64,000 nucleotides of DNA, from contig CALXYI010000060.1 of NCBI GenBank assembly GCA_944392935.1, forward strand, positions 1 to 64,000. Reading direction: 5' to 3'. The position numbers and the translations under genes were made by a program. The notes under the pieces were generated by a model that was not told where the DNA came from, searched no databases, and saw nothing but the letters and a program-made list of their open reading frames with translations. This DNA comes from an uncultured Spirochaetaceae bacterium. GTDB lineage: Bacteria > Spirochaetota > Spirochaetia > Sphaerochaetales > Sphaerochaetaceae. The stretch's first letter is position 1, and every line of letters begins with the position of its first letter. Of this stretch, positions 1-64,000 are shown in pieces.

Positions 1-2
1 TC

Positions 3-122
3 AGCGATGACTTCAAGATCGAGAAGCATAACATCCGCAAATGCGACTCGTTGGCACTCATGAAAGAAAACCGGTTTGAACAGGAACTCGTAAATCTGTT
101 TGGATCGGTATTGAGCGAATAA
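3..122 (+). CDS. C-terminal end of an unidentified protein (5' part outside window)
   Basis: An open frame enters the window from the left edge and ends at TAA 120-122. It gives 39 residues ending in NLFGSVLSE, with a charged, soluble composition. The first two bases belong to the preceding codon. Nothing in this tail identifies a family. A tail-to-tail arrangement with greA follows, and the stop codon abuts the A-run that serves greA as a terminator. The reading frame is clear, the function is not. Confidence 0.6.
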   Translation, partial: SDDFKIEKHNIRKCDSLALMKENRFEQELVNLFGSVLSE

Positions 123-157
123 AAAAAGGCCCACCCCTGTTTTGATAGAGGTGGGTC
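121..157 (-). terminator. Rho-independent terminator downstream of greA
   Basis: Read on the minus strand, CCCACC pairs with GGTGGG across a loop of about 14 bases, followed by seven T. It lies about 70 bp beyond the greA stop codon. The stem on the plus strand lacks a good T-run, so it mainly serves the minus strand. Confidence 0.75.
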
Positions 158-170
158 TATTGTTCTGAAA

Positions 171-220
171 GCGGGCCTCAATGCCTTAACTTAATGACAT
201 TGCTTGAGCAAGGGGCCCGC
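171..220. repeat. Inverted repeat between the converging genes
   Basis: GCGGGCC (171-177) is repeated inverted as GGCCCGC (214-220), with partial extra pairing (TCAA with TTGA) inside. It sits directly after the greA stop on the minus strand. It could be a first terminator stem or an mRNA 3'-end stabiliser; no T-run follows closely. Confidence 0.45.
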
Positions 221-223
221 TTA

Positions 224-2959
224 TCAGAAATCAATCCTCTCGACGGAGATGACATCAAGGTCATACTCCCTGTCGTTTATGGTGAACTTCACGTTCTCCC
301 CGGCCCTGTGGTTGACAAGGTGCTGGCCAAGCGGGGCATTGAGATCGATGATGCCCTTCTCGGGATCGGACTCCCATCTTCCCATGAAGGTATATGCCAG
401 CTCCCTGCCTTCGATCCTGTCGTGCAGATGGACGCATGTCCCGAACCCTATCAGATCGGGAAGCACATCCTCCTTCGTCATGATGCGCACGGTGGCAAGA
501 TCGTTGTTCAGCTCGCCGATCCTCCTCTCGAGCTCCCTCTTATGCTCCTTCGCATACTGGTACTCGCTGTTCTCCCTAAGGTCTCCCAGCTCGCGGGCGA
601 AGTTGATCTCCTTGAGGATCTCCGGCATCTGCACGGTGTTTATGTCCTTGAGCTCCTCCTTCTTCCTGTCATAGCTCTCCTGCGTGCACAGGAAGCCTGA
701 TACGACCTTCGGAGCAGATGGCTTAGGAGCCTCCTTCCTCACCTCGGCGCTCCCGAGATCCGGGAAGCGTGCGGCGATCTCCGAGCGGTAGGAAGCCTTC
801 TCATCGCTCTCGAGCCCTTCGTTGAAGATCAGTATCGGCCTGATCTGCTCGAGATCGCCTCTCCCGGCTGTCCTTATGAACTTGTTTATCGCGCCGCTCT
901 CCACGAGGACCTTCCTCAGTGTCTTTATGTTCTTCCTGTTCTCTGCGTTCGATGCGGCCTTTGCGATCTGCGAAAGGGCCATGAGCTCATTGCGGAAGAT
1001 GTCCATCCTCGTCACTCCTGCCTTCTGCAGCTCCTGGTCGGAGAGATTGGCCTCGCATGCGAAGAAGAGGAATGTCGGGATCGACTCGCTGTATGCATCG
1101 ATTGATCTCCTGATGAGAGGGTAGTAGAACGCTCCCTTCTGCAGCCGCCTGAGCTTGGTGGGGATATATGAGCTGATGTACAGCGGGAAGATCGATACAA
1201 GCGTCTCCGCAGCTCCCTTGCCGCAGTCGATGACATGATCGACGAATTCCTTCTTCAGCACCGTGCTCTCGATGGATCCGAATACCTCCTTCTTCTCGCT
1301 TTCCGTGATGAGCGTCTGGTAAAGCGACTCGAATGAGATATCGAAGGAGACAGCTATGCCCTTCTCCGAGAGATAATCGAGGAGCAGGACAGATGCGATG
1401 CGCTCTGATACAGGCGTCTTTGAGGAGGCAAGCATGTCCTCGAAGTATGAGACCATCTCCATGAATGCATCCGATGTCTTCTCTATCGTACGGAGCGAAA
1501 GCGCACCGAGGATGGCCTCCACCTTGCCGTAGAACGTGCGTTCATTGCGGAATACGTAGAGCTGCTTCTCCTCAGGTGTCGAAGGATAGGCGGTGAGCTG
1601 GTAGGCATCGGTCGAGCCGGGGATGATGCGCACATAGCTGTTGTCCCTGAGCTCAGCCTTGACCGCATCGGAGATATCCTTCCACTCGCTGTCGGTAAGG
1701 ATCGACGGCACAACGTCGCTCTTCATCTCCTTCAGGGTCTCCTTGGAGTCAGGAGCGGAATAGAGCAGGGTGCGGACAAGCCATGGGATGCCGCCCTCTC
1801 CGAGGATCTTCGCCTTGATCCTGGCTGCAGGCACGCCCTTCTTTATCGCCTTGATGTTCTGCTTCGAGAGCGGGACAAGGGCCTCGAACGCGCTGTCAAG
1901 CCTTATCTCCTGGATGTCGCTGCTGCTGTAGCGCACAGCTACCTTGCCATCTGCCACGGCTATTATGAGGCCGACGCGGTTCGTGGCCTTCTGCAGCACG
2001 TATGCATTGGGCGAGAAAGCGATATCACGCTCGAATTCATCGAGCATCTTCACAGGATCCTTCCCCTGCGCGCTGATGCTATGCTTCCTCAGGCATTCCT
2101 GGAGGCGCTCTGCCGAGGCGTACTTCGTCCTGAGGGTATCCACAAGCGTCTTCCTCGTCTCCGTATCATCGGGTGAGATGGAGAGCATGTTGCGGCAGAC
2201 CGAGATCGTATCATCGAGGTTCCTCCTGTATTCCGATGATTCCGCCTCATGATCTGCGCGGCTGGATATCAGCGAGGAGAGGAGCATGCGGTACAGGTCG
2301 AGGGCAAGCTGTGGATTGCGCTTCGTCTCCTCCTCTGCAAACGACGAGTAGAACGGGAACCCGGTCCTTCCATTGGAAAGGAGCTTCTGGAATATCTCGC
2401 GGGTGCGTGCGCTGTCATCCGTGCGTGATATCCTGTGCAGGGCCCTCTGGTAGTAGTTCATCGCCTTCTGCCTGTCGCCCTCGCTCTCGAAATGGTCGGC
2501 GACGAGGACGATGATCTCATGATCTGTGCTGTCTGCCTTGATGAAGCGCTCGTAGTAATCCCATTTCGCGGCCTCATCACCCTCGTGCCCTGCGACATCG
2601 CCAAGCACCCTCAGGGCCTTCGATGACTCGCCTGCGGAGAGGATCACCGCTCCGACATACCTCACGGCCTCCCAGTTGCCGGCCTCATAGAGCGAGAGGA
2701 GGATGTTGTTAAGCCTCATGCTGTACTCATGGGGACGCAGCATGAGCGAGAGACGCCCTGCTATGTAGCTGAGGATCATAGAATCGGGATTGCCCTCAAG
2801 CTCCTTCCTTGCCTCATCCCTGAGCTCGAGCTGCCTGTCGCTGTCCGTGATGGCGGCAAGCTCCCTGTCTATGGCGGAGAAAGCCTCCGTCCTATATGAT
2901 GCGGCAGGATTCCTGCCGAGATTCCTCTCTTCGCTGAGGAGTGACCTGAAATCAAACAT
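224..2959 (-). CDS. greA: Transcription elongation factor GreA with long N-terminal extension
   Basis: 911 residues. Only about the last 160 are a canonical GreA: a coiled-coil beginning near SYDRKKEELKDIN, the signature FARELGDLRENSEY with the acidic tip, and a C-terminal FKBP-like domain. GreA binds the RNA polymerase secondary channel and stimulates transcript cleavage in backtracked complexes. The preceding roughly 740 residues look helical and TPR-like in the first third (YYERFIKAD, YYQRALHRI). Fused GreA proteins of about 900 residues are known from spirochaetes; the family is normally about 160. I chose ATG 2959 (MFDFRSLL), preceded by AAGGAG at good spacing; an upstream in-frame start at 3019 lacks this. 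Monocistronic, with a terminator downstream. Confidence 0.9.
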   Translation of the reverse strand: MFDFRSLLSEERNLGRNPAASYRTEAFSAIDRELAAITDSDRQLELRDEARKELEGNPDSMILSYIAGRLSLMLRPHEYSMRLNNILLSLYEAGNWEAVRYVGAVILSAGESSKALRVLGDVAGHEGDEAAKWDYYERFIKADSTDHEIIVLVADHFESEGDRQKAMNYYQRALHRISRTDDSARTREIFQKLLSNGRTGFPFYSSFAEEETKRNPQLALDLYRMLLSSLISSRADHEAESSEYRRNLDDTISVCRNMLSISPDDTETRKTLVDTLRTKYASAERLQECLRKHSISAQGKDPVKMLDEFERDIAFSPNAYVLQKATNRVGLIIAVADGKVAVRYSSSDIQEIRLDSAFEALVPLSKQNIKAIKKGVPAARIKAKILGEGGIPWLVRTLLYSAPDSKETLKEMKSDVVPSILTDSEWKDISDAVKAELRDNSYVRIIPGSTDAYQLTAYPSTPEEKQLYVFRNERTFYGKVEAILGALSLRTIEKTSDAFMEMVSYFEDMLASSKTPVSERIASVLLLDYLSEKGIAVSFDISFESLYQTLITESEKKEVFGSIESTVLKKEFVDHVIDCGKGAAETLVSIFPLYISSYIPTKLRRLQKGAFYYPLIRRSIDAYSESIPTFLFFACEANLSDQELQKAGVTRMDIFRNELMALSQIAKAASNAENRKNIKTLRKVLVESGAINKFIRTAGRGDLEQIRPILIFNEGLESDEKASYRSEIAARFPDLGSAEVRKEAPKPSAPKVVSGFLCTQESYDRKKEELKDINTVQMPEILKEINFARELGDLRENSEYQYAKEHKRELERRIGELNNDLATVRIMTKEDVLPDLIGFGTCVHLHDRIEGRELAYTFMGRWESDPEKGIIDLNAPLGQHLVNHRAGENVKFTINDREYDLDVISVERIDF

Positions 2960-3129
2960 AACTTGCTCCTTGCAGGTGTAAAAATAAAGACCGGGCAGTC
3001 GGAATCCCTGCTCGGACATATGTATTTATACTACAACTCCTCCGATTTGGCAAATTATTATGCATCTCCATCGGTTCAATGCGTGGCGGATATATGATAT
3101 AGTCAGTTGGTATGAGAGAGAGGAATCTG

Positions 3130-3774
3130 ATGTTCTCGCCATCAATGCTCGGCGGGGACTTCTCCAGGGCGGCAGAGGCTCTGGAAGCTATATCGTCTTC
3201 TGGTGCGGAGTATGCGCACTTCGATGTCATGGATGGCTCGTTCGTCCCCGAGATCTCGTTCGGCGCGAAGTTCATCAGCGATCTCAGGCCCTATTCAAAG
3301 GTCATCTTCGATGTGCATCTGATGATAAACCGCCCGGAGGACCACATCGAGCGCTTTGCCGCGGCAGGCGCGAATATGATCAGCGTCCATGCGGAGAGCA
3401 CGAACCATCTCTGGAGGGTGCTCAATCTGATAAAGGAATGCGGGGCGGATTGCTCTGTCGCGATAAACCCGGGCACTCCGGTCTCTTTCATAGAGCCTGT
3501 GCTTCCGATCGTCGACTATGTGCTTGTAATGACTGTCAATCCGGGCTGGGGCGGGCAGCGCTTCATCCCGCAGTGCCTGGACAAGATCAAGGAGCTGGAC
3601 AGCCGCAGGCAGGATGAGGGATACAGCTATCTGATCGAAGCCGATGGCGGGATAGGCCGGTCAAATGCGAAGACGCTCTTCGATGCCGGTCTCGATATCG
3701 CGGTCATGGGCTCCGCCTTCTTCGCGGAGGATGACAAGGCTTCCTTCCTCAGGGAGATAGAGGAATCCCTGTGA
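3130..3774 (+). CDS. rpe: Ribulose-phosphate 3-epimerase
   Basis: About 214 residues, a TIM-barrel enzyme interconverting D-ribulose-5-P and D-xylulose-5-P in the pentose phosphate pathway. Visible family motifs are the start SPSMLGGDF, HFDVMDGSFVPEISFG (metal-binding His and Asp), VHLMINRPEDHI, MTVNPGWGGQRF and the phosphate-binding IEADGGI and VMGSAFF. ATG 3130 is preceded by AGAGAGG and gives the usual family N-terminus; an in-frame ATG at 3112 has no ribosome-binding site. The stop overlaps the GTG start of dtd by 4 bp, so the two are translationally coupled at the head of a plus-strand run that continues to recA. Confidence 0.95.
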   Translation: MFSPSMLGGDFSRAAEALEAISSSGAEYAHFDVMDGSFVPEISFGAKFISDLRPYSKVIFDVHLMINRPEDHIERFAAAGANMISVHAESTNHLWRVLNLIKECGADCSVAINPGTPVSFIEPVLPIVDYVLVMTVNPGWGGQRFIPQCLDKIKELDSRRQDEGYSYLIEADGGIGRSNAKTLFDAGLDIAVMGSAFFAEDDKASFLREIEESL

Positions 3775-4217
3775 GGGCCGTGGTGCAGAGGGTGCTCTCG
3801 GCATCCTGCACGGTAGGCGGCCGCATCACCGGAGCGATAGACCACGGGCTCCTTATCTACCTTGGCGTCGACAGGGGTGATGACGAGGCTGTGATGCAGC
3901 GCCTCATCGGGAAGATACTCCGGCTGAGATGCTTTGCCGATGATGAGGGCAGGATGAACCTCGCGCTCTCCGATACGGGCGGCAAGGTCCTCATCATAAG
4001 CCAGTTCACGCTCTCGGCCGATGTCAGGCACGGGAACAGGCCGTCCTTCGACAGGGCGGAGGAGCCGGGCAGGGCGAAAGCCCTCTACGACAAGGCAGTG
4101 GAGCATATCAGGGCGTGCGGCATCGAGGCGGAGACCGGCGAGTTCGGGGAGCATATGGAGATATCGTACATAAATGATGGCCCGGTCACCTTCATCTATG
4201 ATTCAGCGCTTCTGTGA
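3771..4217 (+). CDS. dtd: D-aminoacyl-tRNA deacylase
   Basis: 148 residues, the usual length. The enzyme hydrolyses D-aminoacyl-tRNAs (and Gly-tRNA-Ala) in translation quality control. Diagnostic motifs are the N-terminal MRAVVQRV, SQFTLSADVRHGNRPSF (the SQxT active-site element) and near the C-terminus NDGPVTFIYDS, equivalent to the family NxGPVT cross-subunit motif. It starts at GTG 3771 inside the rpe stop. The 54 bp to recA carry only the recA ribosome-binding site and weak promoter-like sequence. Confidence 0.95.
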   Translation: MRAVVQRVLSASCTVGGRITGAIDHGLLIYLGVDRGDDEAVMQRLIGKILRLRCFADDEGRMNLALSDTGGKVLIISQFTLSADVRHGNRPSFDRAEEPGRAKALYDKAVEHIRACGIEAETGEFGEHMEISYINDGPVTFIYDSALL

Positions 4218-4271
4218 TGGAAGACGGCAGGATATGCAGGTTAGGGCGTATATGATGATACAGGAGGCAGC

Positions 4272-5321
4272 ATGGCAAGGACAGAAGCGGATATGATGAA
4301 GGGAAAGCAGGAAGCGCTGGAGGCAGCACGCCTCCAGATAGACAAGCAGTTCGGGAAGGGCTCGCTGATGAAGCTCGGGGACAGCAAGGAGACACTCGAT
4401 GTGGATGTCATACCATCCGGATCTATACTCCTGGATGAGGCCCTGGGAGTCGGAGGCTATCCGAAGGGACGCATCATCGAGATCTACGGACCGGAGTCAT
4501 CGGGGAAGACGACGCTTGCGCTGCATGCCATCGCGGAAAGCCAGAAGATGGGAGGCATCGCGGCATTCATCGATGCAGAGCATGCGCTCGATCCAGCGTA
4601 TGCAAGGGCTCTGGGAGTCAATATAGACGAGCTCTGGATATCGCAGCCGGACAACGGCGAGCAGGCGCTTGAGATCACTGAGTCGCTTGTGCGCTCGGGG
4701 GCTGTCGATATCATCGTCGTGGATTCCGTTGCGGCCCTCACGCCGCAGGCTGAGATCGAAGGCGATATGGGAGAGAGCCATGTCGGGCTGCAGGGACGCC
4801 TGATGAGCGAGGAGCTCCGCAAGCTCGCGGGTATACTCTCGAAGAGCAACACGACGATAATCTTCATCAACCAGATAAGGATGAAGATCGGCGTCATGTT
4901 CGGCAATCCAGAGACGACCACAGGCGGCAATGCGCTGAAGTTCTATGCCTCCGTTCGGATGGATGTCAGACGCATAGAGAGCATCGGCCGGAATGCGGAT
5001 GAGGTCACAGGCAACCGTGTCAGGGTCAAGATCGTCAAGAACAAGGTCGCGCCTCCGTTCCGCAAGTGCGAGCTGGACCTGATGTTCGGCAGCGGCATAT
5101 CATATACGGGCTCCCTGCTGGATGCTGCACTGAAGCATTCGCTCATCGAGAAATCCGGTGCATGGTATTCCTACAAGGGAGAGAAGATCGGGCAGGGTAG
5201 GGATAAGACCGTTGAGTACCTCTCGTCCGACAAGGCGCTCTCAGCTGAGCTTGATGCCGCGCTCCGGCAGATCATGTTCCCTGATCGCGGCGGGGCGGAG
5301 AAGCCATCCGAGATTGAGTAA
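4272..5321 (+). CDS. recA: Recombinase RecA
   Basis: 349 residues, normal length. ATP-dependent strand exchange and SOS co-protease. The Walker A motif GPESSGKT lies at residues 73-80, followed by [22 protein letters not shown] (Walker B), the L1 region near [12 protein letters not shown] and L2 with [23 protein letters not shown] 4272 follows AGGAGG with good spacing. The TAA stop overlaps the -35 element of a promoter for scpA. No inverted repeat resembling a known LexA box was recognised upstream. Confidence 0.98.
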
Positions 5322-5342
5322 GGCGGCGCCCTCTGCTATAAT
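5314..5342 (+). promoter_or_regulatory. Promoter for scpA, predicted leaderless
   Basis: TTGAGT (5314-5319), 17 bp spacer, perfect TATAAT (5337-5342). The -35 overlaps the recA stop codon. The -10 ends 8 bp before the scpA ATG, so initiation 6-9 bp downstream would fall at or next to the start codon, leaving no leader. Confidence 0.75.
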
Positions 5343-5350
5343 TCGCCGCG

Positions 5351-6331
5351 ATGGGCGAGGAAAGGGACAGGCTGCTTGATGCTGCCGAGAAGAAGCATGA
5401 ATACCATGTGGAGGGCTTTGACGGCCCTCTCGATCTCCTTCTCGAGCTGATCAAGAAGAACAACCTGAATATCTACAATATCGATATCTCGCTGATCACA
5501 GGCGAGTTCATCGCCTACATCGAGGAGCATGGCGCGGAGCTCGGGGAGCTCTCTGACTTCTACGAGATGGCAGCTGAGCTCCTGTACATAAAGAGCAGGA
5601 TGCTGCTGCCGATAGAGACAGAGGGCGATGATGAGGGATTCGAGGATCCGAGGCAGGATCTCGTTGACAAGCTCCTGGAATACCAGAAGTACAGGAAGTA
5701 CACGGAGCTGCTCGTCAGCGGCAGGAACGCCGATGTCCTGAGGGTGCAGCGCAACGAGAACTACTTCCTTGTCCCGTTCGAGGGAAGCGATCTCTTCCGT
5801 GGCGTCACGCTGGATACGCTGATGCGCACTTTCGCCCGCCTCATGACGAAGGCAGCCCCGTCTTCGAAGATCTTCAATGTATTCGAGGATGTATCCCTTG
5901 AGGAGAAGCATGCCCTCCTGATAGAGCTGCTGGAGACGAAGGAGCGGTTCACGCTCGATGACCTCATAGTGCATCCGGAGAATAAGATGCACATAATCTG
6001 CGCATTCATGGCGATCCTCGAGGCTACGCGCAACCAGATGATAGTCCTGTACCAGAAGGATGAGTATGGTACGATATACATCATGAAGCGTCCTCCCGAC
6101 TGGGATCCGCAGCTGGCGGATGAATATGATGACGAATACGATACCGTCGAGCGGGAGCACCTTGCGGATCCCTCCGATTTCTCGATCCTGACGAAGGAGG
6201 CCGAGGAGAGGCTCAGGGCAGAGGAGGAGAAGGAGAGGGAAGCAGCGGTCGAGTACATCGGCGACGAGGAGGAGATCGATCTCATGGATGACGAAGGAGA
6301 AGACGATGGCCCGGATGATGCTCAGCGATGA
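5351..6331 (+). CDS. scpA: Segregation and condensation protein A (kleisin)
   Basis: 326 residues. ScpA is the kleisin that bridges SMC heads and binds ScpB in the bacterial condensin. The N-terminal HVEGFDGPLDLLLELIKK is diagnostic, followed by YEMAAELLYIKSRMLLP and, later, the winged-helix part around FMAILEATRNQMIVLYQ. The C-terminal 60 or so residues form an acidic tail longer than usual. ATG 5351 has no Shine-Dalgarno: the promoter -10 lies 8 bp upstream, so the message is probably leaderless. scpB starts inside its 3' end, and smc is encoded at 26.7-29.5 kb in this window, giving the whole complex. Confidence 0.95.
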   Translation: MGEERDRLLDAAEKKHEYHVEGFDGPLDLLLELIKKNNLNIYNIDISLITGEFIAYIEEHGAELGELSDFYEMAAELLYIKSRMLLPIETEGDDEGFEDPRQDLVDKLLEYQKYRKYTELLVSGRNADVLRVQRNENYFLVPFEGSDLFRGVTLDTLMRTFARLMTKAAPSSKIFNVFEDVSLEEKHALLIELLETKERFTLDDLIVHPENKMHIICAFMAILEATRNQMIVLYQKDEYGTIYIMKRPPDWDPQLADEYDDEYDTVEREHLADPSDFSILTKEAEERLRAEEEKEREAAVEYIGDEEEIDLMDDEGEDDGPDDAQR

Positions 6332-7034
6332 GGCACGGCTCTGTGAAGCCGTCCTTTTCATAGAGAACCAGCCCCTCACGATCGACAGGCTCACGGAGCT
6401 TACGGGAATCAGGCCGGACAAAGTCGAGGATGCACTGCAGGAGCTGAAGGATGACTACAGCGACAGGGCAAGCGGGCTTGTGCTGACGGAGGATGAGGAT
6501 GCATTCTCGTTCACGCCCTCCCCGGATCTCTATCCGCAGCTGAAGCAGAACTACGGCAGGAAGGTGGACAAGAGGCTCTCCCGTGCCGCGCTTGAGACAC
6601 TTGCCATCGTAGCGTACAGGCAGCCGGTGACAAGGAAGGACATAAGGGACATAAGGGGCGTCGACTCCGATTCGATAGTCAAGCTGCTGAGGGAGAAGGA
6701 TTACATAAAGGTGGTCGGACGCAGCAATGTCCCCGGCCATCCCTGCCTCTACAGCACGACGCGCAAGTTCCTCTTCGAGTTCAAGCTCACATCCATAGCC
6801 GATCTCCCGAAGCTCTCGGAGGTCGACAGGCTGCGCTTCGAGAAGGAAGAGGAGGAGATCGATGAGGCTGCGGAAGATGATGGGGAAGAGGATTCGGATG
6901 AAGTCGAGACAGGGGAAGTCGAGAGCATAGATCTCTCAGGCGATGACATACCGGAAAGGAAGAAGCGGACCCCCAGGAAGGAAAAGGAAGAGGACAAGGA
7001 GAGGAGCGAAGATGGCAGAGAGGATGCAGAATGA
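6306..7034 (+). CDS. scpB: Segregation and condensation protein B
   Basis: About 242 residues, a winged-helix protein that binds ScpA as a dimer. Recognisable elements are EAVLFIENQPLTIDRLTE, LSRAALETLAIVAYRQP and RDIRGVDSDSIVKLLREK. ATG 6306 is preceded by AAGGAG with 6 bp spacing; the in-frame ATG at 6288 has none. It overlaps scpA by 26 bp and its own end overlaps rluB by 23 bp, showing tight coupling. The C-terminal 50 residues are strongly acidic, then basic, and are probably disordered. Confidence 0.95.
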   Translation: MARMMLSDEARLCEAVLFIENQPLTIDRLTELTGIRPDKVEDALQELKDDYSDRASGLVLTEDEDAFSFTPSPDLYPQLKQNYGRKVDKRLSRAALETLAIVAYRQPVTRKDIRDIRGVDSDSIVKLLREKDYIKVVGRSNVPGHPCLYSTTRKFLFEFKLTSIADLPKLSEVDRLRFEKEEEEIDEAAEDDGEEDSDEVETGEVESIDLSGDDIPERKKRTPRKEKEEDKERSEDGREDAE

Positions 7035-7812
7035 GTTCCCGATGAGGCTCCAGGCATATATGGCAAAGTGCGGTGCTGGTTCAAGGCGTTCGTGCGAGGA
7101 GCTCATAAGGGAAGGGCGCGTGATGGTCAACAACAAGGTGGTGCACGAGATGGGAACCAAGGTCGGACCGGATGATATCGTCCAGGTCGATACGGTCACG
7201 ATAGAGCTTCCTGACTGGAAGTACTATATCGCGCTCAACAAGCCGAGGGGCTATGTCTGCACGAACTACGATCCGAACGAGACGAAGTACGCACGCGATC
7301 TGATCGGCATAAGGGACAATAACCTCCTCTTCAATGTGGGGCGGCTTGACAAGGATTCCAATGGCCTCATCATCTTCACGAACGATGGGGACTTCGCCAA
7401 CAGGATGATGCATCCGAGGTACCAGGTCGAGAAGGAATACATCGTCAAGCTCGACAGGGATATCGTGATAGAGGACCTGAACAGGGCACTGGACGGTATC
7501 TACATCGATATGCCGAAGCCGTACAGGATAAGGCGATATGACCTGATGCCGCGTACGAAGCAGTTCGTTCGCATCACGCTCATAGAAGGGAAGAACAGGG
7601 AGATAAGGAAGATATTCTCCTATCTCGGATACGATGTGAAGTCCCTTACCCGCATAAGGGTAGGCTGCGTCGAGCTTGATGAGCTGAAGCCGGGTGAATG
7701 GAGGAACCTCACCAGCGCCGAGGTTTCAGGGCTCCTTTCAGGGAAGGGCGGAACGAAGGGCGGCAAGCGCCGCCTCCAGGGGAGGGCAGTCAGGGATGGT
7801 AATAGCGATTGA
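7012..7812 (+). CDS. rluB: 23S rRNA pseudouridine synthase, RluB/RsuA family
   Basis: About 266 residues. An N-terminal S4 RNA-binding domain (LQAYMAKCGAGSRRSCEELI) is followed by the RsuA-type catalytic domain with GRLDKDSNGLIIFTNDG, where the Asp of RLD is the nucleophile. The late motif EGKNREIRKIFSYLGY is typical of RsuA/RluB/RluE/RluF. By analogy with the usual scpAB-rluB gene order it most likely modifies 23S rRNA near U2605. ATG 7012 follows an AGGAGAGGAG ribosome-binding stretch. The C-terminus is basic and Gly-rich. The 3' end overlaps cmk by 17 bp. Confidence 0.9.
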   Translation: MAERMQNEFPMRLQAYMAKCGAGSRRSCEELIREGRVMVNNKVVHEMGTKVGPDDIVQVDTVTIELPDWKYYIALNKPRGYVCTNYDPNETKYARDLIGIRDNNLLFNVGRLDKDSNGLIIFTNDGDFANRMMHPRYQVEKEYIVKLDRDIVIEDLNRALDGIYIDMPKPYRIRRYDLMPRTKQFVRITLIEGKNREIRKIFSYLGYDVKSLTRIRVGCVELDELKPGEWRNLTSAEVSGLLSGKGGTKGGKRRLQGRAVRDGNSD

Positions 7813-8425
7813 CGGACCGGCAGGATCCGGGAAGAGCACCATAGCGCGGCGTGTCGCGGAGGAGCTTGGATTCTATTTCCTCAATACCGGCTCATTCTAC
7901 AGGGCGTATACGCTCTCTGCGCTCAGGCGCGGCATCGATCCCTCGGACAGGGACAAGGTGCTTGAGAATGCACTCTCGACAGCGATCACGGTGGAGAACG
8001 GCGATATCTGCATAGACGGGATCGATGCTGAAGGCGAGCTGCATACACCCCTCGTCGACAGATGGGCATCCCCTGTATCGTCAGACCCGAGGCTGAGGGA
8101 GCTCGTCAACAGCAGCGTGCGCTCCCTTGCCAGCGGCATGGACATCGTGACTGAGGGCCGTGATACGACGACTGTCATCTTCCCCGAGGCTGATTACAAG
8201 TTCTACTTCGATGCCTCCCCGGAGATACGTGCGCAAAGGCGCCTGAATGATCAGCCGGGGATGGATTTCCAGAGCATCCTGGAGTCGATAAAGGAGCGCG
8301 ACAGACGGGATATCGAGAAGGAATCCGGAGCGCTGAGGATAGCTCCGGACGCTATATATATCGATACGTCTCTATTGACCATAAACCAAGTTTGTGAGAA
8401 AGTTATCAAGACTGTCGGGAAATAG
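7796..8425 (+). CDS. cmk: Cytidylate kinase
   Basis: About 209 residues. Phosphorylates CMP and dCMP using ATP. The start MVIAIDGPAGSGKSTIARR carries the P-loop at residues 7-14, then LNTGSFYRAYTL, TEGRDTTTVIFPEAD and the LID region RAQRRLNDQ...RDRRDIEKESG. It is slightly shorter than the 220-230 residue norm. ATG 7796 lies within the end of rluB and is preceded by GGGAGGG. Cmk next to rpsA is a conserved bacterial arrangement. Confidence 0.95.
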   Translation: MVIAIDGPAGSGKSTIARRVAEELGFYFLNTGSFYRAYTLSALRRGIDPSDRDKVLENALSTAITVENGDICIDGIDAEGELHTPLVDRWASPVSSDPRLRELVNSSVRSLASGMDIVTEGRDTTTVIFPEADYKFYFDASPEIRAQRRLNDQPGMDFQSILESIKERDRRDIEKESGALRIAPDAIYIDTSLLTINQVCEKVIKTVGK

Positions 8426-8462
8426 CCTTCCGGCAGTATATTCAGTTGGTAGGAGCAGTGAA

Positions 8463-10163
8463 GTGGAAAATGAAACTCAGATGACTGAGAAGCAGTCCTA
8501 TCTGCAGCAGCATCTTATGTCAATTCCGGAATTAGAAGTCGGTCAGATCGTAACCGGTACTGTAGTACAGACAAATGACGAATCAGTTTTGGTCGATATC
8601 GGCTATAAGAGCGAAGGCAAGATCCCCATGGACGAGTTCATGGAGCTCCCGAAGCTCGGTGACAAGGTAGCCGTTACGATAGTGAAGCTTGATGATGGAC
8701 GCGGTCAGGTCGTTGTATCGAAGAAGAGGGCAGAGGCCAAGGAAAGGGCTGAGATCCTCAGGAAGGCCGCAGAGGACAGGAGTCCTGTGCTCGGCAAGTT
8801 CATCAAGGTCATCAAGGGTGGATACGAGGTCGACCTCGGCGCTGACTACAAGGGATTCTGCCCGCTTTCAAAGGCAGATGTCGTCCGCGTAGAGGAACCT
8901 GAGTCCCTTATCGGAAAGACCGATTATTTCGTAATTGACAAGTTCCACGCTGGCACTAAGCTCAAGAGCGTAGTATCACGCCGCGAATACCTTGAGAAGA
9001 AGATAAGGGCGAACAAGGACGCGTTCTTCCAGACAGTCCAGATCGGCGATGTCGTCCAGGGAGAGGTGAAGTCCTTCACATCATTCGGGGCATTCATCGA
9101 TCTCGGCGGCTTCGATGGCCTTCTCCACATCAACGATATGTCATGGGGCCATGTCACAAGGCCCAAGGATTTCGTAAAGAAGGGGCAGATCGTGCAGCTC
9201 CGCCTCATCAACATCGATCCTGAGACACAGAAGATCAATCTCTCGCTCAAGCACATGACGCCGGATCCGTGGACAACGTTCGAGGAGAGGTATCAGGTTG
9301 GCGACGTAGTGAAGAGGCCTGTCACGAAGATCACATCATTCGGTGTGTTCATCGAGCTCGAGCCCGGAATCGAAGGTCTGGCTCATATCTCCGAGCTGTC
9401 ATGGACCAAGAGGATCACGAACCCGAAGGAGATCGTCAACATCGGCGATGTCGTTGAGGCGAAGATCCTTGGCTATGATCTTGACAAGAAGAGGGTTTCC
9501 CTCGGTCTCAAGCAGCTCCAGGAGAATCCGTGGGATACGATCACGGAGCGCTATCCTGTCGGCAAGGTCATCAAGGGACCTGTCGTGAAGGTCACGCAGA
9601 GCGGTGCATTCGTCAATCTCGAGGATGGCATTGACGGCTTCCTCCACATCGACGACATCTCCTGGACGAAGAAGATCAAGAGCATGGACCAGTTCTGCAA
9701 GGATGGCGATGTCATCGAGGTCGCGGTTTCCCGCGTAGAGCCGGAGAACAGAAGGATCAGGCTTTCCGTAAAGCAGCTTGAGGGCAATCCCTGGAGCACG
9801 CTCAAGAAGGATTATCCGAAGTATTCGACAATCACAGGGACGATCTCATCCGTCACCGATTTCGGTGTCTTCGTGAAGGTCCTCGGAGATGTCGAAGGCC
9901 TTATCTCCAAGTACAATCTCGTCGGACCGGATGAGGAGTACAAGGATGAGGTCCTCGAGGGCTACAAGGAGAAGATCGGCGAGCCTATCACGGCTATGGT
10001 GATCGATGTCAATCCACAGGCACAGAAGCTGAGCCTCTCCATCAGGGAGATGATCAGGCGTTCCCAGGAATCCGAGATGGCCAAGTACATGGCGGACAAA
10101 GATGAGGATGACGATACGTACAATCCCTTCAAGGCGCTCATGGCCAATAAGGAAGACAACTGA
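8463..10163 (+). CDS. rpsA: 30S ribosomal protein S1
   Basis: About 566 residues with six S1 (OB-fold) repeats, beginning near VGQIVTGTVV, PVLGKFIKVI, GDVVQGEVKSFTSFGAF, GDVVKRPVTKITSFGVF, GKVIKGPVVKVTQSGAF and STITGTISSVTDFGVF. S1 binds mRNA on the small subunit and helps unwind start regions. I chose GTG 8463 because AGGAG lies 7 bp upstream; ATG 8481 is the alternative and would shorten the protein by six residues. An acidic tail (DKDEDDDTYN) precedes the end. Codon use is more biased than in its neighbours, as expected for high expression. Confidence 0.96.
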   Translation: MENETQMTEKQSYLQQHLMSIPELEVGQIVTGTVVQTNDESVLVDIGYKSEGKIPMDEFMELPKLGDKVAVTIVKLDDGRGQVVVSKKRAEAKERAEILRKAAEDRSPVLGKFIKVIKGGYEVDLGADYKGFCPLSKADVVRVEEPESLIGKTDYFVIDKFHAGTKLKSVVSRREYLEKKIRANKDAFFQTVQIGDVVQGEVKSFTSFGAFIDLGGFDGLLHINDMSWGHVTRPKDFVKKGQIVQLRLINIDPETQKINLSLKHMTPDPWTTFEERYQVGDVVKRPVTKITSFGVFIELEPGIEGLAHISELSWTKRITNPKEIVNIGDVVEAKILGYDLDKKRVSLGLKQLQENPWDTITERYPVGKVIKGPVVKVTQSGAFVNLEDGIDGFLHIDDISWTKKIKSMDQFCKDGDVIEVAVSRVEPENRRIRLSVKQLEGNPWSTLKKDYPKYSTITGTISSVTDFGVFVKVLGDVEGLISKYNLVGPDEEYKDEVLEGYKEKIGEPITAMVIDVNPQAQKLSLSIREMIRRSQESEMAKYMADKDEDDDTYNPFKALMANKEDN

Positions 10164-10216
10164 AATTGAAGGCAGCTGCGGGTGATGAGCCCGCAGTCTT
10201 CAGAAGGAACGCAGCA

Positions 10217-10924
10217 ATGGAAAAAGACAGGAATCAGGACAATCCGGAGAAGTTCTCCGACCGGCTGAATGATTTCATCGGCCGCCACAGGAAAGCGATC
10301 CTCGGGGTTTTCATAGCCATCATTGTTGCAGTTATCGTGGCTTGCGTCGCCCTTGTGCTTGTGCATCGCTCTGCAGAGGCCAGGGTGAATGCCCTTGATG
10401 ATCTCGAGGGACAGTATGCCCTGCTTTCGATGATGGACAGCGGTTCAGCCGGATATGCTGACGCGGTATCTTCCTTCAGGCTCGGTGCCGAGGATATAAT
10501 CGCAGAAGGTATCGATGACTATGCTGGAGCCAAGGCGCAGTATCTTCTTGCAGATCTCGCATTCGCAGAGAAGGACTGGACTGCGGCTGCCGCATACTAC
10601 AGCGGAATCGCAGCAGCCCAGAGCGATACATACCTTGCACCGCTTTCCCTGATGAACGAGGCTGTATGCTATGAGAACCTCGGTGATAATGAGAAGGCGC
10701 TCTCGCTCTATACTCAGGTGATAGACACCTACGGTGAGGATTGCGCATACGCTCCTAAGGCTATGTTCAGCATGGGCAGGCTTTATGTCGGAATGGGGGA
10801 GATGGAGCTTGCTGAAGCGGAGTTCGAGACACTCACAGGTCTCTATCTTGCTCCCGCAAACGGAGGATCCCCGAGCGAATATGCACGCATGGCAGAGGCA
10901 TTTCTGATCAATTTCGCAGAGTAA
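10217..10924 (+). CDS. Membrane-anchored tetratricopeptide protein
   Basis: About 235 residues. After a charged 32-residue N-terminus comes a single transmembrane helix (ILGVFIAIIVAVIVACVALV), then TPR-like repeats such as AKAQYLLADLAFAEKDWTAA and ALSLYTQVIDTYGE. The architecture resembles the YfgM-like ancillary translocon or periplasmic TPR proteins, but the family is not certain. ATG 10217 follows AAGGAA; 53 bp separate it from rpsA, so it is probably in the same transcript. Confidence 0.75.
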   Translation: MEKDRNQDNPEKFSDRLNDFIGRHRKAILGVFIAIIVAVIVACVALVLVHRSAEARVNALDDLEGQYALLSMMDSGSAGYADAVSSFRLGAEDIIAEGIDDYAGAKAQYLLADLAFAEKDWTAAAAYYSGIAAAQSDTYLAPLSLMNEAVCYENLGDNEKALSLYTQVIDTYGEDCAYAPKAMFSMGRLYVGMGEMELAEAEFETLTGLYLAPANGGSPSEYARMAEAFLINFAE

Positions 10925-10955
10925 GCAGATTCTCTGCATATACGGAGGACGCTTG

Positions 10956-11792
10956 ATGATGAGGAAGAAGGTAGCACGCTTTCCTGTTGTCTGCGTCCTT
11001 CTGCTTTTCCTCACATCCTGCGGAATCCCCAGGATGTTCCCCTGGACCGATAACCAGTACGACCTTACGGGCTATAACCTCGCATTCAGCACGAAATTCG
11101 AGACCACAAGCTACATAGATGGACAGCCGAACATCAGGGACTGGGATCTGACGCCCAGAAGCGGCACTCCTGTGCTGCGTATATACTATATGCTCCTTCC
11201 TGAGCAGGGCTCATCGGGAAGCAGCCTTATCTCCTCCTTCAACAGCAATTACCGCAACAGCTTCCCGCCGAACTTCGGCAAAGGCGATGCCGTTGCCTCC
11301 ACCAGCATCAGCTCAACAGCAGTCAGCGATGGATATGTAAGCACATCGATGTATGAGATGACTGTTGTCGATGACAACTATCAGTTCTATACACCGGCTT
11401 CGAACGTGCTCTGCGGCATTGATTTCTTTCCTCCTGAGAAAGCTGGTGCAACGGGGGTTTCAAGCTACAACCTGGAATGGACTGTCTCATGGGAAAGGAC
11501 ATCGGCCGGCTACTATCTCATGCTTGCATTCAACAATGGCGAGACAGTTCGGCTTGGCAGGATGAATGGTGAGCCTTTCCCTATAAATCCCTCGGATTAT
11601 GCGAAGAGCACAACAGGGGATGCTGTGGAGTTCACATCCTCTGACGAGCCAGGGCTCACATCAACGATGATTCTCCGGGTCTACCTTACGGCATCATTTG
11701 CCTATGAAGGGTATACGACAAGATCGACTATACCTCTCACGTACAATACAACCGTCTTCAGCGATCTTGTCACAAGCCTCGGCTCTCGCTGA
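10956..11792 (+). CDS. Conserved-looking lipoprotein of unknown function
   Basis: About 278 residues. Signal peptide with lipobox LTSC (cleavage before Cys, about residue 22), so it is predicted to be lipid-anchored. The mature part is rich in Ser, Thr, Tyr and Asn with beta-strand character (YNLEWTVSWERTSAGYYLML). No domain is recognised. ATG 10956 lies 7 bp after GGAGG. It is 31 bp behind the TPR protein and is probably the last gene of the plus-strand run. Confidence 0.75.
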   Translation: MMRKKVARFPVVCVLLLFLTSCGIPRMFPWTDNQYDLTGYNLAFSTKFETTSYIDGQPNIRDWDLTPRSGTPVLRIYYMLLPEQGSSGSSLISSFNSNYRNSFPPNFGKGDAVASTSISSTAVSDGYVSTSMYEMTVVDDNYQFYTPASNVLCGIDFFPPEKAGATGVSSYNLEWTVSWERTSAGYYLMLAFNNGETVRLGRMNGEPFPINPSDYAKSTTGDAVEFTSSDEPGLTSTMILRVYLTASFAYEGYTTRSTIPLTYNTTVFSDLVTSLGSR

Positions 11793-11982
11793 TATTCCAT
11801 GATGCTCGGTTGATGAGCTGTATGCCTTGATGGTTCCTGATGAATTCCTCGGAAAGGCTCGATCCATGCTTACGCACCCAGCACATTCATTGTATTCCCA
11901 TATCTGAGGAACCACTATGGATTGCAGGATCATGCTTCACTTCCATGGGGGGAACAATCAGATTGATTCACTCTATTGAAGG

Positions 11983-12380
11983 ATGACGGATGATGTTGGA
12001 TCCGAGCTTCTGAAGGTGAATGATATATCGCCGGAAGGCGTCATGAGCGTCTCTGCGGATTTCTCCGCCAGAACGGAGGAGGGAAGTCTGCTGGACCAGT
12101 ATCTGGGAGTCGCTTCATCGAATCTTCCATCATCTTCCTTTGATTCGCTTTTCGTTCCTGAATCCGATTGGCTGTCTTCATATCATGCGGAAGCTATCCT
12201 GAGGCACTGCAGTCTGTATGGGCTGCAATCCACACCGAGTGGCTCGGAAACTCAGGATATGATCTTACTGGTGGGCCTGAGATGTTCTGGGACGAGAGCG
12301 AGGATACATCACGCAGGGATTTCAGGAGCGAAATCTGGATTCCTGTCCAAAGACGACGGAACAAAGTGGTGCATGCATAA
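11983..12380 (+). pseudogene. Frameshifted GyrI-like effector-binding domain (AraC regulator remnant)
   Basis: Two overlapping frames together spell a GyrI-like small-molecule-binding domain. The first runs from about 11983 and includes LDQYLGVA and FDSLFVPESDW. The second resumes at about 12171 with AVFISCGSYPEALQSVWAAI, EWLGNSGYDLTGGPEMF and finally FRSEIWIPVQRR to TAA 12380. The terminal EIWIPV and the EWxxxSGYxLxxGPE pattern are characteristic of the ligand-binding half of AraC/Rob-type regulators. The frames join if one G is restored at 12170/12171 (TTGGCTG to TTGGGCTG). A stop at 11977 ends the frame upstream and no AraC helix-turn-helix is found, so the N-terminal part is also missing. 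A sequencing error at the G-run would explain the frameshift but not the missing N-terminus. Confidence 0.75.
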
Positions 12381-12995
12381 ATGACACTGAAGAAGACATT
12401 TCACTTCTTCTATCTGTCAGATTACTATGCATCAATACAGAATATGATTATCTATGGAGGAAAATATCAGACTGGATCTGGACTAGCATATTCATAGTAT
12501 TGAATTATATTCAATATTCAATATTTTTTATTAAAGAGAATACTAAATATATTTATATATAATAATATTTCAGATAAAGAATCCAGCTAAAATACGATCC
12601 GGAGTGCTGCTGTTATCTTATAGTCTTTTATGATATAATGAATTAAGAATCGTATATTTTCCCGTTCCAAATCAGGATTTCTCATGGATATAATGTATAT
12701 TCTGTCAACTAGACACTGCATAGAGTCTTTTTCCTCGACGATTTCTATTCTTAGAAGCAGATTAGGATGAATAGTCAAGGTAAAATCTAAACTAATATTT
12801 TAAATATTATATATATTATGATTAGATTCAATGATATTGAATATCATTTTTATTTAATGAAAGAAAAGAATATTATGTTGATTCTTTTCATCATACATAT
12901 TCTGGAATCTAATAAAGAACCGAAGCTTTCAGCAGGAAATCATCGTTCATCCACATCTGTATCTTTCAATAGAAATACCATATATGGATAAGCAT
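12381..12995. other. AT-rich non-coding island
   Basis: About 600 bp without a credible gene. Between roughly 12480 and 12960 the sequence is very AT-rich, far below the surrounding composition. A 63-codon minus-strand frame at 12587-12778 starts at TTG with no ribosome-binding site and looks random. The island lies between the GyrI-domain remnant and a low-GC lipoprotein gene, which fits acquired or decaying DNA. Confidence 0.6.
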
Positions 12996-13020
12996 GAAAA
13001 AGGAGGCACGAAGGCCTCCT
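12996..13020 (-). terminator. Rho-independent terminator of the 13.0 kb lipoprotein gene
   Basis: On the minus strand AGGAGGC pairs with GCCTCCT around a 6-base loop, followed by TTTTT. It begins 21 bp after the stop codon of the lipoprotein gene. Confidence 0.85.
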
Positions 13021-13041
13021 CCATTGCTTCAAGCTGATTGC

Positions 13042-13578
13042 TCAGTTATTTATCGTCCAGTGATCTCCACCGGAGATTTCGATGGAATCAAGGCTGTTGT
13101 TGCCAGCTGTACGATTAACACTGACATTGATTGTGCTTGGATTCTTTGCTTTTTGACTGTTTATCGTAGTGTTTCCAACTTTCAGAGATAGCTGAGCTTC
13201 TGTGTATGTTGCATTCTGATTATCTGGATCAGTAACCTCTGCAACAGCACCTAAGATAATTTCTACCTCAAAATCACCACCAAATTCAATCGGATCTTCA
13301 AATTCCCTATGCGAAATAGTATGGGTTCCTGCAGGATCAAGTTCGATATTGAAAAGGAACGACACATCACCAGCAGAGATTTCAAGTTTATCCCACTGAT
13401 TCTGTCCTTTGATTCCATTATAGGTGAAAGTAAGGGTATCTGTTGTTCCAGAATCTACCACTCCCCTGCTCGCAGTTGCTATTGTCGTATTGTAATTCGG
13501 CGATGAATTGCATGCAGTGAATGCAGCTGCAGCAAGAACTATCGATGATATTGCAAGAACCTTGCGGATCAGTTTCAT
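13042..13578 (-). CDS. Small lipoprotein of unknown function, low G+C
   Basis: About 178 residues. Signal peptide MKLIRKVLAISSIVLAAAAF followed by lipobox FTAC. The mature protein is Asn/Thr/Ser-rich and looks all-beta (TDTLTFTYNGIKG, QLSLKVGNTTINSQ, INVSVNRTAGNNSLD). No family is recognised. ATG 13578 is preceded by GGAG; an upstream in-frame start (13596) is less likely. Base composition is clearly lower in G+C than the neighbouring core genes, and it adjoins the AT-rich island, suggesting transfer. It has its own terminator. Confidence 0.7.
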   Translation of the reverse strand: MKLIRKVLAISSIVLAAAAFTACNSSPNYNTTIATASRGVVDSGTTDTLTFTYNGIKGQNQWDKLEISAGDVSFLFNIELDPAGTHTISHREFEDPIEFGGDFEVEIILGAVAEVTDPDNQNATYTEAQLSLKVGNTTINSQKAKNPSTINVSVNRTAGNNSLDSIEISGGDHWTINN

Positions 13579-13712
13579 AATGCACTCCAGAATCATTGAA
13601 GATTATATTTGAGATGGAAGATATCTGGCAACATAAGTGATTCAAAATACATGGAAATATCATGACTATATGGCTTCCACCTGATATCCTATCCGAGGTT
13701 GTGAGGTGTTTC

Positions 13713-14024
13713 ATGAGAATTTTCGATAACCCTGGTTCCAAGATCCGTACTGTTGTTTCCGTTCTGTTTGTCCTCGAGGTGATACTCTGCGTTGTCCTGG
13801 GCCTGATCTGCTGGCTTGGCATTGGCTTCGAGTTCGATTTCTTCATCGGATTCATAGCTGCCCTGGCAATCACTGCGATCCTTGTCATCCTGTCCTGGAT
13901 CTACATGCTCTTCCTTGGTGCCTATGGCGATATGTGCCGGAACCTTGCGAAGCAGACGGAGATCCTTCAGAGGATCGAGGGCCAGCTCGCATCGATGGAG
14001 AAGAAGGGAGAGACGCAGGCCTGA
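13713..14024 (+). CDS. Small membrane protein, two transmembrane helices
   Basis: About 103 residues. A short basic N-terminus is followed by two hydrophobic helices (VSVLFVLEVILCVVLGLI and FIAALAITAILVILSWIYML), then a cytoplasmic-looking helical tail (LAKQTEILQRIEGQLASMEKK) with coiled-coil character. Family not recognised. ATG 13713 is preceded by GAGG; earlier in-frame starts lack a site. The 142 bp to mazG hold no clear terminator but do hold the mazG promoter. Confidence 0.65.
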   Translation: MRIFDNPGSKIRTVVSVLFVLEVILCVVLGLICWLGIGFEFDFFIGFIAALAITAILVILSWIYMLFLGAYGDMCRNLAKQTEILQRIEGQLASMEKKGETQA

Positions 14025-14130
14025 TCGCTGCATGATCCCATGATGGGGACACAATCTGAAAGGCTTGGGGATGGCTGAAAACCTGCCTGTGCCTTACCGG
14101 GCTCGGGCATGTCATGGCCCTCCCCTTTCC

Positions 14131-14159
14131 TTTCACAACTTGGCCTGATGCTGTATCAT
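14131..14159 (+). promoter_or_regulatory. Promoter for mazG, predicted leaderless
   Basis: TTTCAC (14131-14136), 17 bp spacer, TATCAT (14154-14159). The -10 ends 7 bp before ATG 14167. The only purine run before the ATG (GGGG) is 2 bp from it, too close for a Shine-Dalgarno. Confidence 0.5.
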
Positions 14160-14166
14160 CCGGGGT

Positions 14167-14985
14167 ATGTACGAAGACTATCTTTCACATGCACCGGATT
14201 TCCCCTCTTCCATTGACAGGCTCTATACGATCATCAGCATCCTCAGGAGCCCCGATGGCTGTCCCTGGGACAGGGTGCAGACGAACAAGAGCACGACAAT
14301 ATCCCTCATCGATGAAAGCTATGAGTATCTTGATGGCGTGCTGAATGAGGATATCCCATCAGAGCGCGAGGAGATCGGGGATGTCATGATAAATGTCTTC
14401 ATGAATCTCTATATCCATGATGAGCGCAGGGACTTCCTGCCCCAGGAGGCTGTGAATGAAGTCTGCGACAAGCTCATCCGCCGCCATCCGCATGTATTCG
14501 GCTCCGAGAAGGCCGACAATCCATCTGAGGTCCTATCGCTCTGGAACAGCGTGAAGGAGAACGTGGAAGGGCACAAGGACAGGGCAGAGTCCTTCTTCTC
14601 GCATATCCCCTCTTCCCTTCCGCCTCTTGAGGAAGCATATGAGATACAGAAGAAGCTGAAGAAGGTAGGCTTCGACTGGCCGGATGCCGCAGGTGTCATC
14701 GAGAAGGTCGAGGAGGAGCTTGGGGAAGTCAGGGAAGCGATCGATGAGGGTGATGAAGACCATCTGGAGATGGAGCTCGGCGACCTTCTCTTCTCTGTTG
14801 CGAATCTCTGCCGCTTCCTGAAGATAAGGCCGAATGTTGCAATGCACAGATGCAATATGAAGGTGAAGGCCCGGTTCCAGCGTCTCTTCGATCTTGCTGC
14901 CGAGCGCTCGATCCCTGTCGATAAGGATCACGTGAAGGAAATGAACGAGCTCTGGGAAGAGGCCAAGGGTGCGGAGAGAAGCTGA
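14167..14985 (+). CDS. mazG: Nucleoside triphosphate pyrophosphohydrolase MazG
   Basis: 272 residues, a two-domain MazG. The enzyme hydrolyses NTPs to NMP and PPi, cleansing non-canonical nucleotides. The first domain shows LRSPDGCPWDRVQTNKST, the metal-binding EREEIGDVMINVF and RRHPHVFG. The second repeats the motif as EEELGEVREAIDEGDEDHLEMELGDLLFSVANL. Both EExxE...ExGD sets look intact. It is apparently monocistronic, ends tail-to-tail with the following lipoprotein gene, and has a promoter directly abutting the ATG. Confidence 0.95.
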   Translation: MYEDYLSHAPDFPSSIDRLYTIISILRSPDGCPWDRVQTNKSTTISLIDESYEYLDGVLNEDIPSEREEIGDVMINVFMNLYIHDERRDFLPQEAVNEVCDKLIRRHPHVFGSEKADNPSEVLSLWNSVKENVEGHKDRAESFFSHIPSSLPPLEEAYEIQKKLKKVGFDWPDAAGVIEKVEEELGEVREAIDEGDEDHLEMELGDLLFSVANLCRFLKIRPNVAMHRCNMKVKARFQRLFDLAAERSIPVDKDHVKEMNELWEEAKGAERS

Positions 14986-15090
14986 CTGATGCTGCATCCC
15001 GGCCTGAAGGTGCATTTCGGCTTTGGTTCCAGGCATAGGCCGATCTTTCCATGGTATGCCTTGCCGGTCTTCCAAGGATATACGGGATCC

Positions 15091-15894
15091 CTAGCCATCC
15101 TTGCCGAGAAGGCGGAGGCGCATCATGCTGTCGCTCGGCCTCTGGCCGGAAGCTTCCCTCCACCACTGGGCAGCCGAAGGATAGTTCCTCTCCATGTAGT
15201 ATATGTCCCCTACCGCTATCGCTATGTCAGGATCCCCGCCATAGGTGGAGTTCGCAAGGGGGATGATCATGCTGCCCCACCCTTTCCGGGAGAAGAGGCG
15301 TATTGCCTCGCTGAGGGTCTCGATGTAGAAAGCGCTCGACCGCTGCTCTGCATAGAGCGCTTCAAGCGATGCAAGGATAAGCGATGGATCCGTGCCGCTG
15401 TAAAGCAGGAGGAGCGCATTCTCCTTCCTCGAGAGATCAGGAAGGATAGAGGCATAGATATCATCAGCTTCATCGTGCCTTCCGAGATCTGAGAGGCGCA
15501 TATACATCGATACCGATTCGCTCTTGCGGAGGGGCCGGATGGCCATAAGATGGGTGCCGGCTTCGACAGCTGCCTCATCATCCGGATAGAAGAAGAGGAC
15601 AAGCGCCAGCGCCCTCGACATATCATCCTTCGGAACATCATCATCGCAGTAGATGAGGGTGTAGAGATATGCGGTCTTCCCGGCCTCGTCATAGTGCCTG
15701 AGGCTGTACTGGGCTGTCATGCGCAGCGAAAGGGCCTTGGAATCAAGGCCTTCGGAAAGGATCGCGGCAGTCTCGTCGATGATCTCGCTGTATCTTGACT
15801 CGGAGAGCATCCTCCCGAGCTCTTCCGTACGGTTCGTGCATGAAGAAAGAAGAAGAGGCAGGATGAGGAATAGTATCATTGCTGCTTTTCCCAC
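15091..15894 (-). CDS. Lipoprotein with TPR-like helical repeats
   Basis: 267 residues. Signal peptide (MILFLILPLLL) with lipobox LSSC. The mature part is helical, with repeat-like segments (SRYSEIIDETAAILSEG, SLRHYDEAGKTAYLYTLI, ERNYPSAAQWWREASG), suggesting a TPR/Sel1-type scaffold in the periplasm or at the outer membrane. The start is GTG 15894, 6 bp after AGGAGG. It follows the RNase P RNA gene by about 17 bp on the same strand, so it is probably read from a shared transcript. Specific role unknown. Confidence 0.75.
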   Translation of the reverse strand: MGKAAMILFLILPLLLSSCTNRTEELGRMLSESRYSEIIDETAAILSEGLDSKALSLRMTAQYSLRHYDEAGKTAYLYTLIYCDDDVPKDDMSRALALVLFFYPDDEAAVEAGTHLMAIRPLRKSESVSMYMRLSDLGRHDEADDIYASILPDLSRKENALLLLYSGTDPSLILASLEALYAEQRSSAFYIETLSEAIRLFSRKGWGSMIIPLANSTYGGDPDIAIAVGDIYYMERNYPSAAQWWREASGQRPSDSMMRLRLLGKDG

Positions 15895-15911
15895 ATTCTG
15901 CCTCCTTTATG

Positions 15912-16236
15912 AAAACCAGGCTCCGGATAAGCCGGGTTCTGTTTAGGTAATCATCTATCTAGGCTCTGGATTGCTCCAGAGCTCAAGCGGCCTACCCGTG
16001 ATCGATGCCGGACCAGCTTATCACTTCTTGGCCTTGCTCCTGGTGAGGTTTGCCATGCCCTGTCCATCACTGTCCAGGCGGTAGTCTCTTACACTGCCCT
16101 TTCACCCTTGCCCGAAGGCGGTCTGCTCTCTGCTGCACTTTCTGTAGCATTGCTGCTCCTGGCCGTTAGCCAGCACCATCGTCCTGTGGAGCCCGGACTT
16201 TCCTCTGTTTCCAGCGATTACCTCCGGAACCTGGAA
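15912..16236 (-). ncRNA. rnpB: RNase P RNA, bacterial type A
   Basis: Catalytic RNA that trims tRNA 5' ends. On the minus strand the P1 helix is formed by CCAGGTTCCGG at the 5' end (16224-16234) and CCGGAGCCTGG at the 3' end (15916-15926). The universally conserved GAGGAAAGTCCGGGCTCC lies just inside the 5' end and the conserved AGAACCCGGCTTA near the 3' end. The length of about 325 nt fits type A. It starts directly after the zinc-ribbon gene stop, with no obvious promoter in the 8 bp between, so it may be cut from a longer transcript or use a promoter inside that gene. Ends are approximate. Confidence 0.95.
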
Positions 16237-16243
16237 AAGGACC

Positions 16244-17116
16244 TTAGAAATCCTCGAATCCCGTATCCATCGACTCGTCGTACGAATCGCTGTCCTGAAC
16301 GCTCTTGTCCTCTGCAGCTGCAGCCTTGGACTCCGAACCCGTGCCCTTGGATTCAAGCTGCTCGAAGATGTAGTTCTTCTCAGTCTCAGGATCAAGCGGC
16401 TCGTACCAGATGATCCTTGAGCAGTACGGACAGTAATCGATCTCGTTCTTCTCCTGCGTCAGGCGGAGATCTATGACGAACTGCACAGGAAGCACCCTGT
16501 CGCAGCCCATGCAGACCTGCCCATGCACAGGCACGATGCCTACTCCGCTCTTCTTGCGCACGATATTGCAGAATTTGGAGTAGAGCTCATCGGAGACCGT
16601 GCTTCCCTTGATCTCAAGGCACCTCGCATCAAGCTCGGCGATCTTCTCCTGGATGCCGGAAAGCTCGGTATCGACCTTGCTGCGCTCTTCCTCGACCTTG
16701 GTCTTCTGCGCCTCGACCTCGCCTTCCTTGGCGGCGAGCTCAGCCTTGAGCCTCTCTGCTTCCTTGTTCTTGCTGTTGCGCTGCTTGAGAAGGGTCTGCT
16801 CCTGCACCTTGGCATCCTCAAGCTGCTTGGAAAGCGCCTCGTATTCGCGCTGGGTGCTGAGGAACTCCATCTGCTTCTCATAGCCGGTGCGGAGCTGGAA
16901 CGCATCCTCGTATCTGATCGAAAGGGACTTCGCCTCGCTGACAGTATCCTCGGAAAGTGTCCTGAGATCCTCATACTCCCTCTCCGTGGCCTTCAGCGCA
17001 GCCTCTTCCTTCCTCAGATCCGCAGGAAGCGATTCAACCTGCTGCTCCAGTGCGAACTTCTCCTGAAGCACTTCCTGAAGCCTTCTAAGGCATTCAAGCT
17101 TCTCGTTATCTGCCAT
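16244..17116 (-). CDS. Coiled-coil protein with C4 zinc ribbon (zf-RING_7/DUF164-like)
   Basis: 290 residues. A long coiled coil occupies roughly residues 1-165, followed by a zinc ribbon with CMGC and CPYC pairs about 35 residues apart, then an acidic Ser/Asp-rich tail. This layout matches the bacterial family typified by Helicobacter HP0958; the molecular role is not settled. ATG 17116 follows GAGGAG. It lies 60 bp downstream of rpoD on the same strand. A weak hairpin (CCGCTAAGATAGCGG) occupies the gap. Confidence 0.85.
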   Translation of the reverse strand: MADNEKLECLRRLQEVLQEKFALEQQVESLPADLRKEEAALKATEREYEDLRTLSEDTVSEAKSLSIRYEDAFQLRTGYEKQMEFLSTQREYEALSKQLEDAKVQEQTLLKQRNSKNKEAERLKAELAAKEGEVEAQKTKVEEERSKVDTELSGIQEKIAELDARCLEIKGSTVSDELYSKFCNIVRKKSGVGIVPVHGQVCMGCDRVLPVQFVIDLRLTQEKNEIDYCPYCSRIIWYEPLDPETEKNYIFEQLESKGTGSESKAAAAEDKSVQDSDSYDESMDTGFEDF

Positions 17117-17176
17117 ATCGTCTGATTCTCCTCGTTTCCCCGCTATCTTAGCGGATAATCTCCAATCTTTCTACTA

Positions 17177-19579
17177 TCAGTTCCAGTCCTTGAGCTGGCG
17201 GCTGCGCTTGGGATGGCGAAGCCTGCGAAGGGCCTTCGCCTCTATCTGCCTGATACGCTCCCTCGTGACGTCGAAGTAGAGGCCTACTTCCTCGAGAGTG
17301 AGGGCATAGCCGTCATCGAGGCCGAACCTCATCCTCAGGACTTCCTGCTCACGCTGCGGGAGCGTGGAAAGAAGATCGCGTATCTTGTCCTGCAGAAGCA
17401 CGAATGCCGTCTGGTTCGCAGGATTCTCCGCATCCTTGTCCTCGATGAAATCTGAGAGCACGCTGTCCTCTTCCTCGCCGACCGGCGTCTCCAGCGATAT
17501 AGGCTCACGGGCGACGGACTTGACGTTCTTCACCTTCGCCTCCGGCCATCCGAGATGCTCTGCGATCTCCTTGTCAGTCGGTTCCCTGCCGAGGCTCTGC
17601 ATCAGCACCCTGGACTCCCTCACGACCTTGTTGATCTGCTCGATCATGTGCACAGGCACCCTTATCGTGCGGGCCTGGTCGGAGATGGAGCGCGTGATCG
17701 CCTGCCTGATCCACCATGTGGCATAGGTTGAGAACTTGAAGCCCTTCTCATACTCGAACTTCTCGACTGCCTTTATCAGTCCTATGTTCCCTTCCTGCAC
17801 GAGATCGAAGAACTGCAGGCCGCGGTTCGTATACTTCTTCGCGATCGATACGACGAGGCGGAGATTGGCTTTTATCAGCCTGTCCTTCGCGTTCTTCAGT
17901 ATCCTCTGCCCGAGCTGGATGTTCCTCACCGATTCGATGATCTCCTCGGATGGGCATTCGAAATCAGCCTCGATCGTCCTCAGCTCCTTCTCCGTGAGCT
18001 GGAGATCCTTGATCTCCTCCTTGATCTGATCGGCCGGCATGCCGAGGCTCTCCTCTATCGCCTCCGCCTTCGAACGTGTGGCAAGATCGCGGCCGAGCTG
18101 CCTGAGCTCGCGTGTGGACGCTATCTTCAGATGCTCCTCAGAGGCCTTCTTCCTCGCATTGCAGGAGATGATCTTCTCCTTTGCACGGATGAAGATGTCG
18201 GTGAGCTCATCGATCTCCTCCTGCTGGAGCTCTATCGGGAAGATCCAGTCCGATACGGGGATATATGTACCGTTCTCCAGGGATTCAAGCTCCTTGCGGA
18301 AGTCATTGTACCTCTTCCCTAGCTCGCTCTCGGTCGCGCTGTTCTCCTCCTTGACGCGGCGGTGTATCTTCTGGATCTCCTTCTCCAGATCGCTTTCCTT
18401 CATCTCCGGATGCTCTGCCCGGAACTGCCTGTCCTTCTCGCTGACCTGGTTCACGATCTTCTGGTTGAGCTCGTTCTCCTCCTTCTTCAGGCTGTCGAGC
18501 TTATCCTCCAGCTTGCGGATCCTGTCCTCCCTGGAGCGCTCCCTGCAGTATGCGATCCATTCCTCGCGGGACGGGAAATCGCTGCGTCTCTTCCCGTTGT
18601 AGAGAGGAGAGGCCTCATCAGGATAGCCCCCGAGCTTGTTCATGAGATCCTCGCGGAGCCTGAACACCTCGTCAGAGAGCTCAGGCACATCGCCGGAGAG
18701 TATAAGCCGGCTCTTGAGATCGTTGTACTCCCTTATCTCCTTGGGGATATCCTTCCCCAGCGCCTCGCGGTATGAGGCATTGTAGCGCTTCTGCACGGAA
18801 AGGAATTCCTTGAGCTCCTCAGTCGAGAGCGAATCCTCCGTATCCTCCTCGATCTTCGTGTTCATCTTCTCGATGACCTTGTCGAAGAAGGTTATCAGTA
18901 TGCCGCTCTCTGATATGACTGACCGCACTATCTCTGCGCCCTTCTCCATCTGCATGGCAAGCTCGACCTCCTGCTCGCCCGTAAGGAGGTTCTCATTGCC
19001 GATCTCCTTGAGATAGAGCCTTATCGGATCATCCTGCGATGTATCGTACTTGCCAGAGGAGGAATGCATCCTGTGCTCGCTCTGATGCTCGGAGACAGAT
19101 GAGATGTCTATGAAGCGCTCAGTGGAGATCTCGGTATCATCATCGGTGCCCTTCCACTCGTTGATGTTCTCCTCTTCCTCCTCATCATCGCCTTCCTCAT
19201 CCTCATCCTCTTCCTCGCCATCCTTCGATGCCTCGGTGCCTTCATCCTCCTCGCTCTCTATGTCCTCAAGGTCCTCGTCGGAAGGGCCTTCCTCTGCCTC
19301 TTCCTCCTCCGGCTCCTCCTCCAGAGCCTCATCTTCCTCGAAGCTCTCCAGCTCCTCATCCGAGGGCTCCCCGGAGAAATCAGACTCGCCGTCATCGGAC
19401 TCCGAATACTGGATGTCATCCTCCTTCAGCGCCTCGATCACCGAGTCGATGTCGGAAGGGGCATCCTTGTGCTTCTTCATCGATGCGACTATGTCAAGGA
19501 GCGTTACGAAGCCCTGCTCCTTGGAGAGCGCGATAAGCTCCTTGTAGAATGATGAATTCCTGAAATCCTGTTCTGCCAT
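17177..19579 (-). CDS. rpoD: Primary sigma factor RpoD (sigma-70)
   Basis: 800 residues, long for the family (about 610 in E. coli). The C-terminal 250 residues are canonical: region 2 ([34 protein letters not shown]), region 3 and region 4 ([19 protein letters not shown]). Region 1.2 is visible as [20 protein letters not shown]. Two additions stand out: a roughly 100-residue run dominated by Glu, Asp and Ser before region 1.2, and a long charged non-conserved region between 1.2 and 2. ATG 19579 directly follows the dnaG stop, giving the order dnaG-rpoD-zinc ribbon. Confidence 0.97.
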
Positions 19580-21415
19580 TTATCCCTCTTTGTCCGTTCT
19601 GCCGAACAGTTCGTTCCTTAGCTCGCTGATCCGCCTGTCCAGATCCTTCTTGCGCCCGAGCGCATCGGAGATCTGGTCCGGATCGAGAGAGTCAGAAAAC
19701 GATCTGAGCTGCGAAAGCAGCACTTCCCTGCGCTCTTCCATTCCTCTGAGGGCAATCCGGTCCACGGCTTCATCAAGTGCGCTCCTCCTTTCATCCGAGG
19801 TGTATTCCTCAAGTGCAAAGGAGGCAGCTGCGTCATTACGTGCATCCTCATCGCTGATAAGCGCCAAGAAGAGCTCATTGCTCTTTATGTCGTTCCTCAT
19901 GGCGTTCTCAAGCGCCATGTATATCACCTGGGCTTCCCTGTCCCTGAGGTCTCCGAAGTCGATCCTCGATCTGTAAGCGGAGAACAGATCCCTGTGGTTC
20001 GCAAGATAGAGCATGGCAAAGAGATCGACCGAAACAGCTGCTGGATTGAACTTCCTGGACCGGGAGTCCTGTGTTATGCTTCCATCATCCTCCTCCGCCC
20101 GTCTGCCGCCGTATCCGGCATCCGAGATATCCGCTCTGATCGAATCCTCCGGAACGGAAAGCAACACGGAGAGATTCTGGATATACGTATCCCTCTCCAC
20201 ACTCGATTCCGTAGACAGAAGAAAGGGCGAAATAGCCCTGACGAAGTCAGACCTACCCCTGCCCGTTCTGATATTATACATTCCCATGCCTTTGCTGACA
20301 AGATATTCGAAGGCTCCGCGGGAGGGGGTGAAGTCGCTGAAAAGCACATCCTCTCCGTATTTCTCGAGGATCTCGGAGGCATCCTTTCCCTTCGAGAGGC
20401 TATGCACAGAGCATTCAAGCCCGGCAGAATGTATCAGGGCTATGGCCTTGTCCGTGGATTTCTGTCCGGCCTCATCGCTGTCGAACATCAGATCGATGCG
20501 TCCGGAATAGCGGGACAGCAGCCTGACCTGCTCCTCCGTGAATGCCGTTCCGAGGGAGGCGACCGCCGTGGTCACGCCAGCCTGATGCATCGATACGACA
20601 TCGAAGTTGCCCTCGACGACCACGGCCTCCTTCCCTCCCTTCTTCAGCGAATCCAGGGCCTCATAGAGGCCGAAGAGATTATGGCGCTTGGAGTAGATGG
20701 GGGTATCCGAGGTGTTCTTGTACTTAGGCGCATTCTCGCGTCCGGAGAGATCGCGTCCGGAGAAAGCGATGTACCTGCCCTGCCATGAACGCACAGGGAA
20801 CATCAGGCGGTCAGCGAACATCGGATAGGGATAGCTGTTCGGGGAGAACAGCCCTGACTTGCGCAGGATGACGTCAGAATACCCCTTCTTCGTGAGGAAG
20901 GAATGGAGCCAGGATGCGTCCGAGGGTGCATAGCCGAGCTGGAAGCGCTCTATCATCTCCTCTGATATCCTTCTCCTCCTGAGGTATTCCCTCGCCTTCT
21001 CCCCTTCCGGGCTTTCCTTCAGGAAGTAATGGAATGTGCCTGCGATGCGGCGGTTGAGATCATAGAGCGCCTCTGCCTCATCCCTGTCCTTCCGGACCGC
21101 GGTCCCTGCAGTGGTCTCGATCTCTACCCCCGCCTTCCTGGCAAGGATCTCGACAGCCTCCGCAAAGCCCACATGGTCCATCTTCTCGACGAAGGTGAAC
21201 ATATCACCGGATTCACCGCAGCCGAAGCAGTGGTAGAATCCGTCCTTGTCGTTTATGGCGAAGGACGGGGTGCGCTCATTGCCGTTGCCATGGAACGGGC
21301 ACTTCGCCCAGCTGCGTCCGCTTCTCGTCACGACAGGGATGTATGACTGGACAACCTCGGACATCGTGAGGCGCGCCTTGATTGAGTTTATCGTGCTATC
21401 AGTGAATATAGGCAA
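19580..21415 (-). CDS. dnaG: DNA primase DnaG
   Basis: 611 residues. Makes RNA primers for replication. The N-terminal CHC2 zinc-binding domain is present (CPFHGNGNERTPSF and FYHCFGCGESGDMFTF). The TOPRIM domain follows with VVEGNFDVVSMHQAG and DLMFDSDEAGQKS. The C-terminal helicase-interaction part is weakly conserved. The start appears to be TTG 21415, with GGAG 8 bp upstream. It leads the dnaG-rpoD-zinc-ribbon macromolecular-synthesis cluster, here without rpsU. Confidence 0.97.
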   Translation of the reverse strand: MPIFTDSTINSIKARLTMSEVVQSYIPVVTRSGRSWAKCPFHGNGNERTPSFAINDKDGFYHCFGCGESGDMFTFVEKMDHVGFAEAVEILARKAGVEIETTAGTAVRKDRDEAEALYDLNRRIAGTFHYFLKESPEGEKAREYLRRRRISEEMIERFQLGYAPSDASWLHSFLTKKGYSDVILRKSGLFSPNSYPYPMFADRLMFPVRSWQGRYIAFSGRDLSGRENAPKYKNTSDTPIYSKRHNLFGLYEALDSLKKGGKEAVVVEGNFDVVSMHQAGVTTAVASLGTAFTEEQVRLLSRYSGRIDLMFDSDEAGQKSTDKAIALIHSAGLECSVHSLSKGKDASEILEKYGEDVLFSDFTPSRGAFEYLVSKGMGMYNIRTGRGRSDFVRAISPFLLSTESSVERDTYIQNLSVLLSVPEDSIRADISDAGYGGRRAEEDDGSITQDSRSRKFNPAAVSVDLFAMLYLANHRDLFSAYRSRIDFGDLRDREAQVIYMALENAMRNDIKSNELFLALISDEDARNDAAASFALEEYTSDERRSALDEAVDRIALRGMEERREVLLSQLRSFSDSLDPDQISDALGRKKDLDRRISELRNELFGRTDKEG

Positions 21416-21458
21416 TGGGAAGCTCCGTTCTAGAATATAGCATCAAACGGCACAATCG

Positions 21459-21893
21459 TCATTTCCTGATGATCATATACGGAGGTGTTTCCCCTTCCTT
21501 GAGCCTTTTCTCGATGACGCTTCGGGGTATGATCTCCCCCTTCCCTATCCCGGGGCAGCTCTCAGCCTCCCTCTTCCAGCTCTCCTCTGACTCAAGTACA
21601 TTCCTCCAGAACGGATATGTCCTGCACTGCAGCGGGCGCGCGGAGTATATCGCGCAGCCTTTATCCGAGAGGAATATGCAGTCATAGTCAGCACGCTCCA
21701 GGAGGGATACCAGGGAGTAGGATCCGAAATCGACAAGCCTGCAGTAGCGGCGGATGAACTCATCGAAGCTGCATCCGAGGGCACCTGATGCGGCCTCGAT
21801 GTCATCCTTCGTGAGATAGACATATCCAGGCTCTGCTGAGCAGCAGTAGGAGCACATCCGGCATGAGAACCTAAGGCCTTTATCGTAGAACAT
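21459..21893 (-). CDS. YkgJ-type cysteine-cluster protein
   Basis: 144 residues. The N-terminal CRMCSYCC and the later CAIYSARPLQCRTYPFW are the hallmark Cys pattern of the YkgJ/FliB-like CxxCxxCC family, thought to bind zinc or an iron-sulfur cluster. The downstream RPLQCRTYPFW motif is highly typical. Substrate and role are unknown. It lies 43 bp upstream of dnaG and is transcribed in the same direction, so it may share a transcript. Confidence 0.85.
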   Translation of the reverse strand: MFYDKGLRFSCRMCSYCCSAEPGYVYLTKDDIEAASGALGCSFDEFIRRYCRLVDFGSYSLVSLLERADYDCIFLSDKGCAIYSARPLQCRTYPFWRNVLESEESWKREAESCPGIGKGEIIPRSVIEKRLKEGETPPYMIIRK

Positions 21894-21908
21894 GGCGCAC
21901 CTCTGAAT

Positions 21909-21932
21909 AAAAAACCTCCCGGTAAGGGAGGT
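21909..21932 (-). terminator. Terminator of tRNA-Tyr
   Basis: On the minus strand ACCTCCC pairs with GGGAGGT across TTACC, followed by TTTTTT. It starts 8 bp after the tRNA 3' end. Confidence 0.9.
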
Positions 21933-21939
21933 GGTATTC

Positions 21940-22021
21940 TGGAGAGAGAAGGATTCGGACCTTCGAAGGCTAAGCCAACAGATTTACAGTCTGCCCCCTT
22001 TGACCGCTCGGGAACCTCTCC
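21940..22021 (-). tRNA. tRNA-Tyr (anticodon GTA)
   Basis: Class II tRNA of 82 nt without encoded CCA. The acceptor GGAGAGG pairs with TCTCTCC, the anticodon loop is CTGTAAA, there is a long variable arm, and the discriminator is A. The T-loop reads TCCGAAT where TTCGAAT is expected, i.e. C replaces the near-invariant U55. Own promoter and terminator. Confidence 0.93.
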
Positions 22022-22034
22022 ATGAAACATGAGT

Positions 22035-22063
22035 ATTAAACAGAAAACGGAATCATTAGTCAA
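22035..22063 (-). promoter_or_regulatory. Promoter of tRNA-Tyr
   Basis: On the minus strand TTGACT, 17 bp, TTTAAT, with the -10 ending 13 bp before the mature tRNA. The -35 is embedded in TTGTCTATTGAC, the same 12-mer as at the tRNA-Gly promoter. Confidence 0.75.
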
Positions 22064-22106
22064 TAGACAAAATGCAGAAAAACGCACATGGATCGTCTCC
22101 TGCATC

Positions 22107-22595
22107 CTATTTCATTGCAATGCCAGGGAATTTCCTTCTCATTGCCTCAAGCACCGGAGGCGTCACCATGCCGGAGAAATCAGCGCCGAAGGCCGCAAGC
22201 TCCTTTATCTGGGATGAGCGTATGAGGAAGTACCTCGGATCGGTCGGGAGGAACATGACCTCGATCTCAGGGTATATCGCCTTGTTGGTCATCGCAAGCT
22301 CGAACTCATATGTGAAGTCCCCGAGCGCCCTGACTCCACGTACCATCACTGCGATGGACTCACGCCTCGCGTAATCCACGGTGAGCCCGTCATGGATCGC
22401 ATAGACGATATTCCCTGAATCAGGAAGCGATGCGCGCAGCAGCGCCACCCGCTCCTCTGCAGTGAAGAGCGATTCCTTCGCTATATTGTCGGCAACCACG
22501 ACATGAAGCTCATCGAAGAGAGCCGCGGCGCGCCTGATGAGATTAACATGGCCGAGAGTGGGCGGATCGAATGATCCAGGGAGCATCGCCCTCAT
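22107..22595 (-). CDS. coaD: Phosphopantetheine adenylyltransferase
   Basis: 162 residues, normal length. Transfers AMP from ATP to 4'-phosphopantetheine in coenzyme A synthesis. The N-terminus MRAMLPGSFDPPTLGHVNLI holds the nucleotidyltransferase (T/H)xGH motif, followed by VRGVRALGDFTYEFELAMTN and LIRSSQIKELAAFG. It overlaps the preceding zinc-motif protein by 4 bp. Together with coaX at 39.3 kb this window encodes two CoA-pathway steps. Confidence 0.96.
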   Translation of the reverse strand: MRAMLPGSFDPPTLGHVNLIRRAAALFDELHVVVADNIAKESLFTAEERVALLRASLPDSGNIVYAIHDGLTVDYARRESIAVMVRGVRALGDFTYEFELAMTNKAIYPEIEVMFLPTDPRYFLIRSSQIKELAAFGADFSGMVTPPVLEAMRRKFPGIAMK

Positions 22596-23056
22596 TGAGC
22601 CTCCTTGCGGAGCGAGCTTACATACTCCTTCATGGCACGTACGGATTCGGCTGATTCATAGGGGATCTCCCTGATGATGGTGAATCCCCCGTCCTCTTTC
22701 CGGGCTATGAGCGCGAAGCGGCCGCAGCCGATATATGATACAGTCTCGCCTTCCTTCGGCTTCTCGCTTTCCCTGATGCGGCCGAGCACGCAGTCGAAAT
22801 GGGCGTAGCCTCCATCGGGCGCGGTGAACGCCGACGCGATGCTCTCGATCTCCTCACCGCAGTACACGCACTTCGGATGGGGTTCAGCGATCGGGCCCGG
22901 AACGGTGACGGGAAGCGATGAGTGATGCTCCCTTGGCTTGGGCACCCCTGCAACCTGATTGAGCGTGGAGAATCCAGAGATGGCCTCCCTGCCCTTCCTG
23001 CGCTTCTGGCGTCTGTCCCCGCCGCCCTGCTTCCTTAGTGGTTTTCTGCTTGACAT
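22592..23056 (-). CDS. Small protein with CxxC-HxxC zinc-like motif, unknown function
   Basis: 154 residues. The first 30 residues are very basic (KPLRKQGGGDRRQKRRKGRE), suggesting nucleic-acid or ribosome contact. Then comes CVYCGEEI and, 28 residues later, HFDC, a plausible metal site. The C-terminal half ends in a helix. No family name is recognised. Its stop overlaps the coaD start by 4 bp (coupled). Confidence 0.7.
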   Translation of the reverse strand: MSSRKPLRKQGGGDRRQKRRKGREAISGFSTLNQVAGVPKPREHHSSLPVTVPGPIAEPHPKCVYCGEEIESIASAFTAPDGGYAHFDCVLGRIRESEKPKEGETVSYIGCGRFALIARKEDGGFTIIREIPYESAESVRAMKEYVSSLRKEAQ

Positions 23057-23082
23057 ACTTCGATTCTACCAGAATGAATGCG

Positions 23083-23113
23083 AAAGATAAACGGCAGGTA
23101 AAACCTGCCGTTT
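23083..23113 (-). terminator. Terminator of the ffh-rplS operon
   Basis: Strong hairpin: on the minus strand AAACGGCAGG pairs with CCTGCCGTTT across TTTTA, then ATCTTT. It starts 4 bp after the rplS stop. Confidence 0.9.
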
Positions 23114-23116
23114 CCG

Positions 23117-23473
23117 TTATGCGTTCTTCTTCGTGAGAAGCTCTGGGACCTTCGCCGCCTTTCCGACGCGTGAGCGGAGATAGTAGAGCTTCGCCCTTCT
23201 GACGCGTCCTCTCCTGACGACCTCGACACCCTCGATCCTCGGGGAGTGCATCGGGAAGATCCTCTCGACGCCTACACCGTAGCTGATCTTGCGGACAACG
23301 AATGTCCTCCTGATGCCGGTGTTGTTCTTGGCGATCACGATTCCCTCGAAAACCTGGATTCTCTCAGTTGTTCCCTCAACAATACGGTATGAGACGCGTA
23401 CTGTATCGCCGATATTGAAGTTCTCGGCATTCTCTTTCATCTGCTTTGCTTCTACAGCTCTGATAATATCCAT
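23117..23473 (-). CDS. rplS: 50S ribosomal protein L19
   Basis: 118 residues, normal length. Signature [45 protein letters not shown] and [15 protein letters not shown]19 sits at the subunit interface. The start is taken as ATG 23473; an in-frame TTG at 23482 is possible, and the nearest purine run (AAGAGG) fits neither spacing perfectly. It overlaps the end of trmD, so translation is coupled. Confidence 0.96.
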
Positions 23474-24213
23474 CTCTGACAAGTCCTCTTATCTTCAGAA
23501 TCAAGTATTGACAATAATGTTCTCCGCTCATCGATGCTGAGAGAGGCATCAGAGAGCAGATCCGGCCGGTTCAGCATCGTTTTCTCCAGCCGCTTCATGC
23601 ATCGCCATCGGGTAATATGGCCATGATGACCGGTTAATAATACATCAGGCACGTCTTTCATGCAATACCTAGGCGGACGCGTATACTGGGGATATTCCAG
23701 GAGCCCGTCATTGAAGCTCTCATCCTCAAGGCTCTCCGGAGCTATCACGCCATCGATCAGGCGGAAGAAGGCATCGATGATGACGAGGGCGGCAGTCTCC
23801 CCTGCCGACAGCACATAATCCCCGATCGTTATCTCATCGGTAACGAATGTATCTATCACACGCTGGTCTATCCCCTCATAGTGCCCGCATATGATGAAAA
23901 GCTCATCCTCTGCGGCAAGCGAGGCGGCATACTTCTCGGTAAGAGGCTTCCCCGACGGCGTCGGGAATATGACGCGCTTTCCCTCCGCTCCTGCATCGAT
24001 GAGGGCACGGGAGAGCGGCTCTGGCATTATCACCATGCCGGCGCCTCCTCCATACGGAAGGTCGTCTGCCTTCATATGGACACCTTCTGCATAGCTTCGG
24101 AAATCGATTATCCTGTACTGCACGATCCCCTTATCCACAGCGCGCTTCATGATGGATGAACGGAAGAACGGCTCCACCATCTCCGGGAAGAGGGTGAGTA
24201 TTGTGATCCTCAT
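23452..24213 (-). CDS. trmD: tRNA (guanine-37-N1)-methyltransferase
   Basis: 253 residues. SPOUT-class enzyme that methylates G37 of tRNAs, preventing frameshifting. Motifs are [54 protein letters not shown] and [13 protein letters not shown], including the knot region that binds S-adenosylmethionine. It overlaps rimM by 4 bp and rplS by about 20 bp in the classical rpsP-rimM-trmD-rplS order. Confidence 0.97.
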
Positions 24214-24716
24214 AGATCCAGAAGCTCCTTCATGCGGAGCTCGATCGTCCCGCTGCTGAAATCAGGACGCGAAAGGAATACCGGAAGATAGGGTACAAGG
24301 TATTCATGCCCGTCATGCTCTATGTGGAGCATCAGGGCCTGGGAGCCTTCGGACGTGCTGCGGACAGTCCCTACCGTCTCCCCTCCGCATACGACTGCAA
24401 GGCCGTAGAGGTCAGCGACATAGAACTCGCCTTCCCTGAGCCTGTTGGCATCGCTGCGCCTGACACGGATCGTCGCGCCTGACAGCATACGGGCGCTCTC
24501 GGGTGTCTCATAGCCCGAGAACCGCATCAGGAAAAGGCTTCCCTGGGATGAAACCGCAGATACGGAAAGAGGCTTCTCCGTTCCGTCAGGGAAACGCACG
24601 ATGCATTCCTTGAGCTTCCTCAGATGGCCATACTCACCTGAAAGCGAGTAGACCCTCAGAAAGCCGTTGACGCCATGTGCCTTCCCGATCGTGGCGGTCG
24701 AGAGAAGCCCTTCCAT
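24210..24716 (-). CDS. rimM: 16S rRNA processing / 30S maturation protein RimM
   Basis: 168 residues. N-terminal RimM domain (TATIGKAHGVNGFLRVYSLS) and PRC-barrel C-terminal domain (GEFYVADLYGLAVVC through YLVPYLPVFL). RimM assists assembly of the 30S head and binds S19. It touches khpA by one base and trmD by four, all on one transcript. Confidence 0.95.
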   Translation of the reverse strand: MEGLLSTATIGKAHGVNGFLRVYSLSGEYGHLRKLKECIVRFPDGTEKPLSVSAVSSQGSLFLMRFSGYETPESARMLSGATIRVRRSDANRLREGEFYVADLYGLAVVCGGETVGTVRSTSEGSQALMLHIEHDGHEYLVPYLPVFLSRPDFSSGTIELRMKELLDL

Positions 24717-24949
24717 CAGTCGAGGATCTCCAGAACGGCACGCTTACCGTCGCGTGTCGCCGAAGCCGAGAGGATTGTCCTTATAGCCTTGGCGATGCGC
24801 CCCTGCTTGCCGATCACCTTGCCGATATCGCCCTCTGCGACGTGAAGCTCGAGTATGGTTGATTTCTCCCCCTCGATGACATTCACAGTCACCTCATCAG
24901 GCTGGTCGACAAGGCTCCTGACCATAAACTCCACAAGTTCCTTCTCCAT
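24716..24949 (-). CDS. khpA: KH-domain RNA-binding protein KhpA
   Basis: 77 residues. A single KH domain with the loop GKVIGKQGRIAKAIR, preceded by VDQPDEVTVNVIEGEKSTIL. Members of this family (KhpA/YlqC) bind RNA, often with KhpB. ATG 24949 is preceded by GGGAGG. Its place between rpsP and rimM is the standard one. Confidence 0.93.
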   Translation of the reverse strand: MEKELVEFMVRSLVDQPDEVTVNVIEGEKSTILELHVAEGDIGKVIGKQGRIAKAIRTILSASATRDGKRAVLEILD

Positions 24950-24963
24950 AGTGCCTCCCGGAA

Positions 24964-25224
24964 TCAGTTCTGGGTGCGGCTGATCTGGATACCCTGGGAA
25001 TTGAGGAGGTCCTTTACTGTCGGGGATACAGTGACTCCCTTTCCGAGCCACTCCCTGACCTTGCCCTCATCGAGGGTGATCTGGTTCTCGGCCTCGATCG
25101 GACGGTATGTCCCGACCTCGTCGATCGTCTTCGAGGAAGCTGCAAGGCGGCTGTCCTGGACAACTACCCTGTAGTAAGGTCTCTTCTTCGTGCCAAAGCG
25201 CTTGAGTCTCATTGTTGTGCTCAC
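24964..25224 (-). CDS. rpsP: 30S ribosomal protein S16
   Basis: 86 residues. MRLKRFGTKKRPYYRVVVQD is diagnostic, as is EVGTYRPIEAENQITLDEGK. GTG 25224 lies 6 bp after AAGGAG and adds four residues before the usual start; ATG 25212 is too far from that site. Second gene of the ffh operon. Confidence 0.96.
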   Translation of the reverse strand: MSTTMRLKRFGTKKRPYYRVVVQDSRLAASSKTIDEVGTYRPIEAENQITLDEGKVREWLGKGVTVSPTVKDLLNSQGIQISRTQN

Positions 25225-25250
25225 GGTTCTCTCCTTATACTGCTTGGAAG

Positions 25251-26585
25251 CTACATGCCTAACTGCTTAAGCATTGAAGCCTGTAATTTCTTATTCGTCA
25301 TCACCTTCTTCATCATAAGGCGTGTCTTCTCGAATTTCTTCAGGAGCCTGTTGACCTCCGCTACGGAAGTTCCCGACCCCTTTGCGATCCTCTTGCGTCT
25401 GGAAGGACCGATGACCATATAGTTGCCTCTCTCGAAGCGGGTCATGGAGCGGATGATCGCCTTCTCCCTCTCCAGCTCTTCCAGATGCAGGTCCTCCTCG
25501 CTGATATTCCCCTTCGCTCCGGGGATCATCTCAAGAAGCTTGTCTGCAGAGCCCATCTTCCTGAGCGCCTCGAGCTGGTCGAGGTAGTCCTGGAGATCGA
25601 AGGTGTTCTTCTCCATCTTCCTCTTCAGGCGCTCTGCTTCCTTCTCGTCGAACTGCTCCTGTGCCTTCTCGACAAGCGATACGACATCGCCCATGCCGAG
25701 GATACGCGTTGCGATGCGCTCCGGATGGAAGACCTCGAGATCATCCATCTTCTCCCCGGTGCCTATGAACTTGATAGGCTTGCCGACAACGGAACGCAGG
25801 GAGAGGGCCGCACCGCCGCGCGTATCGGAATCGAACTTCGTGAGGATGACACCGGATATCCCGACCTTCTCCTCGAATTCCTTCGTGATATCGACAGCGC
25901 TCTGTCCCGTCATGGCGTCCGCCACGAAGAGCGTTTCATCCGGCCTGGATACCCTTGCGACCCTCTGGATCTCCTCCATCAGCGTCTCGTCAAGATGCAT
26001 GCGCCCGGATGTATCGATTATGACTGTGTCTATAAGATCGTGCTTTGCCCTGGATATAGCCGCCTCTGCAACGCGTGCCGGATCCTTCTCTCCCGGCAGC
26101 GTGAATACAGGCACCCCGACCTTCTCCCCGAGCACCTGGAGCTGCGTGATGGCTGCGGGACGCACGAGGTCGGCCGCAACAAGCATCACGTTCCTTCCGT
26201 CCTTCTTCAGGCGGTATGCGAGCTTGTGCGCAGCTGTCGTCTTGCCGGAGCCCTGAAGGCCCATCAGGAGTATGACCGATGTCGCATCCCTGCCTTTGAG
26301 CGAGAGTGATGTATCCTCATCCCCTCCGAGGAGGGCAACCATCCTGTCATAGACGATCTTCGTGAACTGCTGGCTTGGATTGACAGATGCGAGGACCTTC
26401 TCGCCGAGGGCCTCCTCGAGAGTGGAATTGACGAAACGGCGCACGACACGGAGATTGACATCAGCATCAAGCAGTGCCTCCTTGATCTCCTCAACGGCAT
26501 CCCTTACGTTCTTCTCCGAGATCTTCCCCTTTCCGGAGAGAGTCCTCATAATACCTGTGAATTTCGTCGCAATACTGTCAAACAT
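25251..26585 (-). CDS. ffh: Signal recognition particle GTPase Ffh
   Basis: 444 residues. N domain, G domain with GLQGSGKTTAAHKLAYRL, DTSGRMHLDE, TKFDSDTRGGAAL and GTGEKMDDLEVF, then the Met-rich M domain with MTRFERGNYMVIGPSRRKRI for 4.5S RNA binding. It targets signal-anchored proteins to FtsY/SecYEG. It heads the operon ffh-rpsP-khpA-rimM-trmD-rplS and has a strong promoter upstream. Confidence 0.98.
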   Translation of the reverse strand: MFDSIATKFTGIMRTLSGKGKISEKNVRDAVEEIKEALLDADVNLRVVRRFVNSTLEEALGEKVLASVNPSQQFTKIVYDRMVALLGGDEDTSLSLKGRDATSVILLMGLQGSGKTTAAHKLAYRLKKDGRNVMLVAADLVRPAAITQLQVLGEKVGVPVFTLPGEKDPARVAEAAISRAKHDLIDTVIIDTSGRMHLDETLMEEIQRVARVSRPDETLFVADAMTGQSAVDITKEFEEKVGISGVILTKFDSDTRGGAALSLRSVVGKPIKFIGTGEKMDDLEVFHPERIATRILGMGDVVSLVEKAQEQFDEKEAERLKRKMEKNTFDLQDYLDQLEALRKMGSADKLLEMIPGAKGNISEEDLHLEELEREKAIIRSMTRFERGNYMVIGPSRRKRIAKGSGTSVAEVNRLLKKFEKTRLMMKKVMTNKKLQASMLKQLGM

Positions 26586-26614
26586 CGTTTTCCGTACCAG
26601 AATCAGCCTTATAG

Positions 26615-26643
26615 CTTATACAATATAGAGGATCCGCTGTCAA
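26615..26643 (-). promoter_or_regulatory. Promoter of the ffh-rplS operon
   Basis: On the minus strand TTGACA (plus 26638-26643), exactly 17 bp, TATAAG (plus 26615-26620). This leaves a leader of about 25 nt before the ffh ATG. Confidence 0.85.
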
Positions 26644-26650
26644 CTTGAGA

Positions 26651-26670
26651 GCAGCCCTGCAGGGGGCTGC
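26651..26670 (-). terminator. Hairpin after smc
   Basis: GCAGCCC and GGGCTGC pair across six bases in the 100-bp gap between smc and ffh. No T-run follows, so it is a weak terminator or an mRNA end structure. Confidence 0.45.
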
Positions 26671-26686
26671 AGTGCGCAGGATGCAC

Positions 26687-29521
26687 TCACTGCCGGGCCC
26701 TCCCTTCCGAATCGAAGTCGACTACGGCATCATCATCGTTCAGTATGACAGGCTTGCCCTCGATGCGGTCGAGCCTGTAGCTCACCGTCGTGGAGACACC
26801 CGCCTCCATCTGCGTGACGCCAAGGAGCGTCTCAGAGCCGGTGACGGTGTGCTTGTTGTGCGTGATGATGATGAACTGGCTCTTCTGCCCGAAGTCATCG
26901 AGGACAGAGAGGAAGTAGCCGATGTTCTTGTCATCCAGCGCGGCATCAAGCTCGTCGAGTATGCAGAACGGGGATGGCTTGACCTGGAAGGTGGCGAAGA
27001 GCAGCGCCACAGCGGTCATCGTCCTCTCTCCGCCGGAAAGGAGCGAGAGGCGCGCAGGCTTCTTGCCTGGCGGCTGCGCGATGATGTCGATGCCGGACGT
27101 GAGGACATTCTCGGGATCATCAAGCGTAAGGTGGGCCACGCCTCCGCCGAAGAGGCGGGTGAACATGGCCTGGAAGTTCGTATCTATCTCCTGATAGGTA
27201 TCCATGAAGAGCTCCTTCGCCTTGTCCTGGATCTCCTCAAGGACCTTCTCGAGATCGGCCTTGGCCCTGTTCAGGTCCTCGAGGTGCTTGGAATAGAAAT
27301 CGAACTGCTCCTTCGCTGCATTGTAGTCATCCTCTGCCATGTAGTTGACGGTGCCGAGCTGCTCTATCTGCCTGTTGACCTCGTTCAGCTCATTAAGCAG
27401 CAGCGTATCATCGGGAAGCTCCTCTTCCTCCATGATTCGCTGGAACTCGCCGAGGTTCCTGGAGTACTTGCTGAAGAAATCGGTTGATACATCCTGCAGG
27501 TACTGATCAGTGGTGGAGAGGTATGCGCCCTGCTCAGAGGATATCCTCGATGCCTCTGTGTAGGCATCGAATGCCTCATCCTTCTCCTTCCGCAGGTTCC
27601 CTACCTCTGCAGCGGTGGCAGCTGCGCTCTCTGAAAGCGCCTTCTGCCCGGCAGAGCGCCTCGCATGCTCTGCGGCAAGCTCCCCTTTCCTGCTCTCCGC
27701 CTCCCTTATCCTGTCCATGAACAGCGAGACATCGCTCCTGTCCTTCTCCGAGGAGGATATCTCGCGCTCGAGATCCGCCTTCTTCTCCTCTATGGATGCT
27801 CCCAGCGAGGCTGCGGACCGCTTCGCAGCCTCAAGGTCGGAGATGAGGGATCTGTGATGCTCCCTCTGCTGCTCCAGGGCCGTGGAGTATGACTCGACAT
27901 CACGCCGCAGCATCTGCACATTCTCCCTGGCTGTGCGTATCGCGTTCCTGTTCTCCTCGATCTCGCGCCTTGCGGCCTCTTCCCTCCTCTCGATATCCCT
28001 CTTGCGGCTTATGAGGCCTTCCTGCGACAGCAGGCTGTCCACGATCGGCGGGATGGAAGCCTTGTATGCGGAGAATAGGGCTATGAGCTCCGATATCATG
28101 GAGGAGGCTTCAGAGAAGTCCTTTTCAGCGATATCCTTCGAGATGAGCGCATTGCTCTCCAGTCCTGACAGGAACGAGATGCGGCCGCTTAGATACGAGA
28201 GAGCCTCCTCCGCCTTCGCGCGGAATGCATTCTCCGCGCCGCTGCGCCGCTCTGCGGTATATGCGGTATCCGTATTGGCATCGACCTCGGCAATCAGATC
28301 CTCTATGACTCCCTTAAGCTCCTCCGTAAGACGCAGAAGGCATCCGTCAAGCTCGTCATTGCGCCTTTCACGTTCCTCAGCTTCCTTCTCAAAGGCCTCT
28401 ATCCGGAGCTTCCTCTCCTCCTGCAGCGAGATTATAGCAGAGATCTGCCTTGCCTCCTCCTCCACCCTCTCTGCCTTGTCGGCGATGAGATCCTCGAAAT
28501 CGACGAGATCGTCTGCAGCCCTGTCTATGGCGCCCTGTATCGCCGCTATCCTGTCATCGGCGTCCTTCAGGCGGATCGATGCGCTCTGGAAATTCTCCGT
28601 ATAGATCCTTATCTGCTCCTCCGCGAGCTGTATCCCATTCTCTATCTTCCCGATATCGACCGTCTCACGGTACAGGGCCTGGTTCTCCTCCCTTGACTTC
28701 TCCTGCATCTGCGAGATGCGTTCCTCCAGATCAGCGATGAGAGCCTTGAGCCTCTCCATCTCCTCGCCGGCCTTGGCCTTCCTCCTCATCCTCTCCTCCT
28801 TGAGGAGCGTGAAGCTGCGGATGCGGGCGAGGTGGTATTTCACATCAAGATCGAAGCCTCTCTGCTGCAGCTCCCTTGCCTTCTTCGCCTTCTCTGCCTG
28901 GCTGCGCGACCTGTCGCATGCACGGCGAGCCTCATTGTAGGAACGTGTTATGTCATCTATATTCAGCGCCGTCTTCTCGAGATCAAGCTCCGCGCTGTGG
29001 CACTGCTCCTTGTAGCGGGATATCCCGGCGGCCTCCTCGAAGAGATACCTCCTGTCCTCAGGCTTCGTGGAGAGTATCTGGTCGATCTTGCCCTGCTCGA
29101 GGATGGAATAGGCGCTCTTGCCGACTCCGGTATCGAAGAAGAGCTCCATTATGTTCCTCTTCAGGCACTTCTGGCCATTGAGGAAATACTCGCTCTCACC
29201 TGTCCTGAAGTAGCGGCGCCTTATCGAGATCTCCGGAACCTCAGTCGGAAGCTGATGCAGCGAGTTGTCTATCGTCAGCGTGACTTCCGCGAAAGGCATG
29301 GGCTTGCGCGTATCCGTGCCGTTGAAGATGACGTCCTCCATCTTCCCTGCCCTGAGCGACCTTGTGCTGGTCTCTCCGAGGACCCACTTTATGGAATCGA
29401 CGATATTGGACTTGCCGCATCCATTCGGCCCCAGGAGGGACGTGATGCCGCCCGAGAAATCTATGTGCGTCCTGTCCGCAAAGCTCTTGAAGCCGTATAT
29501 GTCTAGGGATTTCAGGAACAA
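26687..29521 (-). CDS. smc: Chromosome partition/condensin ATPase SMC
   Basis: 944 residues. Head motifs are complete: Walker A GPNGCGKSNIVD at about 31-42, signature LSGGERTMTAVALLF, Walker B FCILDELDAALDD. Between them lie two long coiled-coil halves and a hinge region around residues 440-520. The total is clearly shorter than the usual 1100-1200, so the coiled-coil arms are short or the hinge reduced. The start is TTG 29521, 8 bp after AAGGAGG. Partners ScpA and ScpB are encoded at 5.3-7.0 kb. Confidence 0.95.
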   Translation of the reverse strand: MFLKSLDIYGFKSFADRTHIDFSGGITSLLGPNGCGKSNIVDSIKWVLGETSTRSLRAGKMEDVIFNGTDTRKPMPFAEVTLTIDNSLHQLPTEVPEISIRRRYFRTGESEYFLNGQKCLKRNIMELFFDTGVGKSAYSILEQGKIDQILSTKPEDRRYLFEEAAGISRYKEQCHSAELDLEKTALNIDDITRSYNEARRACDRSRSQAEKAKKARELQQRGFDLDVKYHLARIRSFTLLKEERMRRKAKAGEEMERLKALIADLEERISQMQEKSREENQALYRETVDIGKIENGIQLAEEQIRIYTENFQSASIRLKDADDRIAAIQGAIDRAADDLVDFEDLIADKAERVEEEARQISAIISLQEERKLRIEAFEKEAEERERRNDELDGCLLRLTEELKGVIEDLIAEVDANTDTAYTAERRSGAENAFRAKAEEALSYLSGRISFLSGLESNALISKDIAEKDFSEASSMISELIALFSAYKASIPPIVDSLLSQEGLISRKRDIERREEAARREIEENRNAIRTARENVQMLRRDVESYSTALEQQREHHRSLISDLEAAKRSAASLGASIEEKKADLEREISSSEKDRSDVSLFMDRIREAESRKGELAAEHARRSAGQKALSESAAATAAEVGNLRKEKDEAFDAYTEASRISSEQGAYLSTTDQYLQDVSTDFFSKYSRNLGEFQRIMEEEELPDDTLLLNELNEVNRQIEQLGTVNYMAEDDYNAAKEQFDFYSKHLEDLNRAKADLEKVLEEIQDKAKELFMDTYQEIDTNFQAMFTRLFGGGVAHLTLDDPENVLTSGIDIIAQPPGKKPARLSLLSGGERTMTAVALLFATFQVKPSPFCILDELDAALDDKNIGYFLSVLDDFGQKSQFIIITHNKHTVTGSETLLGVTQMEAGVSTTVSYRLDRIEGKPVILNDDDAVVDFDSEGRARQ

Positions 29522-29533
29522 GGCGTCCCCTCC

Positions 29534-29562
29534 TTGAAAGAGTTTCCTGCCGATTATAGCAT
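29534..29562 (+). promoter_or_regulatory. Promoter for rnhB, predicted leaderless
   Basis: TTGAAA (29534-29539), 17 bp, TAGCAT (29557-29562); TATAGC two bases earlier is an alternative -10. The -10 ends 8 bp before the rnhB ATG, with no Shine-Dalgarno between. It overlaps the smc ribosome-binding site on the other strand. Confidence 0.55.
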
Positions 29563-29570
29563 CCTAGGCT

Positions 29571-30194
29571 ATGGCAGAGAAAGGGCTTTTATTGGAATTG
29601 GAGGATGAGGATATGGGCGTGGTCTGCGGAACGGATGAGGCGGGACGCGGTCCGCTTGCAGGTCCCGTGACGGCCGCCGCGGTGATACTCCCGCCGGATT
29701 TCCCCATCTCGCTGCTTGACGATTCGAAGAAGATGACCGGGAAGGAACGCGATGAGGCCGCGCTGATCATAAAGCAGAGGGCCGTGGCATGGGCTGTGAC
29801 GCATATGAGCCACAAGGTGATAGACAAGGTGAACATACTGCAGGCATCGCTCTGGGCGATGAGGCGCTCTGCCGAGAAGGTGCACTCGATGCATCCGTTC
29901 GACATCCTGCTGGCCGATGGCAACAGGAAGCCCGATGTGCCGTGGAGATGCCGCGCCATCGTCAAGGGGGATGCGGAGATACCGGAGATCATGGCTGCAT
30001 CGATACTCGCCAAGACAGAGCGGGACAGGATCATGATGCTCTGCGATGCGAAATGGCCGGAATACGGATACCGCCATCACAAGGGCTATCCCACTCGCGA
30101 GCACAGACGGGCCATCGCAATCCTGGGGCCATCTCCGATCGAGCGCATGACATTCACGGTGAAGGAAGAGGACGATACCCCATCACTCCTCTGA
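29571..30194 (+). CDS. rnhB: Ribonuclease HII
   Basis: 207 residues. Removes ribonucleotides from RNA-DNA hybrids. The catalytic GTDEAGRGPLAGPV (Asp and Glu) is present, with LDDSKKMTGKERD, ILLADGNRKPD, AIVKGDAEIPEIMAASILAK and YGYRHHKGYPTREH. It is transcribed divergently from smc. Its end overlaps the convergent PUR-protein gene by 12 bp. No Shine-Dalgarno precedes the ATG. Confidence 0.96.
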   Translation: MAEKGLLLELEDEDMGVVCGTDEAGRGPLAGPVTAAAVILPPDFPISLLDDSKKMTGKERDEAALIIKQRAVAWAVTHMSHKVIDKVNILQASLWAMRRSAEKVHSMHPFDILLADGNRKPDVPWRCRAIVKGDAEIPEIMAASILAKTERDRIMMLCDAKWPEYGYRHHKGYPTREHRRAIAILGPSPIERMTFTVKEEDDTPSLL

Positions 30195-30491
30195 CTTGTT
30201 CCCTTCCCTTTCCGGCGAATAGCTCCTGCGCTGCATCGAGGAGCGGGGAGGTCTGCGCGTGCCATGCATCCTTATGAAATCAATGGACTTCTGGAACTCC
30301 TTTATGAATTCCCCCATATCCTCCTGATAGACAAGGACAGACTGCCTGAGGTACCGCCCCTCTGTATCGGTCGGCCTTGACTCCACGATATTGAGGAAGA
30401 GATCCCCATAGATGTTCTCCTTCACATTGAAGAAGTAAGTCCTGTCATTCCTGACCAGCTTCGTCGAGAATACCTCACCACGCTCTCCCAT
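30183..30491 (-). CDS. PUR-alpha/DUF3276-type nucleic-acid-binding protein (BpuR-like)
   Basis: About 102 residues. The core MGERGEVFSTKLVRNDRTYF followed by FNVKENIYGDLFLNIVESR is the PUR fold seen in Borrelia BpuR and Bacteroidetes/spirochaete DUF3276 proteins. Borrelia BpuR binds single-stranded DNA and RNA and modulates expression. ATG 30491 follows GGAGG; a longer frame to 30581 overlaps only the intergenic region. The C-terminus is basic and Ser/Arg-rich. Confidence 0.85.
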   Translation of the reverse strand: MGERGEVFSTKLVRNDRTYFFNVKENIYGDLFLNIVESRPTDTEGRYLRQSVLVYQEDMGEFIKEFQKSIDFIRMHGTRRPPRSSMQRRSYSPEREGNKSEE

Positions 30492-30617
30492 ACCGGATCC
30501 TCCGTTGAAAATATGATCGATTCTCCATGCAGGGACTATCTCCCTGTTCCTGCCTGTGGCGTTCCCTCCAGGCATGTGCATGATATTCGCAAACGCTCAT
30601 TGATTGCAAGGCGCAAT

Positions 30618-30645
30618 CAAAGCAAAGGCTCCCATCCAGGGAGCC
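30618..30645 (-). terminator. Terminator of tRNA-Gly
   Basis: On the minus strand GGCTCCC pairs with GGGAGCC across TGGAT, followed by TTTGCTTT. It begins 4 bp after the tRNA 3' end. A further perfect inverted repeat (TGATTGC/GCAATCA, 30601-30619) lies just beyond. Confidence 0.75.
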
Positions 30646-30648
30646 GGA

Positions 30649-30720
<72 letters not shown>

Positions 30721-30738
30721 ACGCAATCAACGTGCAAT

Positions 30739-30767
30739 ACGTTACACAAAGGTCGTGCGAGTGTCAA
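30739..30767 (-). promoter_or_regulatory. Promoter of tRNA-Gly
   Basis: On the minus strand TTGACA, 17 bp, TAACGT. The -35 is preceded by TTGTCTA, giving the 12-mer TTGTCTATTGAC also found at tRNA-Tyr. Confidence 0.75.
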
Positions 30768-30795
30768 TAGACAACAGCGCGGTATTCATGGCCGT

Positions 30796-31731
30796 TCAGC
30801 GCTTGTCACGCTCATATGGTATGCCGACGGCTGCCGGTGTCGTGCTCCTCCCGATCGAGAAGAGAAGGACTATGACGGCAACGACGTACGGCAGCATCGA
30901 GAATGCCTGCGACGGCAGCTGCACTCCCATGGCCTGCATGGAGAACTGCAGGGATTCGGCAAGCCCTATCATCGCTGCAGAGAGGAATATGAGGATCGGG
31001 TTGTGCCGTCCGAGTATGACCGCGACAAGCGCTATGTATCCCTTTCCGGATACTATATCCTCCTGGAAATACCCAAGCTGCCCGAGGGTTATGAAGCATC
31101 CTCCGAGACCGCCGAAGATACCGTTCACGAGACATGCCAGGTACCGTGTCCTGTATACGTTTATCCCTGCACTGTCCGCGGCCTGCGGATTCTCCCCGAC
31201 TGCCGTGAGGCTTATCCCCCACTCGGTGCGGTAGAAGAAGACGGAGAAGGCTGCGATGGCGATATAGAGCACGTAGACGAGCACGTTCTGGCGGAAGAGG
31301 ACCTCCCCTATGAACGGGATCGAAGAGAGGATGGGGATCGCCACCGGCTTGAGGTTGGCTATGCTCGGCAGGGATGAGCCCTGGCCGAAGGCCAGCAGGA
31401 AGAGGAAGCTTGTCAGCCCGAGCGTGAAGAAGTTCAGGGCAAGACCGGATATCGTCTGGTTGGCCTTCGCCTTGATGCTGAGGAATGCATGTATCATCGA
31501 TATCACGATGCCACCTGCTGCACCGCCGAGGATGCCTAGCGCCAGGCTTCCGGTGAAGTATGCCGTGATGAAGCCGGCGAATGCTCCGCCGAGCATTATG
31601 CCCTCCTCTCCTATGTTGAGTATCCCGGCCTTCTCGGCATATGCCACCCCGAGCCCTGCCAGCGACAGCGGGGCAGCCTGCCTCAGCGCGGATGACGCGA
31701 ATGATGCTATAAGGGACAGAGTATCAGTCAT
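30796..31731 (-). CDS. BMP-type nucleoside ABC transporter permease
   Basis: About 311 residues with eight or more hydrophobic helices. The motif ADSAGINVYRTRYLACLVNGI and LGRHNPILIFLSAAMIGLAE are typical of the second permease of PnrA/BmpA nucleoside importers (YufQ, PnrE-like). ATG 31731 follows GGAGG and overlaps the upstream permease by 8 bp. Last gene of the import operon; no clear terminator was seen before the tRNA-Gly promoter. Confidence 0.88.
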   Translation of the reverse strand: MTDTLSLIASFASSALRQAAPLSLAGLGVAYAEKAGILNIGEEGIMLGGAFAGFITAYFTGSLALGILGGAAGGIVISMIHAFLSIKAKANQTISGLALNFFTLGLTSFLFLLAFGQGSSLPSIANLKPVAIPILSSIPFIGEVLFRQNVLVYVLYIAIAAFSVFFYRTEWGISLTAVGENPQAADSAGINVYRTRYLACLVNGIFGGLGGCFITLGQLGYFQEDIVSGKGYIALVAVILGRHNPILIFLSAAMIGLAESLQFSMQAMGVQLPSQAFSMLPYVVAVIVLLFSIGRSTTPAAVGIPYERDKR

Positions 31732-32755
31732 GGGCCTTCCCTCCAATGGCTTTCATGATCATCGGACGGAGGAGTATCAGGAGCACAACGCCTCCGAGGA
31801 TTATGTTCGATATCGCGGTGGGCACGCCTGCAGAGCGCTGCATGCCCTGGGCCCCTACCTGTATTGCCGCAATGCCTATCGAGGCTGCTATGATGCCGAA
31901 GGGGTTGCTGCCTCCGAGAAGGGAGGCGACTATGGCAAGATAGCCGTAGCCGGGAGACATCCCGTCAAGGAGCCTGTGCTGGAGCCCCATTATCTCGACC
32001 GATCCTGCTATTCCCGCGAATCCTCCGGAGAGCAGCGAGGAGAGCATTATGCTGCTGCCGACGCCGATGCCGGCGCATCTGCATGCACGGCTGTTGCTTC
32101 CGACAGCCCTTATCCTGAAGCCCGGCCATGTTCGCCATATGAAGATGTAGATGAAAGCAGCTGAGAGGAGCGCTATCACCAGCCCAGCGTGCAGCCTTGT
32201 GCCGGGAATGATCCGTGGAAGCCACATGCCCTCCGGCATATATGATGATACAGGGAAGAATGCCTTGGGATCCTTCAGCACGGTCTGCAGCAGTATGCCG
32301 ACGATGCCGATGGCGATATAGTTGAACATCAGGGTGTTTATCACTTCCGATATCCCGAAGCGTGCCTTCAGCCAGCCCGGGACCGCAGCCCAGATGCCTC
32401 CTGCGGCGAAGCCCAGGATGAGCGAAAGGAGTATGAGGAGGGGACCCGGAAGGAACGGCAGGTACATCCCGATGCATGTCGTTGCAACCGCGCCGATGTA
32501 GAACTGCCCCTCAGCCCCGATATTCGTGAATCCGCTGTAGAAGCCGCATGCCACGCTCAGCGCGCAGAGCGTGAGGGGAACCGCCTTGACGAGGACCTCC
32601 GCAATCGAGTAGCTGCTGCCGAATGCGCCTCTGGCGAATCCCTTGAGAGCTGCGGTGAGTCCGCTTCCCGAAAGCGCTATCATCAGAAGGGAGAAGATGA
32701 TGGTCGCCGCAGCTATGGCTGCCACCGATGCGATGCTGGATTGCCGCTGCTTCAT
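31724..32755 (-). CDS. BMP-type nucleoside ABC transporter permease
   Basis: 343 residues, polytopic. NIGAEGQFYIGAVATTCIGMY, VINTLMFNYIAIGIVGILLQ and GFRIRAVGSNSRACRCAGIG match the first permease of YufP/PnrD type. Its start overlaps the ATPase stop by 4 bp. Together with the adjacent permease it would form the membrane channel for imported nucleosides. Confidence 0.88.
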   Translation of the reverse strand: MKQRQSSIASVAAIAAATIIFSLLMIALSGSGLTAALKGFARGAFGSSYSIAEVLVKAVPLTLCALSVACGFYSGFTNIGAEGQFYIGAVATTCIGMYLPFLPGPLLILLSLILGFAAGGIWAAVPGWLKARFGISEVINTLMFNYIAIGIVGILLQTVLKDPKAFFPVSSYMPEGMWLPRIIPGTRLHAGLVIALLSAAFIYIFIWRTWPGFRIRAVGSNSRACRCAGIGVGSSIMLSSLLSGGFAGIAGSVEIMGLQHRLLDGMSPGYGYLAIVASLLGGSNPFGIIAASIGIAAIQVGAQGMQRSAGVPTAISNIILGGVVLLILLRPMIMKAIGGKAHD

Positions 32756-34260
32756 GCGTTCATCTCCTTTCCTGCCATCATCAGGCCGATCTCCGTCATA
32801 TCCGCATGCCCGTCATTGCTGACAGTGCCCATTATCCTGCCTCCATGCATTACCGCTATCCTGTCGCTTATCGAGAATATCTCCTCGAGATCAGCGGAGA
32901 TCAGGAGCACGGAGCAGCCCTGTGAGCGGTATGAGAGCAGGAGCTCCCTGACTGACTCGGATGCCCCTATATCCAGGCCACGCGTGGGCTGGAATGCGAT
33001 CACGAGATGCACTCCGCTGTATATCTCTCGCCCCAGTATCAGCTTCTGCTGGTTGCCACCGGAGAGAAGGCGTACAGGCATATCGACGGAGTGTGTCTTT
33101 ATCGCGAAGCGCTCCACTGTCCTCTCCGTCTCCTTCCTGAGCTTCTGGAAATCTATGAAGCCTTTCCTTATGAAGCCGCTCCTGTCAGAGCGGAGCAGCA
33201 TGTTCTCCTCAAGGCTCATATCCATGATGAGGCCATCATGATGCCTGTCATCGGATATGTACCCTATCCCCAGCCGCTTGCGCTCCTCGACGCTCATGCC
33301 GTCAAGGGATGCTGAACGGAGGGACATCGTGCCTGATCCATACTGCCTTATGCCGACTATCGCCTCAGCCAGGGGCTTCTGCCCGTTGCCGTCGACACCG
33401 GCGATGCCGAGTATCTCCCCTTCTGCGATATCAAGAGAGAGATCGGAGATGAGCGGGATCCCGCCCTCTTCCATGGAAAGGCCCCTTATCGAGAATCCTA
33501 TGCCGCCGGCAGCGGCAGCCTGCCGCTCTATATGCCTCAGCTGGCGTCCTATCATATAGGAGGAGAGCTTCTCCTCGGTGACATTCCCGATCTCCTCGGT
33601 GCATACCTTCCGTCCGTCGCGGAGCACGGTGACCCTGTCCGCTATCTCCATGACCTCCGGTATCCTGTGCGTGATGATTATGACGGAGCGCCCGTCTGAC
33701 CTGAGGCGCCGGAGCACACGGAAGAACTCCTCAGTCTCCCCGGGAGTGAGCACTGCCGTGGGCTCGTCGAGGATCAGGAGCTCAGCCTCCCTGTACAGGA
33801 GCTTCATTATCTCCACCCTCTGCTGCTCTCCAACAGAGAGCTCCGAGATCCTCTTCCCGGGCTCTATCGGAAGGCCATAGCGCGCGCTGATCTCCTCAAG
33901 CTTCTTATCCAGGTATGCCCTGTCCGTGAAAGGATAGCCCCTGGACTTCAGCCCGAGCGTTATGTTCTCGGAGACGGTGAGCCGCCCCACGAGAGTGAAG
34001 TGCTGATGCACCATCCCTATGCCGCGCTCTATCGCATCCCGCGGCGAGCGGAACTCCGCTCTGCCGCCTTTCCACAGGATCTCGCCGCCATCCGCCTCAT
34101 ATATCCCGTATAGGATGTTCATCAGCGTTGTCTTGCCGGCTCCGTTCTCGCCAAGCAGGGCATGTATCTCGCCCTTGCGCACATCGAAATCGATATCATC
34201 GTCTGCAGGCACTCCGAAGAAGGATTTCGAAATATGCCTCATCGTAAGAACAGCTTCCAT
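32752..34260 (-). CDS. Nucleoside ABC transporter ATP-binding protein (duplicated ABC)
   Basis: About 502 residues with two ABC domains, as in YufO, PnrC or RbsA. Domain 1 has Walker A GENGAGKTT, signature LSVGEQQRVEIMK and Walker B ELLILDEPTAVL. Domain 2 has a degenerate Walker A (GVDGNGQKPLAEA) and signature LSGGNQQKLILGRE, the usual asymmetry of this family. ATG 34260 (MEAVLTM) follows AGGGGAT; the frame extends further to 34290 without support. A hairpin separates it from the binding-protein gene. Confidence 0.93.
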   Translation of the reverse strand: MEAVLTMRHISKSFFGVPADDDIDFDVRKGEIHALLGENGAGKTTLMNILYGIYEADGGEILWKGGRAEFRSPRDAIERGIGMVHQHFTLVGRLTVSENITLGLKSRGYPFTDRAYLDKKLEEISARYGLPIEPGKRISELSVGEQQRVEIMKLLYREAELLILDEPTAVLTPGETEEFFRVLRRLRSDGRSVIIITHRIPEVMEIADRVTVLRDGRKVCTEEIGNVTEEKLSSYMIGRQLRHIERQAAAAGGIGFSIRGLSMEEGGIPLISDLSLDIAEGEILGIAGVDGNGQKPLAEAIVGIRQYGSGTMSLRSASLDGMSVEERKRLGIGYISDDRHHDGLIMDMSLEENMLLRSDRSGFIRKGFIDFQKLRKETERTVERFAIKTHSVDMPVRLLSGGNQQKLILGREIYSGVHLVIAFQPTRGLDIGASESVRELLLSYRSQGCSVLLISADLEEIFSISDRIAVMHGGRIMGTVSNDGHADMTEIGLMMAGKEMNA

Positions 34261-34301
34261 CAGATCCCCTGGAAAGGAGAGGAGGAACATCCCTCCCCTT
34301 C

Positions 34302-34330
34302 AAAAGCGAGAGGCAGGTCATGGCCTGCCT
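34302..34330 (-). terminator. Intra-operon hairpin after the binding-protein gene
   Basis: On the minus strand AGGCAGG pairs with CCTGCCT, followed by CTCGCTTTT. It lies 6 bp after the binding-protein stop. Such partial terminators commonly keep transporter genes below the binding protein in expression. Confidence 0.6.
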
Positions 34331-34336
34331 CCTGCA

Positions 34337-35335
34337 TCACTTCGATGCCTCTGCTATGACAGGTACCTGGAGCTCGCCTGAGGTGATGGCCTCGACGGTC
34401 TCCGAAACGAGGTCCTTGAGATCCGCAGGTATGACGGAATCAAGGCTGTGGTACGGAGCGATCTCAACGACGCCCTTGTCCATGCCGAGGTTGTATACTC
34501 CGCCCGTGAATGTCCCATCCAGGATGGAGGAGACAGCTGTCTTCATCACCTGATCCATGTTGTAGATCGTGGATGAGAGCACATAGTCAGGAGCGATGGA
34601 ATTCTGGTCATAGGAATTGCCGCAGCAGTAGACGCCCTTCTCGGAGCATGCGATGATAGCGCCGTTGCCTGCCTGGTTCGCGACCTGGTAGATCACGTCC
34701 GCGCCGTGGTTGATCATCGTCATCGCAGCTTCATATCCGAGGTTTGTATCCGTGAATGAGTTGATGTAGATGCTCATCACGTTGATGTCCGGATTGACCG
34801 TGGCCGCCGCAAGCTTGAATGCCTCGACCTCCTTGATGATCGATGGCTGCTCGAAGCCTCCGATGACACCGATAGTGCCGCTCTCTGACATCCCTGCGCA
34901 GAGGATGCCCATGATGTATGCACCCTGCTCGCAGGCCATCACATAGGATGCCGCGTTATCGGAATAGGAATCCGATTCAGTGGCAAGGAAATACTTCGAA
35001 GGGAACTCATGAGAGACCGCAGCGGCAGGCTCACCATACTGGTAGCCGTGTCCGATGACGATGTCATACCCTTCAGCCGCAAGCTGCCTGTAGGCTGCTT
35101 CGGAGTCTGCGATTGAGACATTCTCCATGATCGTGGTCTCAAGTCCGAACTGCTCAGCCGTAGCCTCAAGCCCCGCTACTGCAACCGCATTCCACCCCTG
35201 GTCATTTGCCGGGCCGGAAAGGATGAGGGCCATCGAATCAATGGGATCATCCTTGGCGGCCTCACCGCTCCCGCCTGCTGCGAGAATGGAGAGCGAGAGG
35301 ACGAATACGGAAAGAACTGCCAGTATACGCTTCAT
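34337..35335 (-). CDS. BMP/PnrA-family nucleoside-binding protein
   Basis: 332 residues. The fold signature includes NDQGWNAVAVAGLEA, YDIVIGHGYQYGEPAA, GIIGGFEQPSI-like GVIGGFEQPSII and NHGADVIYQVANQAGNGAI, typical of the BMP family that includes Treponema PnrA. It would capture purine nucleosides for the downstream ABC genes. The signal peptide ends SILAAGGSGEAA: where the family has a lipobox Cys there is Gly, so it may be soluble in the periplasm, not lipid-anchored. It lies 20 bp after the amidohydrolase gene. Confidence 0.9.
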   Translation of the reverse strand: MKRILAVLSVFVLSLSILAAGGSGEAAKDDPIDSMALILSGPANDQGWNAVAVAGLEATAEQFGLETTIMENVSIADSEAAYRQLAAEGYDIVIGHGYQYGEPAAAVSHEFPSKYFLATESDSYSDNAASYVMACEQGAYIMGILCAGMSESGTIGVIGGFEQPSIIKEVEAFKLAAATVNPDINVMSIYINSFTDTNLGYEAAMTMINHGADVIYQVANQAGNGAIIACSEKGVYCCGNSYDQNSIAPDYVLSSTIYNMDQVMKTAVSSILDGTFTGGVYNLGMDKGVVEIAPYHSLDSVIPADLKDLVSETVEAITSGELQVPVIAEASK

Positions 35336-35355
35336 ATAATCCTCCTAAAGGTGTT

Positions 35356-36750
35356 TCAGATCAGATCGTGGAATGCCTCGCATGGCTCCCTTAGCACACG
35401 TGTGCAGACAGCCTCGCCCTCGCGCCTGAGAGCTGACTCATCAACTCCCTGGAGCCGTCCGTCACGGTATACGACGCGGCCGTTTATCATGGTCATGTGG
35501 ACAGGTCCTGTGACACCTGCGCGTGCAATGAGGCTGCGGGGATCGTGCTCCGTGCCCGTAAGCTCCAGCGCCTCGGCATCGATCATGAAGAGATCGGCAC
35601 CCTTCCCTGCCTCAAGCGAGCCTATATCGCTTCTGCCGAGTGTCCTGGCACCACCCACGGTTGCGCATTTCAGGATATCGTACGAAGATGGCGAGCCACC
35701 GCGCTCCTTGCTGAAGTAGCACTGCATCGCATAGGCAAGGCGTATGGTATCAAGAAGGCTGGAGCCATCGTTTGTTGCGGAGCCGTCCACACCGAGGCTG
35801 ACATTCACCCCTGCGCTGAGCATCTGACCGATCGGGATTATCGGGAAGCCGCCGAGCACCGCCGGCGCCGGGCAGTGGCTGACACCTGTACCTGCCTCTG
35901 CCATCCTCCTGAACTCATCCATCGAGAGCTCCCAGCAGTGGGCATACCACACATCAGGACCGGCGAAGCCTATCTCCTCGCACCAGTCGAGCGTGCGCTT
36001 GCCCCAGCGGTCCTGGATTATATCGCATTCCCCCTCGCCGAGATGGGTATGCATGAACACCTTCCTCTCCCTTGCCATCCTCACTGTCTCTATGAATGTC
36101 TCCCTGTAGCAGTTCATCGGCTGGCAGGGAGCCATGACGATCTGATGCATCGAGAACGGGGACGGATCATGGTAGAGCGAGATGAGGCGGTCGCAGTCGG
36201 AGAGGAACTCATCGGTGGTCTCCAGCATGTTCTCGGGCATCGTGCTCCCCTTCTCGCGTGGAAGCGTATTCGTGCCGCGTCCCGCATGATAGCGTATGCC
36301 AAGCATCGAGGCGGCTTCCATCTGCCTGTCCACAGGGGTCTTCCCTGTAGCGGATGTATAGCAGTACTGATGGTCGAATGCCGTCGTGCAGCCGTGCTTG
36401 ATCAGATCGGCGAATGCTGTGAGGGATGAGTAGAAGATCACATCGGAATCCACTCTCTGGAAAATCCTGTAGATCCTGTCCAGCCATTCCGGCACCGTCA
36501 TGTTCGGATAGTCGATCGTCTTCAGGTTCCTTACGAACGTCTGGAAGAAATGATGGTGGGTGTTCACAAGTCCGGGATAGATGAACTTGCCGGAGGCATC
36601 GATCGTCTCATCAGGAGAGCACTCGAGGCCGTGTCCGATACCGACGATGGCAGGTCCATCGATCAGGATATCGGAATCGAGAAAGACGCTATCGCTGCTG
36701 TCGCAGGTAACGATTGCCTTGGCGTTCTTTATGAGAGTCAGCTTTCCCAT
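35356..36750 (-). CDS. Amidohydrolase, 8-oxoguanine deaminase-like
   Basis: 464 residues. Metal-dependent amidohydrolase of the TrzN/SsnA/8-oxoguanine deaminase group: YPGLVNTHHHFFQTFVRNL (metal His pair), HTHLGEGECD, WYAHCWELS, GVSHCPAPAVLGG and SLGVDGSATNDGS. The HHHFFQT and CPxPxxxLG sequences fit 8-oxoguanine deaminase best. Being first in an operon with a nucleoside importer supports a purine-salvage role, deaminating a guanine-type base. Start ATG 36750 follows AAGGAGG. Exact substrate remains inference. Confidence 0.85.
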   Translation of the reverse strand: MGKLTLIKNAKAIVTCDSSDSVFLDSDILIDGPAIVGIGHGLECSPDETIDASGKFIYPGLVNTHHHFFQTFVRNLKTIDYPNMTVPEWLDRIYRIFQRVDSDVIFYSSLTAFADLIKHGCTTAFDHQYCYTSATGKTPVDRQMEAASMLGIRYHAGRGTNTLPREKGSTMPENMLETTDEFLSDCDRLISLYHDPSPFSMHQIVMAPCQPMNCYRETFIETVRMARERKVFMHTHLGEGECDIIQDRWGKRTLDWCEEIGFAGPDVWYAHCWELSMDEFRRMAEAGTGVSHCPAPAVLGGFPIIPIGQMLSAGVNVSLGVDGSATNDGSSLLDTIRLAYAMQCYFSKERGGSPSSYDILKCATVGGARTLGRSDIGSLEAGKGADLFMIDAEALELTGTEHDPRSLIARAGVTGPVHMTMINGRVVYRDGRLQGVDESALRREGEAVCTRVLREPCEAFHDLI

Positions 36751-36765
36751 AGAGCCCTCCTTGGT

Positions 36766-36794
36766 TATATCGATGATAACATGACTATATGCAA
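36766..36794 (-). promoter_or_regulatory. Promoter of the purine import operon
   Basis: On the minus strand TTGCAT, 17 bp, GATATA, with the -10 ending 15 bp before the amidohydrolase ATG. No purine-riboswitch core is visible between promoter and start. Confidence 0.55.
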
Positions 36795-36933
36795 AATCAG
36801 CGTTGATTCCTAGTACCTGGGGCGGAATAATGCTCCGACGCGTGGCGGTGGGAAATGATACTGACTATCATATGCATGGATATTCTACGCAATATTGATA
36901 TTATATAAATATATTTACTATATATTTATTATA

Positions 36934-37896
36934 TCATTCATGGCTCAGAAGCCATGCCTCAGTCCTCCGGGATACGTTCTCCTCCAGATTGCGGAAGAAG
37001 AACTGGTAGTCATAGAGATGATACACGCCATCAGGGAAGAGAGGGCCGGTGTAATCATCCGGATCGATATCCACGGCCTTGAGCGTGCCGCGCTCCGGGT
37101 CCAGGTAGGCACCGGTGAGATAAGGGATCTCCGAAACGACCGAGCCAGAGTAATCGGTGAAGCAGGCACCTATGCATTCCTCCTTCCCTGCCGGAGTGCT
37201 GTCACACCTCCAGGAGAGCGGGTTGATGCCGGCTGTCCTGACACCCTCAGGGACTATGATTGAATCCCTGGTCCCAGGGGACTCTGTATTGAACGAGACG
37301 ATGACTCCGGTATCGCACTCCCCTTCAGCCATCCGCAGAGCGGGATTGGAGGCAAGGTAATCCTCTGTGACGCGCCAGCCCATGCAGTATGCGGCGATGA
37401 GGCTGTCAAGGAAGCCGGGGACAGCTGAGTATTCCTCCAGCAGCATCAGGGCGAGCTGCGCTCCCTGTGAGAATCCTGCAAGGATAATCGGACGGCCATC
37501 ATTCAGGTTCTCCATGTAGTATGCGAATGCCGCGCTTATATCCTCATATGCGATATCCAGCCAAGGCCCTTCCGTCGATCTCTCCTCTGCGAATACGGGG
37601 AATGTCATCTGGCGGTAGAATGGAGCATACATGGTGCATTCATCCTCATATATCCCCCTCTCCATATTGAGCGCACCGGTAAACGAAGCCCTGGTCTTCT
37701 CATCATCCATATCCATATTGTCCTCTCCATCGAGGCCCATATCCACGGTGGGGCATATGATGAAGAGATCGGCCTCCTTCCCTTCCCCTATGCCGAAGTA
37801 TGCCCAGGATGAAGGATCGGAGTAATCGACAGCTGCTGCGGATACGGCAGCTGCTGAAAGCATGATGGCTGCAAGAATGGATAGAACACGTCCCAT
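36934..37896 (-). CDS. DUF3089 secreted alpha/beta-hydrolase-like protein
   Basis: 320 residues. Signal peptide MGRVLSILAAIMLSAAAVSA without lipobox. DUF3089-type features include DLFIICPTVDM, MYAPFYRQMTFPVF, DISAAFAYYMENLNDGRPII and the nucleophile elbow LAGFSQGAQLAL. Probable periplasmic esterase or lipase; substrate unknown. The -10-like GATATT lies 7 bp before the ATG and no Shine-Dalgarno is seen, but the -35 (TTCCAT) is poor. The downstream 183 bp is AT-rich with no clear terminator. Confidence 0.8.
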   Translation of the reverse strand: MGRVLSILAAIMLSAAAVSAAAVDYSDPSSWAYFGIGEGKEADLFIICPTVDMGLDGEDNMDMDDEKTRASFTGALNMERGIYEDECTMYAPFYRQMTFPVFAEERSTEGPWLDIAYEDISAAFAYYMENLNDGRPIILAGFSQGAQLALMLLEEYSAVPGFLDSLIAAYCMGWRVTEDYLASNPALRMAEGECDTGVIVSFNTESPGTRDSIIVPEGVRTAGINPLSWRCDSTPAGKEECIGACFTDYSGSVVSEIPYLTGAYLDPERGTLKAVDIDPDDYTGPLFPDGVYHLYDYQFFFRNLEENVSRRTEAWLLSHE

Positions 37897-38081
37897 AAAT
37901 GGGAATATCCCATAAATCAGCGGCAGATGGAAGGGGCAGCCAGTTTCCCGGCCGCCCCCGGGGACACCTTTTCGGAGACAGCATCCCTCTGTCTATTGCC
38001 GATTGCTATCCCAGCGCATATATAGGAAGGAATGAGGTATACCGCTGATAGTCCAGATGGATCCATGTGCAGGAATGTGAA
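37897..38081. other. Intergenic region between divergent genes
   Basis: It holds a duplicated CCCATAAAT (37893-37917), forming the palindrome CCCATAAATGGG across the DUF3089 start, and a GC-rich inverted segment (GGGGC...GCCCC, about 37935-37965). No gene is visible. These may be regulatory elements of the DUF3089 gene. Confidence 0.35.
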
Positions 38082-38110
38082 TTGGAATTATCCCGATCTG
38101 AGGCTATAAT
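38082..38110 (+). promoter_or_regulatory. Promoter for the M29-like gene, predicted leaderless
   Basis: TTGGAA (38082-38087), 17 bp, perfect TATAAT (38105-38110). The -10 ends 7 bp before ATG 38118 and no Shine-Dalgarno can fit between. Confidence 0.75.
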
Positions 38111-38117
38111 CGCTGCT

Positions 38118-39269
38118 ATGGATATCTTCATGGAAAGGTATGCGGATGTCATAATCCGCCGTGCGCTCTCGCTGAGGGAGGGCGATGTGCTCTCCATAAA
38201 CACAGAGGATGAGAACAATGCCTTTGCCCATCTCATCGCAAGGAAGGCAAGGGAGATAACGGGCAACGGCACGTATATACTGAGCATCGAGAACGGAAGG
38301 ATAACGGAGACGGAGGAGGCCGCCGCTGACTATCCGATCGGCAGGAAGGCCACTGCCCTTCTCTACCTTCCTGTCTACAGGGAACCGGGGAAAGCCGAGA
38401 GCGGGAAGCTGTATACTGCACCCGAGCTCCAGGCATTCCGCCACCTCTCAGCTCCGCTTGATATGCCGGATCCATCGGTTCCGTTCGCAGTAGCGCCGGT
38501 GCCGTCCGCAGCATGGGGACATGCCATCGATGAGGATGCGGCCACCTCCCTTGCAGCATCGCTTGTCTCCGACCTGCTCTCCCTGGGAGAGGATGACTAT
38601 CTGGATGCACGCAGAAGCGATGAGGAGATGCTTGTCTATGAGACGGACAGGCTCAATTCCCTTGCGCTTGCTGACTGCCGCATACAGGATGATGAGGGAA
38701 CTGATATCTCGTTCTCGTTCCTCCCCGGATCGGAATTCACATCAACGATACACAGACTTGGGAACGGGCGTACATTCATACCCTACATCTTCTCCTCGGA
38801 TATATTCCGTGCTGCAGCGAAAGGCTCTGCCGACGGATATATCACAGCCACCCGCCCGTTCATGCTCTTCGGCCGCATCGTGCGCTCGCTGTCGGTGCGG
38901 TTCGAGAAAGGGCGCATGACTGATTTCTCGGCAGACGATGAGACTGCAAGGCTCCTTTCTCTCTACCTTCAGCAGGACAGCGAGGCAGGGGTGCTTTCGG
39001 AGCTGTCGATCGCAGAGGAGAGCAATGCGGCATCATGCATGGATATCTTCGCAATACCGGAATGGGACAGGATGAGAGGGATCTCGCTTACCGTGGGCGG
39101 ACCGAGGCCCGAGAGCCTGAGAACGGATGAGGCCAGGCGGAATGCGAACGATTCCCTCGTGACGCTCTCGATACCCATAGGATCGGATACGACGGTGATC
39201 ACGGCACGCTCTGCAGACGGCGTGGAGCACGTCATAGCAGAGGATGGCTTCATCAGGGAAGAGGAATGA
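38118..39269 (+). CDS. Divergent M29-type aminopeptidase
   Basis: About 383 residues. The N-terminus (MERYADVIIRRALSLREGDV) and overall size match thermophilic metalloaminopeptidases (M29). An ELSIAEESNA segment corresponds to the family ELGIG/EVAL metal-ligand strand. The later His-containing ligand motifs (GTxHxAxG and HxD) are not evident: the matching stretch reads RMRGISLTVGGPRPES and SIPIGSDTTVITA. It may therefore be inactive or use altered ligands. ATG 38118 is set by the promoter; ATG 38130 is an alternative. It converges on coaX, with stops adjoining. Confidence 0.75.
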   Translation: MDIFMERYADVIIRRALSLREGDVLSINTEDENNAFAHLIARKAREITGNGTYILSIENGRITETEEAAADYPIGRKATALLYLPVYREPGKAESGKLYTAPELQAFRHLSAPLDMPDPSVPFAVAPVPSAAWGHAIDEDAATSLAASLVSDLLSLGEDDYLDARRSDEEMLVYETDRLNSLALADCRIQDDEGTDISFSFLPGSEFTSTIHRLGNGRTFIPYIFSSDIFRAAAKGSADGYITATRPFMLFGRIVRSLSVRFEKGRMTDFSADDETARLLSLYLQQDSEAGVLSELSIAEESNAASCMDIFAIPEWDRMRGISLTVGGPRPESLRTDEARRNANDSLVTLSIPIGSDTTVITARSADGVEHVIAEDGFIREEE

Positions 39270-40034
39270 TCAGGAATTGAGGTCTGCGATGAGCCGCAGC
39301 CCCTTCAGCGTATGGAGGCCGTCTATGGCATCGAGGCGCGGGATTGCCGGCGATATCGTCTTTGAGAGCCCTCCTGTCGCGATTACATGGAGCCTCTCCC
39401 CTATCTCGCTCTCAGTGCGGCTTATCAGGGAATCTACAAGGCCTGCGTAGCCAAGCATTATGCCTCCCCTTATGGACTGCTGCGAATCGCGCCCCATCGT
39501 GGACTCGGGAAGCTTCAGCTCGACCTGCGGAAGCTGCGCGGTGCTGCCGAAGAGCGCATTGACAGCCGTTACGAGCCCCGGAGCTATCGAGCAGCCGAGG
39601 ACGCGGCCCTGCCTGTCCACTGCAGAGAGCGTCAGGGCGGTCCCGAAATCAACGACCATCACAGCCTGATCCGGCTTGACGAAGTGGGCATACGCGAGAT
39701 TGGAGAGGATATCCGTACCGAGCTCAGCGGGAATCGAATCACGCACAAGGCCGGTGGCCACATCATGCGTCACGACAAGCGGGTCGATGCGGAAGAGGCG
39801 CTTTATGTTCTTCTCCACCGACCGCGTCATATTCGGAACGACGGATGATATGATGGCGCTCGTGACCATCTCCGGATGCACTCCCCCCTCACGGAAGAGC
39901 GCATTGAAGACGACGAAGTATTCGTCACCCGTCTTCCTGGTATCGGTATATACGCGCCAGGAATCCACGAACCTCTCCCCGTCGAAGAGAGCCATGACTA
40001 TATTCGTATTGCCGATATCGCAAGCTACGAGCAT
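39270..40034 (-). CDS. coaX: Type III pantothenate kinase
   Basis: 254 residues. First step of CoA synthesis. ASKHA-fold motifs are DIGNTNIVMALFDG (phosphate 1), AELGTDILSNL, VVDFGTALTLSAVD and SIAPGLVTAVNALF, with ATGGLSKTI late. Type III kinases are not feedback-inhibited by CoA. The start ATG overlaps the end region of the ABC-F gene upstream, suggesting co-transcription. Confidence 0.96.
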   Translation of the reverse strand: MLVACDIGNTNIVMALFDGERFVDSWRVYTDTRKTGDEYFVVFNALFREGGVHPEMVTSAIISSVVPNMTRSVEKNIKRLFRIDPLVVTHDVATGLVRDSIPAELGTDILSNLAYAHFVKPDQAVMVVDFGTALTLSAVDRQGRVLGCSIAPGLVTAVNALFGSTAQLPQVELKLPESTMGRDSQQSIRGGIMLGYAGLVDSLISRTESEIGERLHVIATGGLSKTISPAIPRLDAIDGLHTLKGLRLIADLNS

Positions 40035-40035
40035 C

Positions 40036-41673
40036 TTAGAGGAGCACCACCTTCTTCACATCCTCATAGGCTTTCGCCCTGAGTTCCTTCACGCCTTCGT
40101 CATTGATGTAGTCATCGAATCCCATCATCCTGTCGATCATCCCCTTCGGGGTGAACTCGATGATGCGGTTCGCAATCGAGTCGACGAACTGGTGATCGTG
40201 CGAGTTGAAGAGGACGACCCCCTTGAAATCCATCAGGCCGTTGTTGAGCGCCTGGATGGCCTCAAGATCCAGATGCGACGTAGGCTCATCGAATATAAGG
40301 CAGTTCGCACCCTCCAGCATCATGCGTGCAAGCACTACGCGCACCCTCTCGCCTCCCGAGAGGACGTTGCAGGGCTTGAGCGCCTCATCACCGGTGAAGA
40401 GCATCCTCCCGAGGAATGACCGTACGTATGTATCGTCATCCTGATCCGAGAACTGCTGGAGATAGTCCGCGATGGACTCATTCTCCCTGAACATCCCTGA
40501 GTTGTCCTTGGGGAAGTATGACAGCGATGTGGTGACACCCCATGTGAATGTCCCCTCATCGGGCTCCATCTCGCCTGCGAGTATCTGGAAGAGGACAGTC
40601 TTCTCATAGTGGTTGGGACCGACGAATGCGATCTTGTCCCCGGGATTGACGGTGAGTGTGAGATTGTCTATCACCTTCTCCCCCTCGATCGTCTTCGAGA
40701 GGTTCTTTATCTCAAGCACGTTCTTCCCGATATCCCTCCTGGGCTTGAATGCCACATAGGGGAATCTCCTTGAGGATGGGCGTATATCATCGATGGTGAG
40801 CTTGTCGATGAGCTTCTTGCGGCTTGTCGCCTGCTTCGCCTTCGCGACATTGGATGAGAACCGCTGGATGAACTCCTTGAGCTCGGCGATCTTGTCCTCC
40901 CTCCTCTTCTTCTCATCCTTCAGCTGCTTGGCTGCGAGCTGTGATGACATGTACCAGAAATCGTAGGTGCCCACATAGAGCTGGATCTTCCCGTAGTCGA
41001 TATCGCAGATATGCGTGCAGACGGTGTTGAGGAAGTGCCTGTCGTGGGATACGACGATGACCGTATTGCTGAATGTCTCGAGATAGTCCTCAAGCCAGTG
41101 GATGGACTCGAGGTCGAGGTGGTTCGTAGGCTCATCGAGAAGGAGGATATCCGGATTGCCGAAGAGCGCCTGGGCAAGGAGCACGCGGACCTTGAGGTTA
41201 TCCTCTATCTCTGACATCAGCTTCTCATGCATCTCCTGCGGGATCCCGAGGCCATCGAGCATCTGCGCCGCATCGGACTCAGCCTCCCATCCCCCGAGCT
41301 CTGCGAACTCGCTCTCGAGCTCTGCAGCCCGTATGCCATCCTCCTCCGTGAAGTCAGCCTTCTCATAGATGGCATTGCGTTCCTGCATCACGCAGTAGAG
41401 CTTCTGGTAGCCCATGATTACGGTGTCTATCACCCGGTATTCATTGAATGCGAAGTGATCCTGCCTGAGGACGGTCATCCTCTCTCCCGGGGTTATGATG
41501 ACTTCCCCTGTATCAGGCTCTATCTCTCCTGAGAGTATCTTTAGGAATGTCGACTTGCCTGCTCCGTTGGCGCCGATTATGCCATAGCAGTTTCCCGGCG
41601 TGAACTTTATGTTCACGTCCTTGAAGAGGACCTGTGTCCCGTAAGACAGGGATATATTGGATGCTGTGATCAT
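40036..41673 (-). CDS. ABC-F family ATPase, YbiT-like
   Basis: 545 residues, two ABC domains without membrane segments. Walker A GANGAGKSTFLKIL in domain 1, while domain 2 has a degenerate GPNHYEKTVLFQIL (Asn-His-Tyr-Glu-Lys). LRQDHFAFNEYRVIDTVIMG matches the YbiT subfamily closely. Signature LSGGERVRVVLARMML and Walker B LIFDEPTSHLD are clear. ABC-F proteins act on ribosomes, but YbiT's role is not settled. ATG 41673 follows AGGAAGGA. Confidence 0.9.
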   Translation of the reverse strand: MITASNISLSYGTQVLFKDVNIKFTPGNCYGIIGANGAGKSTFLKILSGEIEPDTGEVIITPGERMTVLRQDHFAFNEYRVIDTVIMGYQKLYCVMQERNAIYEKADFTEEDGIRAAELESEFAELGGWEAESDAAQMLDGLGIPQEMHEKLMSEIEDNLKVRVLLAQALFGNPDILLLDEPTNHLDLESIHWLEDYLETFSNTVIVVSHDRHFLNTVCTHICDIDYGKIQLYVGTYDFWYMSSQLAAKQLKDEKKRREDKIAELKEFIQRFSSNVAKAKQATSRKKLIDKLTIDDIRPSSRRFPYVAFKPRRDIGKNVLEIKNLSKTIEGEKVIDNLTLTVNPGDKIAFVGPNHYEKTVLFQILAGEMEPDEGTFTWGVTTSLSYFPKDNSGMFRENESIADYLQQFSDQDDDTYVRSFLGRMLFTGDEALKPCNVLSGGERVRVVLARMMLEGANCLIFDEPTSHLDLEAIQALNNGLMDFKGVVLFNSHDHQFVDSIANRIIEFTPKGMIDRMMGFDDYINDEGVKELRAKAYEDVKKVVLL

Positions 41674-41764
41674 CTTTCCTTCCTGAATTCAGTTTGCTCA
41701 CAGAATGATATCAGAGCAGGGCGGCAGGGGCAAGGCACTGCTGGATGAAGGCTGCAGCGGCAAG

Positions 41765-41806
41765 AGAAAACGGCTGCTCCAGAAGCATTGCCCTGCAACA
41801 GCCGTT
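41765..41806 (-). terminator. Terminator of the tRNA-Gln/tRNA-Glu transcript
   Basis: On the minus strand AACGGCTG pairs with CAGCCGTT across a 22-base loop that can pair further, followed by TTTTC. It starts 4 bp after tRNA-Glu. Confidence 0.75.
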
Positions 41807-41809
41807 CTT

Positions 41810-41881
41810 TAGTTCCTAGGGGAATCGAACCCCTATTTAGAGACTGAGAATCTCCCGTCCTAACCGTTAGACGAAGGAACC
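41810..41881 (-). tRNA. tRNA-Glu (anticodon CTC)
   Basis: 72 nt. The anticodon loop is TTCTCAG. The TTCGTCTAAC sequence is the usual tRNA-Glu 5' region and the T-arm is AGGGG-TTCGATT-CCCCT. The first acceptor pair appears to be G1-U72. The discriminator is A. Second in transcription order after tRNA-Gln, 14 bp apart. Confidence 0.93.
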
Positions 41882-41895
41882 ATTGGGAATCCCTT

Positions 41896-41966
41896 CTGGG
41901 ATGGAGGGACTCGAACCCCCAAAGGCAGAACCAGAATCTGCAGTGTTACCGTTACACCACATCCCA
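41896..41966 (-). tRNA. tRNA-Gln (anticodon CTG)
   Basis: 71 nt. Acceptor TGGGATG/CATCCCA, anticodon loop TTCTGGT within GCAGA/TCTGC, discriminator G. The U1-A72 pair is the usual glutamine identity feature. Confidence 0.94.
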
Positions 41967-41985
41967 AATTCCTGAATCCTCTGAG

Positions 41986-42014
41986 ATACTAAAGGATAGA
42001 GGATATTGTGTCAA
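41986..42014 (-). promoter_or_regulatory. Promoter of tRNA-Gln/tRNA-Glu
   Basis: On the minus strand TTGACA, 17 bp, TAGTAT, with the -10 ending 19 bp before the mature tRNA-Gln. Confidence 0.8.
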
Positions 42015-42073
42015 TATGATTTGCCAAAAATCATCAAAAAGTTTCACAACTCCTTATAATGCAATGAATACCA

Positions 42074-43087
42074 TCAGCTCTTCTTGAATGCTGAGACACG
42101 AGCGGAAGCCCCCAGATGCGTATCGCTGGAAATGCCGTCGGAGAGATACCTGTATCCCAGTCCCGCCACCATCGCACCGTTGTCAGTGCAGAGCTTCAGC
42201 GATGGGAACGTCACTGTATAGCCGCCCTTCTCCAGATCCTTCAGCTCCTTCCTCAGAAGCGAGTTGGCTGCGACTCCCCCTCCTGCTGATACGCGCGTGA
42301 GACCTGTGTCCTTCAGCGCCAGGCGCACCCTCTTCATCAGTATGCCTACAGCCTGCCGCTGGAATGATGCGGCGATGTTCTCAGGAGTATCCGCAGCTCC
42401 TTCCTGCAGGAACTGCATGCGCTGGTTGATGACAGCGGTCTTCAGGCCTGAATAGCTCATATCATAGCGATGCTCCTCTCCATCAAGCGAAGGGCCGGGG
42501 AAGAGGAACGCTGTGGGATTGCCGCTCTGCGAGAGCCTGTCGATGACAACGCCCCCGGGGAATCCCAGGTCATAGAACTTCGCGACCTTGTCGAAGGCCT
42601 CCCCTATCGCATCATCGATAGTGGTGCCGAGCACCGAGATATCATCATAGCCGTCGACACGGCATATGACGGTATGGCCGCCGGATACCAGGACTCCAAG
42701 ATAAGGATACTCAAGGGGATTCTCTATCTGCGATGCATAGAGATGCGCGCGGATATGATCGATGCCTATGAACGGGATTCCAAGGGCCGTGGCATAGCAC
42801 TTCGCGAAGCTCACGCCGACAAGCAGGGATCCCAGGAGCCCCGGACGTGATGTGACTGCCACCGCATCCAGATCCTCCTTCGTGATGCCTGCCTGCCTGA
42901 TGGCAGCCTCCACCACCTGCTGTATCCACTCGGTGTGCAGCCTCGAGGCAAGCTCGGGAACCACCCCCTGATACGGCTTATGGAGCTCTATCTGTGTCGC
43001 AATGACATTGGACATGATCACATGCCCATCACGCACTACCGCAGCGCTGCATTCATCGCAGCTTGTCTCTATTCCGAGGACTATCAT
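42074..43087 (-). CDS. tsaD: tRNA N6-adenosine threonylcarbamoyltransferase TsaD
   Basis: 337 residues. Transfers the threonylcarbamoyl group to A37 of ANN-decoding tRNAs. The metal-binding HIRAH is at residues 111-115. GIETSCDECSAAVV, SRPGLLGSLLVGVSFAK, LVSGGHT and AGGGVAANSLLR are all present. Its ATG overlaps the stop of the 74-residue protein upstream, in place of the tsaB/tsaE partners sometimes seen there. Confidence 0.97.
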   Translation of the reverse strand: MIVLGIETSCDECSAAVVRDGHVIMSNVIATQIELHKPYQGVVPELASRLHTEWIQQVVEAAIRQAGITKEDLDAVAVTSRPGLLGSLLVGVSFAKCYATALGIPFIGIDHIRAHLYASQIENPLEYPYLGVLVSGGHTVICRVDGYDDISVLGTTIDDAIGEAFDKVAKFYDLGFPGGVVIDRLSQSGNPTAFLFPGPSLDGEEHRYDMSYSGLKTAVINQRMQFLQEGAADTPENIAASFQRQAVGILMKRVRLALKDTGLTRVSAGGGVAANSLLRKELKDLEKGGYTVTFPSLKLCTDNGAMVAGLGYRYLSDGISSDTHLGASARVSAFKKS

Positions 43088-43311
43088 CAGAATGTACCTA
43101 CCTGCTCAGGAACGAGTGAGAAGATCTCCATCAGCCCTTCGATATCGGAAGCGGCTTCGGATTCGAACAGATAGTCATAGACCGGCTTGGACCATGGCAC
43201 GCCTATCTGCACCCCGTCATTCCTTGATTTCTCAGTAATGGCCTCCAGGATCATGGCCGCCATATCCTTATTCTCATCTCCGAAGATATCCTCGAAGCTT
43301 ATCTCATCCAT
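43087..43311 (-). CDS. Small acidic protein coupled to tsaD, unknown function
   Basis: 74 residues (MDEISFEDIFGDENKDMAAM through VPEQVGTF), acidic, no signal peptide or membrane helix. Not recognised. The start ATG 43311 is supported by a strong AAGGAGG. The stop overlaps the tsaD start by one base, so the two are co-expressed; it might affect tRNA modification, but that is inference from position only. A longer frame reaching 43449 lacks support. Confidence 0.7.
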   Translation of the reverse strand: MDEISFEDIFGDENKDMAAMILEAITEKSRNDGVQIGVPWSKPVYDYLFESEAASDIEGLMEIFSLVPEQVGTF

Positions 43312-43353
43312 GAGAGGTATCCTCCTTAAAGGGAACAAAAATACCTTTCCCGC

Positions 43354-43382
43354 AATATAGTACAAACAAAGGTTAATGAAAA
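43354..43382 (-). promoter_or_regulatory. Possible promoter for the small protein and tsaD
   Basis: On the minus strand TATATT with TTTTCA 17 bp upstream. The -10 is good, the -35 poor. Confidence 0.35.
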
Positions 43383-43454
43383 GCGAGAAGAAATCAGCGT
43401 CTGTCTGGTTCTGCGATGCGGCTTGAGGCGGAACATCAAGGGCATACAAACAGG

Positions 43455-43488
43455 AAAAACCTCATTTCAATGACTGAAACAAGGTTTT
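43455..43488 (-). terminator. Terminator of tRNA-Thr
   Basis: On the minus strand AAAACCT..TTTCA pairs with TGAAA..AGGTTTT across GTCAT, with a T-run at the end. It lies about 37 bp after the tRNA. Confidence 0.7.
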
Positions 43489-43524
43489 CGGTTTGGATGC
43501 TGCTTGATTCCAGATGCTGCTTAA

Positions 43525-43596
43525 AGCCAAAGATGGGAGTCGAACCCGCGACCTGCTCATTACGAGTGAGCTGCTCTACCACTGAGCTACTTTGGC
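43525..43596 (-). tRNA. tRNA-Thr (anticodon CGT)
   Basis: 72 nt. Acceptor GCCAAAG/CTTTGGC, anticodon arm GCTCA-CTCGTAA-TGAGC, discriminator T. The T stem GCGGG/CCCAT contains a C-A mismatch where CCCGT would pair. CCA is not encoded. Confidence 0.9.
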
Positions 43597-44032
43597 ATTT
43601 TCCGCAATACGCGCTTTCCGCGTATTACCGGCGTATCTCAAGCCGAATCAACGATTTAGCCTGTTTACAGGATTCCTGTTCCAACTCTTGTACGGTGCCA
43701 TACAACCGGGTGTGTCGCAAAGTGTGCGCGAGTGTGCCGCATTGTGTGCCACAGTACCTTTCCATCCCCTTGCGGAGACTTCTTCGCTGTTCCAATCATC
43801 CATCGCCTCGTTTCTTATAGCACTTTATCCGATACGGGTCTAGTGGCATCTCGATATTTTCAGCAGTGAACTTATCAGATGCAGAACATGATTCATCAAA
43901 ACCCATATCAGGCCTGATAAAATGGAAAGTGCATTTGAGATCCTGGCACAGCCTATGTGCCCTGAGGAGCATTATTCCTGATGGAATCGGCAGGAATAAG
44001 GGGTTGAGGCGTATATCCCTTTAGGAGGGTAT
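43597..44032. other. Gene-free region between tRNA-Thr and the first Rpn gene
   Basis: 436 bp. Contents: a perfect 8-bp inverted repeat AATACGCG/CGCGTATT (43606-43626) beside the tRNA 5' end; four imperfect copies of GTGTG(C/T)CGC-like sequence about 10-12 bp apart (43710-43752); a 12-bp palindrome ATCAGGCCTGAT (about 43907-43918); and the leader shared with the third Rpn gene (about 43980-44032, GAGGCGTATATCCCTT). No frame in either direction looks coding. Near a tRNA this could be the scar of a lost element, but no integrase or att repeat is evident. Confidence 0.4.
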
Positions 44033-44899
44033 ATGAAAGGAAAGATGATCCCGCCCATCACCAGACGCTACCGGAAGAGGATCGAGGACCTGACGCTGTC
44101 TGACGACATAGGCTTCATGCGGGCATTCGACGGCAACACGGAGGGTGTGGAGTACCTCGTGCGCACACTCACAGGAAGGGATGACACCACAGTCATCTCA
44201 GCTGAGGCGCAGAAGCACCTCTCGAGCATAGACAGCCACTCCGTCATACTCGATATATTCGCAGAGGGGAAGGATGGAGAGCAGATAGACATAGAGATGC
44301 AGCACTACGACGGATTCCGCGAAGGGCTCTGCTCAAGGATGGGAAGGTACATGGCCTTCCTCCAGCTAGGTGCGCTTGGCAAGGGAGAGGGATACGCCGA
44401 GACAAGGGAATCGATAGTGCTCTTCATATCAAGCCGCGATCCGTTCGGCAAGGGACGGGATGTGTACAGGTTCGGCACGGTGGATCTTGATGATGGGGAG
44501 AGGGAGGAAGGGTTCATGATGAGCTTCTACGTGGCAAACGGGAGCTATCGTGATACAATCGGGACGGAGAGGGGCAGGCTTCTCGGAGATCTTTCCGAGA
44601 AGGAGATAGAGAGGATGAAGAGCCCGATGATGAGGGCCGCGCTCTACAGGGTGAAGGGGGACGAGATGATGCTTCGTGATACATACGGGATGCTCTACAG
44701 GATAGAGACTGAGAATCTTGAGAAGGGAATCAGGAAAGGCATGGAAAAAGGCATAGAGAAAGGAAAGGCCGAGGAAAAGGAGCAGATTGCCCTGCGCCTG
44801 ATAAGGAAGAGCGTCTATCCTCTATCCGAAATCGCAGAGCTTACGGAGCTTCCGATCAAAGAAGTCGAGAGACTTGCAGGGAGCATCAGGATGGAATGA
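44033..44899 (+). CDS. Rpn-family PD-(D/E)XK nuclease / putative transposase (copy 1)
   Basis: 288 residues. Matches the Rpn/TIGR01784 group (recombination-promoting nuclease). Candidate active-site residues are Asp74 (VILDIFAEGKDG) and Glu88/Gln90 (IDIEMQ). After the nuclease core comes MMRAALYRVKGDEMMLRDTY, then a low-complexity linker of EKG/RKG units (about 232-252) and a helical C-terminus (LSEIAELTELPIKEVERLAG). ATG 44033 lies just after TAGGAGGG. The paralogues are at 57.9 and 58.9 kb. An internal ATG at 44741 in the linker could give a 52-residue product. Probably mobile or defence-related. Confidence 0.88.
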   Translation: MKGKMIPPITRRYRKRIEDLTLSDDIGFMRAFDGNTEGVEYLVRTLTGRDDTTVISAEAQKHLSSIDSHSVILDIFAEGKDGEQIDIEMQHYDGFREGLCSRMGRYMAFLQLGALGKGEGYAETRESIVLFISSRDPFGKGRDVYRFGTVDLDDGEREEGFMMSFYVANGSYRDTIGTERGRLLGDLSEKEIERMKSPMMRAALYRVKGDEMMLRDTYGMLYRIETENLEKGIRKGMEKGIEKGKAEEKEQIALRLIRKSVYPLSEIAELTELPIKEVERLAGSIRME

Positions 44900-44935
44900 C
44901 AAGATGCTATCATCATAGACATCTAAGGTGTCAGG

Positions 44936-44957
44936 TCCTCAGGCGGACGCCTGAGGA
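44936..44957. terminator. Perfect hairpin between converging Rpn and metA genes
   Basis: TCCTCAGGCG and CGCCTGAGGA form a 10-bp perfect stem with a 2-base centre. It lies 8 bp after the metA stop on the minus strand and 37 bp after the Rpn stop. No T-run on either side, so termination is uncertain. Confidence 0.5.
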
Positions 44958-44964
44958 TCGTAAT

Positions 44965-45888
44965 TCACTCTGATCTCAGCTCCGAGAGATCATACGGCGT
45001 CGTCTGGTAGACAAAGTAATTGAGCCAGTTCGAATAGAGGAGATTGGCATGCCCTCTCCAGTCCACAACAGGATCCTTGTCCGGATCATCGCCGGGGAAG
45101 TAGTTCTCCGGGACAGCTGTATCGAGTCCCTGGGCCCTGTCCCTGAGATACTCGTTCTTCAGCGTATCACGGTCATACTCCGAGTGTCCCGAGATGAATA
45201 TCTGGCGGCCGTTCGCAGTCATAGCTGCATACACACCAGCCTTCTCGGACATGGCAAGTATCTTGAGCCTGGGCTCTGCGGCCATATCCTCATAGCGGCA
45301 GGTGGTGTAGCGTGAATGAGGAACATAGAACTCATCATCGAAGCCCCTCAGGAGCACAGGATTCCTGTAGACCACCCTGTGCTTGTAGACTCCGAAGAGC
45401 TTCCTCCCGAGCTTCACCTTAGGTATCCCGAAATGATAGTAGAGGCCTGCCTGCGCTGCCCAGCAGATATGGAACGTGGAGTGCACATGGCTTTTCGACC
45501 ATTCCATGATAGCGCAGAGCTCATCCCAGTACTCGACATCGCTGTACTCCAGATTCTCTATCGGAGCGCCGGTTATGACCATGCCATCGAAGTTCTCGTC
45601 CCTGACATCTGAGAAGACCTTGTAGAATGCGATCATATGCTCAGGCGGCGTGTTCTTCGAGACATGGCTCTCCACCTGCAGGAGAGTCAGCTCCACCTGC
45701 AGCGGGGTATTGCCCAGGAGCCTCGTGAGCTGCGTCTCTGTCGCGATCTTCGTCGGCATGAGATTGAGAAGGAGGATGCGCAGCGGCCTCATATCCTGCG
45801 TGCGTGCCCTCTTCTCCGTCATGACGAAGATGTTCTCATCTTCCAGCGTCTTCCTCGCAGGAAGCCTGTTCGGTATCTTTATAGGCAC
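44965..45888 (-). CDS. metA: Homoserine O-acetyltransferase (MetA family)
   Basis: 307 residues. Class-I glutamine-amidotransferase-like acyltransferase. Catalytic Cys142 (FHICWAAQ), His235 and Glu237 (SGHSEYD) fall exactly at the family positions. Residue 111 is Glu (GAPIENLE), not the Gly of E. coli MetA; Glu111 is known to select acetyl-CoA over succinyl-CoA, so the product should be O-acetylhomoserine. This agrees with the adjacent O-acetylhomoserine sulfhydrylase-type gene, which it overlaps by 10 bp. The start ATG 45888 lies within the metY end. Confidence 0.95.
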
Positions 45889-47168
45889 TTCGCAAGGGCC
45901 TCTTCGATATCCCTGATGATATCGCCGGCATCCTCGATGCCGACCGAGAAGCGGACGAACCCGGGTTCTATGCCGGCTGCACGCAGCATCTCGTCAGAAA
46001 GCTGGCGATGCGTCGTGGATGCAGGATTGAGCACGCATGTGCGGGCATCCGCCACATGGACTACGATCTCGGCAAGACGGAGGGAATCCATGAACTTCAT
46101 AGCCCTCTCACGGCCACCCCGGATGACGAATGATACAACGCCGGAAGCCATGCCATCCCTGAGGTACTTCACAGCTCTCCCATGCTCCTTGTCCCCCGGA
46201 AGTCCCGGATAGCTCACGCTCTCGATGATATCGCGGCGGGATGAAAGATACTCAGCAACACGGAGCGCATTCTCCGAGTGCCTCCTGATGCGGAGGTGCA
46301 GCGTCTCAAGACCGAGATTCAGAAGGAATGCGCTCATGGGCTGCGGAGTGGAGCCAAGGTCACGCATGAGCTGTGTCCTGGCTTTCGTTATATATGCGCT
46401 CCGGCCGAACTGCTTCGTATATACAACACCATGATAGGACTCATCGGGCTTCGTGAGCTCCGGGTACTTCCCGCTCTTCTCCCAGTCGAAGTTCCCGCTG
46501 TCGACTATCACTCCGCCGACAACCATGGCATGGCCATCCATGTACTTCGTAGTGGAATGCACGATGATATCCACTCCATAGTCGAAAGGACTGCAGAGAA
46601 TCGGTGTCGCGAACGTATTGTCGATTATGACAGGGACTCCCATCCTGTGGGCAAGAGGCACGAAGCGGTCGAAGTCGAAGACCTCGAGGGAAGGATTCGC
46701 TATAGTCTCGCCGAAGAAGCATCTCGTCCTGGAATCGAAGCATGAGATGATCTCCTCATCGGACATGCCGGAGGTGACCACCCTCGCCTCTATCCCCATC
46801 CTCCTCATCGTCACAAGAAAGAGGTTCGTCGTACCTCCATAGAGATTCCCCATCATCACGAAGTTGTCTCCCGATGAGGCGATATTGAATACGGATATAA
46901 GCGACGCAGCCTGACCCGAGGAAGTCATCATCGCCCCTACCCCGCCCTCGAGATCGGCTATCTTCTTCTCGACCATCTCGACAGTAGGATTGGAGATGCG
47001 GGTATACATGTGCCCCGGAGACTCGAGATCGAAGAGCTTGGCAAGCTCCTCCGCTGAGTCATACCTGTATGTTGTGCTCTGATAGATAGGAAGGACACGA
47101 GGCTCTCCGTTCCCTGGCTCATAGCCGCCCTGCACGCATATAGTGGATCTGTCCCATTTGCTGTTCAT
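45879..47168 (-). CDS. metY: O-acetylhomoserine (thiol)-lyase, PLP-dependent
   Basis: 429 residues, the size of MetY-type enzymes (cystathionine gamma-synthases are about 380). Cys/Met-metabolism PLP fold: [57 protein letters not shown], and the PLP lysine in [16 protein letters not shown]. Predicted to make homocysteine from O-acetylhomoserine and sulfide, supplied by the downstream metA. The ATG is 6 bp from the promoter -10 with no Shine-Dalgarno; no SAM riboswitch is possible in so short a leader. Confidence 0.93.
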
Positions 47169-47174
47169 GGAGCT

Positions 47175-47203
47175 ATATTACCCAAATCAGATGATTAGGT
47201 TAA
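47175..47203 (-). promoter_or_regulatory. Promoter for metY-metA, predicted leaderless
   Basis: On the minus strand TTAACC, 17 bp, TAATAT. The -10 ends 6 bp before the metY ATG. Confidence 0.55.
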
Positions 47204-47237
47204 GACGGAACCGGCAATGCAAGACGGCAAAAGGAAA

Positions 47238-47435
47238 TCATAGGATGGAAACCATTATGCCTATGCCACGGTACCTGTCATATCCAGGATAGAGAGGGAA
47301 CTGATAGAACACCCCAAGCGATATACCATACCACTTCCCTATGTTCAGCTCCGTCATCAGCTTCGGCCTCGGCATGATGCCGTTGAATCCGATAGTGTAC
47401 CCATCCGGCTGGTAATGCGTCTGAATGAACCGCAT
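47238..47435 (-). pseudogene. C-terminal fragment of an outer-membrane beta-barrel protein
   Basis: About 65 residues that match the C-terminal end of the barrel-like protein encoded at 53.8-54.5 kb: the shared pattern is G(I/L)M.RP, then an IG(K/R)W element, G(V/L)FYQ.PLYP.Y and a final hydrophobic strand. Here the N-terminal two thirds, signal peptide and start are missing, and the strand is opposite to the intact gene. A frame continues up to 47486 but with unrelated residues. It looks like the relic of an inverted or duplicated copy. Confidence 0.65.
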
Positions 47436-47532
47436 GCGATAACAGAGGTCAGACATAGGGAAATGCAGAATGATAAAATTAACCAATATTATTACAAGTG
47501 TACTTCAAGCATATCCCTATTTCCCGACTCAA

Positions 47533-47560
47533 TTGACAAAGCAATTATTTTCCTTATATC
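47533..47560 (+). promoter_or_regulatory. Promoter of the FN3 lipoprotein operon
   Basis: TTGACA (47533-47538), 16 bp, TATATC (47555-47560), leaving a leader of about 74 nt before the ATG. Confidence 0.6.
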
Positions 47561-47602
47561 TTTGACGAAGATAAAAGACAAAACAGATACGAATTGTTCG
47601 GA

Positions 47603-47621
47603 AACTCCGCATTGCGGAGTT
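47603..47621 (+). promoter_or_regulatory. Leader hairpin of the FN3 lipoprotein operon
   Basis: Perfect inverted repeat AACTCCGC-ATT-GCGGAGTT, 8-bp arms, ending 19 bp before the ATG and about 10 bp before the AAGAGG ribosome-binding site. It could be an operator or an RNA stem that affects initiation; no T-run follows. Confidence 0.5.
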
Positions 47622-47640
47622 GATGGATAAGAGGATATAA

Positions 47641-50600
47641 ATGCTGAAACGCGTAATATACCTATTGCCTTTACTGCTTTCATTGCTGCTTCTTGCAAAC
47701 TGTGCACTATCACCTGAGGATAAGATAATAGAGGAGCTTGTCCCGAAGCTGACAGACCTTGATACACCTGCCAATATACAAGTACTCAACAATCATGCTG
47801 ACGGTATCATTTCCATTACATGGGATCCTGTAGAGAACGCGACTTTCTATACAGTCGAATATGAGAGGACAAGCGATTATCTTGAAAGCGCCAATCCTAT
47901 TCCGATAATAAGGAATACGAATTCTGTTGAAATCATAGTACCCGATATCGAGAGCGAAACCAATCAATATGCACGTGATAAAAGGTATATCTTCAGGATA
48001 AAGGCCACATGCCTTGAGAAGAATGACAATGGCCAGGTGATAAACACCATTGAATCAGCGTACAGCGATATCGTAGAAGGTGCTATTGCGGATTATATCT
48101 CAATCACATGCATACAGCAGGATCGGAAGCTTGTGGTATTCGATACAGTATCGAATGTCACTGCACTCGATGGATCTAAGCTGGCAGATCTTGAAGTCAG
48201 GTATTTCGATCATGAATATGTTGAATCAGAGCCCATTGATCCTGACTGGAAAGAAATCCATATAGATGGAATGACAGTGGAATCCGGAAAGGACTATTCA
48301 TTCACTGCAGTCCTCTATGCAGATGGCGTGGCAACAGCTGCAACTGGCCTGGAAGTATCAGGAAGCATTGATTACAACCCTCCGAAAGTGGTCAATCTCA
48401 AAGCAGAGAACAATCTGCGGTCTTCTATAATCCTCAGATGGGATCCCGTCTCGCCTGCAGCAGGTGTTGATGGAGATGTCAGATACGCTATACAGAAGAA
48501 ACCTTCCGACAGTGCCGCCTGGGAATACATCCAGGATCCTGAAGGCAGCATCCTCCTTCTGGACGGAACAACATATGAGGATACTGCTATCGAAAATAAC
48601 AAAGATTATGATTACAGGGTTCTCTCCGCATATCTGCTCAACAATGCTTCAGGTAACACCACAACCCAGCTGCAAGCCACTTCAGAAGCTGCCACAGTGG
48701 AAGGATGCCACGCTGTAGACAATGCCCCGGAAATGCTTGTCGCAGAAATCATCAGCGAAGAGAATGGAAGCGAAGAGAATGGACCATACGAATCACGTGT
48801 GAAGCTTACGCTCAATCCAAGATCCAAGGATCTTCTTGATTGCAAATCTTTCTCTTACGTTATCACCAGAAGGGAAAGAGGAAACAATACCGTAGTCCCA
48901 AGCAGCCATATAACTGGTACCCTGGAATATGAAGACGAGATTTTCCTGACAGAAGAAGAGCACAGGCTCACCCATATATATTATTACACTGTAGAATATT
49001 ATTATGATGATGAATTGATAACACCGGAAAGCCAGGAATACAGGGCTGTGAATGATGACGGCTCTGAATTCGCTCATGAAGTGAAAGGGACAGTGGAAGC
49101 CATTGGCTTCATCCAGGGCTTTGCCATTGATAATGAGAATTATCCTTTAGCTGGAAAGATAAGGTTCAACTGGAATCTTTTCATCCCTGACGATTCTGGA
49201 CTTTCATTCTCGAATCTCCTCATCACCCTGACAAGGACAGGAGAGAGCGGTGAGGAAAGGATAATCGATAACGAACCAGCAGATAGGACTTCCAGAAGCG
49301 CGATCAGCAAGGTATATGAAGACACCTCAGCTGAGCAGAATCAGGAATATGAGTATCAGCTGATAGCCACATACAGCGATTCTGATAGCCTGTACGACGG
49401 AATGACTGCCTTCTCTGAAATCCTGACAGGCCATACCTTGCAAACTCCTGAGAATCTCGCTGCCTCGATGAATACAAGCGAGACTGAAATCAGGCTTGAG
49501 TGGGATGCTGTTCCTGAGGCCTCTGGATATCTTATCAGCTATAGGCTCTCTGGTTCTTCCGGGGCATGGCAGACGAAGTCCATCGATGATCCATCGACCA
49601 CTGCTTACTCTTTCACTTCAGCTGATTCCATCAAGGCTGGCAAGGCCTATGACTTCTATATCCAGAGCATCGATGCGGAGAGTAACGCAACGGCAGCGTC
49701 CAAGACCGTTGAAGGCAGCATGCTCGGCCCGATTGATATAGAGGTTGAGGGCGGTCCTGATTATATCAGGCTTACCTGGGATGAAGCTGATAACGTGAAC
49801 TTCTACACAGTCATAATCTCTGCTTCTGCTTCCCCTTCGGATGAATTATTGCGGGCTATTGCAACCAGGCCTGAATATGAACTGAATGCAGATAATCTTC
49901 CAGATGCCATCAACGATCATTTTGAGTATCCACTCTCTGAGGAATACTATTTTGCTGTTCTGCCAGGTGACATGGAAATCACGGATTATGAGCTGAAAGA
50001 TGGCAGCTGGGTCAGGCCGCCGAAGGAAATTTCTGCTACAAAAGCAATGTCCAAGGATATGATTACCATAACATGGACTACTGTTGCAGATGAAGATATA
50101 AATTCCTATATTCTTTATAAAAAACCCCATGGCTCTGATTCAAATTGGGAATTCGTTGAATATGTTTTTGCAGAATCAGGAACTGAAGCTATATATTATT
50201 TTCCGACAACAACAGATGAATATGATTTCTCTGTCGCTTCCGTCAAAAATGGAAATGAAGGAATTATTCAGGATCGATTCTACAATGAATCCAATTATGG
50301 ATATCCATTGATGAAACCAGACAGAACTGGGGCTTCTGATCTTGGAAATGGTTTCTTCAGGATTTATTTCAATGAAGTAAAAGGTGCAACTGAATATAGG
50401 ATAAATCTGGATCATACAGAAGAAGTTATAATCTCAAAAGCAGCTATTGATGCTGCTCCTTCTTCTATAAGTGATTATTCAAATGGAAGCATTGCTGTTG
50501 ATAACAACGGAGTGATAAGTGTTTATCTAACGGAAATTCCTTTCCAAGTAAATAAAAGCGTGTATTGGAATGTTTCGATAGCAGCACGGAATGATAATAT

Positions 50601-51117
50601 CCCTAATTCTCTACGAGATACAACAGAAGCAGTAGTCTTAACGAAATACTATAATCCAGAAGGAATGGATCCAATCGATTATGCAAATCTTTCAATGGGG
50701 ATATTGAACAATATATTTACTGCAATAAATACTGAATATGAGTCTGATTGGTGGGTTCTGTTTGGAGATAGCGAGCTATTAAAGCTCAACAAACTTGAGG
50801 TCTTGAGAAGCTATGGATCTAAAGATGTTTCCCCAATGGTTCCTAGACATGATGGATACGTTGATTTCAATGGAATAACAGTAAATCAAACCGAATTGAC
50901 AGGGCATGTTGGATATATGCCAAAGCTTGATGGTGGATCAACTGCACAGAATCCTTTGGATTATATAAATGGAGAAGTGAATTTAGTTTTTCCAATTGAA
51001 ATCTATGACAATATCACGCTGAATTTCAACCAGTACAAAGCTGATAATTCAAGTGGATCCGTAAGCTTCAATGGAACTCCTATTGAATTGGATTCTATCA
51101 AGCAATCATTGTTATAA
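47641..51117 (+). CDS. Large lipoprotein with about six fibronectin-III-like domains
   Basis: 1158 residues. Signal peptide with lipobox LLANC (Cys about residue 21). FN3-like units with the (I/L)xxxWDxVxxAxxYxVxY pattern begin near residues 42, 245, 600, 700, 790 and 893; segment 360-590 is beta-rich but divergent. A C-terminal domain from about 1010 contains SDWW, HDGYVDFNG and SGSVSFNG and resembles the end of the next protein. Predicted surface or periplasmic adhesion or scaffold protein; function unknown. From about 50,080 the G+C falls to about one third (by eye), unlike the 5' part, suggesting a mosaic gene. Confidence 0.85.
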   Translation: MLKRVIYLLPLLLSLLLLANCALSPEDKIIEELVPKLTDLDTPANIQVLNNHADGIISITWDPVENATFYTVEYERTSDYLESANPIPIIRNTNSVEIIVPDIESETNQYARDKRYIFRIKATCLEKNDNGQVINTIESAYSDIVEGAIADYISITCIQQDRKLVVFDTVSNVTALDGSKLADLEVRYFDHEYVESEPIDPDWKEIHIDGMTVESGKDYSFTAVLYADGVATAATGLEVSGSIDYNPPKVVNLKAENNLRSSIILRWDPVSPAAGVDGDVRYAIQKKPSDSAAWEYIQDPEGSILLLDGTTYEDTAIENNKDYDYRVLSAYLLNNASGNTTTQLQATSEAATVEGCHAVDNAPEMLVAEIISEENGSEENGPYESRVKLTLNPRSKDLLDCKSFSYVITRRERGNNTVVPSSHITGTLEYEDEIFLTEEEHRLTHIYYYTVEYYYDDELITPESQEYRAVNDDGSEFAHEVKGTVEAIGFIQGFAIDNENYPLAGKIRFNWNLFIPDDSGLSFSNLLITLTRTGESGEERIIDNEPADRTSRSAISKVYEDTSAEQNQEYEYQLIATYSDSDSLYDGMTAFSEILTGHTLQTPENLAASMNTSETEIRLEWDAVPEASGYLISYRLSGSSGAWQTKSIDDPSTTAYSFTSADSIKAGKAYDFYIQSIDAESNATAASKTVEGSMLGPIDIEVEGGPDYIRLTWDEADNVNFYTVIISASASPSDELLRAIATRPEYELNADNLPDAINDHFEYPLSEEYYFAVLPGDMEITDYELKDGSWVRPPKEISATKAMSKDMITITWTTVADEDINSYILYKKPHGSDSNWEFVEYVFAESGTEAIYYFPTTTDEYDFSVASVKNGNEGIIQDRFYNESNYGYPLMKPDRTGASDLGNGFFRIYFNEVKGATEYRINLDHTEEVIISKAAIDAAPSSISDYSNGSIAVDNNGVISVYLTEIPFQVNKSVYWNVSIAARNDNIPNSLRDTTEAVVLTKYYNPEGMDPIDYANLSMGILNNIFTAINTEYESDWWVLFGDSELLKLNKLEVLRSYGSKDVSPMVPRHDGYVDFNGITVNQTELTGHVGYMPKLDGGSTAQNPLDYINGEVNLVFPIEIYDNITLNFNQYKADNSSGSVSFNGTPIELDSIKQSLL

Positions 51118-51130
51118 GGGAGAAGAGTAA

Positions 51131-53338
51131 ATGAACAAAAGATTCCTTCTTATATCATTATTCTTCATCTCTATCTCTCTATTATGGATTTCCTGCAATG
51201 CAGATATCCTCATAAACAATGGAGAGATAACGCTGCCGGAGAACAATACCAGCAAGGATGAAGGTACGGGTACCGATATTCCTCCTGTAGAGCTCGCAAA
51301 GCCAACACGCGTAAACGCAACGAAATCATATTATGCAGACAGCATCAACATAACATGGTCTGCTGTGCCTGGAGCTGATTACTACACAATCGAGAAAACC
51401 GCACATGAAGAAGAGCTGCTGCAGGGAACTGAAGTATGGACAGAAATACAGCAATCCATCATGAGTACAAGCTTCAAGGATCATGATAATCTGCAGCCTT
51501 CGATGTACTATAGCTATCGTGTCACTGCGCACACGAATGAAGGAGTATTCAGCCCGGTCTCTGCATCATCGACAGGAACCATACTGGCATCTCCTGAAGT
51601 CGTTACGGTATCGCAGGGAGAAAGCGAGTCAGAGATATATGTCATCTGGGAACAGATGCCTCATGTCAATTCCTATATTATCTATATGTCGTCCGGGGAT
51701 ACGATCTCTGGTGTGGCCAGTGAGGTAAAAGCCACCGTCGCGTCACGTGAAGGAGTTCAGAATGGATACGCATACCAGATTGATCCGAATCGTGAAAGCG
51801 GAAAGGAACTTGCATTCGGAATATGCAGTGTAGGTGATACGGGAAACAGATCTGATATAAGCCTTCCCCGAATCGGATATACAATCATACCCGGTGCACC
51901 TTCGCAGCCGGATATCAACCCGCAGGAGGATGTCACAAAAGGCACTTCCACGGCCGGGATAACGATCAAATTCCGAACCAATGCAGAGAATCCCGATTTC
52001 CTCATAAGGAGATCTTCTCCGGGAAGCAGTGAAGAGGTCATCCTCGATACATCCACATCGGAAGCTGATAGGGATAATATCACTGCGATCTCTGCAAATG
52101 AATATGAATTCACAGACTATGCAGTTGCCAGGAATGTTGAATATACATACTCGGTGATTGCGATAAATGATATCGGCATGTCACAGGCTGCCTCTGCTTC
52201 CGGCTACCTGCTCTCCCCTGTCACCAATGTCTCGCTGAATCCAGTCACGACAAACGATAGATTCGGCTATGAGCTTAGCTTCAGGCTTCCTGTAGGAAGC
52301 GATGACCCTGACCGTACTGCGGTATATGAGTATGATATCGTTGCGACATCCAAGGGAGGCACTACCCTCTGGCAGGAGACATATTCGGATGCTGATATCA
52401 GCGGACAGATGGGCAGATTCTTCGACTTTGCAAGGAATGTAACAAGGGAAGAGGAAGAGAAAGAGCTGCAGAAGATCGAGATAACTGTCAAATACGATGG
52501 AATGACGACATCCACAGCAACATCGAATATCATCGCGGATATTCCTGACGGAATCGACACGATGGAGGCCTCCAGCAATTCAAAGCCGCTCTCCTCCGAT
52601 AGTCCTAATTCCAGGGGTGTCTATCCTGTTCATGTCCGTTGGACGACTGAATCGACATCACCGAATTTCACACTATTCAGGCAGGACCAGGATGGCAATC
52701 TCACGAAGTTCAATGTTTCCGGCCGTGAATACACAGACGAATCGACAATGCCGCTCGTGATATATGAATACTGGATCGAGGCAAAAGATGCCCTGGGAAG
52801 GACCTTTGGAGAGCCGCATGCTGCCAATTCCTATGGAGCTGTTACCCTTGAAGTCTATAAGGATATGTTCGAATCCCTTTCGCTTAAGCCATGGGATAAA
52901 CAGTCCTATGTTCCCTCAGAGTACAGGACCTGGTGGAAGAATACAGAAGTGGCAAAGAAAATAGAGAAAGGCAATTCATCAAGCCTCACGACTCAGATGG
53001 ATGCCCTTGGATCAGCTTCTGCCAGTGCCCATTTCCATAATGGACGAGTTGACTATAATGCTTCGATGAATGGCATAGGCGCGATAATATCATTCACGTA
53101 TACCAACTTCGGAGAGAATGCGAACTGGTGGATGAATGGCCAGTACTCAATGGACGTGGATGCCAGTGGGACAGGCAGCGCTTCAACTGCTACAAACGGT
53201 TTCGATATACAGGGAATGTATCCCGGCCACATCGGCTTGGAGGAAATAAGAGTCTCTAGCAAAGCTTTCACAGGAAGATATACGATCAGATACGATTATG
53301 GCACCGGTGAAAGCACGACAGCTATGGTTGATGTATGA
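51131..53338 (+). CDS. Lipoprotein with fibronectin-III-like domains
   Basis: 735 residues. Signal peptide with lipobox WISC (Cys about 22). A Thr/Asn/Pro-rich linker to residue 55, then FN3-like units near 56 (INITWSAVPGADYYTIEK), 153 (IYVIWEQMPHVNSYIIYM), 253, 362 and 481. The C-terminal domain from about 580 shares a WW, then H-x-G-x-VDYN arrangement with the preceding protein. SD AAGGGAGAAG lies before ATG 51131, 13 bp after the upstream stop. Its stop overlaps the next start (ATGA). Function unknown; probably partner of the neighbours. Confidence 0.83.
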   Translation: MNKRFLLISLFFISISLLWISCNADILINNGEITLPENNTSKDEGTGTDIPPVELAKPTRVNATKSYYADSINITWSAVPGADYYTIEKTAHEEELLQGTEVWTEIQQSIMSTSFKDHDNLQPSMYYSYRVTAHTNEGVFSPVSASSTGTILASPEVVTVSQGESESEIYVIWEQMPHVNSYIIYMSSGDTISGVASEVKATVASREGVQNGYAYQIDPNRESGKELAFGICSVGDTGNRSDISLPRIGYTIIPGAPSQPDINPQEDVTKGTSTAGITIKFRTNAENPDFLIRRSSPGSSEEVILDTSTSEADRDNITAISANEYEFTDYAVARNVEYTYSVIAINDIGMSQAASASGYLLSPVTNVSLNPVTTNDRFGYELSFRLPVGSDDPDRTAVYEYDIVATSKGGTTLWQETYSDADISGQMGRFFDFARNVTREEEEKELQKIEITVKYDGMTTSTATSNIIADIPDGIDTMEASSNSKPLSSDSPNSRGVYPVHVRWTTESTSPNFTLFRQDQDGNLTKFNVSGREYTDESTMPLVIYEYWIEAKDALGRTFGEPHAANSYGAVTLEVYKDMFESLSLKPWDKQSYVPSEYRTWWKNTEVAKKIEKGNSSSLTTQMDALGSASASAHFHNGRVDYNASMNGIGAIISFTYTNFGENANWWMNGQYSMDVDASGTGSASTATNGFDIQGMYPGHIGLEEIRVSSKAFTGRYTIRYDYGTGESTTAMVDV

Positions 53339-53781
53339 AAAGAAGAAATAGAAGGATATCCGTTATTGCCTTAATGCTGTTCTCGTTATTATTCATCGGG
53401 TGCGATGATATGAAATCATTGATGAGCCTGATTCCGAAATTCGAATCAAGCCTACCCAATGTGATTTCAGGAAAATTCGCCTATTATGAGAATGAAACGG
53501 ATCAGTCTCAAAGAATATATACCGAACTGTATGAATTCGATCCTATCAATAGGACCTTCACCCATTCGGTTGCAGGAGAGGATGAAGAAAGGAAAGGCTC
53601 GTACACCTATGCCTATTCTGATTTCATAATAACGGAATGCAATGGTTTCCTGACTCTCGCATATGAAGATGGAACATCAGCTGCATATGCATTCAAATAT
53701 GAAGCCACAGCTGTTGGCGGACCTGTATCCATTACATTGAGACAGGATAACGTGGATAAGGTGCTTATCTTCGAGCCATAG
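53335..53781 (+). CDS. Small lipoprotein in the FN3 operon
   Basis: 148 residues. Signal peptide with lipobox FIGC. The mature part is beta-rich (SGKFAYYENETDQSQRIYTE, NGFLTLAYEDGTSAAYAFKY), resembling a lipocalin-like or small beta-barrel lipoprotein, but no family is recognised. The start overlaps the preceding stop by 4 bp. 18 bp separate it from the barrel gene, so the four genes form one operon. Confidence 0.75.
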   Translation: MKRRNRRISVIALMLFSLLFIGCDDMKSLMSLIPKFESSLPNVISGKFAYYENETDQSQRIYTELYEFDPINRTFTHSVAGEDEERKGSYTYAYSDFIITECNGFLTLAYEDGTSAAYAFKYEATAVGGPVSITLRQDNVDKVLIFEP

Positions 53782-53799
53782 AGAAGGAGGAGCAAACGG

Positions 53800-54462
53800 A
53801 TGTATGGAACAATGAAGAAGCTTGCAATGATCCTCCTGATGGTGCTTTTTGCCGTCTCTGCATATGCAGATGAGATCATCGAGGCCGAAGAGCCTTCAGG
53901 GATAAAAATCGAGGAAGAGTCGACGAATAACAGAAGCAGCTACGATCCAGACACCTATGATTACACTTTCGGCCTTATCCCAACAGAAGAACTTGATATC
54001 TATTTCGCTTCACATCTGTATATGGATACGACAATGCTCTATGGATATCCGACGATTGGGGCCACATGGGATATCGGTCTCGGTGTCGATACCGTAACGA
54101 TTGCAGCGTATGTGAAATATGCGCATTTCTTCAAACCGCTTGGTTCTGGTACCGGCAATCTTTATATCGCCGAGGAAATGACGGAGATCGGGCTTTCGTT
54201 CAAAGTACGGGCCTATGAGCTTGGACGGTTCAATGTAAGCTTCGGGATAAATACCGGATGGTATCAGCAGTGGCTGATGCATTATTCCAGCGCAAATACC
54301 TACAGTCTCGTAAACAACGGACTGATGATCAGGCCTGAAGCTTCGATTGGGTGGAACTGGATTGGCAGATGGAACATGGAAATCGGCTTATTCTATCAGA
54401 CTCCTCTCTACCCTACATATGAAGGCTACAACGGATGGGGCGTATTCATTAAGCTGGTTTGA
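53800..54462 (+). CDS. Outer-membrane beta-barrel-like protein
   Basis: 220 residues. Signal peptide (KKLAMILLMVLFAVSAYADE) with AYA-D cleavage. The mature chain has alternating aromatic/hydrophobic strands (TVTIAAYVKYAHFF, GLSFKVRAYELGRFNVSFGI, NWIGRWNMEIGLFYQTPLYP) and ends in WGVFIKLV, close to an outer-membrane insertion signal. An acidic spacer follows the signal. Last gene of the FN3 lipoprotein operon. A C-terminal fragment of a homologue lies at 47.2-47.4 kb. ATG 53800 follows AGGAGG. Confidence 0.78.
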   Translation: MYGTMKKLAMILLMVLFAVSAYADEIIEAEEPSGIKIEEESTNNRSSYDPDTYDYTFGLIPTEELDIYFASHLYMDTTMLYGYPTIGATWDIGLGVDTVTIAAYVKYAHFFKPLGSGTGNLYIAEEMTEIGLSFKVRAYELGRFNVSFGINTGWYQQWLMHYSSANTYSLVNNGLMIRPEASIGWNWIGRWNMEIGLFYQTPLYPTYEGYNGWGVFIKLV

Positions 54463-54480
54463 TGTCATGGTCTAAGCAGG

Positions 54481-54517
54481 AAAAAGAGATGCCCCGGGAC
54501 TGCGATGCAATCCCGGG
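54481..54517 (-). terminator. Terminator between converging envelope gene sets
   Basis: CCCGGGA and TCCCGGG pair across an 11-base loop. On the minus strand it is followed by GGCATCTCTTTTT, so it serves the barrel gene ending at 54543; it may also stop the plus-strand operon. Confidence 0.65.
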
Positions 54518-54542
54518 ACGCTCTATCTGGAGAATTCCATTA

Positions 54543-55820
54543 TCAGAACTGATAACCTATCCTGAAGCCGAATCCAAGCCTGTCGAGCTTCGATGAGAGC
54601 TCTGCATTGAAACCGCCACACTCCACTCCGAGAGCAGCCTCCCTGGATTCATACTTGGCATATATGCCGAGATCTTCGCTTATGTCATAGTCGAATCTGA
54701 CGGAGAAGAAGCTGAATAGATCGATCTCGTAGCCTTTCACATGACTCTGCCAGATTATCTGGCTGTAGATATTGCTGAACTCCACATCCAGATGGTACCT
54801 TCCTTTATCCCAGAGGATTGATGCCGCTATGTCGAATGGCCTGAAATAGAGGTTGTCATCATGGATGAACTCGAATCCCGAGACTATCTCCTCCGCACCG
54901 AAGTACCAGTATGTCTGGAATGATGGAGCATTGCGGAAATCAAGAGTGAATGACAGCTCATCATCCAGGCGGTAGAACATGCCGAGGTTGAGGTCGATCT
55001 CAGCTCCGAAGTCGTAGATGTTGGAGGCGAACAGCGTAAGAGGTGCATTGTCCATCCTTGCCTGGATGAATACGCTGTCCGCTATTGTCGAGCGGAACAC
55101 AAGCTGAGGGCTTATGGAGAACCCTATTGCGAATACATCCTCATAGACAAAGGCTCCATAGCCGAAATCCGCCCCGACTGCGATTCCGAACTCATTGCCG
55201 TAGTCATGGCCTTCTGTGGAAAGGGATGTCAGGAGAGATTCCGTTCCATCGAAGAAGAAATCCACGTTCCAGTTCCATCCGAAGCCATTGCTTACCTTGC
55301 CGCCATAGAGTCCAAGCCCCATATTGAGATCGCTCCCCAGCAGATGCATCGGGTATTCCACGGCTCCGCTTGAAAGTGAATTGAGAACAGCCTTCGCCTG
55401 GTTCCCATCCCCTATCTCTGTATCGAAGCGTCCTCCATCCTGGAGATACTCACGGATATATGCGGCAGCTTCCTCTCCGGAGTATCCTGAGGGATAACCG
55501 GGATCGAAATCGAAGATGCTGCTGATTGCATCGTAATTTTCCGAGAGGAAATCATCGCTCTGGTTCAAAAGGTGATGCCTAAGGTAATCAGCGCTGCTGG
55601 TAAGCGTGGAGGCAGGGGACGAGAGGAACCTGAGTCCATCTATCTCGCTCTCTCCATAGAGCCTGAAGCCGAATGGAACGGACTGGCTTATCTCAGCAAG
55701 CCTTCCCGGGCTCGTGACCCACTCTTCCTTCTCCCTTATCTCCTTCATGGGAATCATGGCAGCGGGGAGACTGGATGCGATCACTGCTATCAGGAGGAAA
55801 ACAGAAAGAGCACGTTTCAT
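54543..55820 (-). CDS. Outer-membrane beta-barrel protein, unknown function
   Basis: About 425 residues. Signal peptide MKRALSVFLLIAVIASSLPA-A. A helical 130-residue region (YLRHHLLNQSDDFLSENYDA) precedes a long stretch of beta strands rich in aromatic residues (FGWNWNVDFFFD, LSFTLDFRNAPSFQTYWYF, LFSFFSVRFDYD). The C-terminus FGFRIGYQF ends in Phe, as outer-membrane proteins do. The ATG shares one base with the stop of the upstream lipoprotein (TGATG), and GGGAGGG lies just upstream, indicating coupled synthesis. Confidence 0.8.
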   Translation of the reverse strand: MKRALSVFLLIAVIASSLPAAMIPMKEIREKEEWVTSPGRLAEISQSVPFGFRLYGESEIDGLRFLSSPASTLTSSADYLRHHLLNQSDDFLSENYDAISSIFDFDPGYPSGYSGEEAAAYIREYLQDGGRFDTEIGDGNQAKAVLNSLSSGAVEYPMHLLGSDLNMGLGLYGGKVSNGFGWNWNVDFFFDGTESLLTSLSTEGHDYGNEFGIAVGADFGYGAFVYEDVFAIGFSISPQLVFRSTIADSVFIQARMDNAPLTLFASNIYDFGAEIDLNLGMFYRLDDELSFTLDFRNAPSFQTYWYFGAEEIVSGFEFIHDDNLYFRPFDIAASILWDKGRYHLDVEFSNIYSQIIWQSHVKGYEIDLFSFFSVRFDYDISEDLGIYAKYESREAALGVECGGFNAELSSKLDRLGFGFRIGYQF

Positions 55821-57751
55821 CAGTTGCCCTCCCATTCAAGAATATAAGTGTAAGGTGATTCTTCTTTATACATATCCTCATCCGTATAGATTACATCCTT
55901 CATGAGGGCTAACGAATCCGGATGCTGATTCTTCCGTAGATAGCTATTTCCAATTGTTGCTATTATATCAAAAGATGATTTTGCCTGTATTCTGTTATAA
56001 AATATCAGGTAGCAATTACCATTCTCGGTTTCCAACAATCGGAATTCAGTTTTTGTATTTGCTGTTGACTCCAGAAGGTTCGCTGTAGATTGAACAGAAG
56101 CGATATACCAATCATTGTTCTTGATTGAGCTATCCTTTGATACTACCATCCAGTTCTTAACAAGTCCTGCTCCTTCAGGGTCAGCATTCCATTTGAAATT
56201 GTTCCACATATATGCATTCTGATAAGATTCATTCGCATTACCTTCGTTATATGTATATAAACAATCAACGGAACCATTGGAAATACTTGGATCTACTAGC
56301 GGACATAGCCTTACAGAAGTGTCATTCGCTGGTGCAAAGGGCTGCTTGTTTGGATCCTGTGTAGAGGCAAAGAAATAATATGTATAGTCACTTTCTTTCC
56401 CTGTGGCATTATTTATCGTTGAGGCAAGTTCGACATTCACAACGAATTCCTGCATATAGTTGCCGCCGCTGCTGGATGAATATCTGCTGTCATAGAATCT
56501 GAATGTTCCTGAGAATGCCTCTGTCTCAATCTCAATGGGAACTGCTGCATCCGCAAGCTTTATATAACCTGAATATGCAGGAGCATGATTGCTCTCAAGT
56601 CCTGTGATCGTCAGCTTTAGGGTATTTCCCACAGTCTCCTTCTTGAGCATTTTCCCCATGTCACTTGAATTGAATCCGTTAAGATGGACTTCGAGAAGAG
56701 ACTCATAATCATCAGCGATTCCATCTGCCAGCGGTATCTCTGCCCAGTAGTTCTGGCGTCCTTCCTTTTCCTTCGCAAGGACTACCTGTGATGTGAACTC
56801 GATTGTATTGCTTACAGATATCAGATCAGAGCCATTATACGCTTCAATTCTGAAGAGACCTGTATCGAAAACATCGAAGTCAAATGTGCATGAGGTATCA
56901 GGAGCAGCAATCCTTTCCCTCTGCTGCCCATAAGTGAGATTCATGAGAACAATCGAATCTGCATTCGAAGGGATATTGCTTGCGATCAGCATATTGCTCT
57001 GGGCTGATAGTTCCATGGTGACTGATCCGGTATAGACACCGGACTGTGCTTTCCATGGCAGAGTACCCCATTCTTCCCCTGAATACCTGTGATAGAGATT
57101 GATCTGATAATCCGTATTTGAATCAAGATCAGCTATCGTAATCCGATTATCATCCGATAATCCTGCTGCTGTTATCGATGGATTCCCATTGAGGGAATAT
57201 CCAAATTCCATGCCTCCAGGGATGAGCTCGGAAGCAATCTGGATGACTACCGAGTTCTCATTCCTTGCATAGACATATGCCTCCGGTGAAACGCTGTTTA
57301 TATCAACACGTTCCTTCGATACGGAAATGGCAGTCATGAATTCCCAGCTATCTGCTTCCGGGTTCGTTGATGAGCGGGAGGCGTATATGGATATCATATA
57401 TTCGTTTTCCGCAATCTCCGGCAAAGCATCTGTGCTGATCTCCATCGAATAGAAGCCATCGGACAGGGGCCTCACATCTGCCTTTGCTATGAAGCGCGGA
57501 GTTTCGCCTGCCGTTGCCCGTGACTGATTCATATCATTATCGACAGAATAGCCATAGGAATGGGCATTCATGACTCCTTTGAATCTTATCGATATCGTTG
57601 TTCCATCATTCGATGATGTCACGGAGCCTGCAGATGCACCGGTATCAAGCTCAGGCTCGGAAAGCTCCTTGTAGCTTACGGGAGAGCAGCCGGTCATCAG
57701 TGCTGCGATAAGCATCATGGCAAGGAAAATATGGAATACACTTCTATGCAT
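55820..57751 (-). CDS. FN3-like lipoprotein coupled to a barrel protein
   Basis: About 643 residues. Signal peptide with lipobox LMTGC. Beta-rich modules with FN3-like boundaries (TTISIRFKGVMNAHSYGYSV, NSVVIQIASELIPGGMEFGY, DLDSNTDYQINLYHRYSGEE). The C-terminal third (SGTFRFYDSRYSSSSGGNYM onward) looks like a separate beta domain, and its G+C is lower than the 5' part. Start ATG 57751 follows TTGGAG. The gene is coupled to the barrel gene. It mirrors the FN3 lipoprotein/barrel operon on the other strand. Confidence 0.78.
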   Translation of the reverse strand: MHRSVFHIFLAMMLIAALMTGCSPVSYKELSEPELDTGASAGSVTSSNDGTTISIRFKGVMNAHSYGYSVDNDMNQSRATAGETPRFIAKADVRPLSDGFYSMEISTDALPEIAENEYMISIYASRSSTNPEADSWEFMTAISVSKERVDINSVSPEAYVYARNENSVVIQIASELIPGGMEFGYSLNGNPSITAAGLSDDNRITIADLDSNTDYQINLYHRYSGEEWGTLPWKAQSGVYTGSVTMELSAQSNMLIASNIPSNADSIVLMNLTYGQQRERIAAPDTSCTFDFDVFDTGLFRIEAYNGSDLISVSNTIEFTSQVVLAKEKEGRQNYWAEIPLADGIADDYESLLEVHLNGFNSSDMGKMLKKETVGNTLKLTITGLESNHAPAYSGYIKLADAAVPIEIETEAFSGTFRFYDSRYSSSSGGNYMQEFVVNVELASTINNATGKESDYTYYFFASTQDPNKQPFAPANDTSVRLCPLVDPSISNGSVDCLYTYNEGNANESYQNAYMWNNFKWNADPEGAGLVKNWMVVSKDSSIKNNDWYIASVQSTANLLESTANTKTEFRLLETENGNCYLIFYNRIQAKSSFDIIATIGNSYLRKNQHPDSLALMKDVIYTDEDMYKEESPYTYILEWEGN

Positions 57752-57947
57752 ATCAATACTCCAATCCGCCCCACTGAAGCTGACACTAACACAGGAAATT
57801 GTAAGAATCAAGGACTTATCGAACAAAAATAACTGATATTGTTAGATAAAATCTGTAAAAATGGGATGATATATCCACGCAGAGCCACGATATCCACAGA
57901 AAATATGAATGAAAGCATAATTCCGGAAAGCGACGCCTCCCGCAGCC

Positions 57948-58802
57948 TTATGGCTGCTTGATGCTTCCTGCCAGCTTCTCGACTTCCTCGATCGGGATAT
58001 CTGTAAGCTCTGCGACTTCGGATATGGCATAGCTTTTCTTCCTGAGCATCTTCATGGCTATCTGCCTCTGGCGCTCAGCCCTGCCTTCCTTTCGTCCTTT
58101 CTCCATGCCTTTCTCAAGGTTCTCAGTCTCTATCCTGTAGAGCATCCCATATGTGTCACGAAGCATCATCTCGTCCCCCTTCACCCTGTAGAGAGCGGCT
58201 CTCATCATCGGGCTCCTCATCCTGCCAAGGTCCTTCTCCGAGAGGTCGCTGAGAATCCGGCTCCTCTCCGTCTCGATTGTACCACGATAGCTCCCGTTTG
58301 CCACGTAGAACCATGTCCTGAACCCTTCCTGCACCTCTCCGTCATCCATGTCGGAGATGCCGAACCTGTATACATCCCGGCCCTTGCCGAACGGATTGCC
58401 GCAGGTGATGAAGAGCACTATCGATTCCCTCGTCAGGCTGTATCCCTCTCCCTTGCCCAGCGCACCTAGCTGGAGGAAGGCCATGTACCTCCCCATCCTC
58501 GCGCAGAGCCCTCCTGAACCGCCTAGGAAGCGCTGCATCTCTATGTCTATCTGCTCTCCATCCTTCCCCTCAGCGAATATGTCGAGGATGGCGGAGTGGC
58601 TGCCTATGCTTGAGAGGTGCTTCTGGGCCTGCACGCTGATGACGGTGATGTCATCCCGTCCTGTGAGGGTGCGCACGAGATGCTCCGTGCCCTCTATGTT
58701 GCCGTCGAATCCACGCATGAAGCCGATGTCATCGGCAAGCGTCAGCTCCTCGATCCTCTTACGGTATTCCTCTGGAATGGGCGGGATCATCTTCCTTTTC
58801 AT
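57948..58802 (-). CDS. Rpn-family PD-(D/E)XK nuclease (copy 2)
   Basis: 284 residues, intact, strongly similar to copy 1. Putative active-site Asp in AILDIFAEGKDG and Glu-x-Gln in IDIEMQ. The EKG/RKEGR linker is shorter than in copy 1, then the helical C-terminus ISEVAELTDIPIEEVEKLAG. ATG 58802 follows AGGAGG. It lies 101 bp behind copy 3 on the same strand. It shares a 108-bp perfect nucleotide match (57958-58065) with copy 3 (58908-59015) and a 78-bp one (58614-58691), while the central part differs. Confidence 0.88.
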   Translation of the reverse strand: MKRKMIPPIPEEYRKRIEELTLADDIGFMRGFDGNIEGTEHLVRTLTGRDDITVISVQAQKHLSSIGSHSAILDIFAEGKDGEQIDIEMQRFLGGSGGLCARMGRYMAFLQLGALGKGEGYSLTRESIVLFITCGNPFGKGRDVYRFGISDMDDGEVQEGFRTWFYVANGSYRGTIETERSRILSDLSEKDLGRMRSPMMRAALYRVKGDEMMLRDTYGMLYRIETENLEKGMEKGRKEGRAERQRQIAMKMLRKKSYAISEVAELTDIPIEEVEKLAGSIKQP

Positions 58803-58903
58803 TATTTCTTCCTCCTGAAAAGGAATACGCCTGGATCGTTCATTCATGCCAACTTCCGGGCATGGAAGAACTGATGAATACGTGGTTTTACACAGGATAA
58901 GGA

Positions 58904-59765
58904 TTATTTGATGCTTCCTGCCAGCTTCTCGACTTCCTCGATCGGGATATCTGTAAGCTCTGCGACTTCGGATATGGCATAGCTTTTCTTCCTGAGCATC
59001 TTCATGGCTATCTGCTTCTTTTCCCGGGCCCTGCCTTCCTTTCGCCCTTTCTCCATGCCTTTCCTGATTCCCTTCTCAAGGTTCTCAGTCTCTATCCTGT
59101 AGAGCATCCCATATGTATTGCGCATCATCATCTCGTCCCCCTTCACCCTGTAGAGAGCGGCCCTCATCATCGGGCTCCTCATCCTGCCAAGGTCCTTCTC
59201 CGAGAGGTCGCTGAGAATCCGGCTCCTCTCCGACTCCATTGTATCACGGTAGCTCCCGTTTGCCACTATGAAGGACTCCCTCCCTCCCTCCTGGCATCGG
59301 GGCTCCGGTGCGGTCCCGGGCCCTGAAGTCATATACCGCTCTTCCTTCACCGAAGGCATCTGTGTCGGTGATGAATATGACCATGACCTCTCCCGCATGG
59401 CTGTAGCTCTCCCCCTTATCCAGGGAATGCAGGACAAGGAGGGCTCCGTATCTTTCCGCTCTTGCCCCGAGCTCCGTCCTGGAGCCGCGGAAGCGCTGCA
59501 TCTCTATGTCTATCTGCTCTCCATTCCTCCCTTCTGCATAGATGTCGAGTATGACGGAGTGCCTGTCTATGCTTGGGAGGTGCTTCTGGGCCTGCACGCT
59601 GATGACGGTGATGTCATCCCGTCCTGTGAGGGTGCGCACGAGATGCTCCGTGCCTTCTATGTTGCCGTCGAATCCACGCATGAAGCCTATGTCATCGGCA
59701 AGCGTCAGCTCCTCTATCCTCTTGCGATATTTCTCGGGGATGGGCGAAATCGTCTTTCCCTTCAT
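58904..59765 (-). pseudogene. Rpn-family nuclease (copy 3), frameshifted at a TCCC repeat
   Basis: The 5' frame starts at ATG 59765 (MKGKTISPIPEKYRKR) after AGGAGG and runs into a +1 frame at the repeat 59277-59291, ending prematurely. The rest (SFIVANGSYRDTMESE to the end LAGSIK) continues in another frame. Removing one 4-bp unit restores a single frame (PGGRESFIVANGSYRD). Nothing else is broken, so it may be a phase-variable gene now OFF or a recently dead one. The Asp (VILDIYAEGRNG) and IDIEMQ motifs are intact upstream of the shift. Confidence 0.85.
59277..59291. repeat. Tetranucleotide repeat (TCCC/GGGA) inside Rpn copy 3
   Basis: TCCC occurs three times in a row plus TCC. It marks the exact frameshift position. 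Copy 2 has no such repeat at the equivalent place. Confidence 0.9.
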
Positions 59766-59817
59766 ATGCTCCTCCTTCTGAAGGGATATACGCCTCAACC
59801 TCTGATTCCTGTCGGAT

Positions 59818-59854
59818 TGCAGAAAGCCCTCCTGATCGTTTGGACCGGAGGGCT
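59818..59854 (-). terminator. Terminator of ppdK
   Basis: On the minus strand AGCCCTCC pairs with GGAGGGCT across 14 bases, followed by TTCT. It begins about 20 bp after the ppdK stop and precedes Rpn copy 3. Confidence 0.7.
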
Positions 59855-59874
59855 CATGCACTGGACTTATGCCA

Positions 59875-62583
59875 TCAGTTCCTGGCGCTGCTTTCGGTTA
59901 TCGCCGCCTGCGCTGCCGCAAGGCGTGCGATAGGCACCCTGAACGGGGAGCATGAGACATAGTCAAGTCCTACTGACTGGCAGAATGCGATGGACTTCGG
60001 ATCGCCGCCGTGCTCGCCGCAGATACCCATCTTCATGCCAGGCCTTGTGCTGCGTCCGAGGCCGACAGCTGTCTTCACAAGCTTCCCGACTCCATCGAAG
60101 TCGATGGTCTGGAACGGATCATAGGCATAGAACTGCTTGTCCGGATCGCTGACGTAATGCGAGAGGAACGATGCTGCATCATCGCGTGAGAAGCCGCATG
60201 TCATCTGCGTCAGGTCATTTGTCCCGAATGAGAAGAACTCGGCGGAGCGTGCGATCTCATCGGCGGTTATGGCAGCCCTTGGCACCTCGATCATCGTTCC
60301 GATCTTGTACTCGACCTTCAGGGCCTGCTCATCGAATACACGGGCGATGACTGCCTCCGCGCGGTTGCGGCAGTACTCGAATTCCTTGTAGATGCCGACC
60401 AGCGGGATCATGATCTCCGGATGGACATCCACACCCTGCCTCTTGACGGTTATGGCAGCTTCGATGATGGCCCTGACCTGCATCTCGAGGATCTCGGGAT
60501 AGACTATAGCCAGACGGCATCCGCGGAAGCCGAGCATCGGATTGAACTCCTGGAGGGCATTTATCTTCTTCGATATGGCCTCAACTGTCGTCCCGAGCTG
60601 GAGAGCCATCTCATGGCGGGATGTATGGTCATTCGGCAGGAACTCATGGAGAGGCGGATCGAGAAGGCGGATCGTAACAGGAAGCCCCTTGAGCTCGCGG
60701 AAGATGCCGATGAAATCCTCGCGCTGCATCGGCAGCAGCTCGGAAAGCGCGATCTGCCTCTCTCCGTAGGTATCTGCGAGGATCATCTTGCGCATCGAGA
60801 TTATCCTGTTGCCACCGAAGAACATATGCTCAGTACGGCAGAGTCCTACACCCTCGGCTCCGAGCTCCACTGCATGATGGGCATCGGCAGGGGTATCCGC
60901 ATTGGTGCGCACCGACATGGTCTTGAGCTCGTTCACATAGCCCATGAACTTCCTGTAGTTCTGGTAGAGCACTGACTCGCTCTCCTTCATCGTGCCTTCC
61001 AGGACCTGCATGATCTCGGAAGGCTTCACAGGGATCTTCTGGGCATAGACAGCGCCTGTGAATCCATCGATGGACATGTAGTCGCCCTCCGCAAGCTTCT
61101 GGCCGTTGATCTCAAGTGTCTTCTTCAGCTCATCGACATGGATCTCGCCGCAGCCTGAGACGCATGGGCAGCCCATGCCTCTCGCGACGACTGCCGCATG
61201 GCTTGTCATGCCTCCGCGGCACGTGACGATCCCCTTCGATACAGTCATTCCCCCGATATCCTCAGGGGATGTCTCGGTCCTGACAAGGAGGACATCCTTA
61301 CCCATGGCAGCGGCAGCTTCTGCCTCGGCTGCCGTGAAGTAGATCTGGCCGCATGCGCCTCCCGGCGATGCATTGAGGCCATGCGTCGTCTCCTTGCATC
61401 CGAGATCGCGGATGTATGCCGTATCGAGTATCGGAGCGAAGAGCTTGTTGAACTCCGAGGCAGGAACGCGGGAGACAGCCGTCTTCTTGTCTATCAGGCC
61501 CTCCTCCACCATCTCCACCTGGCTGCGGAGCCATGCGAAGATCGTCCTCTTGCCGTTGCGGGTCTGCAGCATGTAGAGCTTGCCTTCCTGGATCGTGAAC
61601 TCGAGATCCTGCATGTCATGATAATGCTTCTCAAGGATCGTCCGGATGGAGCAGAGCTGCTCATAGACCTCTGGATTGGCCTTCTGCAGCGTGTCTATCT
61701 TCTGCGGTGTCCTTATGCCTGCAACGACATCCTCTCCCTGCGCGTTCATCAGATACTCGCCATAGAACCTGTTCTCGCCGGAGGATGGATCGCGTGTGAA
61801 CGCGACACCTGTACCGGATGTCTCACCCATGTTGCCGAAGACCATGCACTGCACATTGACCGCCGTTCCGAGAAGCCCGCGGATATCATTCATGAGGCGG
61901 TACTTGATCGCCCTGTCGTTGTTCCATGAGCGGAATACGGCATCGATGGTCCTGAAGAGCTGGTACTCTGGATCGGTCGGGAAGTCCTCACCCGTTCCCT
62001 TGCGGTAGATGATCTTGTAGCGCTTGATGACTTCCTTGAGGTTGTCGACATCGAGCTCGGTATCGAAATGCTTGCCGTTCTCATCCTTGACGGACTGCAG
62101 CGCATACTCGAACTGCGCATGCGGAACGCCCATCACGACATCTCCGAACATCTGGATGAAGCGCCTGTAGCTGTCCCATGCGAAGCGCTCGTTGCCTGTC
62201 TTCCTTATCAGGGCCTCGAGCGAATCGGGATTGAGGCCGAGGTTCAGGACCGTGTCCATCATGCCCGGCATGGACTGGGCAGCACCTGAGCGGACCGACA
62301 CAAGGAGAGGGTTCTCCTTGTCACCGAGCTTCGCGCCCATCATCCTCTCGAGCTTCCTTAGGTTATCGATTACCTGCTCCTTCATGCCTTCCGGATAGGC
62401 CTTGTGCTCATCCCAGTAGGCGCAGGCCTCTGTCGTGATCGTGAATCCTGGTGGGACGGGAAGACCGATTGATGTCATATCGGCAAGATTAGCGCCCTTG
62501 CCTCCGAGAAGGTCCTTCATATCGGCTCTTCCCTCTGCCTTTCCATCACCGAAGAAATAAACATACTTTCTGGTTTCTGCCAT
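59875..62583 (-). CDS. ppdK: Pyruvate, phosphate dikinase
   Basis: 902 residues, normal length. Interconverts pyruvate + ATP + Pi and PEP + AMP + PPi, common in PPi-linked glycolysis. The ATP-grasp part begins FFGDGKAEGRADMKDLLGGK and GANLADMTSIGLPVPPGFTI; the phosphohistidine loop is CRGGMTSHAAVVARGMGCPC; the PEP-binding TIM barrel holds GICGEHGGDPKSIAF near the end. ATG 62583 follows GAAGAAGG. It has its own promoter and terminator. Confidence 0.97.
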   Translation of the reverse strand: MAETRKYVYFFGDGKAEGRADMKDLLGGKGANLADMTSIGLPVPPGFTITTEACAYWDEHKAYPEGMKEQVIDNLRKLERMMGAKLGDKENPLLVSVRSGAAQSMPGMMDTVLNLGLNPDSLEALIRKTGNERFAWDSYRRFIQMFGDVVMGVPHAQFEYALQSVKDENGKHFDTELDVDNLKEVIKRYKIIYRKGTGEDFPTDPEYQLFRTIDAVFRSWNNDRAIKYRLMNDIRGLLGTAVNVQCMVFGNMGETSGTGVAFTRDPSSGENRFYGEYLMNAQGEDVVAGIRTPQKIDTLQKANPEVYEQLCSIRTILEKHYHDMQDLEFTIQEGKLYMLQTRNGKRTIFAWLRSQVEMVEEGLIDKKTAVSRVPASEFNKLFAPILDTAYIRDLGCKETTHGLNASPGGACGQIYFTAAEAEAAAAMGKDVLLVRTETSPEDIGGMTVSKGIVTCRGGMTSHAAVVARGMGCPCVSGCGEIHVDELKKTLEINGQKLAEGDYMSIDGFTGAVYAQKIPVKPSEIMQVLEGTMKESESVLYQNYRKFMGYVNELKTMSVRTNADTPADAHHAVELGAEGVGLCRTEHMFFGGNRIISMRKMILADTYGERQIALSELLPMQREDFIGIFRELKGLPVTIRLLDPPLHEFLPNDHTSRHEMALQLGTTVEAISKKINALQEFNPMLGFRGCRLAIVYPEILEMQVRAIIEAAITVKRQGVDVHPEIMIPLVGIYKEFEYCRNRAEAVIARVFDEQALKVEYKIGTMIEVPRAAITADEIARSAEFFSFGTNDLTQMTCGFSRDDAASFLSHYVSDPDKQFYAYDPFQTIDFDGVGKLVKTAVGLGRSTRPGMKMGICGEHGGDPKSIAFCQSVGLDYVSCSPFRVPIARLAAAQAAITESSARN

Positions 62584-62615
62584 GATCCTTCTTCCTTTTT
62601 TGTTTTCAGTTACTC

Positions 62616-62644
62616 ATGGTAGCGTTTGGGGATATAAGCGTCAA
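62616..62644 (-). promoter_or_regulatory. Promoter of ppdK
   Basis: On the minus strand TTGACG, 17 bp, TACCAT, with a leader of about 25 nt. Confidence 0.6.
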
Positions 62645-62683
62645 TTGAAAAAACAAGGCTCCCGGATAGGGATACCCGGGAGC
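62645..62683 (-). terminator. Terminator of the feoB operon
   Basis: On the minus strand GCTCCCGG pairs with CCGGGAGC across ten bases, then CTTGTTTTTT. It is directly upstream of the ppdK promoter. Confidence 0.9.
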
Positions 62684-62737
62684 GAGAGATTGATGAAACC
62701 TTGTATTCTATGCCTGCAGAGCAGGCCAAGGACCATT

Positions 62738-63097
62738 TCATGAGATCGAATCGACCTTGTATCCAGCCTCCTCGATCCTCTTCCTTATCACCGTGTCATC
62801 GATTGCCCTGTCGAGGCGCACCGTGGCTGTGCCGGAAGGCTGGTCGACGCTTGCGCTTGCTCCGTCTATGCTGTCTATCGCCCTCTTGACGCGCTCTGCG
62901 CAGGAAGCGCAGTGCATGCCGCTGATGCGAACCCGGCGCTCGCTTACGACAGGACCGTCAAGAGCCTTCTCACCTGTCTTCAGCAGCGATGATGTGCCGC
63001 CGCAGCAGGATCCCTGCCCCTTGAAGTGCCTGACACTGCCTTTCAGGGCGAGGAACAGCAGCAATATGACTATGAGGATTATAGCTGCATCAACCAT
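62738..63097 (-). CDS. Membrane-anchored heavy-metal-associated (HMA) protein
   Basis: 119 residues. One N-terminal helix (AAIILIVILLLFLALKG), a Cys pair (GSCCGGTS), then an HMA domain with GMHCASCAERVKRAI and a conserved EEAGYKVD end. HMA domains bind Cu(I), Zn or related soft metals. ATG 63097 lies after AAGGAGG and inside the end of the preceding 50-residue gene. It is the last gene of the feoB operon. Confidence 0.88.
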   Translation of the reverse strand: MVDAAIILIVILLLFLALKGSVRHFKGQGSCCGGTSSLLKTGEKALDGPVVSERRVRISGMHCASCAERVKRAIDSIDGASASVDQPSGTATVRLDRAIDDTVIRKRIEEAGYKVDSIS

Positions 63098-63242
63098 TTC
63101 CTTCCTCCTTGCTATCCTTCATGCGCCGCCTGATCTTCCTCAGGGCATTCATCCCGAGGTATATGCACATCCCGACGGCGTAGAGCACAAGGAAGATGGC
63201 AACGATATAGAGCATCGAAGACGCGCTGTATCCGCCGCTCAT
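63090..63242 (-). CDS. Short single-helix membrane protein in the feoB operon
   Basis: 50 residues (MSGGYSASSMLYIVAIFLVL to DSKEEGNG), one transmembrane helix and a basic tail (RKIRRRMKDSK). It overlaps both neighbours by a few bases: ATGA with the Cys-rich gene before it and the HMA gene after it. AAGGAG lies 8 bp before ATG 63242. The coupling and ribosome-binding site argue that it is expressed. Family unknown; it may be a small FeoB accessory subunit. Confidence 0.7.
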   Translation of the reverse strand: MSGGYSASSMLYIVAIFLVLYAVGMCIYLGMNALRKIRRRMKDSKEEGNG

Positions 63243-63430
63243 CGCCTGCGCTCCTTATCCTTCGAAGCGCTCCGGATGATCTCATCAAAGCGGGATGCGG
63301 AGCAGCCTGGGCAGCTGCCGCAGCTGCCGCAGCAGCAGGCTTCGCTGCCGCTCCTCCTCTTCCTGATGATGGAGCGCACGACGAGAGCGGAATATGCTGC
63401 GACAATCAGCAGTATGACTGCATCTGCCAT
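63239..63430 (-). CDS. FeoB-associated Cys-rich membrane protein
   Basis: 63 residues. One N-terminal transmembrane helix (AVILLIVAAYSALVV), a basic stretch, then a dense Cys motif (CCCGSCGSCPGC). This is the FeoB-associated Cys-rich family. The ribosome-binding site AGGAGGTGAT matches the 16S end over ten bases. Directly downstream of feoB by 39 bp. Confidence 0.92.
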   Translation of the reverse strand: MADAVILLIVAAYSALVVRSIIRKRRSGSEACCCGSCGSCPGCSASRFDEIIRSASKDKERRR

Positions 63431-63469
63431 GGTATCACCTCCTGCGGAGGGGCCTCGAAGACCCCTGTA

Positions 63470-64000
63470 TCAGCTCGCTGCCTCCAGCGAACGCTTCGAA
63501 TAGACCTTCTGATCCTTATACGGATCCGGGCGGAAGAGCGCGAAGAGCATCAGGGCCAGCAGCACGAGAGCCACAGCCGTCCCCAGGCTGAAGCCTCCTC
63601 CGATGAAGAGAAGACCGAGCTGGTACACGATGAGCGTGACAGCATATGCGAAGGCATTCTGGAATGCTATGGCCGCCCAGAACCACTTCCTTGACTGAAG
63701 CTGCTGCGCCATCGTCGCGATAGCAGCAAGGCATGGGGAGTCAAGCATGTTGAACATCAGGAAGCAGAAGGCTGCCAGGGCTGTCGGGAACCAGGATGAT
63801 ATTGCATCCGCGACAGTGACCGTATCCTCTGCCATATCCTCGGCGACATTCGCAAGCACTCCCATCGTTGATACGATCGCCTCCTTCGCCGTGAATCCCG
63901 AGAGCGATGCCGCGACAGGCTGCCACTCACCGAAGCCGAGAGGGGCGAAGACAGGTGCTATCACACCGCCGATAGCCGCCAGCAGGGAGTCATCGGAGCT
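63470..64000 (-). CDS. feoB: Ferrous iron transporter FeoB, C-terminal part (5' end outside window)
   Basis: 177 residues of the C-terminal membrane domain of FeoB, open to the right edge. FTAKEAIVSTMGVLANV, WFPTALAAFCFLMFNMLDSPC and LAAIATMAQQLQSRKWFW are typical of the C-terminal gate region. The N-terminal GTPase lies beyond the window. It heads, or lies within, an operon with the Cys-rich, 50-residue and HMA proteins. Confidence 0.93.
   Translation of the reverse strand, partial: SSDDSLLAAIGGVIAPVFAPLGFGEWQPVAASLSGFTAKEAIVSTMGVLANVAEDMAEDTVTVADAISSWFPTALAAFCFLMFNMLDSPCLAAIATMAQQLQSRKWFWAAIAFQNAFAYAVTLIVYQLGLLFIGGGFSLGTAVALVLLALMLFALFRPDPYKDQKVYSKRSLEAAS

Follow-up and report, generated by a model that had tools for sequence, protein, structure and literature searches.

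A four-gene lipoprotein and barrel cassette

The window, the whole stretch of 64,000 nucleotides analysed here, carries four genes on its + strand that we call A, B, C and D. A (47641..51117) encodes a lipoprotein of 1158 aa in which tandem FN3 domains precede a variable C-terminal domain (about residues 1005-1158). B (51131..53338) encodes a second one of 735 aa, with an FN3 array and a C-terminal domain that is conserved. They are followed by C (53335..53781), a small beta-rich lipoprotein of 148 aa, and D (53800..54462), a 220-aa protein with a signal peptide, modelled as an 8-stranded outer-membrane beta-barrel. The first-pass annotation had proposed a tightly spaced operon of four genes at 47641-54462, and this is borne out by ORFs that lie exactly there, all on one strand, with gaps of 13 bp (A-B), -4 bp (B-C) and 18 bp (C-D). 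Lipoprotein-type cysteines close the signal peptides of A (LLLLANC), B (LLWISC) and C (LLFIGC), and by a simple pattern the lipobox recurs in 33/40 homologues of A, 38/41 of B and 38/41 of C. All three proteins look like lipoproteins, for which lipidation and a surface-facing outer-membrane location are predicted.

FN3 domains had also been claimed for the two large lipoproteins, and they are real in both. A matches Pfam fn3 at an E value of 1.9e-12 (47.7 bits, above the cutoff of 25), while B comes just under that cutoff (E 2.3e-4, 21.7 bits); of the Treponema B proteins, 14 of 18 match at E <= 0.01, the best at 7.8e-12. With a family-specific FN3 profile, five FN3-like stretches are found in A and three in B, counts from which weak domains are certainly missing. 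FN3 arrays are known also from secreted enzymes and periplasmic proteins. For C, profile searches against Pfam, NCBIfam and PDB gave nothing convincing.

The model of D consists of a signal peptide and then exactly eight beta strands, and its Foldseek matches in the PDB are NspA (best, E 1.4e-5), OmpA, Ail and OmpX, with E values to 2e-3 and a probability of 1.0. The barrel-like outer-membrane protein of the first reading is thus modelled as an 8-stranded barrel of the NspA/OmpA/Ail fold class. D shares this eight-strand fold with NspA, the OmpA N-domain, OmpX and Ail, but at 8-12% sequence identity and with no match to a Pfam outer-membrane protein family; likewise, Pfam and PDB profile searches with D and 35 homologues matched no named family of such proteins, and NCBIfam gave nothing convincing for D. 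Unlike those four proteins, D belongs to a conserved gene set with three lipoproteins. It is too small for a secretion pore.

The C-terminal domain of B, which we call the tip or 'GMYP' domain (52826..53335, + strand), is modelled over 170 aa as four helices followed by nine strands (pLDDT 93.7, pTM 0.87). Foldseek found no fold match for it among the solved structures of the PDB, the best hit (E 0.04, TM 0.2) being rejected as noise, and PDB profile searches with the tips of both B and A gave nothing convincing. Within the window's family the B tip has an invariant K-P near its start, and its G-M-Y-P turn is common to this family and Treponema. A and B had been said to end in a related domain sharing the string HxGxVD(F/Y)N. 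The relationship holds in Treponema, where a profile alignment of the two ends covers 153 columns (HH probability 90.5%, E 1e-6), whereas in the window's family it is weak (53%, just 25 columns), and the string itself is not conserved in A. As judged from these alignments, the ends appear distantly related, clearly so only in Treponema, and their likeness is a remote relationship rather than a shared motif. Some Treponema also encode the B tip by itself, with nothing but an ordinary signal peptide before it, or joined to one FN3 domain directly after B. Such stand-alone or single-FN3 versions with ordinary signal peptides are seen in Treponema and another family of the phylum, for example at L094 7843-8355, L095 7448-8023, L111 9433-9939, L096 8315-9127 and L097 8357-9307.

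Distribution and exchange of the gene set

In the window's family, which would be the Sphaerochaetaceae, 46 of 139 genomes and 5 of 22 genera have a match to B. The window and every one of the 40 loci fetched from this family share the order A-B-C-D, counting one locus where the A ORF is present though our script did not assign it; one of the 40 has a 1.8-kb gap from A to B. Across the phylum, a profile of the last 170 residues of B finds relatives in 62 of 393 genomes, among which is a second large family that, going by the named matches, would be the Treponemataceae. Furthermore, a scan of 84,980 species confirmed 124 relatives, and the best 80 of these 124 are all spirochaete-labelled but one. 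Named carriers are T. bryantii, T. porcinum, T. socranskii, T. brennaborense and Brucepastera parasyntrophica, next to many rumen, horse-faeces and other gut genomes. A further 110 loci, mostly Treponema, were made up of those best 80 of 124 relatives and 30 others, sets that overlap for some species, so that the figures refer to loci and not to independent genomes. They comprise 74 with the full A-B-C-D and 3 with the permuted order C-D-A-B, most of the remainder being cut by contig ends or holding distant B-like proteins. The permuted loci indicate that the gene set stays together after rearrangement. All three (L091, L153 and L172) are from Treponema MAGs, probably of termite-gut origin, judging from the isolate names.

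Between the two families, full-length B is homologous (BLAST E values down to 1e-46), and profile comparison joins both the B tips (HH 99.5%, E 4e-23) and the C proteins (97.5%, E 8e-12). For D it yields 24% and no clear match, so that the link between D of the window's family and that of Treponema rests on position and barrel-like sequence. The earlier reading had called for a search for the same gene set in other spirochaetes and had allowed that its genes might be co-conserved nowhere. The set is found in 40/40 family loci and in 77 loci of other families, a strong co-conservation, and the co-occurrence of the four genes is far beyond chance.

The window's own copy seems to have a different history from its surroundings. 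In a close relative (genome G046, locus L057) the genes lie on one strand in the order F-E-A-B-C-D-OAH-metA, F and E being the second pair treated below. The metA/OAH genes of the window match this relative at 80.7% DNA identity, and synteny ends at 47436. Beside OAH, at 47238..47436 on the - strand, are the last ~66-70 codons of a native D, 83% identical to D of the relative, and past 47436 comes a complete A-B-C-D in the orientation opposite to the native one, between metA/OAH and F-E. The window's B is only 26% identical to B of the relative, compared to 65% to B of a genome from another genus (G009), and in the B tree the window's cassette falls within a clade of another genus (99/97). The D remnant, the stop in synteny and the foreign-type B together point to a native cassette replaced by an inverted foreign one, with a scar left behind; import as an inverted replacement is the most likely origin of the present copy. 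Moreover, the B tree holds at least three further cross-genus placements, and, going by such sequence comparisons, species exchange the cassette as one piece. The region is also flanked by several closely similar paralogues in tandem (57948-59861 and 44033-44899), which we take to be Rpn/PD-(D/E)XK-like, with direct repeats of up to 108 bp identical.

The F-E pair and a shared palindrome

Downstream of D lies a second pair on the - strand: E (54543..55835), a 430-aa outer-membrane protein and partner of F, and F (55820..57754), a lipoprotein of an FN3-containing family whose start is likely the ATG at 57754 and not the listed TTG at 57826. A 13-bp GC-rich stem (54491..54519) separates the convergent ends of D and E, and because its T-tail is found solely on the - strand, it fits a terminator of the F-E operon. 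F-E adjoins A-B-C-D in 12 loci of the family and is co-oriented with it in 11, the window being the exception. Compared to G046, E is 36% and F 25% identical to its counterpart, low values next to the ~90% identity of metA/OAH, so that F-E may likewise have been exchanged. A phase inversion of this pair between inverted repeats was considered and rejected, since each copy of the repeat is itself palindromic.

Profile searches with E against Pfam, NCBIfam and PDB gave nothing convincing. Its one likeness to type IX secretion is a weak match to Pfam PorP/SprF (E 0.018, below the cutoff), and an identity as PorP/SprF was rejected, as this single sub-threshold match finds no counterpart in E homologues. 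As such, no PorP/SprF-family protein for a type IX secretion system is found at the locus.

In several F-E/A-D loci, a 34-bp palindrome of the form TTATCGAACA-N14-TGTTCGATAA stands upstream of F and A. The window carries it upstream of F (57816..57849, TTATCGAACAAAAATAACTGATATTGTTAGATAA), the sole site in its genome at <=2 mismatches. Before A, at 47571..47604 on the + strand and thus 37-70 bp upstream of the gene, is a degenerate variant, ATAAAAGACA-N14-TGTTCGGAAA, which also has a spacing of 14 and is conserved upstream of A in related cassettes. Scanning 48 genomes of the genus at <=2 mismatches gave 31 places (0-3 per genome; sites in L184-L222), compared to 0 matches for a reversed control pattern in the same genomes. 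Counted from flanking genes, 30 of the 31 stand before F (15), A (6), a porin-like outer-membrane protein (6) or other lipoproteins (3), and the last is inside a housekeeping gene. All six sites in genus g2 precede lipoprotein genes, and matches upstream of A or F with <=3 mismatches always have a spacing of 14, where 10-18 was allowed. This distribution suggests that the palindrome marks a surface-protein regulon, and it fits a dedicated operator, for which the palindrome is a candidate. With 13-bp arms and an 8-bp spacer, 34 bp in all, the palindrome is built like a lox-type site. A recombination site was nevertheless rejected as first choice: copies within a single genome have different spacers, and the sites stand before gene starts, both of which set this reading back.

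Known systems and possible function

The first-pass annotation had put the cassette forward as a candidate for an undescribed envelope system, and it keeps that standing: profile, structure and literature searches gave no named system, and the literature search turned up no description of the four genes together. One of the nearer likenesses is to Bacteroidetes FN3 accessory lipoproteins, to which we take Pfam DUF4992 to be assigned; these too are FN3 lipoproteins, and A scores above the DUF4992 cutoff (4e-8). The cassette differs from them in its pairing with an 8-stranded barrel, in having its own tip domain, and in coming without SusC/SusD or enzymes. Pfam and NCBIfam searches found none of the hallmarks of Sus-like polysaccharide utilisation loci, or PULs (SusC-type TonB receptor, SusD, glycan enzymes), among A-F, and no neighbour is constant. 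The same databases gave no fimbrillin-family subunit match in A-D that would point to type V (FimA/Mfa) pili, and Fimbrillin_C is matched by one of the 18 Treponema B proteins, marginally (0.0097). Among spirochaetes, T. pallidum TP0483 is annotated as an FN3-domain protein and counted among the known or predicted surface proteins (PMC10600179), which is its likeness to the cassette. In a 1.1-Mb genome taken as T. pallidum group (G194), the B profile gave a single 35-residue FN3-like match. The tip-domain profile found no match there and the four-gene set is absent, in a search whose eight genomes included no positive control; on this absence of a tip match, a link to TP0483 was rejected.

Little is known of spirochaete surfaces, which have been studied mostly in pathogens, and these seem to lack the set in the genomes checked. 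A module that occurs in the gut-type family of the window and in many gut and oral Treponema provides a concrete handle on the attachment of commensal spirochaetes, consisting of an unmatched tip fold, a split between variable and conserved parts, and a candidate regulatory site. Some of its carriers are in culture (T. bryantii, T. porcinum, T. socranskii, Brucepastera), which makes it testable.

This split became apparent on comparing related cassettes in eight pairs. In 8/8, B and D are better conserved than A, and the C-terminal domain of B is better conserved than its remaining sequence; in 7/8, the C-terminal domain of A varies more than the remainder of that protein. For the most similar pair, dN/dS ranges over 0.02-0.18 (A 0.15, B 0.04, D 0.05), values by which the cassette genes are under purifying selection, A included overall; positive selection is not shown. 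With A diverging fastest and the B tip and D conserved, A is probably the variable, ligand-facing part, and B, C and D would form a common core.

From what was computed here, namely gene content, co-conservation, the barrel fold, the unmatched B-tip fold, divergence, replacement and the shared palindrome, we infer surface exposure, a physical complex, ligand binding and a palindrome that acts as operator. We give about an even chance to the reading that A-D form one outer-membrane surface complex, with the A tip as variable ligand binder, within a palindrome-marked regulon. Speaking against it are the FN3 arrays seen in secreted enzymes and periplasmic proteins too, the lack of a clear profile match between the D proteins of the two families, the purifying selection on A overall and the degenerate state of the site before A in the window's genome. 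A, B and C would be exported by Sec, lipidated and transferred to the outer membrane, where the FN3 arrays of A and B would form rods. D, as a small non-porin barrel, would anchor or nucleate the complex, making up a common assembly core with the B tip domain, and C would be a small accessory lipoprotein. The A tip would face the environment and bind its ligand, be it a host or partner surface or a glycan, while the cassette and F-E would belong to one surface-protein regulon marked by their shared palindrome. The role of A-D would accordingly be in adhesion or glycan binding, two roles not distinguishable here.

How do other explanations compare? Co-conservation refutes the notion of four unrelated lipoprotein and outer-membrane protein genes that are neighbours by chance, which is barely credible: C and D are indeed short and poorly conserved in sequence, but more than 110 loci of several families have this very set of four, tightly spaced and kept despite permuted order. 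More weight goes to a PUL-like glycan-capture system, in which carbohydrate-binding tips of the FN3 lipoproteins would keep plant or mucin polysaccharides bound to the cell, as accessory lipoproteins of Bacteroidetes PULs do, and which we still consider rather unlikely. Among the named carriers, many are spirochaetes from rumen, horse, termite or other guts, 10 of 18 B homologues show a weak likeness to the C-terminal domain of GH85 endohexosaminidases (best 4.5e-6), and DUF4992 is matched by some B homologues as well as by A. Against these stand the varying neighbours, with no consistent carbohydrate enzyme, sugar transporter or TonB-dependent receptor nearby, and the lack of any CBM family match in Pfam or NCBIfam.

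A structural module of the outer envelope, be it an outer sheath or tether, would have A and B as ligand-free, periplasm-facing spacers or as a surface coat. The deep conservation of the B tip and D within families, and of the B tip between them, speaks for such a module, and so do the stand-alone tips with ordinary signal peptides in some Treponema. However, A outpaces B and D in divergence, species swap cassettes, as a structural tether would not usually do, and many genomes of the family lack the set, so that we hold this to be unlikely. Another view, offered tentatively and at rather low probability, is that of a spirochaete-specific surface apparatus: an interchangeable FN3-rod complex on a small barrel, with a new-fold tip and one operator that switches it along with other surface proteins. 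There the tip may also circulate as a free secreted protein, acting as an assembly or capping subunit.

Some cassettes bear long acidic Pro/Asp/Thr repeat tails on C, and others long N-terminal acidic repeats on D (examples of such C or D genes are L054 7335-8138, L055 12273-12989, L038 11120-12280 and L045 5748-7343). These repeats look like length-variable linkers.
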